From the IMG/VR virus record IMGVR_UViG_3300032116_000297, positions 1-51,222 of that record: 51,222 nt of DNA; one strand, written 5' to 3'. The translations under genes and the position numbers were made by a program. Under the pieces are notes generated by a model. That model saw nothing but the letters and a program-made list of their open reading frames with translations, was not told where the DNA came from and did no database searches. Origin of the DNA: a virus. Below are positions 1-51,222 of the stretch, piece by piece (the first letter of the stretch is position 1; the number at the start of each line of letters is the position of its first letter).

Positions 1-396
1 TTCATTTAAAATTTCAATGCGTTTATTATTTTGTTCAATTTCTTTAAAAATAATATTTTTTTGTTCTTCTATTAAAGAAACTTGTTTTTCAATGGTCTCC
101 AATTTCCCTGCATTGACTTGAAATCCTGAAGAAAGATAACCATAGATACCCATAGAAGTAATTGCCATAAGAATTAAAACAGCACACACTAAATACAATC
201 TTAAAAACCAAACAATTTTATTCCAGTATCTATAAAGAAAAGAGGTTGCAATTAATTTACCCAATTCTAAAGATCCCGCCATAATTAAAACTTGAAAATA
301 ATGACCAGAAAATAAAGTGGCTATACCCAAAACTGAAAAATAAGCTGCACATCCAGCTACAGTCAAAGCAGTTAAAAATAAAAGAATAGTAAACAT
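1..396 (-). CDS. Membrane protein with coiled-coil tail (partial)
   Basis: The reading frame starts at 396 and stays open to the left window edge, so 132 codons are visible and the C-terminus is missing. Residues 1-35 are hydrophobic with two likely membrane segments, and a third lies near residues 64-88. From about residue 95 the sequence becomes charged and Glu/Lys/Ile-rich with a coiled-coil pattern. The start is supported by a minus-strand CATAAATA late-promoter motif at 403-410, exactly 6 nt upstream. It is divergent from the gp21 gene. Function is unknown; a membrane-anchored coiled-coil or virion-associated protein is a guess. Confidence 0.7.
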   Translation of the reverse strand, partial: MFTILLFLTALTVAGCAAYFSVLGIATLFSGHYFQVLIMAGSLELGKLIATSFLYRYWNKIVWFLRLYLVCAVLILMAITSMGIYGYLSSGFQVNAGKLETIEKQVSLIEEQKNIIFKEIEQNNKRIEILNE

Positions 397-402
397 ATCA
401 AC

Positions 403-410
403 TATTTATG
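403..410 (-). promoter_or_regulatory. Late promoter motif CATAAATA
   Basis: Minus-strand CATAAATA ends 6 nt before the ATG at 396. It is back to back with the plus-strand motif at 429-436, forming a divergent late promoter pair. Confidence 0.6.
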
Positions 411-428
411 GAAATGTAAGCTGTATTA

Positions 429-436
429 GATAAATA
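429..436 (+). promoter_or_regulatory. Late promoter motif GATAAATA
   Basis: GATAAATA lies 11 nt before the gp21 start at 448. It matches seven of eight bases of the T4 late promoter TATAAATA. Confidence 0.6.
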
Positions 437-447
437 ATAATACTAAC

Positions 448-1122
448 ATGGGACTAAAATTCTTAGTAGAAGACATCCACGAAGGCCTTGATTTTATGAT
501 CGAGGAGAAAAATCGCCAAGGTGAACAAAAACTTTACATCACTGGACCGTTTTTAATGGCAGAACAAAAAAATCAAAATGGTAGAATTTATCGTTTAGAT
601 GAAATGGTTCAAGAAGTAAATCGTTACACTGAAGGTATGATTAAAACTCGTAGAGCTATTGGTGAAATGAACCACCCACAATCTACTGAAGTTAATCCGA
701 TTAATGCTTGTCACTTAGTTACTGAATTAAAACAAAACGGAAATTACTTTATGGGTAAATCTCAAGTTCTTAATACTCCGATGGGATTACTTTTAAAGTC
801 TTTAATCCAAGACAACATCACCATGGGTATTTCTTCTCGAGCCTTAGGTAACATTACCGAATCTGGTGGTACTAAGAACGTTTCTAACTTTCATCTTATT
901 TGTTTAGATGTAGTTCATCAACCCTCTGTTCAAAATGCTATGTTAGAATCTGTTATGGAATCCAAAGAATGGATGGTTAAACCAGACGGATCAATTGTTG
1001 AGTGCGCAGCTAAAGCTTATGCTGAATTAAATGAAACTCTTCGTACATATCCCAGACACGGCACAGACCAATTTCTCAAAGAAGCTCTCTTAAACTTTAT
1101 TAATACTATTAAGAAAGGTTAA
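448..1122 (+). CDS. 21: Prohead core protease, T4 gp21-like
   Basis: This is the serine protease of the T4 prohead (MEROPS S77-type, herpesvirus-assemblin fold), which cleaves the scaffold and capsid proteins during head maturation. The predicted catalytic His lies in GEMNHP (His76) and the catalytic Ser in GISSRALG (Ser129 or Ser130), in the order and spacing of T4 gp21. The length of 224 aa is close to the T4 protein. The gene opens the head module 21 - small core protein - 22 - 23, all on one strand and each close to the next. A late promoter motif precedes it. Identification is firm. Confidence 0.93.
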   Translation: MGLKFLVEDIHEGLDFMIEEKNRQGEQKLYITGPFLMAEQKNQNGRIYRLDEMVQEVNRYTEGMIKTRRAIGEMNHPQSTEVNPINACHLVTELKQNGNYFMGKSQVLNTPMGLLLKSLIQDNITMGISSRALGNITESGGTKNVSNFHLICLDVVHQPSVQNAMLESVMESKEWMVKPDGSIVECAAKAYAELNETLRTYPRHGTDQFLKEALLNFINTIKKG

Positions 1123-1130
1123 ATAATTTT

Positions 1131-1280
1131 ATGAACGAAGAAGTTAAAACATCCATCCGTCAATTTATTGGTAACATTGCTAATAAAGATTATTCTTCAG
1201 CACAAAACAGTTTACAACAAGTTGTTGCTGAAAAAATTAAAAATAAAGTACGTGAACACGTCAATAAACAAGAAAAATAA
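1131..1280 (+). CDS. Small prohead core-like protein
   Basis: A 49-aa, highly charged, probably all-helical protein beginning MNEEVKTSIRQF. It starts 8 nt after the gp21 stop and ends 29 nt before the gp22 gene. Its size, helical composition and position between protease and scaffold suggest a minor prohead core component comparable in role to T4 gp67/gp68. That role is inferred from position and general resemblance, not from a diagnostic motif. Confidence 0.6.
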   Translation: MNEEVKTSIRQFIGNIANKDYSSAQNSLQQVVAEKIKNKVREHVNKQEK

Positions 1281-1290
1281 ACCCAATTTA

Positions 1291-1298
1291 GATAAATA
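1291..1298 (+). promoter_or_regulatory. Late promoter motif GATAAATA
   Basis: GATAAATA ends 11 nt before the gp22 start at 1310, in the 29-nt gap after the small core gene. Confidence 0.55.
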
Positions 1299-1309
1299 AA
1301 TTTATAACT

Positions 1310-2266
1310 ATGGACTTCAAGCAAATTCTTAAAGAACAATTCAAAGACCTCATTACCGAAGAAACATTAACAGCCGTTCATGAAGCTTTCGAAACAGCTG
1401 TTAACGAAAAGACACAACTTCACACAGAAGCTGCTCTTCTTAAAATGGATGATGAACACACAGACAAGTTAGAAAAACTTGTTGAAGCTATTGATACTGA
1501 TCATTCTAATAAACTTCAAAAACTTGTTGAAGCTATTGATTTTGATCACACACAAAAATTGAATAAAGTTATCAGCAAGATTGATGAAGATCACACTGAA
1601 AAACTCCAACACATCGTTGAGAAGTATGAAAATATTCTTAATGAAGAAGCCAAGACTTTCCAAGAAAGAATCGTAGAAGAAGTATCCAACTATATGGATC
1701 TTTATCTCGAAAAGACTGTTCCTACAAACCAAATCAGCGAAGCGGTTGAAAATATTAAAGCACAAAAGCTTCTCAACCAAATTCGTCAAATTGTTGGAAT
1801 TAATGAAGATTTCATCAACGGAGAAATTAAAGAAGCTCTTGTTGATGGTAAAAAAACAATCGATTCCTTAAAAAAGGAATTGAATGAAGCATTAGAAGCT
1901 AATACTGATTTGAATAATAAATTCAATCAAACACAGTCAGCTCTATTGCTTGAACAAAAAACTAAAGACTTACCTGAGTCAGCTAAAGGTTATGTAACTA
2001 AGCTCCTCAGAGGCAAGTCTGCAGAATACATTTTGGAAAATTACCAATATGTAGTTGAGATGTTCGATAAGGAAGTGACCGAACAAGAAGAGAATGCTAG
2101 GGAAAAGGTTCAAAAACGGATAGTTGAGGCTGTTGATGTTCCTGTAACCGAAAATCTTCTTGAAGAGGAAATTTCTGTAACACCTTTCAAAAAGGAAAAG
2201 GGTGTTAGCGGATATCTGAATGAGATGAAAAAATTAGATGGTTCTAAGTTAAATCTTAGACATTAA
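1310..2266 (+). CDS. 22: Prohead scaffold protein, T4 gp22-like
   Basis: Predicted major core scaffold protein of the prohead, around which gp23 assembles and which gp21 later degrades. It is 318 aa, very acidic, rich in Glu, Lys and Leu, and predicted almost entirely helical/coiled-coil. Residues about 45-105 contain four degenerate copies of a 12-15 residue unit of the form DH(T/S)xKLxKLVEAID. The middle section around residues 135-195 resembles the conserved gp22 segment. The position directly before the major capsid gene agrees with T4 gene order. Confidence rests on context plus composition. Confidence 0.88.
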   Translation: MDFKQILKEQFKDLITEETLTAVHEAFETAVNEKTQLHTEAALLKMDDEHTDKLEKLVEAIDTDHSNKLQKLVEAIDFDHTQKLNKVISKIDEDHTEKLQHIVEKYENILNEEAKTFQERIVEEVSNYMDLYLEKTVPTNQISEAVENIKAQKLLNQIRQIVGINEDFINGEIKEALVDGKKTIDSLKKELNEALEANTDLNNKFNQTQSALLLEQKTKDLPESAKGYVTKLLRGKSAEYILENYQYVVEMFDKEVTEQEENAREKVQKRIVEAVDVPVTENLLEEEISVTPFKKEKGVSGYLNEMKKLDGSKLNLRH

Positions 2267-2294
2267 TTTTTTTATACTCGCGTTTCTTTATAAC

Positions 2295-2301
2295 AAAGGA
2301 G
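2295..2301 (+). promoter_or_regulatory. Strong Shine-Dalgarno site of gene 23
   Basis: AAAGGAG lies 10 nt before the ATG at 2312. Most late genes in this window have almost no leader and no recognisable ribosome-binding site, so this site stands out and fits the very high expression needed for the capsid protein. Confidence 0.75.
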
Positions 2302-2311
2302 AAAAAAAACT

Positions 2312-3748
2312 ATGGAACTTCTACACATCGATAAATCAAAGGCCGAGTCACTTGTTGAAAAATGGGCACCAGTATTGGACTATTCTTCAAACAAAGTCGC
2401 TCCTATCTCTGATGAACGTGTTCGCTTGAACACAGCCATGATTCTTGAAAACCAAGAAAAGTGGTGCTTCGAGGCCTCCAACCAAGCAGGTGGAACCGGA
2501 TCAGTATTCGGTACTGTCAACGCTGGTCAATATGGTGGAGCTGTACCTAACAGCGATACCTATGCCACTGGTGACTCCCGCCTTCCTAAGGTTCTCATTC
2601 CGATGTTACGCCGTACCTTCCCTGAGTTGATTACTAACGAAATCGTTGGTGTTCAACCCATGACTGGTCCAGTCGGTCTTGCCTTCGCTATGCGCTATAA
2701 ATATGAGAGCAACGCTCTCGGTTATAGCCTTAATGGTGATGGCAGCAATGCCGTTGGTCCTACAGGTGGAAATACAGCTACATCACAAGGTAAAGAAATT
2801 GGTTACAACTACTTGAACACCGCCTTCACTGGTACATCCAGTGCAAAGCTTAGTGGTCATGATAGTTTCCAGATCCTCCCAGAGGATGCTGGTGTTGCCC
2901 AACTTCTTTCCCAGTTTGAGTTGTCCTCAAAGATCCCTCAAGTAACCGTTGCATTCGAGAAGACCGCAGTTGAAGCCGGCACACGCCGCCTCGCTGCTAA
3001 ATGGTCTGTTGAACTCGAGCAAGATCTAAGAAACATGAATGGCATCGACATCGATAGCGAACTTACCAATGCTATGAGCTATGAGATCCAAGCTGAAATC
3101 GACCGCGAAATGATCGCGCGTATGATTCAAACTTGCCTCAATGCTGGCGCTGGTAAAGGTTTTTCAACCTGGTCTGCAATTTCTGCAGATGGTCGTTGGA
3201 GTGCTGAGCGTGCCCGTGACTTCTACAACAGAATTGTTGTTGAAGCTAACCGTGTTGCTGTACGCAACCGCCGCGGACCCGCCAACTTCATCATCGCTAC
3301 CCCTCGTGTCTGTGCTCTTCTTGAAACCCTTCCTAACTTCTCCATCCTTCCTACCCAAGGTAATGTAAATACATCACCTGTCGGTATTGCTAAGGTTGGT
3401 TCAGTTGGAGGTCGTTTCCAGATCTATCGTGATACCCGTACTGAAGCACAAGCAGCAAATAGTTACGCAAACGCTGGCTACGCCAACCAACGCGTCACTA
3501 CTGTTGACTATGCTCTCTTAGGTTACAAAGGCAGTGAAGTGTATGATAGCGGTATTTTATATTGCCCATACATTCCTGTCATGGTACAAAGAACTGTTGC
3601 TCCAAACGACTTCTCACCACGCGTTGGTCTCTTGACCCGCTATGGTGTTGTTGACAACATTTGGGGTGCTGATCTTTATTACCACCTTGTAATCTGTACT
3701 GGTTTCGGCGAAAGCTTCACACCTGGTTCAGCAGCCATCTATCTCTAA
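2312..3748 (+). CDS. 23: Major capsid protein, T4 gp23-like
   Basis: The shell protein of the head (HK97 fold), 478 aa. The segment FPELITNEIVGVQPM near residues 107-121 aligns with the conserved RNLIAFDICGVQPM segment of T4 gp23. The N-terminal 50-odd residues correspond to the pro-region removed by gp21. Candidate cleavage points are after Glu46 (Ile-Leu-Glu, fitting the gp21 rule I/L-x-E) or after Glu54, which aligns better with the T4 site but has Cys-Phe-Glu. The gene is visibly richer in G and C than its neighbours, has a strong ribosome-binding site, and is followed by a strong terminator. Confidence 0.96.
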   Translation: MELLHIDKSKAESLVEKWAPVLDYSSNKVAPISDERVRLNTAMILENQEKWCFEASNQAGGTGSVFGTVNAGQYGGAVPNSDTYATGDSRLPKVLIPMLRRTFPELITNEIVGVQPMTGPVGLAFAMRYKYESNALGYSLNGDGSNAVGPTGGNTATSQGKEIGYNYLNTAFTGTSSAKLSGHDSFQILPEDAGVAQLLSQFELSSKIPQVTVAFEKTAVEAGTRRLAAKWSVELEQDLRNMNGIDIDSELTNAMSYEIQAEIDREMIARMIQTCLNAGAGKGFSTWSAISADGRWSAERARDFYNRIVVEANRVAVRNRRGPANFIIATPRVCALLETLPNFSILPTQGNVNTSPVGIAKVGSVGGRFQIYRDTRTEAQAANSYANAGYANQRVTTVDYALLGYKGSEVYDSGILYCPYIPVMVQRTVAPNDFSPRVGLLTRYGVVDNIWGADLYYHLVICTGFGESFTPGSAAIYL

Positions 3749-3774
3749 TCGAGATACAACAAAAGAGTCTCAAC

Positions 3775-3806
3775 AAACCCCGATCGAAAGATCGGGGTTT
3801 TCTTTT
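3775..3806 (+). terminator. Rho-independent terminator after gene 23
   Basis: An 11-bp perfect stem (AAACCCCGATC / GATCGGGGTTT, 3775-3785 and 3790-3800) with a GAAA tetraloop is followed by a T-rich run TCTTTT. It lies 27 nt after the gp23 stop. Confidence 0.93.
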
Positions 3807-3835
3807 GCATTTTAATTGTTAAATTACTTCTAAGA

Positions 3836-3843
3836 CATAAATA
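3836..3843 (+). promoter_or_regulatory. Late promoter motif CATAAATA
   Basis: CATAAATA ends exactly 6 nt before the ATG at 3850 and follows the gene 23 terminator, so it restarts transcription for the fibre-gene block. Confidence 0.65.
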
Positions 3844-3849
3844 TCATAA

Positions 3850-4437
3850 ATGGCTAAATGTCCAACTTACACAGTACCAATCAGACCTTCAGAAAATATA
3901 GGGGATTCATTATTAAAAATTAACAATAATTTTTATAATCTTCAAACAGAACTTTTTAATATAAAAGAAATATTAGATACAACAATACAAACAAGAACTT
4001 TTTTTTATTATGGATTTAATGCGTCTGAAAATCCCACCAGTGATATGCAAGATGGAGTCACATCAAGACCTTCTAATACAACTATAGAAAATTTTGTTAA
4101 TAATGCAAACCAATTAAATGTATGCCCCATTTCCAATTATGGTGATCAGGTTTATGTGATTTACCAAAAAACAGGTTACTATAATAATCCGGTTATAAGA
4201 ACAACCCGTGGTACTGCATTAGCTGTAGGGACTGTAGGGAGATATTACGAACAATTAGTCGATTGGTCAACTACTACACCAGAAAAATTGAATACATATT
4301 CTCTTATTTTTATTATTTGGCTTTTAACTTATGACGGGAATAAATATAATGTAACTAAAGGGTTTCCCAAATTTTCACAAGCAGAAACTTTATCATCCCC
4401 AGATTGGAATAATCCCATGAACTGGAAACAATACTAA
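3850..4437 (+). CDS. Fibre-like structural protein, paralogue 1
   Basis: A 195-aa protein, first of three consecutive paralogues. It carries an N-terminal motif ENIGDSLLKINNNFYNLQ (about residues 14-31), widespread near the start of phage tail-fibre and structural proteins. It then has the shared block RTFFYYG and GDQVYVIYQKTGYY, and a C-terminal block FPKFS...WNNPMNW. The middle is short and differs from its paralogues. Role in the virion (fibre, collar or tail decoration) is inferred from motif and position between capsid and baseplate genes. Confidence 0.7.
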   Translation: MAKCPTYTVPIRPSENIGDSLLKINNNFYNLQTELFNIKEILDTTIQTRTFFYYGFNASENPTSDMQDGVTSRPSNTTIENFVNNANQLNVCPISNYGDQVYVIYQKTGYYNNPVIRTTRGTALAVGTVGRYYEQLVDWSTTTPEKLNTYSLIFIIWLLTYDGNKYNVTKGFPKFSQAETLSSPDWNNPMNWKQY

Positions 4438-4439
4438 AT

Positions 4440-5798
4440 ATGGCTAAAAAATGTAAAGACACCATTATACAGAATATAGATAGTTCAGAATGTTTAAGAC
4501 CTTCTTTAGATAAAATTAATAACAATTTTTCACAGCTTAATGATTTATTATGTAGTTTAAGAGAAAGAATAGACACATATAAACAGATAAGAACTTTTTT
4601 TTATTATGGCCCCAATGCGGAATTGGTTTCCGATTCTGGTATGCAAAATAATCAAATATCCAGACCTACTAATATCACTATAGAGGCTTTTGTTAATAGT
4701 CCTACTCAATTAAATTTACCATTTATTTCTCACCCTGGTGATGTTGCTTATGTGATATATCAAAAAACAGGTTTTCAAGGTGATGTTCCTGTTATTGCTT
4801 CTAGAGAAGCTTCTTCTACTTTACTTCAATTTAATAAGTGGTATCCTGTAGATGACTACATTTCAGCTTCAGCATATAGTAATGGTAGTGTTCAAAATTA
4901 TGGTAACATTGTTTTAAAATTTCGAACACCACAAAATAACAATACACAATTTAGTTATACCGCTAGCGGAAATAGTAATAATGGTGGCGATGATACTTGG
5001 ATGGAATGGAATCGAAATAATGTAGTGTGGTCTGAAAGTTACCCGATAAGTAAAAAAACAATAGGAAGTGCTCCACTTCCATACAAACAGGTTATTGGTT
5101 CACAATTTCTTTTTTCTTTAACATCAGGAACAACCAGAGCGGATGCTAAAGTCCCATTAGCAACTGTATCAACTAATGCAACAGTAACAAACCCAAAAGC
5201 TCAGTCTTTTGGTTACTTTCCTGCAGGAAATTATACGATAAAATACAAAGGCGGTGCGTGGAGTGCTTGGCAAACGGGTGATAGATGGTTTTGGGGGAAT
5301 GTAAATATTTTTTATACTGAAATTAATAAAAGCAAATTAATTTTATTAACCACTTTAAAAAGCGATATTCGGGATGATTCAAATGTTGTTAATGACGGTT
5401 TAGCGTCGGAGGGTGTGTCCTTTTATCATCCTGGGGGAAATCTTAGTATAAATGTTACTGACGGTCCTAATAGTTATGGTGATAATAGAAATCACCCAAT
5501 TTACGGCCCACCAACTTACCAACTATTTAGTGCAGATTATTCAAACAATAAACTTTTTGCATCTATAAAAGCCAACTTAAAAACACAAAATCGAATAGGT
5601 AGCGAAAATACTACAAGAGATCTTAATGCTCAATACTCTCCAACTTTTGTAATTTATAAATTAACATATTTAGAAAATCAATATTATGTAGATATGGGAT
5701 ATCCTAAAATAGTTAAAGGTCTTACTAGTAAAACAGGCATTCAAACATCTAATTGGAACTCCCCTCAAAATTGGGCAACTTATCAATCTTGGATTTAA
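4440..5798 (+). CDS. Fibre-like structural protein, paralogue 2 (long)
   Basis: 452 aa, starting 2 nt after paralogue 1. It has the N-terminal KINNNFSQL motif, then RTFFYYGPN, GDVAYVIYQKTGF and a C-terminal block ending WNSPQNWATY. Relative to the other two copies it carries roughly 250 extra residues in the middle, rich in Asn, Ser, Gly and aromatic residues, as expected for a beta-rich receptor-binding or decoration domain. The three copies therefore look like a common frame with an exchangeable centre. Exact function is unknown. Confidence 0.7.
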   Translation: MAKKCKDTIIQNIDSSECLRPSLDKINNNFSQLNDLLCSLRERIDTYKQIRTFFYYGPNAELVSDSGMQNNQISRPTNITIEAFVNSPTQLNLPFISHPGDVAYVIYQKTGFQGDVPVIASREASSTLLQFNKWYPVDDYISASAYSNGSVQNYGNIVLKFRTPQNNNTQFSYTASGNSNNGGDDTWMEWNRNNVVWSESYPISKKTIGSAPLPYKQVIGSQFLFSLTSGTTRADAKVPLATVSTNATVTNPKAQSFGYFPAGNYTIKYKGGAWSAWQTGDRWFWGNVNIFYTEINKSKLILLTTLKSDIRDDSNVVNDGLASEGVSFYHPGGNLSINVTDGPNSYGDNRNHPIYGPPTYQLFSADYSNNKLFASIKANLKTQNRIGSENTTRDLNAQYSPTFVIYKLTYLENQYYVDMGYPKIVKGLTSKTGIQTSNWNSPQNWATYQSWI

Positions 5799-5806
5799 AT
5801 ATTTTT

Positions 5807-6487
5807 ATGGCTGAATCAAATTTACAAGATGTGCAATTAATTTATAATAATGAAAATATAGGAGACTCTCTTCCTAAAATTAATAATAATTTTACAGTTT
5901 TAAAGGACGTAGCATGTACTTTAGAAAAAAGAATAGATAGTATAGTTAATGTAAGAACTTTTTTTTATTATGGTCCAAATTCAGCCACAGACCCAGAGAG
6001 TGGACTAGATGCTAATAATTTAACATTACCATCTAAAACTACCATTCAAAATTTTGTTAACAAATCTAGTGGATTGGATTTACCACAATTTTCTAAGACT
6101 GGTGATATCGCTTATGTGGTATATCAAAAAACAGGTTGGTATAACACAATTATCTCGTATAACAGATCAGGGTCTGGTAGTGTGCCTTATACATATCAGT
6201 ATCAGGTACTTGTAACATACAGAGTTAGCATAGGTATTGGTGGTATTGGTGGTCGTTATAGATACTATCAGCGATGGGAAACAAGAACAGCTACTGCTTA
6301 TGCTGGGTATTCATGGGAAGTAGATATTAGTGATTATTATAATATTTACACTCCGGTTTTTATAGTTTATAAATTAACTTATAATGGAAGCACATATAAT
6401 GTAGATACAGGTTTTCCTAAATTTAGTAGAGCTTCTACTGCTTCTACTATTAACTGGAATAATCCTTCATCTTGGGCTATATATTAA
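5807..6487 (+). CDS. Fibre-like structural protein, paralogue 3
   Basis: 226 aa. The start at 5807 (MAESNLQD) is preferred over an in-frame ATG at 5753 because the earlier one lies inside the preceding gene and the paralogues begin with MAK at the same distance from the KINNNF motif. It contains ENIGDSLPKINNNF, RTFFYYGPN, GDIAYVVYQKTGWY and ends FPKFS...WNNPSSW. The middle holds a Gly/Ile/Tyr-rich segment unique to this copy. Confidence 0.7.
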   Translation: MAESNLQDVQLIYNNENIGDSLPKINNNFTVLKDVACTLEKRIDSIVNVRTFFYYGPNSATDPESGLDANNLTLPSKTTIQNFVNKSSGLDLPQFSKTGDIAYVVYQKTGWYNTIISYNRSGSGSVPYTYQYQVLVTYRVSIGIGGIGGRYRYYQRWETRTATAYAGYSWEVDISDYYNIYTPVFIVYKLTYNGSTYNVDTGFPKFSRASTASTINWNNPSSWAIY

Positions 6488-6488
6488 T

Positions 6489-6989
6489 ATGGAATTAACA
6501 CTAGACAATATTTACGAATATTTAGAAAATAATAAAAAAAATCTCAAATTTAAAGATAGAGATGATTTTGTTACTAAAGAATTTGGTGCTTCTAAATTTC
6601 AAACTCTTTTTTATGATAAATTATCAAAAATTTATGACATGCCTAAAGAATTGACAGAATTTCTTATAAAAATTTTCAATATTCAAGAAAGAGATTATCA
6701 TTTTTTACAAATTCAAAAATATGAAATCGGTGATTATATTTTACCACACAAAGATAATTACTCTCATTTTGGATTAACAAATTTATCTACTTCTTCTTTG
6801 GATGGTTTAACTGTCGAAGACCATGACAACGTGTATAAATTTTTACCAGATAAAACAGGTAATATAATCAATGTTCCTAAATATAGATGGCACTGGGTTA
6901 ATCCTGTAAGGGAAAAAACCAGATACACTGCAGTATTTGGACTCAAATCTATTTACACAGAAGACTATAGTATACTTTTAGACGAATGA
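6489..6989 (+). CDS. 2-oxoglutarate/Fe(II)-dependent oxygenase
   Basis: A 166-aa protein of the prolyl-4-hydroxylase-like 2OG-Fe(II) dioxygenase family. The iron triad is visible as His87-x-Asp89 (in LPHKDNY) and His135 (in RWHWVNP), with Arg145 ten residues later placed to bind 2-oxoglutarate. The length fits the minimal double-stranded beta-helix domain. The family hydroxylates protein or small-molecule substrates and is frequent in phages of aquatic bacteria. It starts directly after the third fibre paralogue and overlaps the next gene by 4 nt, so the substrate may be a virion protein, but this is inference. Confidence 0.82.
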   Translation: MELTLDNIYEYLENNKKNLKFKDRDDFVTKEFGASKFQTLFYDKLSKIYDMPKELTEFLIKIFNIQERDYHFLQIQKYEIGDYILPHKDNYSHFGLTNLSTSSLDGLTVEDHDNVYKFLPDKTGNIINVPKYRWHWVNPVREKTRYTAVFGLKSIYTEDYSILLDE

Positions 6990-7531
6990 AAAACTACGCC
7001 CTATTCTCACAAAATGGCCGATTTATCGGTTATACAAACTTCCAACCAACTAACGGTCTTTTTAAAGAAATGCCCGATTCATTTGATCCTACTATGAATG
7101 TTTATGTGGGTGATTATGAAACTGGAGGATTAAAGCATATCAGCGAATTACATCCCAGAGATTATCGTGAAGCCAATATTGATAAAAAATGGGTTATGTT
7201 AGAGTCTGCTTTAAATCAAAAAGCAGGTATCGCTATTATGGATAATTTTAATTATCCTTTGTTCAAGCAACTTAACATTGTTATGGACGTCCTTATGAAT
7301 AATAAAGATAAAATTACATTGTCTGATGATTTTCTTGAAATGTATGACAAAATTCAGGATGTGAGAAATAATATTTCACTTACAGTAGATTCTTATGCTG
7401 AAGCACCTAAAGTAGAAATGGTTACAAAAGAACAAGAAAGAGTTTTTATTGAAAGATATACACAACAGCAATTAAACATCAAAGACGAACCTGTAGATAT
7501 TACTGTTATTAAAAATTCTGAAGATAAATAA
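6986..7531 (+). CDS. Conserved phage protein, unknown function
   Basis: 181 aa, overlapping the oxygenase gene by an ATGA. The N-terminus (ALFSQNGRFIGYTNF) looks like a small beta-structured module seen at the start of some phage structural or chaperone-like proteins. The C-terminal half is helical and charged. No catalytic motif is visible. Its position between fibre genes makes a fibre-associated or assembly role possible, but I do not recognise it. Confidence 0.6.
   Translation: MKNYALFSQNGRFIGYTNFQPTNGLFKEMPDSFDPTMNVYVGDYETGGLKHISELHPRDYREANIDKKWVMLESALNQKAGIAIMDNFNYPLFKQLNIVMDVLMNNKDKITLSDDFLEMYDKIQDVRNNISLTVDSYAEAPKVEMVTKEQERVFIERYTQQQLNIKDEPVDITVIKNSEDK
7523..7530 (+). promoter_or_regulatory. 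Late promoter motif GATAAATA
   Basis: GATAAATA overlaps the stop codon of the preceding gene and ends exactly 6 nt before the ATG at 7537. Confidence 0.6.
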
Positions 7532-7536
7532 CTTAT

Positions 7537-8091
7537 ATGGCATTTACTTTAGTACAAAATATTTCAGGAACTGAATGTATAGGTACGAGTAGACCTAAAT
7601 TGGTTAATAACTTTCTTTCATTAGAAAGTGAAATTATTGCTTTAAGTGCTGATACCATAAGACCAGAGGATTCAGGTACTGTATCATTAATTTATAATAA
7701 TAGTTCACGTTCATTACAAGCTAGTATTAAAATAAATTCTATAGAAGATTCTTATTTAAAGAATCCTGTAAATCCGTTATCTCTAGCTAAAGCTTGGGTA
7801 AATTTTAATGGAACACCTAATCAACCTACTACAAATGGATCCCCATTCAATGTATCTACTATTAGTAAAACAGGTATAGGTCAGTATACTATATATTTCG
7901 AAACTCCTTTTACTGATGCAAATTATGTACCGATAATAACAGTATTTGATAATTCTATAGCTGGAGGTACTTTAATAAGTGGTTCTGTAGTTGAGATTAA
8001 TACTGATTATTTGCGAATATCTGTACAATCCCAACAATCAGGAGTGAATGGTGTTGATGCAAATGTATACCTAGTTGTGTTTGGAATTTAA
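7537..8091 (+). CDS. Fibre-like structural protein with shared N-terminal motif
   Basis: 184 aa. The N-terminus SGTECIGTSRPKLVNNFLSL is a divergent version of the motif found in the three genes at 3850-6487, so this is a fourth member of the N-terminal family with an unrelated C-terminus. The C-terminal half is beta-rich and resembles the end domain of many phage tail proteins (GQYTIYFETPFTDANYVPIIT, then a final strand VYLVVFGI). Probably a small virion or tail-fibre protein. Confidence 0.65.
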   Translation: MAFTLVQNISGTECIGTSRPKLVNNFLSLESEIIALSADTIRPEDSGTVSLIYNNSSRSLQASIKINSIEDSYLKNPVNPLSLAKAWVNFNGTPNQPTTNGSPFNVSTISKTGIGQYTIYFETPFTDANYVPIITVFDNSIAGGTLISGSVVEINTDYLRISVQSQQSGVNGVDANVYLVVFGI

Positions 8092-8113
8092 ATTGTGATA
8101 TTTAAAAATAAGC

Positions 8114-8121
8114 CATAAATA
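8114..8121 (+). promoter_or_regulatory. Late promoter motif CATAAATA
   Basis: CATAAATA ends exactly 6 nt before the ATG at 8128, in the 36-nt gap between two virion genes. Confidence 0.65.
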
Positions 8122-8127
8122 CATAAA

Positions 8128-9723
8128 ATGGCTTCATCTTTAAATCCTGTTCTTACTACTACTCCGGGTGTTGTACCAACACACAATTTTGGATTGTGTG
8201 AAACATTTTCTTACGTCCCAGTAGAAGGAGCAGGAAGACCGCTTTATGCTAAAGCATCTTATATTACTAATCTCTCAGATATGTCTATATCTTTATCTGC
8301 GGGGGATTTGTTTATAGGCGCAGTAACTATAAAGGATCAAAATTCTGGTATTAATTGTGATGTGGTGTCAGACCCAGATAATGGGTTGAATGCTTTAAGA
8401 GTATTCACACAAGATTTAGAATCTGTTCATGATGATGTAACTATAGGAGATAAAAGTGGAAATAATTTTGCTACAATCAATGAAACATTTAGTGCATTAA
8501 ATGTTTTTAATGTGAATCCGGTTACATTAGCTCCCTCTACTAATTTTGATGCTTTTAGTAGGTTAAGGGTTTCTGAGCCTGTTACACTTTTTGATTCTTC
8601 TCACAGATATCAAGATAACGGATTATGGTCTTCTTTAACTGCTGTTGGTGGTATTTACAATTTTAATTCTAATCAAGGTTTAATTGATTTAACTGTTAAT
8701 ACCCTTTCTGGTTCTTCTGTCATTCGTGAAACTACTAAAGTTTTTTCTTATCAGCCTGGTAAAGGATTACTTAACATGAATACATTTGTCATGGCTTCGT
8801 CTGCTATTAACCTTAGACAACGTGTAGGTTACTTCGGAAAAAATAATGGATTTTATTTACAGTTAAATGATAATCAATTAAGTTTTGTTAAAAGAACTTT
8901 TGTCGGCGGAGTTGTTTCAGAAGTAATCAAAGATAAATCAGAATGGAACGGTGATAAATTAGACGGGACAGGTGCTTCAGGGTTTGTTTTAGATATCACT
9001 AAAGCTCAAATTCTTTGGATGGATCTTGAATGGTTGGGGGTAGGAACAGTTAGAATGGGGTTTGTTATTAATGGTCAATTTATTGTATGTCATTCTTTTC
9101 ATCATGCTAATGTAGAATCCTCTACCTATATTACAACCGCATGTTTACCTCTTAGATATGAAATTACTAACAAAGAAGCTACCGACTCTACACACACTTT
9201 AAAACAAATTTGTTCGACGATTATTTCTGAAGGAGGTTATGAATTAAGAGGAGCACAATACAATGCAATAACTCCTATCGGAACACCAAGAGACTTAACT
9301 GATCAAGGAACATTTTATCCGATAATTTCTTTGAGGTTAAAATCAACAAGAGCAGATGCTATTGCTATCTTATCTGCTCTTTCTCTTTTAGGAATTACTA
9401 ATAATGCTAATTACAATTGGAAAATTATTGGTAAAACTATTACTACAGGAGGGACCTGGATTTCACCAGAGAATGAATCTTCTATAGAATATAATATTAG
9501 TGCCTCTTCTTTTAATGGGGGAAGAGTTTTAGCTGGTGGATTTGCTGTAGGGTCTAACCAAGGATCTGTTCCTGTAAATCTTGCAAAAGAAGATTTATTT
9601 AAATTTCAATTAGAAAGAAATGGCTTATCTAATACTTTTTATGAAATTGTATTAGCAGTCGCATCAGATACAGCAGGATCCGATGTTTATGCTTCTATGG
9701 ATTGGGAGGAGATCACAAGATAA
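8128..9723 (+). CDS. Virion structural protein (fibre/adhesin type)
   Basis: 531 aa. The central segment FDAFSRLRVSEPVTLFDS (about residues 143-160) is a signature I associate with structural proteins of T4-like and other phages from marine and freshwater samples. The protein is beta-rich with no transmembrane segment or enzyme motif. It has its own late promoter and leads the block that continues into the baseplate hub. Attachment site in the particle is not determinable here. Confidence 0.65.
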   Translation: MASSLNPVLTTTPGVVPTHNFGLCETFSYVPVEGAGRPLYAKASYITNLSDMSISLSAGDLFIGAVTIKDQNSGINCDVVSDPDNGLNALRVFTQDLESVHDDVTIGDKSGNNFATINETFSALNVFNVNPVTLAPSTNFDAFSRLRVSEPVTLFDSSHRYQDNGLWSSLTAVGGIYNFNSNQGLIDLTVNTLSGSSVIRETTKVFSYQPGKGLLNMNTFVMASSAINLRQRVGYFGKNNGFYLQLNDNQLSFVKRTFVGGVVSEVIKDKSEWNGDKLDGTGASGFVLDITKAQILWMDLEWLGVGTVRMGFVINGQFIVCHSFHHANVESSTYITTACLPLRYEITNKEATDSTHTLKQICSTIISEGGYELRGAQYNAITPIGTPRDLTDQGTFYPIISLRLKSTRADAIAILSALSLLGITNNANYNWKIIGKTITTGGTWISPENESSIEYNISASSFNGGRVLAGGFAVGSNQGSVPVNLAKEDLFKFQLERNGLSNTFYEIVLAVASDTAGSDVYASMDWEEITR

Positions 9724-9727
9724 ACCT

Positions 9728-11329
9728 ATGAAAGTAACTACCGAACGTAGTGGTTTAGATGATAAAAAAATTCGAGATTTACGTACAAAGGGGTATACTA
9801 CTGATCAAATTTTAGCTATTTCTAGAGCACAGTCTGATCAATTAGGCACTTCTAATTCCACCGGTAAGTCTCCTTCACAGTCTGGTGTATCATCTGCTCA
9901 AGCCATTCATTTAGCGAATAACCCCAATTCTGATAAAATTTTGGGTGGTAATAAATTTGAAAAGTTTTTTGGTGGTAGTGTCGATGCTCTTTCTAAAGGA
10001 GCAACTTCATTTGAAAATTTGGGTACTAAAGTTAGCAACGCAGCACAGATAACCTATTCTAAAGTTTATGGTAATTATGCTCAAAATGTTGCAGTAGGAG
10101 TTGCCAACATAACAAACAACATAGATGGTATTTCTGGGGCTTTAAATCAAAGTTTAGATAAATTTTCTAAACAGATAGAAATTAATTTAACCCCTGTTTC
10201 AGAATTTGTAGGTTCTAGTTTGGCTACACTTACTGGTGTCATTGATGATCCGTTAGGACCAAAAGGATTAGGTAATGTTGCAACTAAACTTTTAAATTCC
10301 GTTTCTCCTGGTATGGGAGATAAAATTAATGGTTTAAATCAAAGTTTACAATTAGAAGTATTAGGTCGTTTGCCAGGACAAATAATGTCAGGTTTGGAAC
10401 GCATTTATCAAGGGGTTAAAGATTTATTATTAATACCTCTTAAAATATTGGCTGATATTTACAGTCAACTTTTAAGTATAATGAAGTCTTTATCTAATTT
10501 AGTCAATAGTGTCATTGATGGTTTTTTTAAATTACTTTTAAATTTTTTAGATAGTATTATTCCCATTCAATCTATTTTATCCCTACTAGATTCTGTTTCC
10601 ACTCTTGCGGGGCAAATAGGAGGTATAGCAGGAGCTTTTGGTATTAGTGCTGTTACTAATATTACAGGACAATTAGGTAATTTTACTTCTGCATTCTCAA
10701 ACGTACTTAGTAATCCTGTTGATTTTGCTGCTTCTTTTTTACCACCTCAAGTTACCGATGTTCTTAGTAAAATACAAGACCCTCAATCATTAATAGAAGG
10801 TATGTTACCAGGTGAAATTGGGGGTTTTCTTTCTGGTTTACAAAACCCTGAAAGACTTCTAGATCAATTTCTTCCTCCTGATTTGTTAAGCGGTTTAGCA
10901 AAAATATCAAATATGGCAGGATTAAATTTTACAGGAAATTTGGGTTTCGGTTCTAAATGCGCACTTGAACAAGTACAGGGATTTGCTTTAGCTGATGTAT
11001 TTCAAAATTTTAAAACTCATGCAGGTGTTGTAGGTCCTATTCTTGCTGGTAGACCTAATGCTCCTATCGGGTATATACCTGAGCTTAAAGAAGGTCATTC
11101 TGTCTCTCACTATAATGAAAAACGAAGGATAAATAAAAATCAATACACACCTTCCACATCTGGGGGAGGTAAAGGAGAATCAGCTTATGGTTATACAGAG
11201 GAAGATGGTCTTTTAAATGGACCTGGAATTTCAGAAACAAGAAATTCCGACGGTTCGATAACAAGAACCGTTAACGGAGTCACCGAAACCACACCACGAC
11301 CCAGATTTTCAGACATAGAAGCATCATAA
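9728..11329 (+). CDS. Putative baseplate/tail structural protein
   Basis: 533 aa from the ATG at 9728; an upstream in-frame ATG at 9683 lies inside the preceding gene and is rejected. The N-terminus (residues 15-45) looks like a small helical element (DDKKIRDLRTKGYTTDQILA). Residues about 215-310 are strongly hydrophobic and helical, with repeated Leu/Ile runs, like tape-measure or hub-associated proteins. The C-terminus is hydrophilic, Gly/Ser-rich. It directly precedes the gp5-like hub with a 1-nt gap, so a baseplate role is likely. No specific homologue recognised. Confidence 0.6.
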   Translation: MKVTTERSGLDDKKIRDLRTKGYTTDQILAISRAQSDQLGTSNSTGKSPSQSGVSSAQAIHLANNPNSDKILGGNKFEKFFGGSVDALSKGATSFENLGTKVSNAAQITYSKVYGNYAQNVAVGVANITNNIDGISGALNQSLDKFSKQIEINLTPVSEFVGSSLATLTGVIDDPLGPKGLGNVATKLLNSVSPGMGDKINGLNQSLQLEVLGRLPGQIMSGLERIYQGVKDLLLIPLKILADIYSQLLSIMKSLSNLVNSVIDGFFKLLLNFLDSIIPIQSILSLLDSVSTLAGQIGGIAGAFGISAVTNITGQLGNFTSAFSNVLSNPVDFAASFLPPQVTDVLSKIQDPQSLIEGMLPGEIGGFLSGLQNPERLLDQFLPPDLLSGLAKISNMAGLNFTGNLGFGSKCALEQVQGFALADVFQNFKTHAGVVGPILAGRPNAPIGYIPELKEGHSVSHYNEKRRINKNQYTPSTSGGGKGESAYGYTEEDGLLNGPGISETRNSDGSITRTVNGVTETTPRPRFSDIEAS

Positions 11330-11330
11330 C

Positions 11331-13610
11331 ATGAAAGAATATTACGGCAATTATTTAGGAATAGTAATAACTGGAGGAGAAAAAGACCCAGACCATAGAG
11401 GCAGAGTACAAATTTTCATACCACACATAATGCCTGCTCTTTATGAAGAGTGGAATCAAAAAGGAGAAGATATAACTTTTGAGGTTATTGGAGAAGGACT
11501 TGACGGTTCTTTGAATCCTATAATCGTAGAAAAGTTAAGAAAAATTTTACCATGGTCGGAATGTGCTGTACCTATAACAGGAGCTTCTCCTTCTTATAAA
11601 GGTAATACTTCAGGTTTTGTAAGTGAAGTGGTGAGAAATGTGGGCAGTGCAGCAGAAGCTGCTTTGTCTAAAGCTAAAGACTTTTTAGGACTGGACAACA
11701 ATACTCAAAATGCAACTTCAAATGATCGTGTGGTGCAAGGAGATCAAGCAACAGCTTTAGCGCTTACTCAGAGTGTAGCGGCAGCGGAAAAATCAGGAGC
11801 AGGTAATTGTGGTAGAGGTGTTTTCAATATTCTTACAGATGCTTATGGTTATTCTGCAAGCATTGGTAGTGCAAATGGACAAGATTGGGGTGATAAATTT
11901 GATCAATTAAAATTTAAAAAATATCCTATTAAAGATCCTAGACAAGCACCTCCTGGATCTTTTTTGGTTTATGACAGTGATGATAGAAGAGGACAACCCA
12001 GAACTTTAAGTAGAAAAACGGGTAAACCTACAGGAGGTTCACAATACGGACATGTAGAAACTGTCGGAGCAGATGGAAAATTTTATTTTGGAACCACCCC
12101 GGCTATTAATCCAGGTGGATCTGTTCCTCATAATTTTAGTGGTTATTATTATTTGCCACCAGAAGCTGCTCAACTAAGAGCTTTAGACAAAGCAGGACTT
12201 CCTAATGTATCTCCATCAGCACTCCCCCATGCCGCTCCTACTACGAGTATCGATCCATCTCCCACCAAAGAACAAAGTGCTGCAGCAGCTTTAGATAAAC
12301 AAATGACTCCTGATGCCCAAGCTGCAGCAGCTGCTGCATCTGGTCAGTGTCCTGGTCTCCCGGAAGGTGTTACTAAAAATGAATTAATAATGGCAATGAG
12401 AATAGCAGCTGCGGAGTCTGGTGTTGGAGTTCCTGGAGCTGATGTCAAAAATCAGGTATTTAATTTAGGAAGGCAAGTAACTAATGCTTTTGCCTTCGGG
12501 GGTAATAATACAGCAACTGAAAAATACTCTAATTTTTTTCCAAATAAAAAAGATTCTAGTGGTTTAGAATTTATAAAACAAAGACCAGATAAAGCACATA
12601 GAGTAGATACTGGATATATACAATGTAACAATGATGATAAAAAATTATATGGTTTACAAAATTCAGGATCTTATAGCTCGCAAGTGACTTCTTTAGCTAA
12701 ACATATAGCTAAACAAACAGCCAAAGATCCACAATTTAAATCTTTAGTAAATTCCGCTAAAACCTCAAGTGATTTTAAAAAAGCTGAAAGTTACAAACGA
12801 CCAGGAGGAAAACATCCCATTCCTGCTTATAATTTAGATACAGAAGCTAGATTAAGTGCTGGCGCTAAAGATGCATTTCAGGCTGAATTAAATAAAACTT
12901 TTGGAGGAGATCCTTGTGCTGCTTTAGCAGCTTACGATTCACAATACCCGTCAGCACCAAGTGTTCAAGAAATGATGGGGTCTGATTATAAAGAACCCGA
13001 TGTTCCTTCTTCAGATAATCAAGCCATTACACAAACACCAACTCCTCATCACGGAATATCAGGACCAAATACTAATAATCAAGCTTTGGGTATGTTTGGA
13101 TATGCTTCAGAAGGTCAGGCTGTTTGGGTTTTCTTTCGAGACGGTAATCCTTTATTTCCTGTTTACTTTGCGGCTTCATTTGGATCTAAAGAATGGGGTA
13201 ACATTTATCAGAATGCTTCTGATGCTTTTGGTAGTGGAACTAAAGGCACTGAAAAATTTATGGCAAATTTTTATGGTGGAGGGTTTTCTTCATCTTCTTC
13301 TACTAATGAATCTCCTTTAGGTGAAGGTTTTGCTTTTCAACTATTTGATAAAAACGGTTCTAATTTAACATTTGCTAAAGACCATACACAATTTAATTCT
13401 ATGTACAACCACGTACAAAGAGTTTTAGGTGACAACCATGATATAGTTGAAGCAAATAAAGAAATAAGAGTAAGAGGGAATTTTAATAATTTTGTAGAGC
13501 AAGATCTTTTTGTCACCGTTGGTAACTGGACTCAAGAAGCAATCGACGCTTCTGATGAAATACAAAAAATTATAAATGAAGCCATGGACGCCAAGTCACA
13601 AGACTCATAA
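11331..13610 (+). CDS. 5: Baseplate hub/spike protein, gp5-like, with two hydrolase-like domains
   Basis: 759 aa. Residues 1-90 (YYGNYLGIVITGGEKDPDHRGRV...) match the OB-fold start of T4 gp5-type hub proteins. Residues about 155-270 look like a CHAP/NlpC-type cysteine peptidase, with Cys160 in GNCGRG and His241 in YGHVETV. Residues about 350-530 look like a transglycosylase-type domain, with Glu362 in AAAESG and GYIQCN at 428-433. Residues from about 573 (HHGISGPN, GMFGYASEGQAVWVFF) return to the hub fold and lead into a C-terminal repeat region typical of the gp5 needle. T4 gp5 has a single lysozyme domain here, so two candidate hydrolase domains are unusual. Domain calls are from motifs only. 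Confidence 0.8.
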   Translation: MKEYYGNYLGIVITGGEKDPDHRGRVQIFIPHIMPALYEEWNQKGEDITFEVIGEGLDGSLNPIIVEKLRKILPWSECAVPITGASPSYKGNTSGFVSEVVRNVGSAAEAALSKAKDFLGLDNNTQNATSNDRVVQGDQATALALTQSVAAAEKSGAGNCGRGVFNILTDAYGYSASIGSANGQDWGDKFDQLKFKKYPIKDPRQAPPGSFLVYDSDDRRGQPRTLSRKTGKPTGGSQYGHVETVGADGKFYFGTTPAINPGGSVPHNFSGYYYLPPEAAQLRALDKAGLPNVSPSALPHAAPTTSIDPSPTKEQSAAAALDKQMTPDAQAAAAAASGQCPGLPEGVTKNELIMAMRIAAAESGVGVPGADVKNQVFNLGRQVTNAFAFGGNNTATEKYSNFFPNKKDSSGLEFIKQRPDKAHRVDTGYIQCNNDDKKLYGLQNSGSYSSQVTSLAKHIAKQTAKDPQFKSLVNSAKTSSDFKKAESYKRPGGKHPIPAYNLDTEARLSAGAKDAFQAELNKTFGGDPCAALAAYDSQYPSAPSVQEMMGSDYKEPDVPSSDNQAITQTPTPHHGISGPNTNNQALGMFGYASEGQAVWVFFRDGNPLFPVYFAASFGSKEWGNIYQNASDAFGSGTKGTEKFMANFYGGGFSSSSSTNESPLGEGFAFQLFDKNGSNLTFAKDHTQFNSMYNHVQRVLGDNHDIVEANKEIRVRGNFNNFVEQDLFVTVGNWTQEAIDASDEIQKIINEAMDAKSQDS

Positions 13611-13624
13611 ATTACTATTAACAT

Positions 13625-15331
13625 ATGGCTAAAATAATTAAAATTACACCTTCCCAATTTGCAAAAACACAAGCTCAAAGATATGATAATTTGGCTGCTT
13701 CTTTTGAGCAAATGGATCAACAATTTCCAGGACAAGGTTATGATCAATTAGCATTACAAAAAAGATTACAAGCCGTTGAAGAAAGATCAAAAGCTTCTCA
13801 AGATAGTGTTCCTTTATCTCCTACTGGAAGTTCTAGTGTTTTTTCTTCGGGTGGTTCTGGGTCTGGAGGGTCTGGGGGTTCTGGATTTGGTGGTGGTTCT
13901 GCAAATTCAAATAATTCAGATAGTTGTGGGGGAGGACAACGTAAAATACCTTGCCCGTTTTGCACTGGACAGGTTTTAGCGACTCAAAACGGAAAAGGGT
14001 CTTCTTCACAAACACTATTCCCTCGTTTACAAAATTTTCTTACAGCTGTTAGTGATTTAATTTCGGTTTTAACAATGGGTCAAAAAACAGTTTCACGCAG
14101 AGCGGCTTTGGGTGGAAAATGTGAAACTTGTGGTAATTCAGGATCTATAAAAGACCCAACAGACAGAAAATCTCAAGAAAGAGCCGCAGCGCAAATTTTA
14201 AAAAGCAATGCGGCTAAAATTAGAGAGCTAGAAACAAAATTAGGACATTCTCCCGGTGGCAGTATGTTAGAAAGAATTGCTGGTGCTAAGGTTACTATTG
14301 TGGGGAGAACTTTAAACAACGCTAAAAGTGTTACTGTTTTAAAAGGCAAAGCAGCTTATCCAGAATCTCAAGTAGTTAAAAAGGCTGTTCCTACTACAAA
14401 AGGACCCAAAAAAGGGGAAGGTACTAATCAAATTGTAGGCAATAACCCACCAGCAAATACTGGTGGAGGTTTATATTATATACAATGTGGTAATAAATTT
14501 AAAATGACCACGGGCGCTCAGGGTATTGAAATGATGTCATATGGTCCTATTAGTATAGATGGCACGCAAGTGAGAATTTCAGGGGCAGAAATTACGTTAG
14601 GTACTAATGGAGGACCTACTGTGGTTGAGGGTGATCATCTTCAACTTAATGGTAAAAGTATAGCTCTGACACCTTCAGGCAATGCTGGAGAAGTGGTTAT
14701 TCAAGGATCTGCTTCTTGTTCTGGTAATTTTAAAGCTGGTGGAGCTTATGTGGAGAATCTTTATGCTGCATCTATAACTTGTCCTTCTTCTCAAACTTCT
14801 ACTAAAGTGGCTGCAGGAACGACAGATTATGTTACAGGTCCTGCTAAGTGGGGTGGTTCAAGTTCAAGCTTTCCTAAATTAGCAATACAAAATTTATTAA
14901 AATGGGTAATGGACAGTACAACCGATTTTAATATGTTGGGTGGTATGCCACCTATCAACCCAAGAAGTATTTTAAAAACAATAGACAACATGTCTAATAT
15001 GATTTATAGTGTAATTCCGATAGAAACATCACCAACAGGATTATGTATTACTGCAGTGGGTATTGGTTTAGTTTATAATTATCCTCATTCTCATGCTTTG
15101 CCGGATGCAGCGCATTCACATGATGTGACTGTACCTGCTATAAGTCATGATGGCAATTCTTCAGCTGATGTGGTAAGACAAAAATTTGATGCAGGCGGTG
15201 GCAATTCTAAAGCACCTGTTGGCCCAACAGAAAATGGAAATCCTTTAGTTAAATTAGTTGGTGGTGTTATTGGTGGTATAAAAACAGCTGCTAGTGCATT
15301 TAGTGCTTTAGTTTTTCCATACACAGACTAA
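13625..15331 (+). CDS. Baseplate spike-like beta-helical protein with zinc-ribbon motif
   Basis: 568 aa. Residues 1-60 are helical; residues about 74-100 form a Gly/Ser linker. Two CxxC pairs follow: CPFC at 110-113 and CETCG at 166-170, like a DnaJ-type zinc-binding ribbon. Residues about 280-390 have the short alternating pattern of a beta-helix (ISIDGTQVRISGAEITLG). Near residues 488-500 the sequence PHSHALPDAAHSHD contains HxH motifs of the kind that bind metal in phage spike and fibre tips. It follows the hub gene by 14 nt. A central spike or tip protein is inferred. Confidence 0.62.
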   Translation: MAKIIKITPSQFAKTQAQRYDNLAASFEQMDQQFPGQGYDQLALQKRLQAVEERSKASQDSVPLSPTGSSSVFSSGGSGSGGSGGSGFGGGSANSNNSDSCGGGQRKIPCPFCTGQVLATQNGKGSSSQTLFPRLQNFLTAVSDLISVLTMGQKTVSRRAALGGKCETCGNSGSIKDPTDRKSQERAAAQILKSNAAKIRELETKLGHSPGGSMLERIAGAKVTIVGRTLNNAKSVTVLKGKAAYPESQVVKKAVPTTKGPKKGEGTNQIVGNNPPANTGGGLYYIQCGNKFKMTTGAQGIEMMSYGPISIDGTQVRISGAEITLGTNGGPTVVEGDHLQLNGKSIALTPSGNAGEVVIQGSASCSGNFKAGGAYVENLYAASITCPSSQTSTKVAAGTTDYVTGPAKWGGSSSSFPKLAIQNLLKWVMDSTTDFNMLGGMPPINPRSILKTIDNMSNMIYSVIPIETSPTGLCITAVGIGLVYNYPHSHALPDAAHSHDVTVPAISHDGNSSADVVRQKFDAGGGNSKAPVGPTENGNPLVKLVGGVIGGIKTAASAFSALVFPYTD

Positions 15332-15855
15332 ATGGTTTTAACAAATTCCGCTAAAAGTTTTCGACCAATTACCATACAATTTTCATCTGTGATACTATCA
15401 ATAGGAATAGAACGAGCCAATTCTAAAAACTCAATATAACTTCTTTGTCTTGCGCGATCTGGTAAAATTTGTTCACCAGACGTTATTGTAAAGGCAGTGT
15501 AAATTCTATCTTCTTCGCAACATGTTAAATTGTGAAATGATGTTGATAAAAGTTCTTTTCTTTTATTTTTTAAAAATTCCAAAGATTTTTCTCTATAAAA
15601 ATCCCCAGGGTCTTCTATATCATCTATGGTTTTATTATATGTGTAGTCTGGACCAAAATAATCATATTTTAACCGTTCATATGGGTGTATGGGAATTGAA
15701 GATAAGTTAGCAGTGACGTCACGGTCTAATGATGTCACCATATGAGTAAAGGAGGTAACATCATGTTTTATTTTTTGAAACTCAGGGGTTTCAAAAAAAG
15801 AAAGAGTATTTAAAAATGTAGAAGAAAGTTGAGCAACGGCTAAATCGTGGTCCAT
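15328..15855 (-). CDS. Unknown phage protein
   Basis: 175 aa, convergent with the spike gene and overlapping it by 4 nt at the stop codons. Mostly helical and acidic, with a Cys pair (LTCCEED) in the middle. A minus-strand TATAAATT sequence lies about 5 nt before the start. It is last in a minus-strand cluster headed by phoH. No family recognised. Confidence 0.6.
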   Translation of the reverse strand: MDHDLAVAQLSSTFLNTLSFFETPEFQKIKHDVTSFTHMVTSLDRDVTANLSSIPIHPYERLKYDYFGPDYTYNKTIDDIEDPGDFYREKSLEFLKNKRKELLSTSFHNLTCCEEDRIYTAFTITSGEQILPDRARQRSYIEFLELARSIPIDSITDENCMVIGRKLLAEFVKTI

Positions 15856-15872
15856 GATTTAATTTATAGGTT

Positions 15873-16364
15873 TTATATTAAAAGTTCACCTAAAAACCCT
15901 TCCCATTGTTCATGATGAGCTGCTATGTCTTTTTGTCCGTGATTATTAAAAATTGTTTTAGAAATTTGACGATAAAAAGAAGGAGAAGGCGCACCGTGAT
16001 ATTTCCATCTTTTTTCTAATGATTTGGCACAAAAAGACAAACTAATTAATGTTTTAGAAGCGAACTCTAATCCTATATCATCTATTAATGAAGGAATTAA
16101 ATCTTTAGGTTTATCAAAAAATTGATATATGGTTATAGCTACTCGATGACACTCGTCTTCAGAAGCTGCAAATTTGGCAGTTAAACAAATTAAACAAAGA
16201 GCATCTAAAGGGTTGGTAGTAAGAATTTTATCTTTTTCTATGATGATTTTGTTACCGATGGCTTCTCTTAAAGAAATTTTGGATGTATGATCTTCAAGAA
16301 ATAATTTCTTAATAATTTTACAATCTTTTTCACTATAGAGTTCTTCTATGAGTGCCAGAGGCAT
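15873..16364 (-). CDS. Unknown phage protein
   Basis: 163 aa, predicted helical, with several scattered Cys residues but no recognisable metal motif. It lies between phoH and the gene at 15328, 8 nt after phoH. A minus-strand CATAAGTA sits 5 nt before its ATG, so it may have its own late promoter. Function unknown. Confidence 0.6.
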   Translation of the reverse strand: MPLALIEELYSEKDCKIIKKLFLEDHTSKISLREAIGNKIIIEKDKILTTNPLDALCLICLTAKFAASEDECHRVAITIYQFFDKPKDLIPSLIDDIGLEFASKTLISLSFCAKSLEKRWKYHGAPSPSFYRQISKTIFNNHGQKDIAAHHEQWEGFLGELLI

Positions 16365-16369
16365 AAAAA

Positions 16370-16377
16370 TACTTATG
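16370..16377 (-). promoter_or_regulatory. Late promoter-like motif CATAAGTA
   Basis: Minus-strand CATAAGTA overlaps the phoH stop codon and ends 5 nt before the ATG at 16364. The same variant precedes the gp15-like gene. Confidence 0.4.
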
Positions 16378-17146
16378 CGATTTTAGTCTCACGATAGAGT
16401 TGAACTTTCTCAATAATAAATTTAAGAATTTCCGAACGCATAATGTCTTCTTTAGTAAATTCTACACAATAAATTCCTTGCTTCTGAGATTCTTCATCAT
16501 TGAATAAATCAAACATAGCTTTGAAACCAGATTGTTCTTTGTGTTTCAAATCCGTTTGCATAGGGTCTCCTAAAATAAAATATTTTGTAAATTTACCAAT
16601 ACGGGTTAAAGAAGTTAACAATTCTGAGAAATTGGCATTCTGTGCTTCATCCACAATGACAGCTTTAGCATTATAAGAAGCCCCACGAAGATAATTGACT
16701 GGCATACCTTTAACTCTTTCATCGGCATGAAGCCTTTTAATATCACCAGAAGGAAGAAGTTCTTCTAATTTGTCATTCAATACAGAGACGAAAAATTGGA
16801 GCTTTTGATCTGCATCTCCAGGTAATGTCCCCATAGAATGAGCGGCACTTTCTACAATAGTTCTTACATAAATGATATCACTAATTCTTTTAGAATTTAA
16901 AAGTTCCAAAGCCGAATAAACTGCCAATATAGATTTAGAAGTACCAGCAGGACCAGAAAGAAATATGATTCGAGTATCTTTGTCTGTGGCCAATTCTATA
17001 AAAGCTTTTTGTTTTTCTGTCCAATCTAATCCTCTCAAATTTAAAGTATAATCTATTTTTTCTCTTTGATGGACTCTAGGAGAAGTATCTTTGGTGGGTT
17101 GAGTATTAGTAGGATTGTTGGCTTTTGGTTTTTTAAGTTTTTTCAT
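16373..17146 (-). CDS. phoH: PhoH family P-loop ATPase
   Basis: 257 aa. Walker A is GPAGTSKS (residues 65-72) and Walker B is VIVDEAQN (163-170), with the PhoH arrangement FLSGPAGTSKS...LRGASYN. PhoH-family proteins are common in phages of aquatic bacteria; they are predicted ATPases linked to RNA metabolism, and their phage role is not settled. The N-terminal 30 residues are basic and Pro/Thr-rich and probably disordered. A hairpin resembling a terminator lies only 5 nt upstream of its ATG, so expression may be attenuated. Confidence 0.93.
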   Translation of the reverse strand: MKKLKKPKANNPTNTQPTKDTSPRVHQREKIDYTLNLRGLDWTEKQKAFIELATDKDTRIIFLSGPAGTSKSILAVYSALELLNSKRISDIIYVRTIVESAAHSMGTLPGDADQKLQFFVSVLNDKLEELLPSGDIKRLHADERVKGMPVNYLRGASYNAKAVIVDEAQNANFSELLTSLTRIGKFTKYFILGDPMQTDLKHKEQSGFKAMFDLFNDEESQKQGIYCVEFTKEDIMRSEILKFIIEKVQLYRETKIA

Positions 17147-17219
17147 GATATAAAAAAAGCAGTCCAGAAAGACTGCTTAAAATTAAAGAATAATAAAATG
17201 TTGATACTTTTGATAGCAT
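17133..17219 (-). CDS. Possible leader peptide before phoH
   Basis: A 28-aa frame (MLSKVSTFYYSL...) starts 6 nt after a minus-strand GATAAATA, the same spacing as the leaderless late genes. It runs through the hairpin at 17152-17178 and overlaps the phoH start out of frame. It could be a translated leader that affects the hairpin, or chance. No other support. Confidence 0.25.
   Translation of the reverse strand: MLSKVSTFYYSLILSSLSGLLFLYHEKT
17152..17178 (-). terminator. Terminator-like hairpin in phoH leader
   Basis: Read on the minus strand, AAGCAGTC-TTTCTG-GACTGCTT is an 8-bp perfect stem followed by a run of seven T. It has the form of a rho-independent terminator yet sits between a minus-strand promoter motif (17226-17233) and the phoH ATG at 17146, the arrangement of an attenuator. 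Confidence 0.6.
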
Positions 17220-17225
17220 CGTTAA

Positions 17226-17233
17226 TATTTATC
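17226..17233 (-). promoter_or_regulatory. Late promoter motif GATAAATA (phoH leader)
   Basis: Minus-strand GATAAATA about 80 nt upstream of phoH; the leader between them holds the hairpin and a possible short peptide. Confidence 0.45.
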
Positions 17234-17240
17234 CTTTAAA

Positions 17241-17248
17241 GTTAAATA
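17241..17248 (+). promoter_or_regulatory. Late promoter-like motif GTTAAATA
   Basis: GTTAAATA ends 7 nt before the ATG at 17256, back to back with the minus-strand motif at 17226. Confidence 0.4.
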
Positions 17249-17255
17249 TTAAACA

Positions 17256-18662
17256 ATGTCACAAGATTACTTTTTGTCTAAGGTTTATGAGTCTGTAAGA
17301 AATCAAACAGCTACTCCTTCTAATAAACCTCAAAATCTCAAACAAGCTTACTATCGAGTTGTTCTCGAACAGATCAATGAAGATACAGAAATTTTGATGC
17401 AACAACAAGGAAGTGATAATGTAGAAGAATTTAAAGTTTCTGATGAATTAGCTAAACGAATTAAATCTAGTATTAAAAAAGAAACAGGATTTGCGACAAC
17501 AGAAGAAAAAACCAATTTACAGGAAATTATTAAAAAGGCATTGATTGTCAGTGGATGGGGAAAAACTGGTAGGTTGAATTATTTGATAGATAATATTTCT
17601 AATATTTTCGATAAAGAAGATTTAATAGTAAGCAATATTATCAAATACCCAGGAACATTAGAAAATTTAAAAACTTCCCTCTTAGAAGAAAAATTAATTA
17701 ATAAACCTTTAAATCGAATTGAGTTGAAAGATTTGATTCCAGATTGGTTTCATTCATTATTTGAGACCAATAGTGGTTTTAATGTGATAGATGAGTTGTG
17801 GAATTTAGTTCCTGTTACTAAACCTGCTTCTGGTGCTGGAGAGTTAGCTTTAACTTTGATCTCTAATGCTAAAAAAGAAACAGAAGGAGATCTTTCATTA
17901 AAAGAAAATTTGATAGAAATAAAAGGTTCTAATGGTTTAATGGGCGCAGATGGTCAAGTTTTAAATACTGCCTCAGAACTTAACGAAATTTTAAAGGGGG
18001 ATTTAGTCAGTGTCAGTAAAGCGAACAGAAAAAGAGAATTAATTAAACGATTGGGTGATTTAATTTCTTCGAGGTATGAAGAATTTAAAAAGAATCTTAT
18101 TCAACAGGTAGAAAATAATGTGCCGTTTGATGAAATAAAAAAAATTATTGATGCTGGACCTTTAACTCCTAAAATTAAAATTAATTTATATAGAACTTTA
18201 GTAACTTCTCTGACTATTCCTGAATACAATTATAGAGATTCGTTATTGGCATTTTTCAGCCAATATGAAATTTTATCTGATGATCAATTAGCTAGTGGTG
18301 TTTTTGCGGCAAGAAATTATAAAAACATTTCTTCTGAAGAAGCGGTTAAAAATAAAATTAAGGACCTTGTAGTTTCTAATAAAAATTCTCTTTTTAAAAA
18401 ACACCATGAAAGGTACTTTACCTACGAATTGTCTGCTTTGATTGGGGCTTTACATCTTTGTTGTTATCAAGAAAAACAAAAATTTAACGGAATTGTTTTT
18501 GCCAATGACACTAATAAAAACATGGTTTATTTTAAATTTAATGGAGAAAGTGTAGTGCAGAATTTAGAAAGTGCTTACTCTTTTATATTACAGTTTAAAC
18601 CTTCTATAGCATTAAGTATGTCGAAAATGCAAAGTTCGGCAGGATTTCTTTTCTTCAAATAA
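17256..18662 (+). CDS. Large phage protein with possible PD-(D/E)XK nuclease core
   Basis: 468 aa, helical and charged at both ends. The centre contains GAGELAL (Glu196), then EGD (Asp212) and LIEIKGSNG (Glu221, Lys223). The order Glu - Asp - Glu-x-Lys within a short region is the active-site pattern of the PD-(D/E)XK nuclease superfamily. The surroundings LTLISNAKK...GDL...IEIKG fit that fold, but the pattern is short. A structural or DNA-packaging role without nuclease activity remains possible. It is divergent from phoH. Confidence 0.5.
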   Translation: MSQDYFLSKVYESVRNQTATPSNKPQNLKQAYYRVVLEQINEDTEILMQQQGSDNVEEFKVSDELAKRIKSSIKKETGFATTEEKTNLQEIIKKALIVSGWGKTGRLNYLIDNISNIFDKEDLIVSNIIKYPGTLENLKTSLLEEKLINKPLNRIELKDLIPDWFHSLFETNSGFNVIDELWNLVPVTKPASGAGELALTLISNAKKETEGDLSLKENLIEIKGSNGLMGADGQVLNTASELNEILKGDLVSVSKANRKRELIKRLGDLISSRYEEFKKNLIQQVENNVPFDEIKKIIDAGPLTPKIKINLYRTLVTSLTIPEYNYRDSLLAFFSQYEILSDDQLASGVFAARNYKNISSEEAVKNKIKDLVVSNKNSLFKKHHERYFTYELSALIGALHLCCYQEKQKFNGIVFANDTNKNMVYFKFNGESVVQNLESAYSFILQFKPSIALSMSKMQSSAGFLFFK

Positions 18663-18674
18663 TATTTTTTTTAG

Positions 18675-18703
18675 TTGATATAATTTAATAAATTTGTCAT
18701 ACT
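18675..18703 (+). promoter_or_regulatory. Early-type promoter TTGATA-17-CATACT
   Basis: TTGATA at 18675-18680 and CATACT at 18698-18703 are separated by 17 nt. The ATG at 18710 lies 6 nt after the -10, where +1 is expected, so the mRNA may be leaderless. Confidence 0.45.
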
Positions 18704-18709
18704 TTGATT

Positions 18710-19240
18710 ATGGCATTTTGTAAATTAGCTAACTATCAAGGTCAAGTATTCAAAGATATGAATCTTTGGGCACCTCCTGGAGCTTATGTTTTTGATGCAG
18801 AGACTCACGAGCCTATAGAGATCACAGAAAAGACAGCTTTTTATACCACAGGAAACATGAGATTGGGTATCGGGAAGTATCGAATTAATATGATCTCACT
18901 AAACGGTAAAAAAGTTTATTGCAATAACTACATGATGGGAAGCACCAAAAAACGTTTTTACGCGATATGGGAACTCAAAGATAAGCCATATACTGCCAAG
19001 GATATATTTGAAAAGTATGGCTATAAAGTGACTCCAGACCATCAACGAATCAAAAAGTATAAATTGACTGGTAGGGTTAGAGTTAAAAAGACTGCTAAAA
19101 TTCTTAGAGAACAAGGTCGATTAGAAGAAGCTAATCGTATTGAAAAAGAATTAGAAGAACATTTGAAGATGGGTAAGCGATACATTTGTCCTATTTGGAT
19201 GGACTTTAAAACTGAAGAACAAAAAAAATCTTTTCATTAA
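18710..19240 (+). CDS. Unknown phage protein
   Basis: 176 aa from ATG 18710 (an in-frame TTG at 18704 is rejected because it would overlap the -10 region). The N-terminal half is beta-rich (GAYVFDAETHEPIEI), the C-terminal half is helical and basic with KKTAKILREQGRLEEANRIE. It contains no recognised catalytic motif. It leads a plus-strand run of small genes to 21722. Confidence 0.6.
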   Translation: MAFCKLANYQGQVFKDMNLWAPPGAYVFDAETHEPIEITEKTAFYTTGNMRLGIGKYRINMISLNGKKVYCNNYMMGSTKKRFYAIWELKDKPYTAKDIFEKYGYKVTPDHQRIKKYKLTGRVRVKKTAKILREQGRLEEANRIEKELEEHLKMGKRYICPIWMDFKTEEQKKSFH

Positions 19241-19278
19241 AAGCGTGCCGTTTTATTTAAAATCTTTATTATGAAGCC

Positions 19279-19443
19279 ATGAACAAAGAAGAAACATTTA
19301 TCTCAGAAGAAGAATTCAATCAAATTAAAGTAGAAGCAAACCTCACAGAAGAAGATAATCGTATCATTAATTTGAAACCCTGTTTCCCTCTTCTTTCTGA
19401 TCTCTGTCTTAAAATTTGGTTATTCTTTAATAAAATTCGTTAA
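19279..19443 (+). CDS. Small unknown protein
   Basis: 54 aa beginning MNKEETFISEEEF, acidic in the first 30 residues and hydrophobic with two Cys in the last 25 (CFPLLSDLCLKIWLFF). It fills the gap between two genes on the same strand. It might be membrane-associated through its C-terminus. Confidence 0.45.
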   Translation: MNKEETFISEEEFNQIKVEANLTEEDNRIINLKPCFPLLSDLCLKIWLFFNKIR

Positions 19444-19446
19444 ATA
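19439..19446 (+). promoter_or_regulatory. Late promoter-like motif GTTAAATA
   Basis: GTTAAATA overlaps the stop of the small gene and ends 8 nt before the ATG at 19455. Confidence 0.35.
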
Positions 19447-19454
19447 TTATCCAA

Positions 19455-19799
19455 ATGTATGTATCTTTGGATTTTAAGTTAATTTGTGAGCAAGTTCTTT
19501 TAGAAGAAGATCTTAAAGATTTATTGGTAAATGAAATTAAACCCACAATAAATCAATTACTTCGTGATTACAAATCACAAAAAAACAATTCACAAATAGA
19601 TCAAAAACTTCTTCATAATAGTTTATGGGAAGAGTTATTCGATTTAAAAAAACAAATAGTTCAAGAACTTAAAAGACAATTTAATATAGATGTTAATACT
19701 CCACAAAAAATGGATCAATTCGTTAGAGACAAACAATTAGAATTTCCTTTCTTAAAAACTTTACACTCTGAATACATTAAACGAATACCAATGAAATAA
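19455..19799 (+). CDS. Unknown helical protein
   Basis: 114 aa, predicted entirely helical, rich in Lys, Gln and Leu (SLWEELFDLKKQIVQELKRQF). No motif recognised. It ends 1 nt before the TTGACA of the next gene's promoter. Confidence 0.55.
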   Translation: MYVSLDFKLICEQVLLEEDLKDLLVNEIKPTINQLLRDYKSQKNNSQIDQKLLHNSLWEELFDLKKQIVQELKRQFNIDVNTPQKMDQFVRDKQLEFPFLKTLHSEYIKRIPMK

Positions 19800-19800
19800 G

Positions 19801-19828
19801 TTGACAATCTTCAAAAATAGATTATTCT
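19801..19828 (+). promoter_or_regulatory. Early-type promoter TTGACA-16-TATTCT
   Basis: A perfect TTGACA (19801-19806) and TATTCT (19823-19828) are 16 nt apart. The ATG at 19835 is 6 nt after the -10, implying a leaderless transcript. Confidence 0.6.
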
Positions 19829-19834
19829 ATTTTT

Positions 19835-20440
19835 ATGGGAATGTTTGATTCAATTAAAGTAAAACAAGATCTTCCTCTTCCTGAAGATCTTAAATCACTA
19901 AGTGTTGATTGGAAAGATTATACTTTTCAAACCAAAGACCTAGACAATTGTCTTTTAGAATATTTCATATCTGAAGACGGGTTTCTTTATGAACACGTGA
20001 TCGAAAGGGATTATATTCCTTATACTCCCGAAGAAAGAAAATCCCAAAAAATTAAATCTTGGGATATTTGGAAGGAAGTCATTGAAAAAGAAACCTATCA
20101 TAAAAAAATAGAAGACTATCATGGTAAAATTCAATTTTACACTTATGATGATTATGATGAAGAGAATGATTATTGGGTTGAGTTTGATGCTTATTTTGTT
20201 TATGGTAAACTAGATAAAATTGAATTATCAAAATTTAAAAAAGAAGCTTCTCGTTCCATCTCTAATCAAAAATGGCAAGAAGAATATAAAAAAGAACAAA
20301 AACATCCATGGAATGTTTTTAAGAGGTATGCTTCTTATGTAGGATGGAAGTGGTTTTGGCGAAAGACATCAAGTATCTTTTATAACCTGTCAAGAGCTTG
20401 TACTAGTGTTCAGTACTTTATTATTAAAAAGTTTCTATGA
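19835..20440 (+). CDS. Conserved phage protein (MGMFD-type)
   Basis: 201 aa. The opening MGMFDSIKVKQDLPLP is a start pattern shared by a widespread group of uncharacterised phage proteins. The middle is rich in Tyr, Asp and Glu; the C-terminus is basic and aromatic (WNVFKRYASYVGWKWFWRK). It has one of the best sigma70-like promoters in the window and is therefore probably early. Function unknown. Confidence 0.6.
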   Translation: MGMFDSIKVKQDLPLPEDLKSLSVDWKDYTFQTKDLDNCLLEYFISEDGFLYEHVIERDYIPYTPEERKSQKIKSWDIWKEVIEKETYHKKIEDYHGKIQFYTYDDYDEENDYWVEFDAYFVYGKLDKIELSKFKKEASRSISNQKWQEEYKKEQKHPWNVFKRYASYVGWKWFWRKTSSIFYNLSRACTSVQYFIIKKFL

Positions 20441-20694
20441 TTATTCAAAAACAACCAGAAGTGTGTTATAAGTTTATAAAAGAAAATCGAGGTGCAGATG
20501 GTATTGTAACCGTTCCACCTAAAAAAATAGAAATCACTTTGAATGATGAAGTAGACTTGGAATGTCTTTTGGAAACATTTCAAGAATTTTTAATAGCGAG
20601 TGGTTTTGTTTTAAACCATGATGAAATTATAGCTATTGTCAAGGAAACATCAGAAGAAAGAGAGGATGAAGATGAAGGCGATTCTGAAATATAA
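20437..20694 (+). CDS. Small unknown protein
   Basis: 85 aa, overlapping the previous gene by ATGA. A predicted mixed alpha/beta domain is followed by an acidic tail (EEREDEDEGDSEI). No family recognised. Confidence 0.55.
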   Translation: MIIQKQPEVCYKFIKENRGADGIVTVPPKKIEITLNDEVDLECLLETFQEFLIASGFVLNHDEIIAIVKETSEEREDEDEGDSEI

Positions 20695-20893
20695 TCTACC
20701 AGAAGAACAAGAAGAATTTGAAACAGCTAACAATGGTTGGAAATATCGTTCGGTCTTGTTGGAATACGACAATCATCTTAGAAGTAAAATTAAATATGAT
20801 GAAAGTCTTACAGAAGAACAATATAAAGTTTATGAAGATGCACGAAATAAACTTTGGGAATTTTTAAATGAGGATAATTTAAAATTGTTTTAA
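20672..20893 (+). CDS. Conserved small phage protein (MKAILxxNLPEEQEEF)
   Basis: 73 aa from ATG 20672. The sequence MKAILKYNLPEEQEEFETA is conserved in many phage proteins of unknown function and fixes the start, although an in-frame TTG lies 36 nt upstream. The gene overlaps the previous one by 23 nt in another frame. Confidence 0.7.
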   Translation: MKAILKYNLPEEQEEFETANNGWKYRSVLLEYDNHLRSKIKYDESLTEEQYKVYEDARNKLWEFLNEDNLKLF

Positions 20894-20905
20894 ATTATCA
20901 TTTTA

Positions 20906-21325
20906 ATGATTTCTTCAACTATACGATTTGAAAAATTAGAAGATATTGCTCTTTCTCTTTTAGATAATCACAATGCTAATCGTTGTAGACATTTTTCTTT
21001 TATTCTTTACAAGAACCGTTTAATATCCACAGGTCTTAATGTCAATAAAACACACCCTGTAAATCTTAGAAACAAAAAAATTTCTAGAATTACAGGAGAA
21101 GATTATTCTGATCAAAAACAAATTTGTTCTGAATTGAACGCTATCTTAAAATTAAAGAGACTAACGAATATTGATACACGTAAATGTACTTTAATTAATT
21201 TAAGATATGACCGAAACAATAAAATAGCTTTAGCCAAACCTTGTTCCTCTTGTCAATCTCTACTAAGATATCATAATTTTAAACAAGTTATTTGGTCTAC
21301 AAATAATGGATACCAGGTTAACTGA
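20906..21325 (+). CDS. Cytidine deaminase-fold protein
   Basis: 139 aa with a zinc-dependent deaminase signature: Cys74-x-Glu76 (ICSELNA) and Cys113-x2-Cys116 (KPCSSC). Having Cys rather than His as first zinc ligand is the arrangement of free-nucleoside cytidine deaminases rather than dCMP deaminases. It overlaps the next gene, a second deaminase with the His version. Both probably act in pyrimidine nucleotide supply, but the substrate of this one is uncertain and could also be a base in nucleic acid. Confidence 0.65.
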   Translation: MISSTIRFEKLEDIALSLLDNHNANRCRHFSFILYKNRLISTGLNVNKTHPVNLRNKKISRITGEDYSDQKQICSELNAILKLKRLTNIDTRKCTLINLRYDRNNKIALAKPCSSCQSLLRYHNFKQVIWSTNNGYQVN

Positions 21326-21722
21326 CATTTCATGGGAAGAATATGCTTTAAAGTTAGCTGAAGTAGCTTCTTTAAAATCTAAAGACCCCTTTATAAAAGT
21401 GGGGTGTTGTCTTCTTCGACATGATCACAGTGTTGCTTCTTTGGGGTTTAACGGATTTCCGTCTGGCATGGCAGAAAATTGGTCTGACCGCGATGAACGC
21501 AGAAAGTATGTAGTTCACTCTGAAACCAATTCTTTAAGATACGTAAAACCCAATGAATGTTATCTTGCAGCAGTAACATTACTTCCCTGTAATGATTGTT
21601 TAAAGTCTTTAGCTTCTTATGGTATTAAGAAAATAGTATACAAAGATATTTACCAACACGACCCTTCTACTATAAATCTAGCGGAAGTTTTCGGAATAGA
21701 ATTAATTCGTATTACTTCTTGA
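21306..21722 (+). CDS. dCMP deaminase
   Basis: 138 aa. The zinc and proton-transfer residues His71-x-Glu73 (VHSETNS) and Cys95-x2-Cys98 (LLPCNDC) follow an N-terminal segment DPFIKVGCCLL and GFNGFPSGM typical of deoxycytidylate deaminases. The reaction converts dCMP to dUMP, the substrate for thymidylate synthase; a ThyX gene is present at 48364, so the two can form a dTMP pathway. It overlaps the preceding deaminase gene by 20 nt and the convergent gene at 21712 by 11 nt. Confidence 0.82.
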   Translation: MDTRLTDISWEEYALKLAEVASLKSKDPFIKVGCCLLRHDHSVASLGFNGFPSGMAENWSDRDERRKYVVHSETNSLRYVKPNECYLAAVTLLPCNDCLKSLASYGIKKIVYKDIYQHDPSTINLAEVFGIELIRITS

Positions 21723-22254
21723 GGCTTTTCTTAATAGCCTTGACAATCTTTTCTTCTTTCTTAGGACCATAACCTTTTTTCTTTGCCATGGCTTTTGCGA
21801 TTGCCCAGGGATTTGTTTTTTGTTTTTTTGCTTCTTCTAAAGTCTCTACACTTTCGTAATATTCATCTTGATCTTCTATATCAAAAGGATTTTCTCCTTC
21901 TTCGTAATCAGGGTGAGGAAGCTCTTCATCGTCTGAAGATTCAATGTCTTCTAAATCTTTTTCAGAAGAACCTTCAGATGTTTCAACTACACCTTGATTT
22001 TCAAGATTATCCAAAATTCTTAAAATAGCGGATACTTTTAATCCTGTTCGGTTAGTTAAAAGATCTAAAAGTTCACCACTAGAAAGGCCTTCTCCTTCTT
22101 TAAATCCGATCTCCCAAACTCTTCTTTCTCTTTCATTGTTGTCTAATTGGCCTGCTTTAATATCATTAAAGGTGTAACTAACATTAGTTAATTTTTTTTC
22201 TTGTAAGTTAAAAAGAACTTTTTCGAGAAGTTCATTGAATTTAGGAGTATTCAT
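21712..22254 (-). CDS. Unknown acidic phage protein
   Basis: 180 aa, last gene of the long minus-strand operon. Residues about 55-90 (GLSSGELLDLLTNRTGLKVSAILRIL) look like a helical, possibly winged-helix, segment. Residues 95-135 are very acidic. The C-terminus (NPWAIAKAMAKKKGYGPKKEEKIVKAIKK) is a basic element seen in other phage proteins. A nucleic-acid-associated role is possible. A minus-strand GTTAAATA lies 10 nt before the start. Confidence 0.55.
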   Translation of the reverse strand: MNTPKFNELLEKVLFNLQEKKLTNVSYTFNDIKAGQLDNNERERRVWEIGFKEGEGLSSGELLDLLTNRTGLKVSAILRILDNLENQGVVETSEGSSEKDLEDIESSDDEELPHPDYEEGENPFDIEDQDEYYESVETLEEAKKQKTNPWAIAKAMAKKKGYGPKKEEKIVKAIKKSLKK

Positions 22255-22264
22255 ATTTTTTTTA

Positions 22265-22272
22265 TATTTAAC
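22265..22272 (-). promoter_or_regulatory. Late promoter-like motif GTTAAATA
   Basis: Minus-strand GTTAAATA ends 10 nt before the ATG at 22254, between two operon genes. Confidence 0.35.
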
Positions 22273-22645
22273 TAATACGACTATGAATTTCTAATATCTT
22301 GTTAAGGTAATGAGAATAATTGTTTTTGTTTATTTGGCTAGTAATCAAATCATTTAAATCTTCATTACGTCCTACTAGTGTTTTTATTCTATAATCAAAA
22401 TATATTAAATTTTCATCTGGGTATATCTCGACGTTAAATGGGATAGGCACCTCAAATGTTTCGTATAAATTTTTAAAAGATAAAATAGATATTTGAATAA
22501 AAAAATGACTTTTTTTAAAAATAATTAAACGACCTTTTCTGATTGTTTTATTACCTAAATCAAAAGACAGATTGCTTTGTAAATTTTTAGTAAAAAAATC
22601 TTCGTAAGGTAATTGTTCTAAATAAATGTTTGATACGTTAATCAT
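22268..22645 (-). CDS. Unknown phage protein
   Basis: 125 aa, beta-rich in the centre (KGRLIIFKKSHFFIQISILSF) with a helical C-terminus. It overlaps the upstream gene by 4 nt, so it is translated as part of the minus-strand operon. No family recognised. Confidence 0.55.
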   Translation of the reverse strand: MINVSNIYLEQLPYEDFFTKNLQSNLSFDLGNKTIRKGRLIIFKKSHFFIQISILSFKNLYETFEVPIPFNVEIYPDENLIYFDYRIKTLVGRNEDLNDLITSQINKNNYSHYLNKILEIHSRIS

Positions 22646-23031
22646 TTGTTCATAAATGAAGCTTTTTGATCAGCTGTCATTGGGTAAATTTTTTCGTTAA
22701 AGTATTTCCAAAATTCAACAGGATCTGGAGAGGTTTTAATGACAGAGACTACTTCTACGTCATTACAATTAATAGCTCTAAAATTTTGCATAAAAATATC
22801 ATAAACAATAACTAAATTTTTAGCTTTGGGGTCATAAGAAAGACCATAACCTTTTGGTGGGTCATAATTTAAAATTTCTCTTCCTAATTTAGACAATAAT
22901 AAATTACGATCATTGGTACAGAGCATTCGTCTGTAATCATTGAATCCTTGCTTATTAATTCTTCTACGAAATTTTAATTCGATTACATTTTGAAGAAGCA
23001 TTAAAGCCAATGCATCTCTTCCTAGTCTCAT
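22642..23031 (-). CDS. SH3-like beta-barrel phage protein
   Basis: 129 aa. The segment DYRRMLCTND, followed by NLVIVYDIFMQNFRAIN, resembles the uncharacterised small phage domain (DUF2693-type, annotated as SH3 beta-barrel) of which the gene at 39377 is a clearer example. It is a widespread conserved phage protein; the end (PVEFWKYFNEKIYPMTADQK) is helical. It overlaps both neighbours by 4 nt. Confidence 0.55.
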   Translation of the reverse strand: MRLGRDALALMLLQNVIELKFRRRINKQGFNDYRRMLCTNDRNLLLSKLGREILNYDPPKGYGLSYDPKAKNLVIVYDIFMQNFRAINCNDVEVVSVIKTSPDPVEFWKYFNEKIYPMTADQKASFMNK

Positions 23032-23393
23032 GCAACACTCTCTTTGACGTCACAAATACCAAAAATGCGATTTTCTGAAAGGAAGATGACCATACCTTCT
23101 TTTTGTCTAATAGCTTGAAGACCTCGATCCCCTGGAAAAAGAACTTTACAACCCTTTTTGACCTGCTTACAATTAGGCCCTGCTAATACCACTTCTCCTA
23201 CTCTCCATGCTCTATGATCAACGACTTGATTTGGTAAAATAATTCCATTCCTTTTAACACCACCATCAACTATGTCTAGATACTTGACCATAATTACATC
23301 ACCTAAAAGTTCAGTAATTTCATAATCCTCTGGAAGTGGAAGGTCTTTATAGTCTTCGGGTGTGATTCCGTTATTTTCTCTTGATAGATTCAT
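23028..23393 (-). CDS. GroES-like co-chaperonin
   Basis: 121 aa. The pattern GDVIMVKYLD...VKRNGIILP...RVGEVVLAGPN...VKKGCKVLFPGDRG matches the GroES beta-barrel with its mobile loop region near residues 45-60. T4 encodes a functional analogue, gp31, needed for gp23 folding with host GroEL, and GroES genes occur in phages of aquatic bacteria. The length is similar to gp31 (111 aa). It overlaps the gp62-like gene by 4 nt. Fold assignment is moderately sure; a dedicated role in capsid folding is inference. Confidence 0.62.
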   Translation of the reverse strand: MNLSRENNGITPEDYKDLPLPEDYEITELLGDVIMVKYLDIVDGGVKRNGIILPNQVVDHRAWRVGEVVLAGPNCKQVKKGCKVLFPGDRGLQAIRQKEGMVIFLSENRIFGICDVKESVA

Positions 23394-23755
23394 ATATTTG
23401 ATTTATTAATGGTTTCATTAAAATCAACCATTTGTTGAATTTCTTTTTGAGAAAGTTCCATTGTTTTAGCTAAGATAGAAATTTTATTATCTTGATCTTC
23501 TTTATCTATTTTAACTTTTTTAATGTAATTTATTTTCGACATATATTTCTGTTTAGGAAAACAAGATATTAAAAGTTTATAATGAATATCTTTATCTATA
23601 TTACCTAAAGAATTAACAGATTCATTTATAGCAAAACAAGAAGAAGGTGATAAGAAACTGAGCCATCTATTAATAAGAAAAGGGACATATCCTTCTAAAG
23701 ATAAGTCCCCTTTTTTGAAAGATACAATATCTTTGAGATAATCAAAGATTGTCAT
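23390..23755 (-). CDS. 62: Clamp-loader small subunit, gp62-like
   Basis: 121 aa. The N-terminal pattern FDYLKDIVSFKKGDL, then YVPFLINRWLSFLSPSSCFAIN is characteristic of gp62, the small subunit that with gp44 loads the sliding clamp gp45 onto DNA. It is shorter than T4 gp62 (187 aa), as in T4-like phages of aquatic hosts. It sits between the GroES-like and DUF366-like genes with 4-nt overlaps on both sides. The gp44 and gp45 genes are not in the window. Confidence 0.8.
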   Translation of the reverse strand: MTIFDYLKDIVSFKKGDLSLEGYVPFLINRWLSFLSPSSCFAINESVNSLGNIDKDIHYKLLISCFPKQKYMSKINYIKKVKIDKEDQDNKISILAKTMELSQKEIQQMVDFNETINKSNI

Positions 23756-24339
23756 ACAATGACTTTACGAGAAGCAATATGGATATCCATGGTCATGTTC
23801 TGAAAAAGATTTTCAGCTTCTTGCATGAACCTAAGAGCTTCTGTTTCTTCTAAATTAGTTGAATAAGCAAAAGAAGGAGCCTTATCGCCTGCTCGAATAT
23901 TGATGCCTGTATGAATTAAAGCGCAATTATTCTTTTGAGCTGCAATAGAAACTGAACATTTTTTATGCTCTTCTCCGTCTATAATCATAATATCATCACC
24001 ATCAACGTATCCACAATTTTTAATATATTGTGAACAAAGCAGAGATCCTAGTTGAGCATTAAAAAGTCGTTGAAAACAAATTGCAGCATACAAATCAATA
24101 TTAGGAATTTCAATAAGGAAATTTATTGCCATATCGGAATAAATGTAATCTTTACTCATAGAGTCTTCTAAATCAATGAGATTGTCTGTAACCTCCATAG
24201 GAGCAATAAAAGAAATAATATCCCCTGTAGGGGTTACGGCTTTCTTTAAAAATTTGTAACCGAAAGGTTGATGAAGAATCTTTCCACAATAATAATCAGA
24301 CCCTGAAGCTTCTTTTAGTTGTTGTCTTGTAATAATCAT
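23752..24339 (-). CDS. DUF366-like protein
   Basis: 195 aa. The stretch IAPMEVTDNLIDLEDSM, then INFLIEIPNIDLYAAICFQRLF and CSVSIAAQKNNCALIHTGINI agree with my recollection of the DUF366 family, found in bacteria, archaea and phages and of unknown function. It has a His/Asp/Glu content that could form an active site, but none is established. It lies in the same operon as queC and the amidotransferase, so a link to deazaguanine metabolism is possible but unproven. Confidence 0.65.
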   Translation of the reverse strand: MIITRQQLKEASGSDYYCGKILHQPFGYKFLKKAVTPTGDIISFIAPMEVTDNLIDLEDSMSKDYIYSDMAINFLIEIPNIDLYAAICFQRLFNAQLGSLLCSQYIKNCGYVDGDDIMIIDGEEHKKCSVSIAAQKNNCALIHTGINIRAGDKAPSFAYSTNLEETEALRFMQEAENLFQNMTMDIHIASRKVIV

Positions 24340-24357
24340 AAAGCTGTATTATATAGA

Positions 24358-25035
24358 TTAGTTAGAATAAATCTCCTTAAATTTTTTATTAGACTCTTCC
24401 CATTCTGAAGTTAACATAGAATCACCCAACCCATAATGAAGAGCTTTAATAGGCAAAACACCAACAGTAACTCTTTTTTCATTGGCTCTTAAACAAAAAG
24501 ACATATCATAGTGATGCCATTCAAATTGTTCATCAAAGTAAAGTTCTTTATCAACTAAGTCTTTAATTTTACAAGCTATGAATAAACCATCGACTATCAA
24601 CGCTCTAGATTGTGTAGGACCAAATACAGTCGTCCACTTTTGATTGTCTTTAGAGTGAGCTACTTCTCCGACAAAATCTTCTCTTCCGTTGGAAGCTAAA
24701 TGCCAAGCCATCTTATCTGCTTTTTTATTAAAAGATTTGGTACCAGCCAATCCAGTAATAGAATAAGGACTATTGATTAATTTTTCATAAAGAAACAAAT
24801 CTTCTAAGACCACATCATCATGAACAAATAAAACAATTTTATCAAGATGTTTAGGATCTTTAAGAATTTCATTATAACATAATCCTAATCCTCTTTTATT
24901 GTCTTTAAAAAGATGGAAACTGATATCAGTATTACTTTCGTATTGTTTTTTTAAACTTAAAAAAATAGGTTTTTGTTCAAATTCTTTATCAGTTTTAGCT
25001 TGAGTGCAAGTAACTATTAATAGTTTGTTAATCAT
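24358..25035 (-). CDS. Glycosyltransferase family 2-like protein
   Basis: 225 aa with a GT-A fold layout: a beta-alpha start (KLLIVTC), RGLGLCYNEIL, then the metal/nucleotide-sugar site VLFVHDDVVLED (His72-Asp73-Asp74), and a downstream acceptor-side segment VDGLFIACK and WHHYDMSFCLRA. No membrane segment is visible. It overlaps the amidotransferase gene by 4 nt. The acceptor could be modified DNA, a small molecule or virion proteins; the Thr/Pro-rich surface proteins at 29455-36183 are a tempting but unproven acceptor. Confidence 0.72.
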   Translation of the reverse strand: MINKLLIVTCTQAKTDKEFEQKPIFLSLKKQYESNTDISFHLFKDNKRGLGLCYNEILKDPKHLDKIVLFVHDDVVLEDLFLYEKLINSPYSITGLAGTKSFNKKADKMAWHLASNGREDFVGEVAHSKDNQKWTTVFGPTQSRALIVDGLFIACKIKDLVDKELYFDEQFEWHHYDMSFCLRANEKRVTVGVLPIKALHYGLGDSMLTSEWEESNKKFKEIYSN

Positions 25036-25661
25036 AAAAGGAAATAAGGATTATTGTAAGGAAAAATTCCTATTTGTTTAAAATTTAAACCCGTAAATTC
25101 ATAAATGATACCGTCTTCTTCTATCTGTTGTGAACCTTTGAATGCAATAGAACTAAAAGAATCTTGATCCATATGTAGAGAAGAACCTGCTTTTACTAAA
25201 TAAAGTTTTTCTGTATCATATATCCAGGAAGTTAAAAGACCTTTATAATTTGAATAGGTTTTAATTATGTCTCCTTTGTTCATGGAAAGGTGGTAAGGTA
25301 TAATAGACGAATCTACTTCAAATTCTTTATGATTACTAAAGTCAGTAAAATTTTGTATAATACCATTATGTGCTACAAAATTAAACCCAAAATTAAAAGG
25401 ATGGGTGGTACAATAATCAAAAGAAAGATTTTTAGAATTGGTTGGAGCGCGAGAATGAAAAAGATAATATATCGGAAATTCTTCTAAAGACTTTAATTCC
25501 TTTTTTAAATTTTCCAAAGTAAATGGAGATTCTTGTTTAGAAAGGTAAAAATGATTCTGAGTGAATACCAAAACACCAGAAGCAAAAGATCCTCTTTCTA
25601 AACCATCTATATAAAGTTGATGAGCTTTCTCCAAAGAAGGAGCACCACTAATATTACACAT
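25032..25661 (-). CDS. Class-II glutamine amidotransferase domain protein
   Basis: 209 aa starting MCNISGAPS. The start at 25661 is chosen because class-II amidotransferases use the Cys right after the initiator Met as nucleophile; an upstream in-frame ATG inside queC (25727) would bury it. Further catalytic-site motifs are HSRAPT (Arg71) and HNG (Asn99-Gly100), close to the positions in GlmS and PurF. The gene starts 4 nt after queC ends. In some phages and archaea this domain is fused to QueC (Gat-QueC) and supplies ammonia for an amidine on the 7-deazaguanine ring; here it is a separate gene. Confidence 0.82.
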   Translation of the reverse strand: MCNISGAPSLEKAHQLYIDGLERGSFASGVLVFTQNHFYLSKQESPFTLENLKKELKSLEEFPIYYLFHSRAPTNSKNLSFDYCTTHPFNFGFNFVAHNGIIQNFTDFSNHKEFEVDSSIIPYHLSMNKGDIIKTYSNYKGLLTSWIYDTEKLYLVKAGSSLHMDQDSFSSIAFKGSQQIEEDGIIYEFTGLNFKQIGIFPYNNPYFLL

Positions 25662-25665
25662 AATT

Positions 25666-26391
25666 TTATATTGAAATACAATTAAATTTTTGCCACGGTA
25701 TTTCTTTTGAATATGAAAGTGGATCAATCTTTTTAGCTTCTATAAATCCCTGAAGACGAGCCGAACAAGCAGGACAGGTACCACAACTTAAATCTTTTCC
25801 TTCATAACAAGTCCAAGTTTTATCAAATTGAACACTCAATGAAATTCCATATTCAATTATTTCTTTCTTAGACATTTTAACTAAAGGAGCTTGAATCTGA
25901 ACCTTATGAAGTCTGTTAAAAGCCAAACACTCATTAAGGCTATTTCTAAATTGAGATGTACCATCCCAATGCCCACTAGTATCATCAACCAAAGCAGCAC
26001 CATAAAAAACATCAGAGCAATCATTAGCTTCTGCATAAGAGGCTGCAATAGATAACATAATCATATTGCGATTAGGCACATGAGCTTTATTTTGAGCTTC
26101 TCCTATAACCTCTTTCATTTGAGGAACATTAATGTCTTTATTAGTTAAGGCTGAAGTAGGAGCTAATTGAGAAAGAAATTTTAAATCAACCACCACATGT
26201 TGTTTGATAGAGTTGCCTTCTCCTACACCTAAATTAGTAGTGTATTCTAAAGCCTTATCAATTTCTTTACGATGTCTTTGATTATAATCGTAAGTTAAAC
26301 AATAAAGTTCTTCATATTCTTTTAAACAATGATGAAGAACTACAGTGGAATCCATTCCAGAACTAAAAATAACTACACACTTTTTACTCAT
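25666..26391 (-). CDS. queC: 7-cyano-7-deazaguanine synthase QueC
   Basis: 241 aa. It has the PP-loop SSGMDST (residues 10-16), VPNRNMIMLSIAASYAEA (105-122), and the C-terminal zinc site Cys195, Cys203, Cys206, Cys209 (CGTCPAC). QueC converts 7-carboxy-7-deazaguanine to preQ0 using ATP and ammonia. PreQ0 feeds tRNA queuosine or, in phages, DNA modifications that block restriction. It is the first gene of the minus-strand operon. FolE, QueD, QueE and the DNA transglycosylase DpdA are not in this window. Confidence 0.93.
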   Translation of the reverse strand: MSKKCVVIFSSGMDSTVVLHHCLKEYEELYCLTYDYNQRHRKEIDKALEYTTNLGVGEGNSIKQHVVVDLKFLSQLAPTSALTNKDINVPQMKEVIGEAQNKAHVPNRNMIMLSIAASYAEANDCSDVFYGAALVDDTSGHWDGTSQFRNSLNECLAFNRLHKVQIQAPLVKMSKKEIIEYGISLSVQFDKTWTCYEGKDLSCGTCPACSARLQGFIEAKKIDPLSYSKEIPWQKFNCISI

Positions 26392-26435
26392 TGATAATTA
26401 ATATAAATGTTTTTTATTAAAATTCTACCTAAATG

Positions 26436-26443
26436 ATTAAATA
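26436..26443 (+). promoter_or_regulatory. Late promoter-like motif ATTAAATA
   Basis: ATTAAATA ends 12 nt before the ATG at 26456, in the gap divergent from queC. Confidence 0.35.
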
Positions 26444-26455
26444 ATATATAATTTT

Positions 26456-26839
26456 ATGGTATTTAAAGACTCTACTCTCCTCCAAGAAGCTTACATTTCA
26501 GCAGTTCAAAAAACTGTTAATGTTCCTTCTAGTGCTCCACAATTAGATGCAGAAGTTGATTCCCAAACAGAACCTGTTACTCTTTCTATTGGAAATGAAC
26601 CTGAACTGAAACAAGATTGTGGTTGTGGAGGAGCAGAAGAAGAGAGTGAAGAAAATTATATGGTAATGGCTAATTTGTTTTCACTTTTTAGTAATGCTAA
26701 AAAATTACATAGTTATGTAATGAATGGTATTAATGTAGAACCCTGGATGCAACAAAAAATTGCGGTTTGTGCAGATAATCTTGAAGCTGTTACTCGTTCT
26801 ATCAATTACGACGCTGCTAAAGCAGGTATGTGTGATTAA
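26456..26839 (+). CDS. Unknown phage protein with CGCGG motif
   Basis: 127 aa. Residues about 58-62 are a CGCGG cluster; a helical C-terminal half (MANLFSLFSNAKKLHSYVMNGINVEPWMQQKIAVCADNLE) resembles short helical proteins often found near T4-like structural genes. The N-terminal region is Ser/Pro-rich. It overlaps the convergent gene at 26836 by 4 nt. Function unknown. Confidence 0.6.
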   Translation: MVFKDSTLLQEAYISAVQKTVNVPSSAPQLDAEVDSQTEPVTLSIGNEPELKQDCGCGGAEEESEENYMVMANLFSLFSNAKKLHSYVMNGINVEPWMQQKIAVCADNLEAVTRSINYDAAKAGMCD

Positions 26840-27042
26840 TCGATAAAATCGTCAGTCGGTATAAAATGACGACTTCCTGTCTCAATACATTGGTCATAAA
26901 CATCATGAAGATGAGAAGCTAGATTGCGATCTGTCTTCATCATATACCCCAACAATGTATAAGCGGAATTAGAAATTCCATTAACATCTTTAAGGGTTTC
27001 TGTGATATATTGTTTTACCAATTCAACTGTTTCTTGATTCAT
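26836..27042 (-). CDS. Small helical protein
   Basis: 68 aa, predicted helical, starting MNQETVELVKQYI. No family recognised. It is downstream of two further small minus-strand genes. Confidence 0.55.
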   Translation of the reverse strand: MNQETVELVKQYITETLKDVNGISNSAYTLLGYMMKTDRNLASHLHDVYDQCIETGSRHFIPTDDFID

Positions 27043-27116
27043 ATTTTTGATTTGTTATATATTTTCGATTAGGTTTTGATTTTATTTTATTTTTTTATTT
27101 TGTCAATAAAAAAAAA

Positions 27117-27260
27117 TTATTTATAAACAAAGACACTCTTACCTTTTTTCTTTTTTACTTGTGATGTGCTTTTTTTACTAGTTTGCCATTGAATGGTGTC
27201 ATAGTTTTTGTCATATTCTGTTTTATTTACAGGTCTTGGTTTATCTCCTTTGCCGTTCAT
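27117..27260 (-). CDS. Small conserved phage protein (MNGKGDKPRPV)
   Basis: 47 aa, starting MNGKGDKPRPVNKTEYDKNY, a pattern that recurs in very small basic phage proteins of unknown function, which is why I call it despite its size. The C-terminus is Lys-rich (KKKKGK). Confidence 0.7.
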   Translation of the reverse strand: MNGKGDKPRPVNKTEYDKNYDTIQWQTSKKSTSQVKKKKGKSVFVYK

Positions 27261-27261
27261 A

Positions 27262-27486
27262 TTATTTTTTTAAAAGTAAGTATACTTCTTTTTTTTCAAA
27301 ATCAATCTTTTTCCCGATGTCTTCACATTGTTTTTCTAAAGATTTTAATTGGCCGTGTAAAAATGTTAAAACTTCACCATTATCTGTATCGTAAATCATT
27401 TCATTTATATAATTTGTTTTAAAGATAATTTTATCTAATTGTTCATTTAACCAATTAATTATTAGTGTATTTGTTTTTAAATTCAT
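27262..27486 (-). CDS. Small unknown protein
   Basis: 74 aa from the ATG at 27486 (an in-frame ATG at 27504 is an alternative). Predicted helical with a coiled-coil-like C-terminus (LKSLEKQCEDIGKKIDFEKKEV). It abuts the small gene at 27117-27260. Confidence 0.5.
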   Translation of the reverse strand: MNLKTNTLIINWLNEQLDKIIFKTNYINEMIYDTDNGEVLTFLHGQLKSLEKQCEDIGKKIDFEKKEVYLLLKK

Positions 27487-27534
27487 AAAGTAATTTAAAT
27501 GCATTTATAAAAATGGCAAATTGTACACAAAAAC

Positions 27535-27542
27535 ATTAAATA
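27535..27542 (+). promoter_or_regulatory. Late promoter-like motif ATTAAATA
   Basis: ATTAAATA ends 9 nt before the portal start at 27552. Confidence 0.45.
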
Positions 27543-27551
27543 ATACCAACA

Positions 27552-29408
27552 ATGATTTATAGACCTTATACCAACAATAATGCTGTTCCTGGTAATACGT
27601 TAGGCCCAGTTCAGGATCAAAGTTATCCTTCTACTTCTCTTTTAGGTGCTTTTGCTTCTAGGTTGCCTTACGCCTATACAATTTTAGATTCGATAATGTT
27701 AAGGAATCCAAAATTTAAAGATTTTAAAAACGCAGAACCTAAAAGAGAAGAGTTAATACAAGGAGAGTCTGTTTTTTATAATGAACCCAATTTTCAAGGA
27801 GGTGGGGGTGCGCCAGGTTCAATTATAGTTAATAAAGATTATCAATCATTTGTATATGCACAAATTGATAAAGACAAATCAAGAAGATTGTCTGATTATA
27901 GAAGAATGGCGGCGTATGCGGAATTATCAAATTGTATCGATGAAATTTGCGATGAATGTATAGTTAAAGATGAAAACGATAATATTGTAACTTTTAATCT
28001 TAGAGGCGAATATTCAAAAGAAGTTAAAGATAATATTGAAAAAGAATTTAAAAAATTTATTACGATTTTTGATTTAGAAGATAGAGGATGGGAATATTTT
28101 AGACAATTTTTAATTGACGGTGAACTTTTTTTTGAAAATATATTAGATCAAGATAAAAAGGATTTGGGTATTGTTGGTGTTATTTCTTTACCAACAGAGT
28201 TAATTAACCCCGTTTATCATAATGTCCAAAATGAGTTAATTAAAGGTTTTATTGTCCGTAAACTTATATCAGGTCCAACTAAATCAACTAATCAAAAAGA
28301 TCAAGAAGAACTTTTCTTTTTAAATAAAGCCCAAGTCACTTATATTCATTCTAATATCTGGAATGAATTTAAAAATATTAGATTACCTTTTATTCAAAAT
28401 TCAACGAGAGCTTACAGACAATTGTCTCTCATTGAAGATTCTGTTGTCATTTATCGGTTAGTAAGAGCCCCCGAACGTTTAAAGTTTAAAGTTTACACAG
28501 GAAACATGCCTGCTCCTAAAGCTGAGGCTTATTTAAAAAGACTGATGCAAAGTTATTGGTCAAAAAAGAATTATGATTCTCAACAAGACGGAGGAAAAAT
28601 GACAAATGTTTATGATCCTCAATCCATGTTGGATTCGTATTGGTTTACTAAAGATGCACAAGGTAATGGTACAGATGTGGAGACTTTGCCTGCTGGTGGT
28701 AATTTAGGAGAAATTAAAGATTTAGATTATTTTCTTAAAAAATTATATGAATCTTTAAAAGTTCCTATTTCTAGATTTTTAACTTCAGATACCCCATTTA
28801 AAGATGGAGCTGAAATTACAAGAGATGAATTAAGGTTTGCTAAATTTATTATGAGAATCCAACGCCAAATGGCAATGGGTATACGTGATACATTTATTTC
28901 TCATTTAAAAATTAAAGGATTGTGGAAACAATTTAAAATAAAACAACGTTCCGTACAACTTGAATTTAATATTCCTACAAGTTTTATGGCGATGAGGGAT
29001 CAACAATTATTAGATTTAAAATTTGATAATTTCCTTAAAATTACCGGAAATAGTTCTGTTTCTACTTCTTATGCTCAAAAATACTTTTTAGGTATGACTG
29101 ACGACCTCATGAAAGAAAATAGAGCTTGGTTACAAAAAGATGCTGCTTTTCGTTGGGAATTGTCACAAATTGAAGGATCAGGTCCTAATTGGAGAGAACA
29201 AGCAGCTGCAGCTGCTGGGGTTAGTGCAGGTGAAGAAGGTGAATCTACACCCACTACCTCTGGAGGTGGTGGAGAAGCAGGTGGCGGGGAAATTCCTTCA
29301 TTTGGTGGTAGTGCACCAGCATCTGAAATCGCAACTCCAGAACAAACAGGAACACCACCTGAAACTCCAACAGAAACCACACCAGAAACAGAGACGCCTC
29401 CAGCTTAA
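27552..29408 (+). CDS. 20: Portal vertex protein, T4 gp20-like
   Basis: 618 aa. The conserved portal core includes DYRRMAAYAELSNCIDEICDE (about residues 114-134), FRQFLIDGELFFENILD and SLPTELINPVYH, all typical of T4 gp20. The dodecameric portal is the head's DNA channel and the docking site for terminase and neck. The last 75 residues are a Gly/Pro/Thr/Glu-rich low-complexity tail (TPPETPTETTPETETPPA) not present in T4 gp20. In T4 the portal gene lies just before 21; here it is about 27 kb away. Confidence 0.95.
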   Translation: MIYRPYTNNNAVPGNTLGPVQDQSYPSTSLLGAFASRLPYAYTILDSIMLRNPKFKDFKNAEPKREELIQGESVFYNEPNFQGGGGAPGSIIVNKDYQSFVYAQIDKDKSRRLSDYRRMAAYAELSNCIDEICDECIVKDENDNIVTFNLRGEYSKEVKDNIEKEFKKFITIFDLEDRGWEYFRQFLIDGELFFENILDQDKKDLGIVGVISLPTELINPVYHNVQNELIKGFIVRKLISGPTKSTNQKDQEELFFLNKAQVTYIHSNIWNEFKNIRLPFIQNSTRAYRQLSLIEDSVVIYRLVRAPERLKFKVYTGNMPAPKAEAYLKRLMQSYWSKKNYDSQQDGGKMTNVYDPQSMLDSYWFTKDAQGNGTDVETLPAGGNLGEIKDLDYFLKKLYESLKVPISRFLTSDTPFKDGAEITRDELRFAKFIMRIQRQMAMGIRDTFISHLKIKGLWKQFKIKQRSVQLEFNIPTSFMAMRDQQLLDLKFDNFLKITGNSSVSTSYAQKYFLGMTDDLMKENRAWLQKDAAFRWELSQIEGSGPNWREQAAAAAGVSAGEEGESTPTTSGGGGEAGGGEIPSFGGSAPASEIATPEQTGTPPETPTETTPETETPPA

Positions 29409-29440
29409 AACTAACAATTTTTAATAATTGTAATAGTAAT

Positions 29441-29448
29441 AATAAATA
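29441..29448 (+). promoter_or_regulatory. Late promoter motif AATAAATA
   Basis: AATAAATA ends exactly 6 nt before the ATG at 29455. Confidence 0.55.
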
Positions 29449-29454
29449 TAAAAT

Positions 29455-31317
29455 ATGGCGGATCTTAAAATTTCAGAATTACCAGAATTAGTAATACCGC
29501 TCAATATCGATGTAATTCCTATAGCTTCAGAAAATACTACCAAAAAAATAACGGTAGATAATTTAATTCAAGCATTTGTTAAAGCAACTTCTGCAGACTG
29601 GGCAAATATTAATAATTTGTCTTTGCCTATAGAAATTCCCGTAAATGTTAGTAATAATGAGACTACAGTATTAACAACAGGCAATTCAAAGATTACTTTA
29701 CGATTACCCCAAGATATAACTCTTTTAGAGGTTAAAGCTAGTTTAACCACAGCAAGTTCGTCAGGCAATGTAATTGTTGACATTAATAAAAATGGATCAA
29801 CCGTTCTTTCTTCTAAAATTACAATAGAAGTTGGTGAGAAAACATCAAAAACAGCCACAACCTTACCTGTAATTTCAAACCCTTATTTAGAAAATGATGA
29901 TGAAATTACAATTGACGTAGACTCTGCTGGTAGTAATGCAACCGGCCTTAAAGTTTGGTTGATAGGAACAAGACAAATAATAGCATTACCGCCTATCACA
30001 CCTCCAATAAGCCCTACTCCGACTTCGACACCCCCAATAAGCTTTACTCCGACCCCTACACAGACTCCCACCCCAACAACGATACCTACTGCAATTTTCA
30101 CATTAGGACCTGGGGATTGGAATGGTTCTTATTACTATTCTGAAAACGGACCTCAACAAATAAGCATGTTTGCCACCGGATCAAACGATAGGGCTTATTT
30201 CTACAATTCTTGGGGTGGCATTTTAAGCTATACTAATACCCAAGTAGTTGTTAATGGTGTCGCTAGAGCTAGTATCTCGCACACCACAGACAGAATTGGT
30301 CAGCAATTTGGATATAGTATTTCGGGATCTTCTGTTCAAGCATTTGGTACATTAAACGGTGGTGTTGTTTATCTGACAATATCAGAACCAGGAGTGACTC
30401 CTACAGTAACACCAACAATTACTCAAACTCCATTTAATACTCCTAATTCCACTCCTACCAGAACTCCGACACAAACACCAACAGCCACTCCTACTAGAAC
30501 TCCGACACAAACACCGTCAATAACTCCTACTAGAACACCAACTCCAACACCAACTCCATCTGTAACACCAAACCCAGTTAGTGCGTTATTTGTTTTAGGA
30601 CCAGGGGATTGGAATGGTTCTTATTACTATTCTGAAAATGGATCTCAACAAATAAGCATGGTTACTACAGGTGTTGATGACAGGGCTTATTTTTATAATA
30701 ACTGGAGCGGTGGGTTAAGTTACACCAATACTCAAGTGGTTGTAAATGGAACACCAAGAGCTAGTATCTCCCACACCACAGACAGAATTGGTCAGCAATT
30801 TGCATTCAGTATTACAGGGTCTTCTGCTCAAGCATTTGGAACATTAAACGGTGGTGTTGTTTATCTGACAATATCAGAACCGGGAGTGACTCCTACAGTA
30901 ACACCAACAATCACTCAAACTCCAACAATATCTTTAACTCCTAGTGTCACACCAACAAAGTTTTCGACACCAACTCCAACACCCACAATCACCCCTTCTA
31001 TAACCCCAACTAATGTTACAGGTGCTACTTTTGTTTTAGGGCCTGGGGATTGGAATGGTTCTTATTACTATTCTGAAAATGGATCTCAACAAATAAGTAT
31101 GGTTGCAACTGGAGTTGATGATAAAATTTACCTATACAACAACTGGGGTGGTGGATTAAGTTACACCAATACTCAAGTGGTTGTAAATGGAACACCAAGA
31201 GCTAGTATCTCGCACACCACAGACAGAATTGGTCAGCAATTTGGATATAGTATTACAGGATCCATTGCACAAACTACAGGAACATTAAACGGTGGTGTTG
31301 TTAACTTGACAATATAA
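29455..31317 (+). CDS. Surface/fibre protein with three 97-residue repeats and Thr/Pro linkers
   Basis: 620 aa. The N-terminus (MADLKISELPEL) is a common start of phage fibre and structural proteins, followed by a beta-rich domain to about residue 175. Three near-identical 97-residue modules, each opening with FxLGPGDWNGSYYYSENG and ending GTLNGGVV(Y/N)LTI, lie at 30091-30381, 30583-30873 and 31024-31314. They are joined by Thr/Pro-rich linkers of 50-65 residues. The pattern is that of an exposed multi-domain adhesin or decoration protein with stiff, possibly glycosylated stalks. Ligand and location unknown. Confidence 0.72.
   Translation: MADLKISELPELVIPLNIDVIPIASENTTKKITVDNLIQAFVKATSADWANINNLSLPIEIPVNVSNNETTVLTTGNSKITLRLPQDITLLEVKASLTTASSSGNVIVDINKNGSTVLSSKITIEVGEKTSKTATTLPVISNPYLENDDEITIDVDSAGSNATGLKVWLIGTRQIIALPPITPPISPTPTSTPPISFTPTPTQTPTPTTIPTAIFTLGPGDWNGSYYYSENGPQQISMFATGSNDRAYFYNSWGGILSYTNTQVVVNGVARASISHTTDRIGQQFGYSISGSSVQAFGTLNGGVVYLTISEPGVTPTVTPTITQTPFNTPNSTPTRTPTQTPTATPTRTPTQTPSITPTRTPTPTPTPSVTPNPVSALFVLGPGDWNGSYYYSENGSQQISMVTTGVDDRAYFYNNWSGGLSYTNTQVVVNGTPRASISHTTDRIGQQFAFSITGSSAQAFGTLNGGVVYLTISEPGVTPTVTPTITQTPTISLTPSVTPTKFSTPTPTPTITPSITPTNVTGATFVLGPGDWNGSYYYSENGSQQISMVATGVDDKIYLYNNWGGGLSYTNTQVVVNGTPRASISHTTDRIGQQFGYSITGSIAQTTGTLNGGVVNLTI
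30091..31314 (+). repeat. Three 291-bp protein-module repeats
   Basis: Units at 30091-30381, 30583-30873 and 31024-31314, all exactly 291 bp and in frame. Long stretches are identical at DNA level, so the duplication is recent or maintained by gene conversion. Confidence 0.85.
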
Positions 31318-31335
31318 CTATATGTTAAAAAATTT

Positions 31336-31343
31336 AATAAATA
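31336..31343 (+). promoter_or_regulatory. Late promoter motif AATAAATA
   Basis: AATAAATA ends 10 nt before the ATG at 31354. Confidence 0.5.
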
Positions 31344-31353
31344 AAACAGTACT

Positions 31354-32916
31354 ATGAATATTTACGGCAACCCAACAACAGGCATTTTTAATATAGTCGA
31401 ATTTTTTAATAGTACCCCTGTTAATGTAAATACTTACTATTCTAGTTTGTGTTCAGTACAGCAACCCTCTAACAGTCGACAAGTGTTGTGGGTAGTTAAA
31501 CCAAATGACTTCATTCCTGCTTTTACTCAATTTATTCCTGGTTCTGGATATATTATACAAGCTAAAGAAAATTTTGTTATACCTGAAGACAGTGAAGCTC
31601 CTGGAGTTTTTTCTTTAACATTGCCAGGTTCACCAAGTACTGGTCTATTTTCTATTTTTGAATATCCCTTTGATGCCCCTGTTAATGTAAATACTTACTA
31701 TTCTAGTTTGTGTTCAGTGCAACAAACGTCCAATAGTGGACAAGTATTATGGGTTGTGAAACCTGGAGATTTCATTCCAGCATTCACCCAATTCACCCCA
31801 GGTTCTGGATATGTTGTTCAAGTTAAAGAAAATTTTACAATTGTAGGAAATCCTGTTACTCCTACTCCCACCCCAACAGTAACACCTACAATTACTCCTA
31901 CCCCGACAGTAACACCTACAATTACTCTTACCCCAGAAGTAACACCTACAATTACTCCGACTAATACTGTAACTCCGAGTATCACTCCGACTAATACAAT
32001 AACTCCGAGTATCACTCCGACTAATACAGTAACTCCGAGTATCACTCCGACAATAACTCCAACTGAATCTGAGACTCCTACCCCAACTCCAACAGAGACG
32101 CAAACTCCAACCCCAACAGTTACACCAACAGTAACAGAAACACAAGGTAATACTCCAACTCCTACAAGAACACCTACCTCTACTCCTTTACCTGATCCTG
32201 GAGTTGAATCCTTTGCTATCCAAGTTGATACCTTTGTAACAGCTACTCCAACTCCAACAAGAACCCCTACTCCTACTAGGACACCAACAAAGACTCCTAC
32301 CCCTACCAGAACCCCTACTAGGACTCCAACTAATACAGTAACACCAAGTATTACTCCGACTAATACTGTAACACCAAGTATTACTCCAACTAATACAGTA
32401 ACACCAAGTATTACTCCAACTATATCTTTAACTCCTAGTAACACTCCAACAGTAACTCAAACACCTAGTATTACACCTACTAATACAGTTACAGTAACTC
32501 CAACAATAACTCCAACAGTTACTCTAACACCAAGTATTACTCCAACACCAAGTATTACTCCAACTATAACAGGTACACCTTCAGTAACTTTTGATACCAC
32601 TGTAACACTTCCAGCTACTTCGCCTAACACAGCGACTGGTCCTGGTGCTTTAGGTATAACAATTTTAGGATCTCCTTCTTCACTAACAGGTTCACTCTCT
32701 TATAATACAAGAACGGGTGTACCACAACCAACACCAGAAACGATATTCTTACGCACAGCTGGGGCTAATAGAATTAAGTGTACTTTAGATCCTTCTTATT
32801 CAAACAACAATACAATATTCTCTGTAACTATTAGCGGCACAACTTACTCAACCAAAAACTTCGGACAAAAGGTAGATTACGGTAATGGTACATATTATAT
32901 AGATGTTGATTTATAA
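31354..32916 (+). CDS. Thr/Pro mucin-like surface protein
   Basis: 520 aa. Two N-terminal modules of about 85 residues share [14 protein letters not shown], [18 protein letters not shown] and PGSGY; a stretch of over 40 bp is identical in the DNA (31416-31458 and 31676-31718). A Thr/Pro repeat stalk (residues about 170-405, TPTITPT units) follows, interrupted by an 18-residue cassette [18 protein letters not shown] at 32188-32241. The last 110 residues form a separate beta-rich domain. No signal peptide is present, so export would be as part of the virion. Probably a fibre or adhesin; function inferred. Confidence 0.68.
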
Positions 32917-32922
32917 TTTATT

Positions 32923-35900
32923 ATGCCACTTATTACCTATACACCACAACATTTAGAATATTATGGTCCTACAATAGACATATCAAATTCTCCAGGCATA
33001 AATGAGTTAAATTTAATTTATCGCCTTAACAAAACTGGTGATCAAAATACAATTACATATACACAGTTTGGTTCATGGTTAGCTTCTGATCCTGATTTTT
33101 CTGACTTTACCACCTTAGATAGTGGGGGTCAATATATTTTAATAAGCAAAGACGGCGCTGTTATGCCGTACACTATTCATAACGAAACAGAATCTCTTCC
33201 CATATCGGCAACTATTAACAGAGGTGTTCAACTTTTAAGATACGAAAAAAACACCCCAACAAATATTTCAACCTTTTCTGACATACAAATTGTTTATTTG
33301 TTTTCAAAAAAACTCACTGACAACTATGCAGTCATTACATCTTTTATTGCTACAGATCCGGACTTTTCTGATTTTACTCAATTTGAATATGGCAAAACTT
33401 ATTTAATTATAAGTAATACACAAATTCCGTCATACGAAATAGAAAGAAGGGAAATTAATCCAACTCCTACCCCAACTTCATCAGTAACACCCACAATTAC
33501 CCCTACTACATCTTTAACTCCTACCATATCTTTAACTCCTAGTATCACTCCGACAATAACTTCAACAGAGTCTCCTACTCCAACTCCTACTGTAACATCG
33601 ACAGTTACACCTAGTATCACTCCGACAATAACTCCAACAGAATCTGAGACTCCTACTCCAACTCCAACTGAGTCTGTTACACCTACCCCAACAGTTACAC
33701 CAACAGTAACAGAGACACAAGGCAATACCCCAACTCCAACAGCAACTCCTACCTCTACTCCTTTACCTGATCCTGGGGTTCAGTCCTTTGCTATCCAGGT
33801 TGATACTTTTGTAACTCAAACACCAACTCCAACAAAGACTCCTACTCCAACAAGGACTCCAACAAAGACTCCTACCCCTACTAGGACTCCAAGCAGGACT
33901 CCCACTATATCTTTAACTCCTAGCAACACTCCTACTATATCTTTAACTCCCAGTATAACCCCAACAGAGTCTCTCACCCCAAGTATTACTCCCACCAATA
34001 CAGAAACACCAACTAATACACCAACACCTACCGTAACTCAAACCCCTAGTGTTACTCCAACTAATACTGTAACACCAACAGAATCTCCAACTCCAACTCC
34101 AACTGAGTCTGAAACCCCAACTCCGACACCCACAGAATCTCTTACTCCAACTCCAACAGTTACACCAACAGTAACACCAACTCCAACTCCAACTGAGTCT
34201 GAAACCCCAACTCCGACACCCACAGAATCTCTTACTCCGACTCCAACAGTTACACCAACAGTAACAGAAACACAAGGTAATACTCCCACACCCACAGAAT
34301 CTCTTACTCCAACTCCAACCCCGACAGAGTCTGAAACCCCAACTCCAACTCCAACAGAATCTCTTACTCCAACTCCTACTGTAACACCGAGTATTACTCC
34401 TACTAATACTGTAACATCAACAGTTACACCTAGTATCACCCCCACAATAACTCCAACTGAGTCTGAGACTCCTACTCCAACTCCAACAGAATCTGAGACT
34501 CCTACTCCAACTCCAACAGAATCTGAGACTCCTACTCCAACTCCAACTGAATCTGTTACTCCAACTCCTACAGTCACTCCGACAGTAACAGAGACTCAGG
34601 GCAATACTCCAACTCCTACAAGAACCCCTACTTCTACTCCTTTACCTGATCCCGGTGTTCAATCTTTTGCTATTCAAGTTGATACCTTTGTAACTCAAAC
34701 GCCGACTCCAACCAGGACTCCTACCCCAACCAGGACCCCAACAAAAACACCAACTCCTACCAGGACTCCAAGTAGAACTCCCACCATATCTTTAACTCCT
34801 AGTAACACCCCGACTATATCTTTAACTCCTAGTATTACTCCCACTAATACTTTAACACCAACAGAGTCACCAACTCCAACAGTAACTCCGACTGTAACGA
34901 AAACCCCCGGTATTACCCCAACTAATACGGTCACTCCTACAGAGTCTGTTACACCAACACCAACAGTAACACCAACCAATACAATTACTCCTACAGAGTC
35001 TGTTACTCCAACACCAACTAATACAGTTACTCCTACAGAATCTGTTACACCAACACCAACAGTAACACCGACTGAGTCTGTTACCCCTACACCCACAGTA
35101 ACTCCGACTAATACAGTAACACCGACTGAGTCTGTTACCCCTACACCCACAGTAACTCCGACTAATACAGTAACACCGACTGAGTCTGTTACCCCTACAC
35201 CCACAGTAACACCAACCAATACAATTACCCCTACAGAATCTGTTACTCCAACACCCACAGTAACTCCAACCAATACAATTACTCCTACAGAATCTGTTAC
35301 TCCAACACCCACAGTAACTCCAACCAATACAATTACTCCTACAGAGTCTGTTACTCCAAGTATTACTCCTACCAATACAGTCACACCAAGTAATACTAAT
35401 ACTCCCGGATTATCTCCTACACCTACTCCGAGTAACACTCCTACTATATCTTTAACTCCTAGTATAACCCCGACAGAGTCTCTTACACCAACTCCAACAG
35501 CCACTCCTACAGAATCTGTTACACCAACTAATACAGTAACACCAACAGTAACACCAACCAATACAATTACTCCTACAGAGTCTGTTACCCCTACACCAAC
35601 AGTAACACCAACCAATACAATTACTCCTACAGAGTCTGTTACACCAACTAATACAGTTACTCCTACAGAGTCTGTTACCCCTACACCCACAGTAACACCG
35701 ACTGAGTCTGTTACCCCTACACCAACACTAACACCGACTAATACAGTAACACCGACTGAGTCTGTTACCCCTACACCCACAGTAACTCCGACTAATACAA
35801 TTACCCCTACAGAATCTGTTACTCCAACACCCACAGTAACACCAACCAATACAATTACCCCTACAGAATCTGTTACTCCAACACCCACAGTAACTCCAAC

Positions 35901-36183
35901 AGTAACTCCCACAGAGTCTGAGACCCCAACCCCAACCCCAACAGTAACATCAACAATAACTCCAACAGAATCTCTTACTCCTACACCAACAGTAACACCA
36001 ACAGTAACTCCTTTACCTGATCCTGGAGTTGAATCCTTTGCTATCCAAGTTGATACCTTTGTAACTCAAACGCCAACCACAACAAGGACTCCTACTCCAA
36101 CAAGGACCCAGACAAAGACTCCAACCCCTACTAGGACTCCTACTAGGACTCCTACTAGAACTCCAACTCCCTCCAGACCTTAA
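32923..36183 (+). CDS. Giant Thr/Pro mucin-like surface protein
   Basis: 1086 aa. An N-terminal part of about 180 residues has two degenerate modules ([40 protein letters not shown]) related in pattern to those of the preceding protein. The remaining 900 residues are almost wholly Thr/Pro/Ser/Glu repeats such as [16 protein letters not shown]. The cassette [18 protein letters not shown] occurs three times (33763-33816, 34642-34695, 36013-36066), each followed by basic TPTRTPT units. It starts 6 nt after the previous gene. It probably forms a long extended stalk. Antisense frames through it are artefacts of the repeat. Confidence 0.68.
34915..35910 (+). repeat. 54-bp tandem repeat array (Thr/Pro stalk)
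   Basis: An 18-codon unit ([18 protein letters not shown]) is repeated many times with mostly synonymous differences. Two adjacent copies at 35101-35154 and 35155-35208 are identical in DNA. Copy number is likely to vary by recombination, and short-read assembly here may be unreliable. Confidence 0.8.
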
Positions 36184-36201
36184 TTATTAATATCAAATTA
36201 A

Positions 36202-36209
36202 CATAAATA
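36202..36209 (+). promoter_or_regulatory. Late promoter motif CATAAATA
   Basis: CATAAATA ends 10 nt before the ATG at 36220. Confidence 0.6.
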
Positions 36210-36219
36210 TAATACGAAT

Positions 36220-38901
36220 ATGGCTACAGACAACAACCAATTTAGATTAAAATTAACACCAAGTACATATTACCACTTCACAGTTGATTGGGGTGATGGT
36301 GCTAGAGAAATGTTTACCGGAACTACTAATTCATTAGAAGCATCTGCTGGTTTAACACACATTTATGCTCAACCTGGTATTTATAATGTACAAATCACAG
36401 AATTGTCTGCTGGTGGATTTCCTTCTGTTTATTTTAACGGTGTAGATAATACATCATGGTATGTAGATGATTCTAAAGTTAGAAGAGTGAATCAATGGGG
36501 TCATGTTGCCTGGAAAACTTTAGAAGGGGCTTTTGAAGGGTGTGTTAATTTAAGTGCTGTAGATACTACCTCTTCTAAATTAACTGGGGTTGATTCTTTA
36601 AATGAGGTTTTTTGGAATTGTGGTCGTTTAAGTGCACTTCCTGTTTCTTTTCCAGCAGTTATTAATCATGATAACGGATATGACAATGCATTTTCAGGTT
36701 GTACAAGAATAACTTCAATGCCTTATATCGAACTCAGTGGAGTAACTTCATTAAGTTCTACATGGCAAAATTGTTCAAGTTTAACAACATTTCCTTCACT
36801 CAGTACACGAAATATAATTTCAATGCTTCAAACCTGGTTTAATTGTAATTCTTTGACCTCATTCCCTCAGCTTAGTACACCAAATGTGGTTGATTTCTAC
36901 AACACATGGAACAATTGTAATTCTTTAAGTTCTTTTTCATATATAGACACATCAAAAGCAACACGGCTTGAGGGTGCTTGGTTTAATTGCAATTCTTTGA
37001 CCGCATTCCCTCAGATTAGTACACAAAATGTATCTAATTTTAATGATGCTTGGGGCAATTGTTCTAACTTAAGCGCTTTCCCTACTTTAAACACTTTAAG
37101 CGGAACTGATTTCAACGCCGCCTGGTCAGGGTGTTCTAACCTAAATTCGTTTCCTGTTTTAAGTACTCATGGTGGAACTAGTTTTCAGGCTGCTTGGGAG
37201 GGTTGTTCTAAATTAAAAACATTTCCATCTTTAAGTGTACTTAATGGAACTAATTTTCAGTACGCTTGGAATGGGTGTTCTTCATTAACAGCTTTCCCTC
37301 TCCTTAATACGGCAAAGAATACTTCTTTTGCCTATACTTGGCAAAATTGTTCAAGTTTAAGTTCTTTTCCTCTTATTAATACAGGTGTTGGAACAGATTT
37401 TTCATATGCTTGGTATGGTTGTGAAAATTTAGGCTCCAATCCAGCTTCAAGAATTTTTCCTTCTATAAACACAATTAATGCGACACAACTTCCGGGCGCT
37501 TGGCAGAATTGTAAAAATTTAACGGTTTTTCCTCCAATTAGCACAAACAATGTAATTAATTTTACGGGGACTTGGGCGAATTGTGAAAGCTTGAGTTCTT
37601 TCCCTCCTATTAATACAACCAACGGCACGGCTTTTGGGGATACATTTGCAAATTGTTACCGTCTTTCAGCTACTCCATTCCCCCAATTAAATTTAAATGC
37701 GGGTGGGCACAATGCATTTAGAATGTTTGATAATGTTAAATTACAAACTCAGTCATTCAGTGCATTATTGACTGGGTTATCTGCAGGCAATTTAAACACT
37801 AATGGGATTTTTGGGGGGGGAAAATCTAGATACAATAGAGGTGCTTTGTCTGCTGTTTTAGCACTTGCTCAAGATAGAAATTGGGCTATAGATTCTGGAG
37901 GTTATGAACCTTCAGTATCTAATGGTACTACAGATTGGACAGCTACTGCAGGATTAAGTTCTAATGCTGCTATTGCTTATAAGCATATACAATATCAAAA
38001 AGAATATCCTTATGGTGGTGCATTTTTTGCTCTTGCTTCAGCTGCCTCAATGGCACCTTATAGTTATTCAACAAATGGAGTTAATTGGACTCACAAATCT
38101 ATCACATCTACTGTTAACGGTACTTTACCTTCACCACTTCGTGGTGTAGCGGCGACTTATGCATCTCCTTCTTTTTATGTATTAACTGAAAATGGGTATG
38201 TAATTCGCTCTACTAGTGATGTTGGAAGTGATCTTTGGAATGATACTTTAACTATAACAACTTCTGCAGATGCTCCTTGGGTAGACATCACTACAGGCCC
38301 TACTGCCACCACAGGAAATTTCCTATATTTTATTTGTGCGGGTTCTATTGTATCCAGAATTTGGTCTGAAAATCTTTTTTCCGAGGATGCTCAAACTTTA
38401 CCAGTTTATCAAAAATGGAATAATATTGAAGCAGCAAACAATTCATCAACGGTTATAGCAGTCGGCAATGGTTTATATTGCGCCAGGACCGCCGATTTCG
38501 GTAATACTTGGACTGCTATCGCAATGCCTACCAATCAAAATTGGAGAAGTATTCAATATGGTCTTTGTGAAGATAATGTTTATCGTTGGGTCGCTGTTTC
38601 TTCTGGTGCTACCGCTGGTACAGCAGCTGCTTATTCAGAAGATGATGGTGTTACTTGGACATCAGTAGCATTACCCTCAACAGGAGATTGGTTGTCTGTT
38701 GCTTATGGTGATAAAACATTCGTAGCAGTTAAAGGTGGTACATCAGCGGCTTATTCTTTTAACGGGAAAACATGGACTGCTATTACATTACCTACAAACT
38801 CTACAGCTACAGAAGTCACTTATGGTAATGGAAGGTTTGTAACTATTCCGAATTCATATTCTGCAAGTTTCGTTTCTTATGCTCCAGATACACCAGTTTA
38901 A
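36220..38901 (+). CDS. BspA-type leucine-rich-repeat adhesin
   Basis: 893 aa. Residues about 1-75 look like a PKD-type Ig domain (VDWGDGA...HIYAQPGIYNVQI). Residues about 100-520 hold about sixteen repeats of roughly 24 residues with the pattern WxxCxSLxxFPxLxTxxxTxFxxA, the BspA/DUF285 kind of leucine-rich repeat used in bacterial surface adhesins. Residues about 565-893 contain beta-propeller-like units such as SxDGVTWTSVALP and WLSVAYGDKTFVAV. No signal sequence or anchor is present. In a phage this suggests a host-binding tail or fibre protein. It has its own late promoter. Confidence 0.75.
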   Translation: MATDNNQFRLKLTPSTYYHFTVDWGDGAREMFTGTTNSLEASAGLTHIYAQPGIYNVQITELSAGGFPSVYFNGVDNTSWYVDDSKVRRVNQWGHVAWKTLEGAFEGCVNLSAVDTTSSKLTGVDSLNEVFWNCGRLSALPVSFPAVINHDNGYDNAFSGCTRITSMPYIELSGVTSLSSTWQNCSSLTTFPSLSTRNIISMLQTWFNCNSLTSFPQLSTPNVVDFYNTWNNCNSLSSFSYIDTSKATRLEGAWFNCNSLTAFPQISTQNVSNFNDAWGNCSNLSAFPTLNTLSGTDFNAAWSGCSNLNSFPVLSTHGGTSFQAAWEGCSKLKTFPSLSVLNGTNFQYAWNGCSSLTAFPLLNTAKNTSFAYTWQNCSSLSSFPLINTGVGTDFSYAWYGCENLGSNPASRIFPSINTINATQLPGAWQNCKNLTVFPPISTNNVINFTGTWANCESLSSFPPINTTNGTAFGDTFANCYRLSATPFPQLNLNAGGHNAFRMFDNVKLQTQSFSALLTGLSAGNLNTNGIFGGGKSRYNRGALSAVLALAQDRNWAIDSGGYEPSVSNGTTDWTATAGLSSNAAIAYKHIQYQKEYPYGGAFFALASAASMAPYSYSTNGVNWTHKSITSTVNGTLPSPLRGVAATYASPSFYVLTENGYVIRSTSDVGSDLWNDTLTITTSADAPWVDITTGPTATTGNFLYFICAGSIVSRIWSENLFSEDAQTLPVYQKWNNIEAANNSSTVIAVGNGLYCARTADFGNTWTAIAMPTNQNWRSIQYGLCEDNVYRWVAVSSGATAGTAAAYSEDDGVTWTSVALPSTGDWLSVAYGDKTFVAVKGGTSAAYSFNGKTWTAITLPTNSTATEVTYGNGRFVTIPNSYSASFVSYAPDTPV

Positions 38902-38914
38902 AATAATTTAAAAT

Positions 38915-39127
38915 ATGAATACATTAAAATACCCACTAACTACTAAATATGTTGTAATACACAACGGAGAGGATTTTTGTAAATGTGTTACCGTTAAACC
39001 AGATCAAGAATTTTTAACTGGTCAACCTTTTATGGATGTATTTGATTCTGAAGAAGAAGCTAGAAATACTTTTCCTCAAGCTTTTGAAAATTTAGAGACT
39101 TCTGCTAACGAGACCCCAACCAATTAA
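38915..39127 (+). CDS. Small unknown protein
   Basis: 70 aa, starting 13 nt after the adhesin gene. A beta-rich beginning (TKYVVIHNGEDFCKCVTV) is followed by an acidic helical end. Its position suggests it accompanies the adhesin, perhaps in assembly. It overlaps the convergent gene at 39105 by 23 nt. Confidence 0.5.
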   Translation: MNTLKYPLTTKYVVIHNGEDFCKCVTVKPDQEFLTGQPFMDVFDSEEEARNTFPQAFENLETSANETPTN

Positions 39128-39368
39128 CAGAATTAGCTACTTGTACTTCAGTAACATCGAAGTAAATGGGATGTGTTTCTGAACCACATTCTACATTTAT
39201 AGCTATAATTTTTCTTAAACCTTGGCGACCGGGAATTAATCTATCTAAAGGGACTTCTCCTACAATAGCATAATCCCTTCCTTCAAATTCTTTACCAATT
39301 ACAAAATGAAGAAATTGGTGTAAATCTTGATGTCCTACTTGTTCTGGTTTAATGAGATAAGCTTGCAT
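39105..39368 (-). CDS. Unknown phage protein
   Basis: 87 aa, mixed alpha/beta, starting MQAYLIKPEQVGHQDLHQF. No family recognised. It is transcribed with the SH3-like gene upstream of it (8-nt gap). Confidence 0.55.
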   Translation of the reverse strand: MQAYLIKPEQVGHQDLHQFLHFVIGKEFEGRDYAIVGEVPLDRLIPGRQGLRKIIAINVECGSETHPIYFDVTEVQVANSVNWLGSR

Positions 39369-39376
39369 TTGTATAT

Positions 39377-39649
39377 TTAAATCTGTTTAAAAGAATAATC
39401 CAGGATAGAATCTATACGAAAAGATCGCCAAGCTTCTTTATCCAAATCCCATACTCTTATGTTATTGGGATTATCTTTAATGGTTGGTTTATTTTCTTCA
39501 TTAACCATTTCAGTTTTAGGGAGAAATTGTGTAGACAAAGTGCAATTCATTTTACGAATACTTTGGTCTACTTTTCGAAATTCGATAATGGCAGTTGAAT
39601 TTTTAAGTTTTTCTTTAAGAATTTCTTTAGTAATCATAGGTGAAGACAT
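39377..39649 (-). CDS. SH3 beta-barrel phage protein (DUF2693-like)
   Basis: 90 aa. The motifs FRKVDQSIRKMNCTL and RVWDLDKEAWRSFRIDSI match a very common small phage and bacterial domain annotated as SH3 beta-barrel/DUF2693, of unknown function. TTGAAA and TATTAT lie 16 nt apart just upstream on the minus strand, so the true start may be the fifth codon ATG. Confidence 0.75.
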   Translation of the reverse strand: MSSPMITKEILKEKLKNSTAIIEFRKVDQSIRKMNCTLSTQFLPKTEMVNEENKPTIKDNPNNIRVWDLDKEAWRSFRIDSILDYSFKQI

Positions 39650-39679
39650 ATAATAGAAAATAAAAAATATTTTTCAACC

Positions 39680-39709
39680 TTGAATTTTATTATTTTAATA
39701 TTAGATTAT
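39680..39709 (+). promoter_or_regulatory. Early-type promoter TTGAAT-18-GATTAT
   Basis: TTGAAT (39680-39685) and GATTAT (39704-39709) are 18 nt apart and the RNase H ATG follows at 39714, again where +1 should be. Confidence 0.35.
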
Positions 39710-39713
39710 ATCT

Positions 39714-40616
39714 ATGAAATCATTAATAATAGACGGTTCTAATTTATTGTTTAGAGTTTATTGGATCGCTAATTCTAAACCCCGATATGTTAATTCTAAT
39801 GGAAATTGGACTGCACCTGCTTATCTTTTTTTAAAGTCTTTAAAATCCTTACAAGATAAATTTAAACCAGAAGAAACCTGGCTTTGTTGGGATAAAAAAA
39901 TAAATTACCCTTCTACCAATTACCGAAAACAATTAGCTCCGGAGACTTATAAACAAAATAGAGATAGTGATTTAGCTAATAAAGTACACGAACAATATGA
40001 CTTAATTGAACCTTGGTTAGAGACATTAGGAATTAAACAAATGTATCCTTGGAACTTAGAAGCGGATGACATTATATCCTGGCTCTCTAAAGAAAAATGT
40101 ATTTCTTCTGTAATTGTTTCCGTTGACAAAGATTTACTTCAATTGATAGACGGTAATACTTCTTTTTTTGATCCTATTAAAAAGAAATTAATCGACTTAG
40201 AAAATTTCGAAGAAGAGCTAGGAGTTAAAGTAGAAGAATTTGTAAATTATAAAGCTTTACTAGGAGATAAATCCGATAATGTAGATGGCATTGACGGATA
40301 TGGAGAAGTTAAATCTAAACGATTAGTTACTGAGGGGTATGAGGGTATTGCTAAAAAATTATCAAATGAAGACAAAGAAAAATTTGATAAAAATATTCAA
40401 ATTGTTAATCTTTTAGGTTCTTATAATAAAGAACAAGGCGAGGTAGAGTGTTATGAAAAACAATATAATGAATTAAAAAATCTCAAACCCAACATTAAAA
40501 AGTTTGAAATTATGTGTCATGAATCTGAGTTTTTTTCTTTTATTAAAGCTTTAGACTCATGGAAAGACTCATTCACTAGAACACAATCTCTTTTAAATTT
40601 AATTCATCAATTATAA
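39714..40616 (+). CDS. rnh: RNase H / 5'-3' exonuclease (T4 rnh-like, FEN family)
   Basis: 300 aa. It has the FEN/5'-nuclease metal-binding acidic residues: IIDGSN (Asp7), LCWDKK, LEADDIISWL, VSVDKDLLQL and the helix-hairpin-helix entry LLGDKSDNVDGIDGYG. The T4 enzyme (305 aa) removes RNA primers from Okazaki fragments, and the length agrees well. It is an early-type replication gene with its own promoter. It overlaps the convergent gene at 40607 by 10 nt. Confidence 0.9.
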   Translation: MKSLIIDGSNLLFRVYWIANSKPRYVNSNGNWTAPAYLFLKSLKSLQDKFKPEETWLCWDKKINYPSTNYRKQLAPETYKQNRDSDLANKVHEQYDLIEPWLETLGIKQMYPWNLEADDIISWLSKEKCISSVIVSVDKDLLQLIDGNTSFFDPIKKKLIDLENFEEELGVKVEEFVNYKALLGDKSDNVDGIDGYGEVKSKRLVTEGYEGIAKKLSNEDKEKFDKNIQIVNLLGSYNKEQGEVECYEKQYNELKNLKPNIKKFEIMCHESEFFSFIKALDSWKDSFTRTQSLLNLIHQL

Positions 40617-40825
40617 TCTTCTAATTGTTTTTTTATAGACAAAAATTGTTCAGCCGATATGTTTTTTTTAATTATGTTTATTATATAAAGCTGTAATTCT
40701 TTTTTTGTTATTTGTTCATTTCCTAACTGTAAGGCTACTTTTTTACGAAAATCTTCATCGTACTCAAAATCAATACCTATACGATTATTACCATGAAAAT
40801 GCAATTTACCTATTTCTAAATGCAT
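40607..40825 (-). CDS. Small unknown protein
   Basis: 72 aa, beta-rich N-terminus with a His/Asn cluster (KLHFHGNNRIGIDFEY), then helical. It overlaps the zincin gene by 10 nt and is probably co-translated with it. Confidence 0.55.
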   Translation of the reverse strand: MHLEIGKLHFHGNNRIGIDFEYDEDFRKKVALQLGNEQITKKELQLYIINIIKKNISAEQFLSIKKQLEDYN

Positions 40826-41178
40826 TTTTTCCTTCTTTTCTTTTTTTTAGAATTTTTTAAAACAAATTGATAAACTTTGTCAGATAGGTATTTTAAAAAT
40901 CTAGCATTGTGTAAAATAGAACAATTATTAATTAAACGAGATTCAGCATACAAAACCATAGTTTCAGACCAGTCAGGATAAAGATAATGTATACACTCAT
41001 GGTAAGCAGTGCGTAATAACACTTTACGAAAGTCTACTTCTAGAATATCTTCCTCTTCTTTACACCAACCACAATAACGCAATTTTTTAAAAATTACAAA
41101 TCCTGGAGGTTTTCGTTTAATTAATCTTAAACATTCATTGTAAATTTTTAATATATGCTTTTTATTTAATTTGTGCAT
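40816..41178 (-). CDS. Putative zinc metallopeptidase-like protein
   Basis: 120 aa. A zincin signature HECIH (His60, Glu61, His64) is followed by a Glu in the segment YAESRLIN (Glu79) that could be the third zinc ligand. A CGWC pair lies at 36-39. The C-terminus is very basic. Similar short HExxH proteins occur in T4-like phages of aquatic bacteria; substrate unknown. Confidence 0.6.
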   Translation of the reverse strand: MHKLNKKHILKIYNECLRLIKRKPPGFVIFKKLRYCGWCKEEEDILEVDFRKVLLRTAYHECIHYLYPDWSETMVLYAESRLINNCSILHNARFLKYLSDKVYQFVLKNSKKKKRRKKCI

Positions 41179-41186
41179 ATGTAAAG

Positions 41187-41194
41187 TATTTAAT
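41187..41194 (-). promoter_or_regulatory. Late promoter-like motif ATTAAATA (minus)
   Basis: Minus-strand ATTAAATA ends 8 nt before the ATG at 41178. It is one arm of the inverted repeat 41187-41239. Confidence 0.4.
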
Positions 41195-41231
41195 TAAAAT
41201 TATATAATAAGTGAGGATTTAATCACTTTTA

Positions 41232-41239
41232 ATTAAATA
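41232..41239 (+). promoter_or_regulatory. Late promoter-like motif ATTAAATA (plus)
   Basis: ATTAAATA ends exactly 6 nt before the ATG at 41246; mirror image of the minus-strand motif. Confidence 0.45.
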
Positions 41240-41245
41240 TATCAT

Positions 41246-41518
41246 ATGTTGAATCCCTTAATAGGTCCTGGTGGATTTAATCCAGAAAACAAAAAACATT
41301 TACCCTTTCCTTTAGAAAATATAGAAGAGGATTTTGCTAATGTGTATTTTGAATTAGATAAAATACGAAAAAGAATAGAAGTCACCAAAAGAAATAATGT
41401 TGTTAATTTAACCCCAGCAAGGATTAAAAAACTTAAAAAGATGCAATTTAAAATTAATACAACTATGTCTTTGATTAGGGGTATGGTGAAATCACTGGAT
41501 ACTTTTTGGATTGATTAA
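41246..41518 (+). CDS. Unknown phage protein
   Basis: 90 aa. The N-terminus (MLNPLIGPGGFNPENKKHLPFPLENI) is Pro/Gly-rich, the rest helical and basic. It overlaps the convergent membrane-protein gene by 4 nt. No family recognised. Confidence 0.55.
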   Translation: MLNPLIGPGGFNPENKKHLPFPLENIEEDFANVYFELDKIRKRIEVTKRNNVVNLTPARIKKLKKMQFKINTTMSLIRGMVKSLDTFWID

Positions 41519-41934
41519 ACATCTTCCATCCCAGGAAATGTAATCTTAGTCAATGGAGTTGAAATTTGTGTAGACAAAAATTGCATTTTAACTCCACTAA
41601 TTTGGTTACATGATTCACATTTAAATTTATTTTCTTTGTTTAAAACAATAGGGACAACATTTGCTATTTGACAATAAGCACAAGACAAATTGATTGAGTG
41701 TTTAGAAACCGCTTCTAAATGTTCATTTAAAATTTTAGTGGATTCTAATAGATCTCTTTTTTGTAAAATAGTATTAACTATAGCAAATATTACCAATTGA
41801 AGTATAAAGGATAAAATAAAAAATCCCCAAAATTTTTCTAAAATTAGAAACCCTGCAAATCCTATAGTAGTACTCACTAATATAGTAAAAATAAAAGAAA
41901 TTAAAATAACTAAAAATTCAATTTTTTTAAACAT
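41515..41934 (-). CDS. Membrane protein with zinc-ribbon
   Basis: 139 aa. Two strongly hydrophobic segments (about residues 7-32 and 38-58) form a membrane hairpin. A cytoplasmic part then has two CxxC pairs, SCAYC (about 84-88) and KCESC, forming a likely zinc ribbon. Function unknown; it lies downstream of a terminator, so it must have its own start of transcription. Confidence 0.6.
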   Translation of the reverse strand: MFKKIEFLVILISFIFTILVSTTIGFAGFLILEKFWGFFILSFILQLVIFAIVNTILQKRDLLESTKILNEHLEAVSKHSINLSCAYCQIANVVPIVLNKENKFKCESCNQISGVKMQFLSTQISTPLTKITFPGMEDV

Positions 41935-41953
41935 GTATTATATCTTATTATAA

Positions 41954-41998
41954 AAAGAAGGGATGTCACCAAAAATGACATCCCTTCTTTAATTTTTT
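41954..41998. terminator. Strong hairpin terminator
   Basis: A 15-bp perfect stem (AAAGAAGGGATGTCA 41954-41968, TGACATCCCTTCTTT 41976-41990) with a 7-nt loop, flanked by A/T runs on both sides. On the minus strand it ends the transcript of the genes at 42004-42867. Confidence 0.9.
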
Positions 41999-42003
41999 TT
42001 ATA

Positions 42004-42324
42004 TTAAAATGGTTGATTTTCGTCTTTTATTTTTAAAATTTGTGGTGTTCGTTGACTGGATACAGCAGAGGTTTTTTGCACCTTAAAACGAATTAATGTT
42101 TCTGATTTAATGGGTGTTGAAATTTGGCAATTAAACTGTTGGCGAATTTCATCTACACTTTTTCCTTGTTTCAATAGTTTACGACCCTCTCTGCCAATAT
42201 ACTGTTCTCTCAGAGCTTCTACAGAATCAAATTTATATTTTTTAACCTGATCTTTAAGATAATTGGGTGTTCTGACTAAGTCCAAACCTGTCACATTGCA
42301 TTTGATTGTATATTTGTTTTTCAT
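42004..42324 (-). CDS. Conserved phage protein, unknown function
   Basis: 106 aa from the ATG at 42324 (MKNKYTIKCNVTGLDL). The longer frame starting at 42399 would overlap the preceding gene by 74 nt and is rejected. The region SVEALREQYIGREGRKLLKQGKSVDEIRQQF is a helical, basic segment found in several phage proteins, possibly nucleic-acid binding. Confidence 0.6.
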   Translation of the reverse strand: MKNKYTIKCNVTGLDLVRTPNYLKDQVKKYKFDSVEALREQYIGREGRKLLKQGKSVDEIRQQFNCQISTPIKSETLIRFKVQKTSAVSSQRTPQILKIKDENQPF

Positions 42325-42325
42325 T

Positions 42326-42553
42326 TTAATTGTTTGTATGTGGGATGTCAACAATAGCTGAAACCTTTTCATAAATTTTATCGGTAGCACCATCGACATA
42401 TTTCATCAAATCTAGAGGTTTAAGTTCAATGGAATCAAAAGAAACTCCTTTATCTTCACATTTATCACCAATAATGTTAACAGCTTCTTCCAAAGCAGAC
42501 CAACGACAAAGTTGATACAAAGACATTTCATTAATATTAACTGTATTTTTCAT
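42326..42553 (-). CDS. Small unknown protein
   Basis: 75 aa, helical, with MSLYQLCRWSALEEAVNII in the N-terminal half. It lies 1 nt upstream of the gene at 42004. No family recognised. Confidence 0.55.
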   Translation of the reverse strand: MKNTVNINEMSLYQLCRWSALEEAVNIIGDKCEDKGVSFDSIELKPLDLMKYVDGATDKIYEKVSAIVDIPHTNN

Positions 42554-42594
42554 ATAGGTTGTTAATATAATATAAAAACATTAAACATATCAAC

Positions 42595-42867
42595 CTATTT
42601 TTCAAAAATAATTTTATTAGCAACAGCGACTTCAAAAACGTCTTCAGGTAATTGTTCTACAAAATCTAACAAACCAGAACACACTGCTTCTTTAAATTCA
42701 TTTTCAATTAAACACAACACATATCGATCTGGTAATTGCATAAACTCAAAAATATTATCATCTTTAAAATTTAAAAACAATAAAAAGATACCTCTTCTGT
42801 GTTTCGTAAAAGCGTATAATCCTCTTTCAATTGGTCTGGAAACTTTTTCTTTTTTATTAAAAAACAT
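42595..42867 (-). CDS. Small unknown protein
   Basis: 90 aa, mixed alpha/beta, starting MFFNKKEKVSRPIERGLYAF. It is the first of three minus-strand genes ended by the terminator at 41954-41998. No family recognised. Confidence 0.55.
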   Translation of the reverse strand: MFFNKKEKVSRPIERGLYAFTKHRRGIFLLFLNFKDDNIFEFMQLPDRYVLCLIENEFKEAVCSGLLDFVEQLPEDVFEVAVANKIIFEK

Positions 42868-42904
42868 TTTTAAACTATATTAATAAAAAAATGTTTAAAA
42901 TCAA

Positions 42905-43330
42905 TTAAATTGTGACGCCGATATCCTCTACATTATATACAGGAATTGCGTAAGAACCATTATTGACATTTAATATCAAATAATTTCCACTAAGTCCTGT
43001 AACTATAGTTTGTCCCATTATATTCATACCATAAGCAGACAAGCTACCATTAATTAAAACATCTCCATCGGAACGAATCGCCAAACCCCCATTAGATGTT
43101 GCTAAGAGTGCTAATTCATTGCTTTCAAATGTTCCTGCTATGTTAGATTTAGCACTAGAAAATTCAGGTTCAGCTCTAGCAGACAAGGTACCAATCATCA
43201 CAAAATCACCCAAAAATGGAGAAAGATGGGATGCAATAGGGTCATGTGAAGCGTCGGGATAACGAACATCGCTCACTGAAGTACTATGATGGTTATGACG
43301 GTGATATTTAGAATGAAACCTATTAGACAT
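42905..43330 (-). CDS. Late structural-type protein with His-rich N-terminus
   Basis: 141 aa. The N-terminus FHSKYHRHNHHS has six His in twelve residues and could bind metal. The segment PIASHLSPFLGDFVMIGTLSARA and the beta-rich Ala/Ser/Gly-rich remainder (DGDVLINGSLSAYGMNIMG) resemble phage fibre or tail proteins. A perfect CATAAATA precedes it on the minus strand, so it is a late gene although its neighbours on that strand look non-structural. Confidence 0.6.
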   Translation of the reverse strand: MSNRFHSKYHRHNHHSTSVSDVRYPDASHDPIASHLSPFLGDFVMIGTLSARAEPEFSSAKSNIAGTFESNELALLATSNGGLAIRSDGDVLINGSLSAYGMNIMGQTIVTGLSGNYLILNVNNGSYAIPVYNVEDIGVTI

Positions 43331-43340
43331 ATTATGTTAA

Positions 43341-43348
43341 TATTTATG
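43341..43348 (-). promoter_or_regulatory. Late promoter motif CATAAATA (minus)
   Basis: Minus-strand CATAAATA ends 10 nt before the ATG at 43330. Confidence 0.6.
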
Positions 43349-43383
43349 ACATAATCCAATAAATAATAATAATATTTTGTATT

Positions 43384-44037
43384 ATGTTTTTTGCTTTAGT
43401 TGATTTCTTTTTAAGAATAGAGTATGTTACTTTAATTGGTGCATTTTTAACGGGTATAGCTGGACCTATTTTAGTTCTTTTTATAAGACACGGGTTGAAT
43501 AAAAAAATAACAGAATTTGAAAAAAGAAAAAAAGAATTTGCTCATGTTTTACAAGTACAAGAAATTGTTAATGAATCATTAAATTCTTTACAAGAAAAAT
43601 ATAATTTAGATCGAATTTGGTTAGCTCAATTTCATAATGGTGGTAATTATTATCCAGGTAATAAGGGAATGAAAAAAATGTCTGTAGCTTTTGAATCAAC
43701 CGCACCTGGTATATCAGTAGACATAATGAAAATGCAAAATTTACCGGTTTCTTTCTTTTCGAATGCTTTGCAAAAATTAAGTGCCGCAAGTGAAAATTAT
43801 ATTATAAATGTAGATACAGAAGAAGATCAAGCTTTAAAATCTTTTTGGGAAGCAAGAGGTATTAATACCGTTTATTTGTTTCCTATTATTTGTATACAAG
43901 GAGGGTTTATTGGGGTTTTAGGTATTGATTTTATCAAAAAAGAAGGATTTCTTAATGAAGATTCTTTTGATGTTTTAAAGAAAGAAGCCCATTTATTGTC
44001 TGGTTATATAGCTCTACTGACCAACGAGGATAAATAA
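43384..44037 (+). CDS. Membrane-anchored GAF-like protein
   Basis: 217 aa. A hydrophobic segment (about residues 12-36) precedes a short coiled coil (KKITEFEKRKKEFAH) and a C-terminal domain resembling GAF sensor domains (DRIWLAQFHNGG, YLFPIICIQGGFIGVLGIDF). The layout is a membrane-bound ligand sensor. It lies 7 nt upstream of the holin-like genes and may belong to the lysis cassette, perhaps as a regulator. The ligand is unknown and the GAF call is from pattern only. Confidence 0.6.
   Translation: MFFALVDFFLRIEYVTLIGAFLTGIAGPILVLFIRHGLNKKITEFEKRKKEFAHVLQVQEIVNESLNSLQEKYNLDRIWLAQFHNGGNYYPGNKGMKKMSVAFESTAPGISVDIMKMQNLPVSFFSNALQKLSAASENYIINVDTEEDQALKSFWEARGINTVYLFPIICIQGGFIGVLGIDFIKKEGFLNEDSFDVLKKEAHLLSGYIALLTNEDK
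44029..44036 (+). promoter_or_regulatory. Late promoter motif GATAAATA (lysis genes)
   Basis: GATAAATA overlaps the stop codon of the GAF-like gene and ends 8 nt before the ATG at 44045. Confidence 0.55.
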
Positions 44038-44044
44038 TTATATT

Positions 44045-44380
44045 ATGAAACTTCCAGACTTTGCAGAATCATTTATAGTTAAAATGGCTATTTCTAAAAG
44101 TGGACCATTAATTATGAAGGCTACTACAGGTGTTGTAGCTGCAATTGTCGCTTATTTAGCGCAAAAAGTCCCTGGTATTGAAATATACCTTAACGAATAT
44201 ATATTAACCGGTATTCTTTGGATGGGTATTGATTATGCTTACGGATTAATTCCCGAATCTATTAAGAAAAAATACGGAAAAGAAATGCAAGAAATTTTAA
44301 ACCAAAACGGTGCTAGCATAAAAATTGATGGTTATGTTGGACCTGAAACCGTTAAAGCAATTAATCAAATTAAAAAATAA
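44045..44380 (+). CDS. Holin-like membrane protein with peptidoglycan-binding-like end
   Basis: 111 aa. One or two membrane segments lie at about residues 22-42 and 50-68. The last 25 residues (IKIDGYVGPETVKAINQI) look like the final helix of a PG_binding_1 domain (DGxxGPxTxxAI). A membrane part plus half a cell-wall-binding motif next to the endolysin suggests a lysis role. Confidence 0.55.
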   Translation: MKLPDFAESFIVKMAISKSGPLIMKATTGVVAAIVAYLAQKVPGIEIYLNEYILTGILWMGIDYAYGLIPESIKKKYGKEMQEILNQNGASIKIDGYVGPETVKAINQIKK

Positions 44381-44382
44381 TC

Positions 44383-44673
44383 ATGAAAGCAATAGTATCT
44401 AAAATATTAGGAGTGTCTAAATCATTTATTAATTTTATTTGGCCCTTAATTACAAAACAAGCAGGCGCATCGTTAGCTATACTTCTTCCAATTGCGTATC
44501 AAATTGTTAAAGAATTAGCTAAAAATAACAATTTAAAAAATCCACAAAAAAGAGAAGAAGCATTTAAACAATTAGCAACCGAAGTTAAAAAAGAAGGAAT
44601 TGAAGCAGGTGATTCTCTTTTAAATCTTGCGATCGAAATGGCTGTTAATGTTTTAAAAGACACACTCAAATAA
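44383..44673 (+). CDS. Probable holin
   Basis: 96 aa. One hydrophobic segment (about residues 15-43) is followed by a charged helical tail (KREEAFKQLATEVKKEGIEAGDSL), the layout of small holins of the LLH type. It starts 2 nt after the previous gene and is followed by a 60-aa gene and the endolysin. Confidence 0.55.
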   Translation: MKAIVSKILGVSKSFINFIWPLITKQAGASLAILLPIAYQIVKELAKNNNLKNPQKREEAFKQLATEVKKEGIEAGDSLLNLAIEMAVNVLKDTLK

Positions 44674-44676
44674 AAT

Positions 44677-44859
44677 ATGGAAAAGGATTATTCAAGATTT
44701 ATTAATAATCCTTCTCAACTTCGTGATGATAGACCTTTTTGGTTAAGATTAATATCATCTTTAAAACTTTCTTTTTTTATAGATTCAAAAAAAGAAAAAA
44801 ACACAGATCAAATTAAAAGAGGAGTGGGTGTACAAATTAAAGGAGGCGTTGAATTTTAA
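44677..44859 (+). CDS. Small lysis-cassette protein, unknown
   Basis: 60 aa with a short hydrophobic stretch (FWLRLISSLKLSFFI) and a basic C-terminus. It ends with a 1-nt overlap with the endolysin start. A spanin or anti-holin role is possible but nothing diagnostic is seen. Confidence 0.5.
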   Translation: MEKDYSRFINNPSQLRDDRPFWLRLISSLKLSFFIDSKKEKNTDQIKRGVGVQIKGGVEF

Positions 44860-45548
44860 TGAAACAATTTTTTTTAAATTTACTAAAAACACTTTTTCAA
44901 AAAGAATCTTTTGATGTCAAAGAATCAATATCAAATAAACCTAAAAGAACATATTTAGATTACGATTGGTCATCTGTTATTGAATTTGAAACTGGTGGTA
45001 AAAATTATTATGAGAAATTTTTAAAACATCTTACTTGGCCAAAAGGAGAATCTGGAATAACTATGGGTATAGGTGCTGATTTAGGGTATATGTCTAAAGA
45101 AGAATTTGAAAAATATTTTTCACTATATTTTACATCAGATGAAAATATTTTAATTAAAAGTGTTATTGGGTTAAAAGGAGAAAACGCCAGAAAGGTTTTA
45201 CCTAAAGTAAAACATATAGAATTGTCTTGGGCAAATGCTTCTGAAGCATTTGTAAAATGGACCTTACCTAAATTTTGGGAAATGTCTAACAATCTTTGGC
45301 CTGGATTAGATCAATTAAAAGAAAGTGCTCAAATTGCTTTAGTAAGTTTAGTTTTTAATAGGGGGGCTTCTATTAAAGGTTCTTCTAGAATAGAAATGAA
45401 AAACATTAAATCTTTAGTGACGACTAAAGATTATAAAGGAATCGCCAAAGAAATTCGAAACATGAAAAGGTTATGGCTCAATAAAAATTTAGACGGTCTT
45501 TTAAAAAGAAGAGACTCTGAAGCAAAGATGATCGAAAATTGTGTTTAA
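44859..45548 (+). CDS. Endolysin, lysozyme-like muramidase
   Basis: 229 aa. After a 35-residue basic/hydrophobic leader, the catalytic domain begins IEFETGGKNYYEK (candidate catalytic Glu42 or Glu44), then GITMGIGADLGY and LVSLVFNRGAS. This order is that of pesticin/GH24-type phage lysozymes that cut the glycan strand of peptidoglycan. It is the last gene of the cassette. The N-terminal leader might act as a weak membrane signal. Confidence 0.78.
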   Translation: MKQFFLNLLKTLFQKESFDVKESISNKPKRTYLDYDWSSVIEFETGGKNYYEKFLKHLTWPKGESGITMGIGADLGYMSKEEFEKYFSLYFTSDENILIKSVIGLKGENARKVLPKVKHIELSWANASEAFVKWTLPKFWEMSNNLWPGLDQLKESAQIALVSLVFNRGASIKGSSRIEMKNIKSLVTTKDYKGIAKEIRNMKRLWLNKNLDGLLKRRDSEAKMIENCV

Positions 45549-45676
45549 TGTATTAATTCTTTAATAATAGTTTTAAAATACAACCATTCTCTTAAACAAA
45601 AAAGATAAACAATTTCTGGTAAGTTTATTGTAAAATAATAAACAAAAAATAAAGTAAAAAAGATTTTCTTTCTCAT
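45545..45676 (-). CDS. Possible small membrane peptide
   Basis: 43 aa (MRKKIFFTLFFVYYFTINLPEI...), one basic-headed hydrophobic segment, convergent with the endolysin gene with a 4-nt overlap. It fills an otherwise empty gap, but the composition is AT-driven and it may not be expressed. Confidence 0.35.
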   Translation of the reverse strand: MRKKIFFTLFFVYYFTINLPEIVYLFCLREWLYFKTIIKELIH

Positions 45677-45688
45677 AATTATTATATA

Positions 45689-46225
45689 ATGAAAAAATTT
45701 GATTTAGTCTATTCTCAATTATTAAAAGAATTTAATGTAGAAGATCGTAACGACCCTTCTTTTTATGATTATGTAGTTATTTTATTAAAACAACTTCGTA
45801 GTAATTCCAATTTAATTGATCCCAATAAATTATCAGATCTTCGCAAGACTGCCATGGAAGTAATTAAGAAAGGTTATTATCTTTTTAATGACGAAAAAAA
45901 TAGCATTTCACAAAAAATTGAATTTATTTTTAAAGGCGGAAAAGACAATAATAAAAAAACAGAGGATCAATCTGTTAATAATTTAATAGTTAAAATTAGT
46001 TCTATTCCTCCTAAACCGGAAGAGAAAGCAAAAATCATAGAAGACACTTATGATGAATCTTCTATTTCAGACATTGTTAGTTATTTAGAAACTAAAAAAG
46101 TTGAAGCGGAGACTCAAGCAGCTGCAGGTACAGAAACCCCAGCTCAAGTAGGAGAAACCCCTTCAGCTCTCCCAGGGGGTGCTCAACAACCAGCTGATAC
46201 CTCCCAATATCTTAAAGGACTTTAA
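45689..46225 (+). CDS. Unknown phage protein with Pro/Thr-rich tail
   Basis: 178 aa. The N-terminal two thirds are helical (MKKFDLVYSQLLKEF...), and the last 40 residues are Ala/Pro/Thr/Gly-rich and disordered, reminiscent of the portal's C-terminal tail. No family recognised. Confidence 0.55.
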   Translation: MKKFDLVYSQLLKEFNVEDRNDPSFYDYVVILLKQLRSNSNLIDPNKLSDLRKTAMEVIKKGYYLFNDEKNSISQKIEFIFKGGKDNNKKTEDQSVNNLIVKISSIPPKPEEKAKIIEDTYDESSISDIVSYLETKKVEAETQAAAGTETPAQVGETPSALPGGAQQPADTSQYLKGL

Positions 46226-46398
46226 AGAACAGAATCTTCAAAGTCTTCAGGATCTAAATCTTGAATTTTTTCTTTTAAATAATCCACAGCGTATTCAATT
46301 TCTTTAAAGGTGTAGAATTGATTTTTAAAAATTTCTAGAATAGCTTCATCAAAAGCAGTATCTACATAACATTCAATTTCATTTTTAGTAAGTGACAT
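46222..46398 (-). CDS. Small acidic protein
   Basis: 58 aa starting MSLTKNEIECYVDTAF, helical and acidic (DLDPEDFEDS at the end). Convergent with the previous gene with a 4-nt overlap, the typical spacing in this genome. Confidence 0.55.
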   Translation of the reverse strand: MSLTKNEIECYVDTAFDEAILEIFKNQFYTFKEIEYAVDYLKEKIQDLDPEDFEDSVL

Positions 46399-46420
46399 AT
46401 TTTTTTTTCTTTATTTATCA

Positions 46421-46738
46421 CTACTTACACATATTTTTGAGAAAAGTTTTTTTATCATAATAAAAACAATAAATGATGAATCTTCCCTTTTCATTTATAC
46501 AAACTTCATTATCTTGTTTTTCGATACCCCAAAATGCCATTTCTTCTAAATAAATATCAACTAAGTTACAAACTACCATTACATAATTTTTATGCATGTG
46601 TAGTGGCAATTGAATTACATTAAACCAAAAAGGAATATTTTTGTAATCAAGATCGTTTACGTATTTGGTGTAACAAGAAGTAACCCCCAAAAGAATACAT
46701 TTTTCTTTTAATTCTTCGTTAAAATCAAATGCAGTCAT
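46421..46738 (-). CDS. Unknown phage protein
   Basis: 105 aa, mixed alpha/beta, Cys- and Tyr-rich (CILLGVTSCYTKYV). No motif recognised. It lies 8 nt downstream of the next minus-strand gene. Confidence 0.55.
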   Translation of the reverse strand: MTAFDFNEELKEKCILLGVTSCYTKYVNDLDYKNIPFWFNVIQLPLHMHKNYVMVVCNLVDIYLEEMAFWGIEKQDNEVCINEKGRFIIYCFYYDKKTFLKNMCK

Positions 46739-46746
46739 TCAAATCT

Positions 46747-47085
46747 TTACAATTTCCCTCCGATTCTACAAGTAGCATTCTCCCCCAAAAGATTATGCCA
46801 CGCTTCTCGAACTTCTTCTCTCAAAATTTCTGCAGAAGATTCTTTAATAGCCCCTGTCCTAAAACCCGAACAGGTCAAATAATTCAAAAGACGACGAACC
46901 CTCCAAGGATTTTCTTTATCCACTTCAAAATAATTTCGCATTCTTTGAACACACTCTTTTCCTCTAATAGCCCATTTACCTTTCAACCAAAGACGTAGAC
47001 TTTGCCATTCTGGATCATCCACTACGACTTGAATGTTAGTAGCTTTAACCTGACGCGCCAATTCCTGTGTTTCTTTTGTAATCAT
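46747..47085 (-). CDS. Conserved phage protein, unknown function
   Basis: 112 aa, helical and basic with many Trp and Arg (DPEWQSLRLWLKGKWAIRGKEC; NPWRVRRLLNYL). The composition suggests contact with nucleic acid, but no domain is recognised. Confidence 0.6.
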   Translation of the reverse strand: MITKETQELARQVKATNIQVVVDDPEWQSLRLWLKGKWAIRGKECVQRMRNYFEVDKENPWRVRRLLNYLTCSGFRTGAIKESSAEILREEVREAWHNLLGENATCRIGGKL

Positions 47086-47155
47086 ACTTTATAAATTAAA
47101 AAGGATTTTGAAATTTTAAGCACGCTTATTTTTTTATATTTAAAAAATACATAAT

Positions 47156-47416
47156 TTAAAATTCAATTCCGAAATTAGTGAATGCGTTTAATCGAATGAC
47201 TTTTCCGAAATGGTCATAATCTTTATCAATAGTACCCCCCAAATACCACATGTATGTTTTGTGATTAGGTTCGAATAATTTAATTTTATACTCAGAATTA
47301 TTTAAATTTATTAAAGAACTGGAGGAATTTTGAATAAACTTTCCGGATTCAGTAAAATTTGATGCAAAAGACACAGAACAAAACAAAAATAAAAAACACA
47401 TTAAAAAGAAATGCAT
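47156..47416 (-). CDS. Small secreted protein
   Basis: 86 aa. Residues 1-18 (MHFFLMCFLFLFCSVSFA) form a clear signal peptide with a cleavage site after SFA. The mature part is about 68 residues with no recognised domain. Secreted small phage proteins may act in the periplasm, for example in superinfection exclusion or lysis control; this is conjecture. Its start codon overlaps the late-promoter motif of the divergent gene. Confidence 0.55.
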   Translation of the reverse strand: MHFFLMCFLFLFCSVSFASNFTESGKFIQNSSSSLINLNNSEYKIKLFEPNHKTYMWYLGGTIDKDYDHFGKVIRLNAFTNFGIEF

Positions 47417-47421
47417 AAATA
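47414..47421 (+). promoter_or_regulatory. Late promoter motif CATAAATA
   Basis: CATAAATA ends 7 nt before the ATG at 47429 and decides that start over the in-frame ATG at 47411, which lies upstream of the motif. Confidence 0.6.
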
Positions 47422-47428
47422 CAATTAT

Positions 47429-48322
47429 ATGAATTTTAAAGAATTTACAACTATTTTAAAGGAAGCTAAATTTAGAGAGACACCACCCGAATTAATTAAA
47501 CAAGTTAAAAAATTAACAGAACTTTATATCAATCAATATAGTAGTAGTAATGAAGATAGTGTAAAAGATCTTATTAAGAAAGGTAAAATTTTAGAATTTA
47601 ATAAAAATAAATTTTACAGACCTTATTTCGAACACTTTTTAAAAGAGGATGATGAAGATCTTGCTTCAGTAGAAATGCCTGATTATTTTGCTCCCAAATT
47701 CGGGTCCTTAACTGTTATGGATTTAGAAACAGGAAAAAAAGAAAAAATTCAAGTCATGTGTGTTTATGGTGATGTCACAGATGCTTGGGCTGCTTATAGT
47801 GATAATTTTCATACCATTAATTTATATGATGAAAATTTAAAGACTTTATCACCCGCTTTAATTGAATCAAAAATTTTACATGAAGCTACTCATGCCTTTC
47901 AACAATATAAAGGTGTTTCTGATAGATACACTAAAAAATCCAATTCAGGAGAAGATTTAGATATAGAAAATTATTATAAACGACCCATCGAATATGATTC
48001 ACATTTAAATGAAATTGTTTACAACATACGACAAAAGTTTAATATGTTGACAACTTCAATTAAAAAAGCCAAAGAAGACGCCACTAAAAGAATATTGCAA
48101 AATAGATTGGATTTATTTTTACAAGAATTAAAAGTTTTAATTAAAGCAGATCCTGAATCTTACTTTAAACTTAAAGAATTAACTCTACCTTCTTATCTTC
48201 AAAATTTTGAAAATTTTCTAGAAACCATTAAAGGAGAATCTTCGGATGAATCACCACTTTGGAAAAAGTTTAAACTTAAAATGGTAAATCTTTATAATGA
48301 ATTATCTTCTGAAAATCTTTAA
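47429..48322 (+). CDS. Zinc metallopeptidase-like protein (HEATH)
   Basis: 297 aa from the ATG at 47429 (MNFKEFTTILKEA), a usual start pattern in T4-like phages; the in-frame ATG at 47411 precedes the late promoter and is rejected. The zincin motif is HEATH (His151, Glu152, His155), with a possible third ligand Glu188 in RPIEYD. The C-terminal 100 residues are helical. A late-expressed peptidase could be carried in the particle or process virion proteins; substrate unknown. Confidence 0.68.
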   Translation: MNFKEFTTILKEAKFRETPPELIKQVKKLTELYINQYSSSNEDSVKDLIKKGKILEFNKNKFYRPYFEHFLKEDDEDLASVEMPDYFAPKFGSLTVMDLETGKKEKIQVMCVYGDVTDAWAAYSDNFHTINLYDENLKTLSPALIESKILHEATHAFQQYKGVSDRYTKKSNSGEDLDIENYYKRPIEYDSHLNEIVYNIRQKFNMLTTSIKKAKEDATKRILQNRLDLFLQELKVLIKADPESYFKLKELTLPSYLQNFENFLETIKGESSDESPLWKKFKLKMVNLYNELSSENL

Positions 48323-48324
48323 AG

Positions 48325-48355
48325 TTGATAAAAATTAAAAGTATTTTACTATACT
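48325..48355 (+). promoter_or_regulatory. Early-type promoter TTGATA-19-TATACT
   Basis: TTGATA (48325-48330) and TATACT (48350-48355), 19 nt apart, precede thyX by 8 nt. Spacing is slightly long. Confidence 0.4.
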
Positions 48356-48363
48356 TCTAATTT

Positions 48364-49005
48364 ATGAAAGTCAAATTAATTTCTTTAACAAAACCGTTAA
48401 TTGAAGGCATAAATACAGCTGAAGAATTAATTTCTTATTGTGCTAGGGTTTCTAATCCATCTAATCAACTCAATACAGAAACGGCTCCTAGACTTCTCAA
48501 GTATTGTATAGACCATCAACATTGGTCTATATTTGAACAAGCATTTATGACAGTCGAAATTAAAACATCCAGAGCTATAGCAGCTCAAATTCTTCGACAT
48601 CGTTCTTTTTCTTTTCAAGAGTATAGTCAAAGGTATGCTTCAGCAAATGAATTTGAAGATATAGAGTGGAGACTTCAAGGTAAAACTAACAGACAAGTTG
48701 GAGAAGAAGATGTGGATCTTTCACCAGAATTAAAAGACGAGGTTGATGTCGCAATAACAACATGTAAAGAACTTTATAAAAAACTTATTGATAATGGGTT
48801 GGCTAAAGAATGCGCTCGTATGATTTTACCTCTTAATACATCCACAACACTCTATATGTCTGGAAATATTCGTTCTTGGTTGCACTATCTTCAATTAAGA
48901 ACTAAAGAAGACACCCAAAAAGAACATCGTGATATCGCCTTAGAAATTAAAAAAATATTTGTAAAACAATTTCCGGTTACCTCTTGTGCTCTTAATTGGA
49001 TATAA
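48364..49005 (+). CDS. thyX: Flavin-dependent thymidylate synthase ThyX
   Basis: 213 aa. The ThyX signature RHR-x7-S is present as RHRSFSFQEYS (Arg78 to Ser88), and the C-terminal LHYLQLR segment and Arg-rich FAD/dUMP-binding positions agree. The enzyme makes dTMP from dUMP with methylene-tetrahydrofolate and FAD. It complements the dCMP deaminase at 21306. Its promoter is of the early type. Confidence 0.94.
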   Translation: MKVKLISLTKPLIEGINTAEELISYCARVSNPSNQLNTETAPRLLKYCIDHQHWSIFEQAFMTVEIKTSRAIAAQILRHRSFSFQEYSQRYASANEFEDIEWRLQGKTNRQVGEEDVDLSPELKDEVDVAITTCKELYKKLIDNGLAKECARMILPLNTSTTLYMSGNIRSWLHYLQLRTKEDTQKEHRDIALEIKKIFVKQFPVTSCALNWI

Positions 49006-49014
49006 TTATATAAT

Positions 49015-49302
49015 ATGAATAATAAATTTGACACATTTTATGAAGCTCTTTTAGGTGGCTTAGCTAGAGGTAAAACTATAGAAGACATCGCTAAAAAACA
49101 CGATGTAAATTTAGAAGATTTACAAAAAGAACTTGCATTGGGTTCTAAAGTAGAATTAGAACATTTTAAAAAAGAGGGAGAAGAAGCTACTGAAGAAGAC
49201 AAAAAGAATGCAGAAGTCGTAGCTAAAGACCATTTATTTGAAGATCCCAAATATTATACTAAATTATCAAAGATGGAAAAGCGTAAGGATGGCAATTTAT
49301 AA
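49015..49302 (+). CDS. DUF5661-like phage protein
   Basis: 95 aa. The pattern LGSKVELEHFKKEG...NAEVVAKDHLFEDPKYYTKLSKME matches the uncharacterised family (VExEH...A..IA.DHL.E.P.YY..L..ME) annotated DUF5661. It starts 9 nt after thyX and overlaps the next gene by 14 nt. Confidence 0.65.
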   Translation: MNNKFDTFYEALLGGLARGKTIEDIAKKHDVNLEDLQKELALGSKVELEHFKKEGEEATEEDKKNAEVVAKDHLFEDPKYYTKLSKMEKRKDGNL

Positions 49303-49702
49303 AAATATTCAAATTACAAAATATTTTTTAGATTGTAACCCAAATACATATTTTATATTTGGGGATAATCTAGAACGAAGAGGTTATGGGGGTGCTGCAG
49401 CTTTAAGAGATCACCCGCATGCTTTTGGGTTTATTACTAAAAAATTTCCAGACAAAAGAGACACCTCTTATTATCATGTAGAAGAATACAAAGAAGTGTT
49501 TTTTGAAGAACTTCTCAAGTTAACAAAAACAATTGAAAGAAGACAAGATAAAACATTTTATATTTCTCAACTTGGTGGAGGACTTGCTAATAGGTATCTC
49601 ATATGGGAAAATTTAATTAGAGATAATCTAGTCAGAACGTTATCTAAATTTGATAATGTGGTTTTTTGTTGGGAAGAAAGTTTAGTTTCTAAGTTGTCTT
49701 AA
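49289..49702 (+). CDS. Conserved phage protein (GDNLxRRGYGGAA motif)
   Basis: 137 aa from ATG 49289; the earlier ATG at 49238 lies deep in the previous gene. The motif FGDNLERRGYGGAAALRD and FGFITKKFP are conserved in a family of small phage and bacterial proteins (I recall it as DUF7831) of unknown biochemical role. Confidence 0.7.
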   Translation: MAIYKNIQITKYFLDCNPNTYFIFGDNLERRGYGGAAALRDHPHAFGFITKKFPDKRDTSYYHVEEYKEVFFEELLKLTKTIERRQDKTFYISQLGGGLANRYLIWENLIRDNLVRTLSKFDNVVFCWEESLVSKLS

Positions 49703-49710
49703 ACGAATAA

Positions 49711-49718
49711 CATAAGTA
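49711..49718 (+). promoter_or_regulatory. Late promoter motif CATAAGTA
   Basis: CATAAGTA ends exactly 6 nt before a GTG at 49725; this spacing supports the non-ATG start. Confidence 0.5.
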
Positions 49719-49724
49719 TATGTA

Positions 49725-50474
49725 GTGAGAACGTATACTTTTAACAACGAAATATTCATACAAATTAACGGTGTTATGAGTATGCTTGATGATATTGTTG
49801 TCGCAAGAAGGACTAAACAAAATTTCAATGAGGCAATTGATTGGATTAAAGTCCGTTTTGTATATTCTCCTAAACAAAGAGTATTGTTAGATCTTTTAGA
49901 TAAAGCACAAAATATACAATTACCAGTAGTGGCTTTTTCGTTGGGTGGTATCGCAAGAGATGCAAACAGGACTTGGAATAAATTGGGTGGTTATTATGTA
50001 TCTAATCCTGATCCCGCTTATGCCAAAAAAGTACAACAACCTAACCCTATTGATATCACTTTAAATTGTTCTATATTAACAAAATATGCGGGTGATATGG
50101 ATCAAATTATTACAAATATACTTGCATGGACAAATCCTCAACACATTTTAAGTTGGAGAATACCTGGTGTTTATGACCATGAGATTAGAAGTCCTGTAAT
50201 ATGGAATGGGACTTTAAACACTACATATCCCACTGATTTAAATGCTTCTCAAATAGCTCGATATCAAGCAGACACGAGTTTTACTATTAAAGGATGGATA
50301 TTCAAAAATATACCAACACAAGGAGATGCTAAAATATTTAAAATTAATTCAGATTTTTCATTAATTAATGAATTAACAACCAAATATTCTTTAGATCAAA
50401 TAGATTCTAATTTCACTGAAAGGGTTTCTATTTCAGCGGTACCTCAACCTCAAATAGTTTTAAATGAATTATGA
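49725..50474 (+). CDS. 15: Tail sheath stabiliser-like protein, T4 gp15-like
   Basis: 249 aa, GTG start (MRTYTFNN). The central pattern [21 protein letters not shown], then [32 protein letters not shown] matches the gp15 type of tail completion protein that caps the tail tube and sheath at the head-proximal end. Length is close to T4 gp15 (272 aa). It is late-promoted and overlaps the next gene by ATGA. Identification is by pattern; other baseplate or neck proteins with this fold are not excluded. Confidence 0.65.
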
Positions 50475-51222
50475 TAAACAAAAAATTTTTAGGACCATCT
50501 GTTTCAATAGGGGACGTAAAAACATTTTCTGTTTATGGTAAATCTTTTTTTGATATTTCTGGTTTATTTCTTTCAGGAAGTGTATTTGATAATAATACTT
50601 TTTTTAATCCTTTTTCAGCTTCACCTAAACTTTCAGCCCAATATCCTGGATTTTCTGGTATAAAATTAAACACAGATGCATATCAATATAATAATGATAA
50701 CACCTTAACATTTACCATGCCTTCAGCTTCATCTCCTGGTTATGTTGATGTTATTTTAATGAATGGTGCAGGGTGGGGTAAATTGACTCAATTCGTAATA
50801 AAAGATACAATTAACCCATTTATTTCGGGTTCAAATTTGTATAATAATTTTGAACCATATCAAAGACCTTGGAAAAATGGTATTTTAATTGAAGGTACTA
50901 TTATTTTAACACCTACAGTAACAGAATCTGAGACCCCAACTCCTACACCAACAGAATCTGAAACACCTACACCTACACCAACTAATACACCAACGGAGAC
51001 CCCAACTCCAACACCAACAGTAACAGAATCTGAGACCCCAACTCCAACTGAGTCTCTTACTCCAACTCCAACAGTTACTCCGACAGTAACAGAGACACAA
51101 GGCAATACTCCGACTCCAACACCAACAGAATCTGAAACACCTACACCTACACCTACAGTAACAGAATCTGAAACACCTACACCTACACCTACAGTAACAG
51201 AATCTGAAACACCTACACCTAC
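50471..51222 (+). CDS. Thr/Pro-repeat surface protein (partial)
   Basis: The frame starts at 50471 and is open at the right window edge (250 codons seen). Residues 1-145 form a beta-rich, perhaps Ig-like (IPT/TIG) domain ([26 protein letters not shown]). From residue 147 it consists of Thr/Pro/Glu/Ser repeats of the type [10 protein letters not shown], also with the GNTPTPT element found in the genes at 31354 and 32923. It is the fourth mucin-like protein of the window and is coupled to the gp15-like gene. Confidence 0.7.

Follow-up and report, generated by a model that had tools for sequence, protein, structure and literature searches.

A split QueC-Gat gene pair in T4-like phages: a candidate two-subunit preQ0 synthase for 7-deazaguanine DNA modification

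7-Deazaguanines serve phages as a disguise for their DNA, and which of these bases a phage carries is predicted from its gene content. Among the closest described systems is the fused Gat-QueC of Enterobacteria phage 9g and Crenarchaeota, in which one chain carries both a class II amidotransferase and the QueC PP-loop synthetase and which belongs to a pathway with FolE, QueD, QueE and DpdA; together with DpdA, the 9g Gat-QueC puts dG+ into E. coli DNA, to levels of tens of thousands per million (PMC6884629). Canonical QueC is recognized by the motifs SGGxDS, YxQxHxxE, VPxRN and YPDC and by four zinc cysteines, and the tyrosine of YPDC is essential in the E. coli enzyme, Y131A being inactive (PMC13329287). 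The locus described here combines the same two kinds of protein in what is most likely the same kind of pathway. It differs from the fused form in encoding two proteins with QueC ahead of Gat, the reverse of the fused order, in the QueC motif (HWDG/YWD rather than YPDN), in the addition of QueF among its relatives, and in the measured product of those relatives, which is dPreQ1 or dPreQ0 and not mainly dG+.

In this study, we analysed a window of 51,222 b, which is a complete public record (an IMG/VR virus fragment) and comes from a T4-like phage, as judged by a gp20 portal profile match (1.7e-98). The genes of interest lie on the minus strand in the order queC, gat, small glycosyltransferase (GT), DUF366, gp62-like and gp31-like, with the following features:

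25666..26391, minus strand: queC, variant (Gat-linked) 7-cyano-7-deazaguanine synthase, 241 aa (TIGR00364, Pfam QueC)
26347..26364, minus strand: PP-loop SSGMDS, QueC residues 10-15 (alignment)
25960..25971, minus strand: HWDG at the position of the canonical YPDC pocket motif, QueC residues 141-144 (alignment; canonical motif from PMC13329287)
25765..25809, minus strand: QueC zinc-site cysteines C195, C203, C206 and C209 (alignment)
25032..25661, minus strand: gat, stand-alone class II glutamine amidotransferase starting Met-Cys, 209 aa (catalytic columns, invariant residues, tree)
25656..25658, minus strand: codon of the Gat N-terminal catalytic Cys2 (sequence)
24358..25035, minus strand: small glycosyltransferase, PF13712 type (PF13712, 6e-8)
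23752..24339, minus strand: DUF366 protein, predicted biotin/lipoate-ligase fold (PF04017, 2.4e-22)
23390..23755, minus strand: clamp-loader small subunit, gp62-like, a positional anchor of the T4-like locus (phrog_225, 2.8e-10)
23028..23393, minus strand: gp31/Cpn10-like co-chaperone, a positional anchor (PF00166, E 4e-4, narrowly missing the cut-off)

The original prediction placed a stand-alone class II amidotransferase 4 nt after queC, and positions 25662-25665 are indeed all that separates the queC stop from the gat ATG (25661). The adjacency of the gp62-like gene to DUF366/GT is conserved, and in KVP40 and nt-1, too, QueC-Gat is followed by gp31. Relatives 78-88% identical share the open frame, the order of the genes and the catalytic residues, and this conservation excludes a chance origin of the queC-gat arrangement. 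No FolE, QueD, QueE, QueF or insertase gene was found in the 51,222-b window.

The window QueC matched Pfam QueC at 5.6e-58, scored above the cut-off of the NCBIfam equivalog TIGR00364 (180.1 bits, cut-off 150.3) and was 83-93% identical to the QueC of four relatives. The PP-loop and Cys4 zinc site claimed earlier for this protein are present, the PP-loop reading SSGMDS (one G to S) instead of the canonical SGGxDS, and YNQRHRKE and VPNRN are also kept. At the position of YPDC, which characterizes canonical QueC (PF06508 cluster 1), the window protein has HWDG; since this alters the essential tyrosine, canonical preQ0 output is not to be assumed for it. The alteration of this fourth motif had been overlooked in the original prediction.

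The altered pocket follows the presence of Gat. When all QueCs were collected, deduplicated by sequence and scored as Gat-linked if a Gat lay within 4 kb, the proline of YPDC was kept in none of the 74 Gat-linked QueCs, the residue there being W in 69, H in three, F in one and Y in one, and none of the 31 proline-type QueCs had a Gat within that distance. Another eight QueCs are of W type but showed no neighbouring Gat, several of them lying on short pieces. Fisher's test gave a p value of 1e-17, a significance overstated by the kinship of the sequences, although the contrast itself is clear-cut. In 9g and P09 the fused Gat-QueC reads YPDN, a third motif state, and the zinc cysteines are lost in some distant Gat-linked QueCs.

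The window Gat matched no Pfam family and scored 1e-7 to 1e-4 against class II amidotransferases of PHROG and NCBIfam. Its Cys2, Asn99, Gly100 and Asp117 align with the corresponding columns of class II enzymes (GlmS, PurF and AsnB were compared). The catalytic set proposed earlier (Cys2, Arg71 and Asn99-Gly100) was borne out, being invariant in the five closest sequences; Arg71 is present throughout the window group and is Gln in KVP40 and more distant members. A tblastn search of 50,697 phages with the window Gat found nothing, a blank explained by distance, as the KVP40 Gat is detectable only through profiles, and a PDB sequence search gave no match. Close to the active site, the split and fused Gat groups have an A-(E)-P-T motif in common.

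A very different view of this protein is that it has nothing to do with QueC and is a sugar or other amidotransferase partnering the neighbouring glycosyltransferase. In the window group a glycosyltransferase does follow Gat; joining the split Gats to GlmS in the tree, the outcome that the original prediction regarded as adverse, was not rejected (AU p = 0.146); and a profile of the module's Gats alone gave GlmS 45-55 bits but fused Gat-QueC 29-37 bits. As a sign of kinship we rejected this ranking, single-profile scores on long, divergent domains being a poor guide. Gat, however, directly follows QueC with no adjacent GT in KVP40, nt-1, pf16, 6E35.1a and the folE-insertase-queF-queC-gat clusters described below, and the QueC motif is altered only in lineages with Gat. 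Moreover, at 209 aa Gat is too short for an isomerase domain, and neither that nor any other synthase domain is present. The GT family itself is found at this gp62-gp31 position in many phages that have no QueC-Gat: no Gat was found near 49 of 77 GT loci, and QueC was found in none of seven large GT-found contigs without the full module, one of which gave a weak insertase match (9.5e-23). Taken together, these data make a sugar amidotransferase very unlikely. On the same counts the GT was rejected as a pathway step and is probably a resident of the locus, not a pathway member.

Two-gene pairs of the window type are old and widespread, and their sequences are already in databases. QueC-Gat-GT-DUF366 was found in about 30 distinct viral contigs, scans of viral contigs gave dozens with a conserved QueC-Gat pair, and more distant contigs hold QueC, Gat and usually GT, without DUF366 and sometimes a few kb apart. 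Gat lies directly after QueC in KVP40, nt-1, 6E35.1a, Vibrio 2.275 and pf16, and homologues follow QueC in KVP40, nt-1, 6E35.1a, pf16 and others (51 records). The cultured phages KVP40, nt-1, 6E35.1a and pf16 thus share the same split pair, with the QueC motif YWD, and the Gat genes of cultured phages are labelled hypothetical or, at most, 'nucleophile aminohydrolase'. QueC and Gat are separate ORFs in all relatives examined, unlike the single polypeptide of Gat-QueC. No description of the split QueC-Gat pair was found in the literature searched.

Phylogenetic analysis points to a shared history of the two genes. Split QueCs group at 93/93, including one W-type QueC without a known Gat, and split Gats, a set reaching as far as KVP40 from the window type, group at 95/95; because each set groups, QueC and Gat were inherited together. 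In the QueC tree the split and fused forms are separated at 100/100, which does not favour an origin of the pair by recent fission of a fused gene; forcing the two forms together cost 16.6 log units and was not rejected (AU p = 0.134). In the Gat tree, the best topology places split Gats beside fused Gats, weakly (79/37).

What, then, does the split pair make? The original prediction equated it with fused Gat-QueC, and thus with an archaeosine-type synthase in which QueC and Gat add ammonia to preQ0 to give the amidine G+. Besides the dG+ produced by the 9g system, the shared A-(E)-P-T motif and the weak union of the two Gat groups speak for such an activity, as does trace dG+ in the split-pair phage nt-1. 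Measured bases nevertheless point elsewhere. Phage 6E35.1a, whose gene order is queD-folE-DpdA2-queF-queC-gat, has 15% of dG modified, with a mass fitting dPreQ1 (PMC12028318). The DNA of nt-1, which has the split pair and no QueF in its cluster and is credited with an ArcS homologue, contains per million nt 232 dPreQ0, 72 dADG and 44 dG+ (PMC6884629), so that dPreQ0 is five times dG+. QueF, a potential competitor for preQ0, is usually co-encoded, and in most clusters its gene immediately precedes queC-gat. The pocket motif also differs, being YWD in the split form and YPDN in the fused one, and the two forms are not joined with good support in either tree. From the bases of 6E35.1a and nt-1 and the repeated QueF neighbour, we infer that the split pair makes preQ0 and not mainly G+. 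The equation with Gat-QueC was therefore not upheld, and an archaeosine-type synthase is unlikely, although weak amidine formation by the split pair is possible because nt-1 has its trace of dG+.

Our favoured reading, with a probability of roughly 0.6, is that QueC and Gat each supply one subunit of a preQ0 synthase that depends on glutamine and serves 7-deazaguanine modification of phage DNA. Gat would hydrolyse glutamine at its N-terminal cysteine and, in the simplest mechanism, pass the ammonia to QueC, which with ATP would activate 7-carboxy-7-deazaguanine and convert it through the amide to preQ0. Asparagine synthetase B, in which a PP-loop synthetase is combined with a class II amidotransferase, divides the work in the same way; in this and other amidotransferase-PP-loop enzymes a glutaminase module feeds ammonia to an ATP-pyrophosphatase. 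The likeness is one of analogy: QueC-Gat, with a different substrate and separate chains, is not a member of that group. In related phages, QueF would then reduce preQ0 to preQ1, and a TGT/DpdA-fold enzyme would exchange preQ1 into DNA, hiding it from restriction. Formyl-preQ1 has been reported in phages, and preQ1 or formylated preQ1 is a plausible final base where QueF and a formyltransferase gene are present; neither gene was seen in the window's phage.

The remaining pathway genes were sought in relatives. Among five relatives larger than 120 kb, QueD and QueE were found in four, QueF in four (not found in one) and FolE in two (not found in three), and a DpdA-like insertase in all five, four of which have Gat. 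Eleven loci hold folE, a DpdA-like gene, queF, queC and gat, plus queE and/or queD, within 17 kb, several of them as one run of queE, queD, folE, insertase, a formyltransferase-type gene, a thymidylate-kinase-like gene, queF, queC and gat. In the window's closest relatives, on contigs of up to 68 kb, no insertase, FolE, QueD, QueE or QueF was seen. The 7-deazaguanine DNA-modification pathway put forward in the original prediction is thus well supported by the relatives of the split pair; the window itself is without those genes, which would presumably lie elsewhere in its phage.

The insertase of these relatives is an unannotated 303-aa protein (L122:4081-4989) that was spotted by inspecting one replication operon. 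Its invariant motifs are D-x-S-x-FE, PDV, GVVQGK and DTS-x-P. A PDB sequence search with it gave no match. For its AlphaFold2 model (pLDDT 81), the top 24 Foldseek rows are tRNA-guanine transglycosylases, with DpdA 7ui4 at rank 13, and VIA-align gave Z 17 over 223-231 residues. The predicted TGT fold and the conserved active-site motifs are the combination that marks TGT/DpdA enzymes. The family occurs in more than 560 viral contigs, being annotated as DpdA in Flavobacterium phage immuto and as hypothetical in Campylobacter firehammerviruses, and split QueC and Gat lie near it in 17 of the best 80 loci. It is a family other than the DpdA2-type proteins of nt-1 and 6E35.1a. Searches of 20 relatives with PHROG DpdA (phrog_887) and KVP40.0122 (the DpdA2 position) gave no match, but the controls were silent too, so that absence is not implied.

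The distribution of this insertase bears on another proposal, namely that the variant QueC, fed by Gat, stops at the amide (7-amido-7-deazaguanine) or conjugates a deazaguanine to a partner protein in the manner of Cap9/QatC. The altered pocket motif of every Gat-linked QueC would suit such a change of output, QueC relatives of anti-phage systems have turned to protein conjugation (PMC13329287), and Campylobacter phages, among which firehammerviruses carry the same insertase family, are reported to be highly dADG-modified (PMC6884629). Yet the firehammervirus QueC is of canonical FPDC type with no Gat annotated nearby, no CD-NTase or Qat genes were noticed near the split pair, and the dPreQ1 of 6E35.1a requires preQ0. 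We consider this proposal improbable.

The original prediction further suggested that the glycosyltransferase and the DUF366 protein may act on the product. This did not hold for the GT, which occurs without any QueC, but the DUF366 half gained ground. DUF366 (PF04017) is a family without known function, whose structure from Pyrococcus horikoshii (PDB 2ddz) has been solved since 2007; no mention of COG2029/PF04017 was found in the literature searched. The window protein exceeds the PF04017 cut-off (79.8 bits, cut-off 29.9), and its model (pLDDT 89) matches 2ddz first and then biotin and lipoate protein ligases. It shares family and fold with PF04017 generally and stands apart in being tied to 7-deazaguanine genes. 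Eight large contigs were picked by DUF366 alone, and in seven of them no QueC lay close to DUF366. QueC was present in seven of the eight and the insertase in six, and every contig had at least one of the two. Set against 0 of 7 among the large GT-found contigs, this gave p = 1.6e-4 before kinship is considered, the genomes being few and related. Three of those seven GT-found contigs have a divergent DUF366 relative beside the GT, and in the divergent homologues that were aligned from loci without QueC, most of the residues that the intact family conserves are missing.

Bacterial genomes provide further links. DUF366 directly follows queC in four MAGs of cyanobacterial type (Gastranaerophilales-type) and labelled Heliobacteriaceae, with QueC identified by Pfam in two and by eye in two, and an Armatimonadota MAG has queD-queC-DUF366-queE (QueD by Pfam, QueC and QueE by motifs). 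The link has exceptions: DUF366 occurs without QueC in Microcystis phage MaAM05, and one gammaproteobacterial contig has no 7-deazaguanine gene next to DUF366. Many pathway phages are without DUF366, and none was found in KVP40, nt-1 or pf16. Because it tracks QueC/DpdA, adjoins bacterial queC and has a predicted biotin/lipoate-ligase fold, DUF366 is probably a further, previously unrecognized enzyme of the pathway. A ligase-type step on a deazaguanine is a guess from the predicted fold. Tentatively, and at slightly below even odds, DUF366 may be a ligase-fold enzyme of 7-deazaguanine metabolism in bacteria and phages, acting on carboxy-, amido- or aminomethyl-deazaguanine and, in phages, working alongside a QueC that has a remodelled pocket and, as one of two subunits, is fed from glutamine. 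Adenylation of 7-carboxy-7-deazaguanine and acylation of preQ1 are examples of reactions that it might catalyse.

In summary, the strongest new leads are the motif of Gat-linked QueC, the unnamed insertase family and DUF366. A rule drawn from the fused type, that Gat means dG+, would mispredict the split phages, the best studied of which was measured to carry dPreQ1. In KVP40, nt-1, 6E35.1a and pf16, the unlabelled gene that follows queC gains a name and a candidate role, and a one-residue motif distinguishes Gat-linked QueC from others. The TGT-fold insertase of firehammerviruses is a candidate for placing dADG in the DNA of phages discussed as lacking DpdA, and DUF366 gains its first functional setting.

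Genes other than queC were found close to gat or Gat-QueC in other phages. A 221-kb phage contig (L055) and two close relatives (L003 and L006) carry genes beside that of the small glycosyltransferase (GT). The order of genes in Xanthomonas phage PhiXhv-15 (L149) suggests that a sugar is linked to the pathway in this phage.

L055:12587-13072, nucleoside 2-deoxyribosyltransferase-like gene between gat and GT (PF15891, 3e-32)
L003:4094-4978 and L006:9295-10185, reverse strand, gene resembling a GIY-YIG homing endonuclease, inserted between GT and DUF366
L149:5173-8407, fused Gat-QueC, then a PIG-L-type deacetylase and a glycosyltransferase

The Gat-linked or W-type QueCs of L045, L052-L056 and L059-L064 have lost the zinc-site cysteines but kept the YWD motif. 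DUF366 also lies beside queC in cellular genomes, and the QueCs read there (L438 and L442) have FPDN in place of YPDC.

L442:3711-6259, queD-queC-DUF366-queE, Armatimonadota MAG
L438:4447-5522, L439:4306-5522, L440:4346-5522 and L441:4226-5468, DUF366 directly 3′ of queC, Gastranaerophilales and similar MAGs

In the window itself, two adjacent, overlapping genes of the dCMP/cytidine deaminase fold were observed, of which only the second exceeds the Pfam cut-off. Three consecutive ORFs with long Thr-Pro-rich repeats (PTPT/TPTITP) directly follow the gp20-like portal gene.

20906-21722, deaminase genes
29455-36183, Thr-Pro-rich ORFs

Two proteins, one of the Formyl_trans_N family and the other a P-loop protein resembling thymidylate kinase, are conserved at the position flanked by the insertase and QueF (L137:950-1489 and 393-953; L138; L139; L219; L241:16942-17996) and are possibly involved in the tailoring of preQ1.

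In the literature, firehammerviruses have been discussed as dADG-modified and lacking DpdA. Campylobacter phage CP20 encodes a TGT/DpdA-fold insertase homologue annotated as hypothetical (L240:9001-9777), with homologues in the firehammerviruses CP220, CPt10 and CP21. This protein is a candidate for the missing insertion enzyme for dADG.
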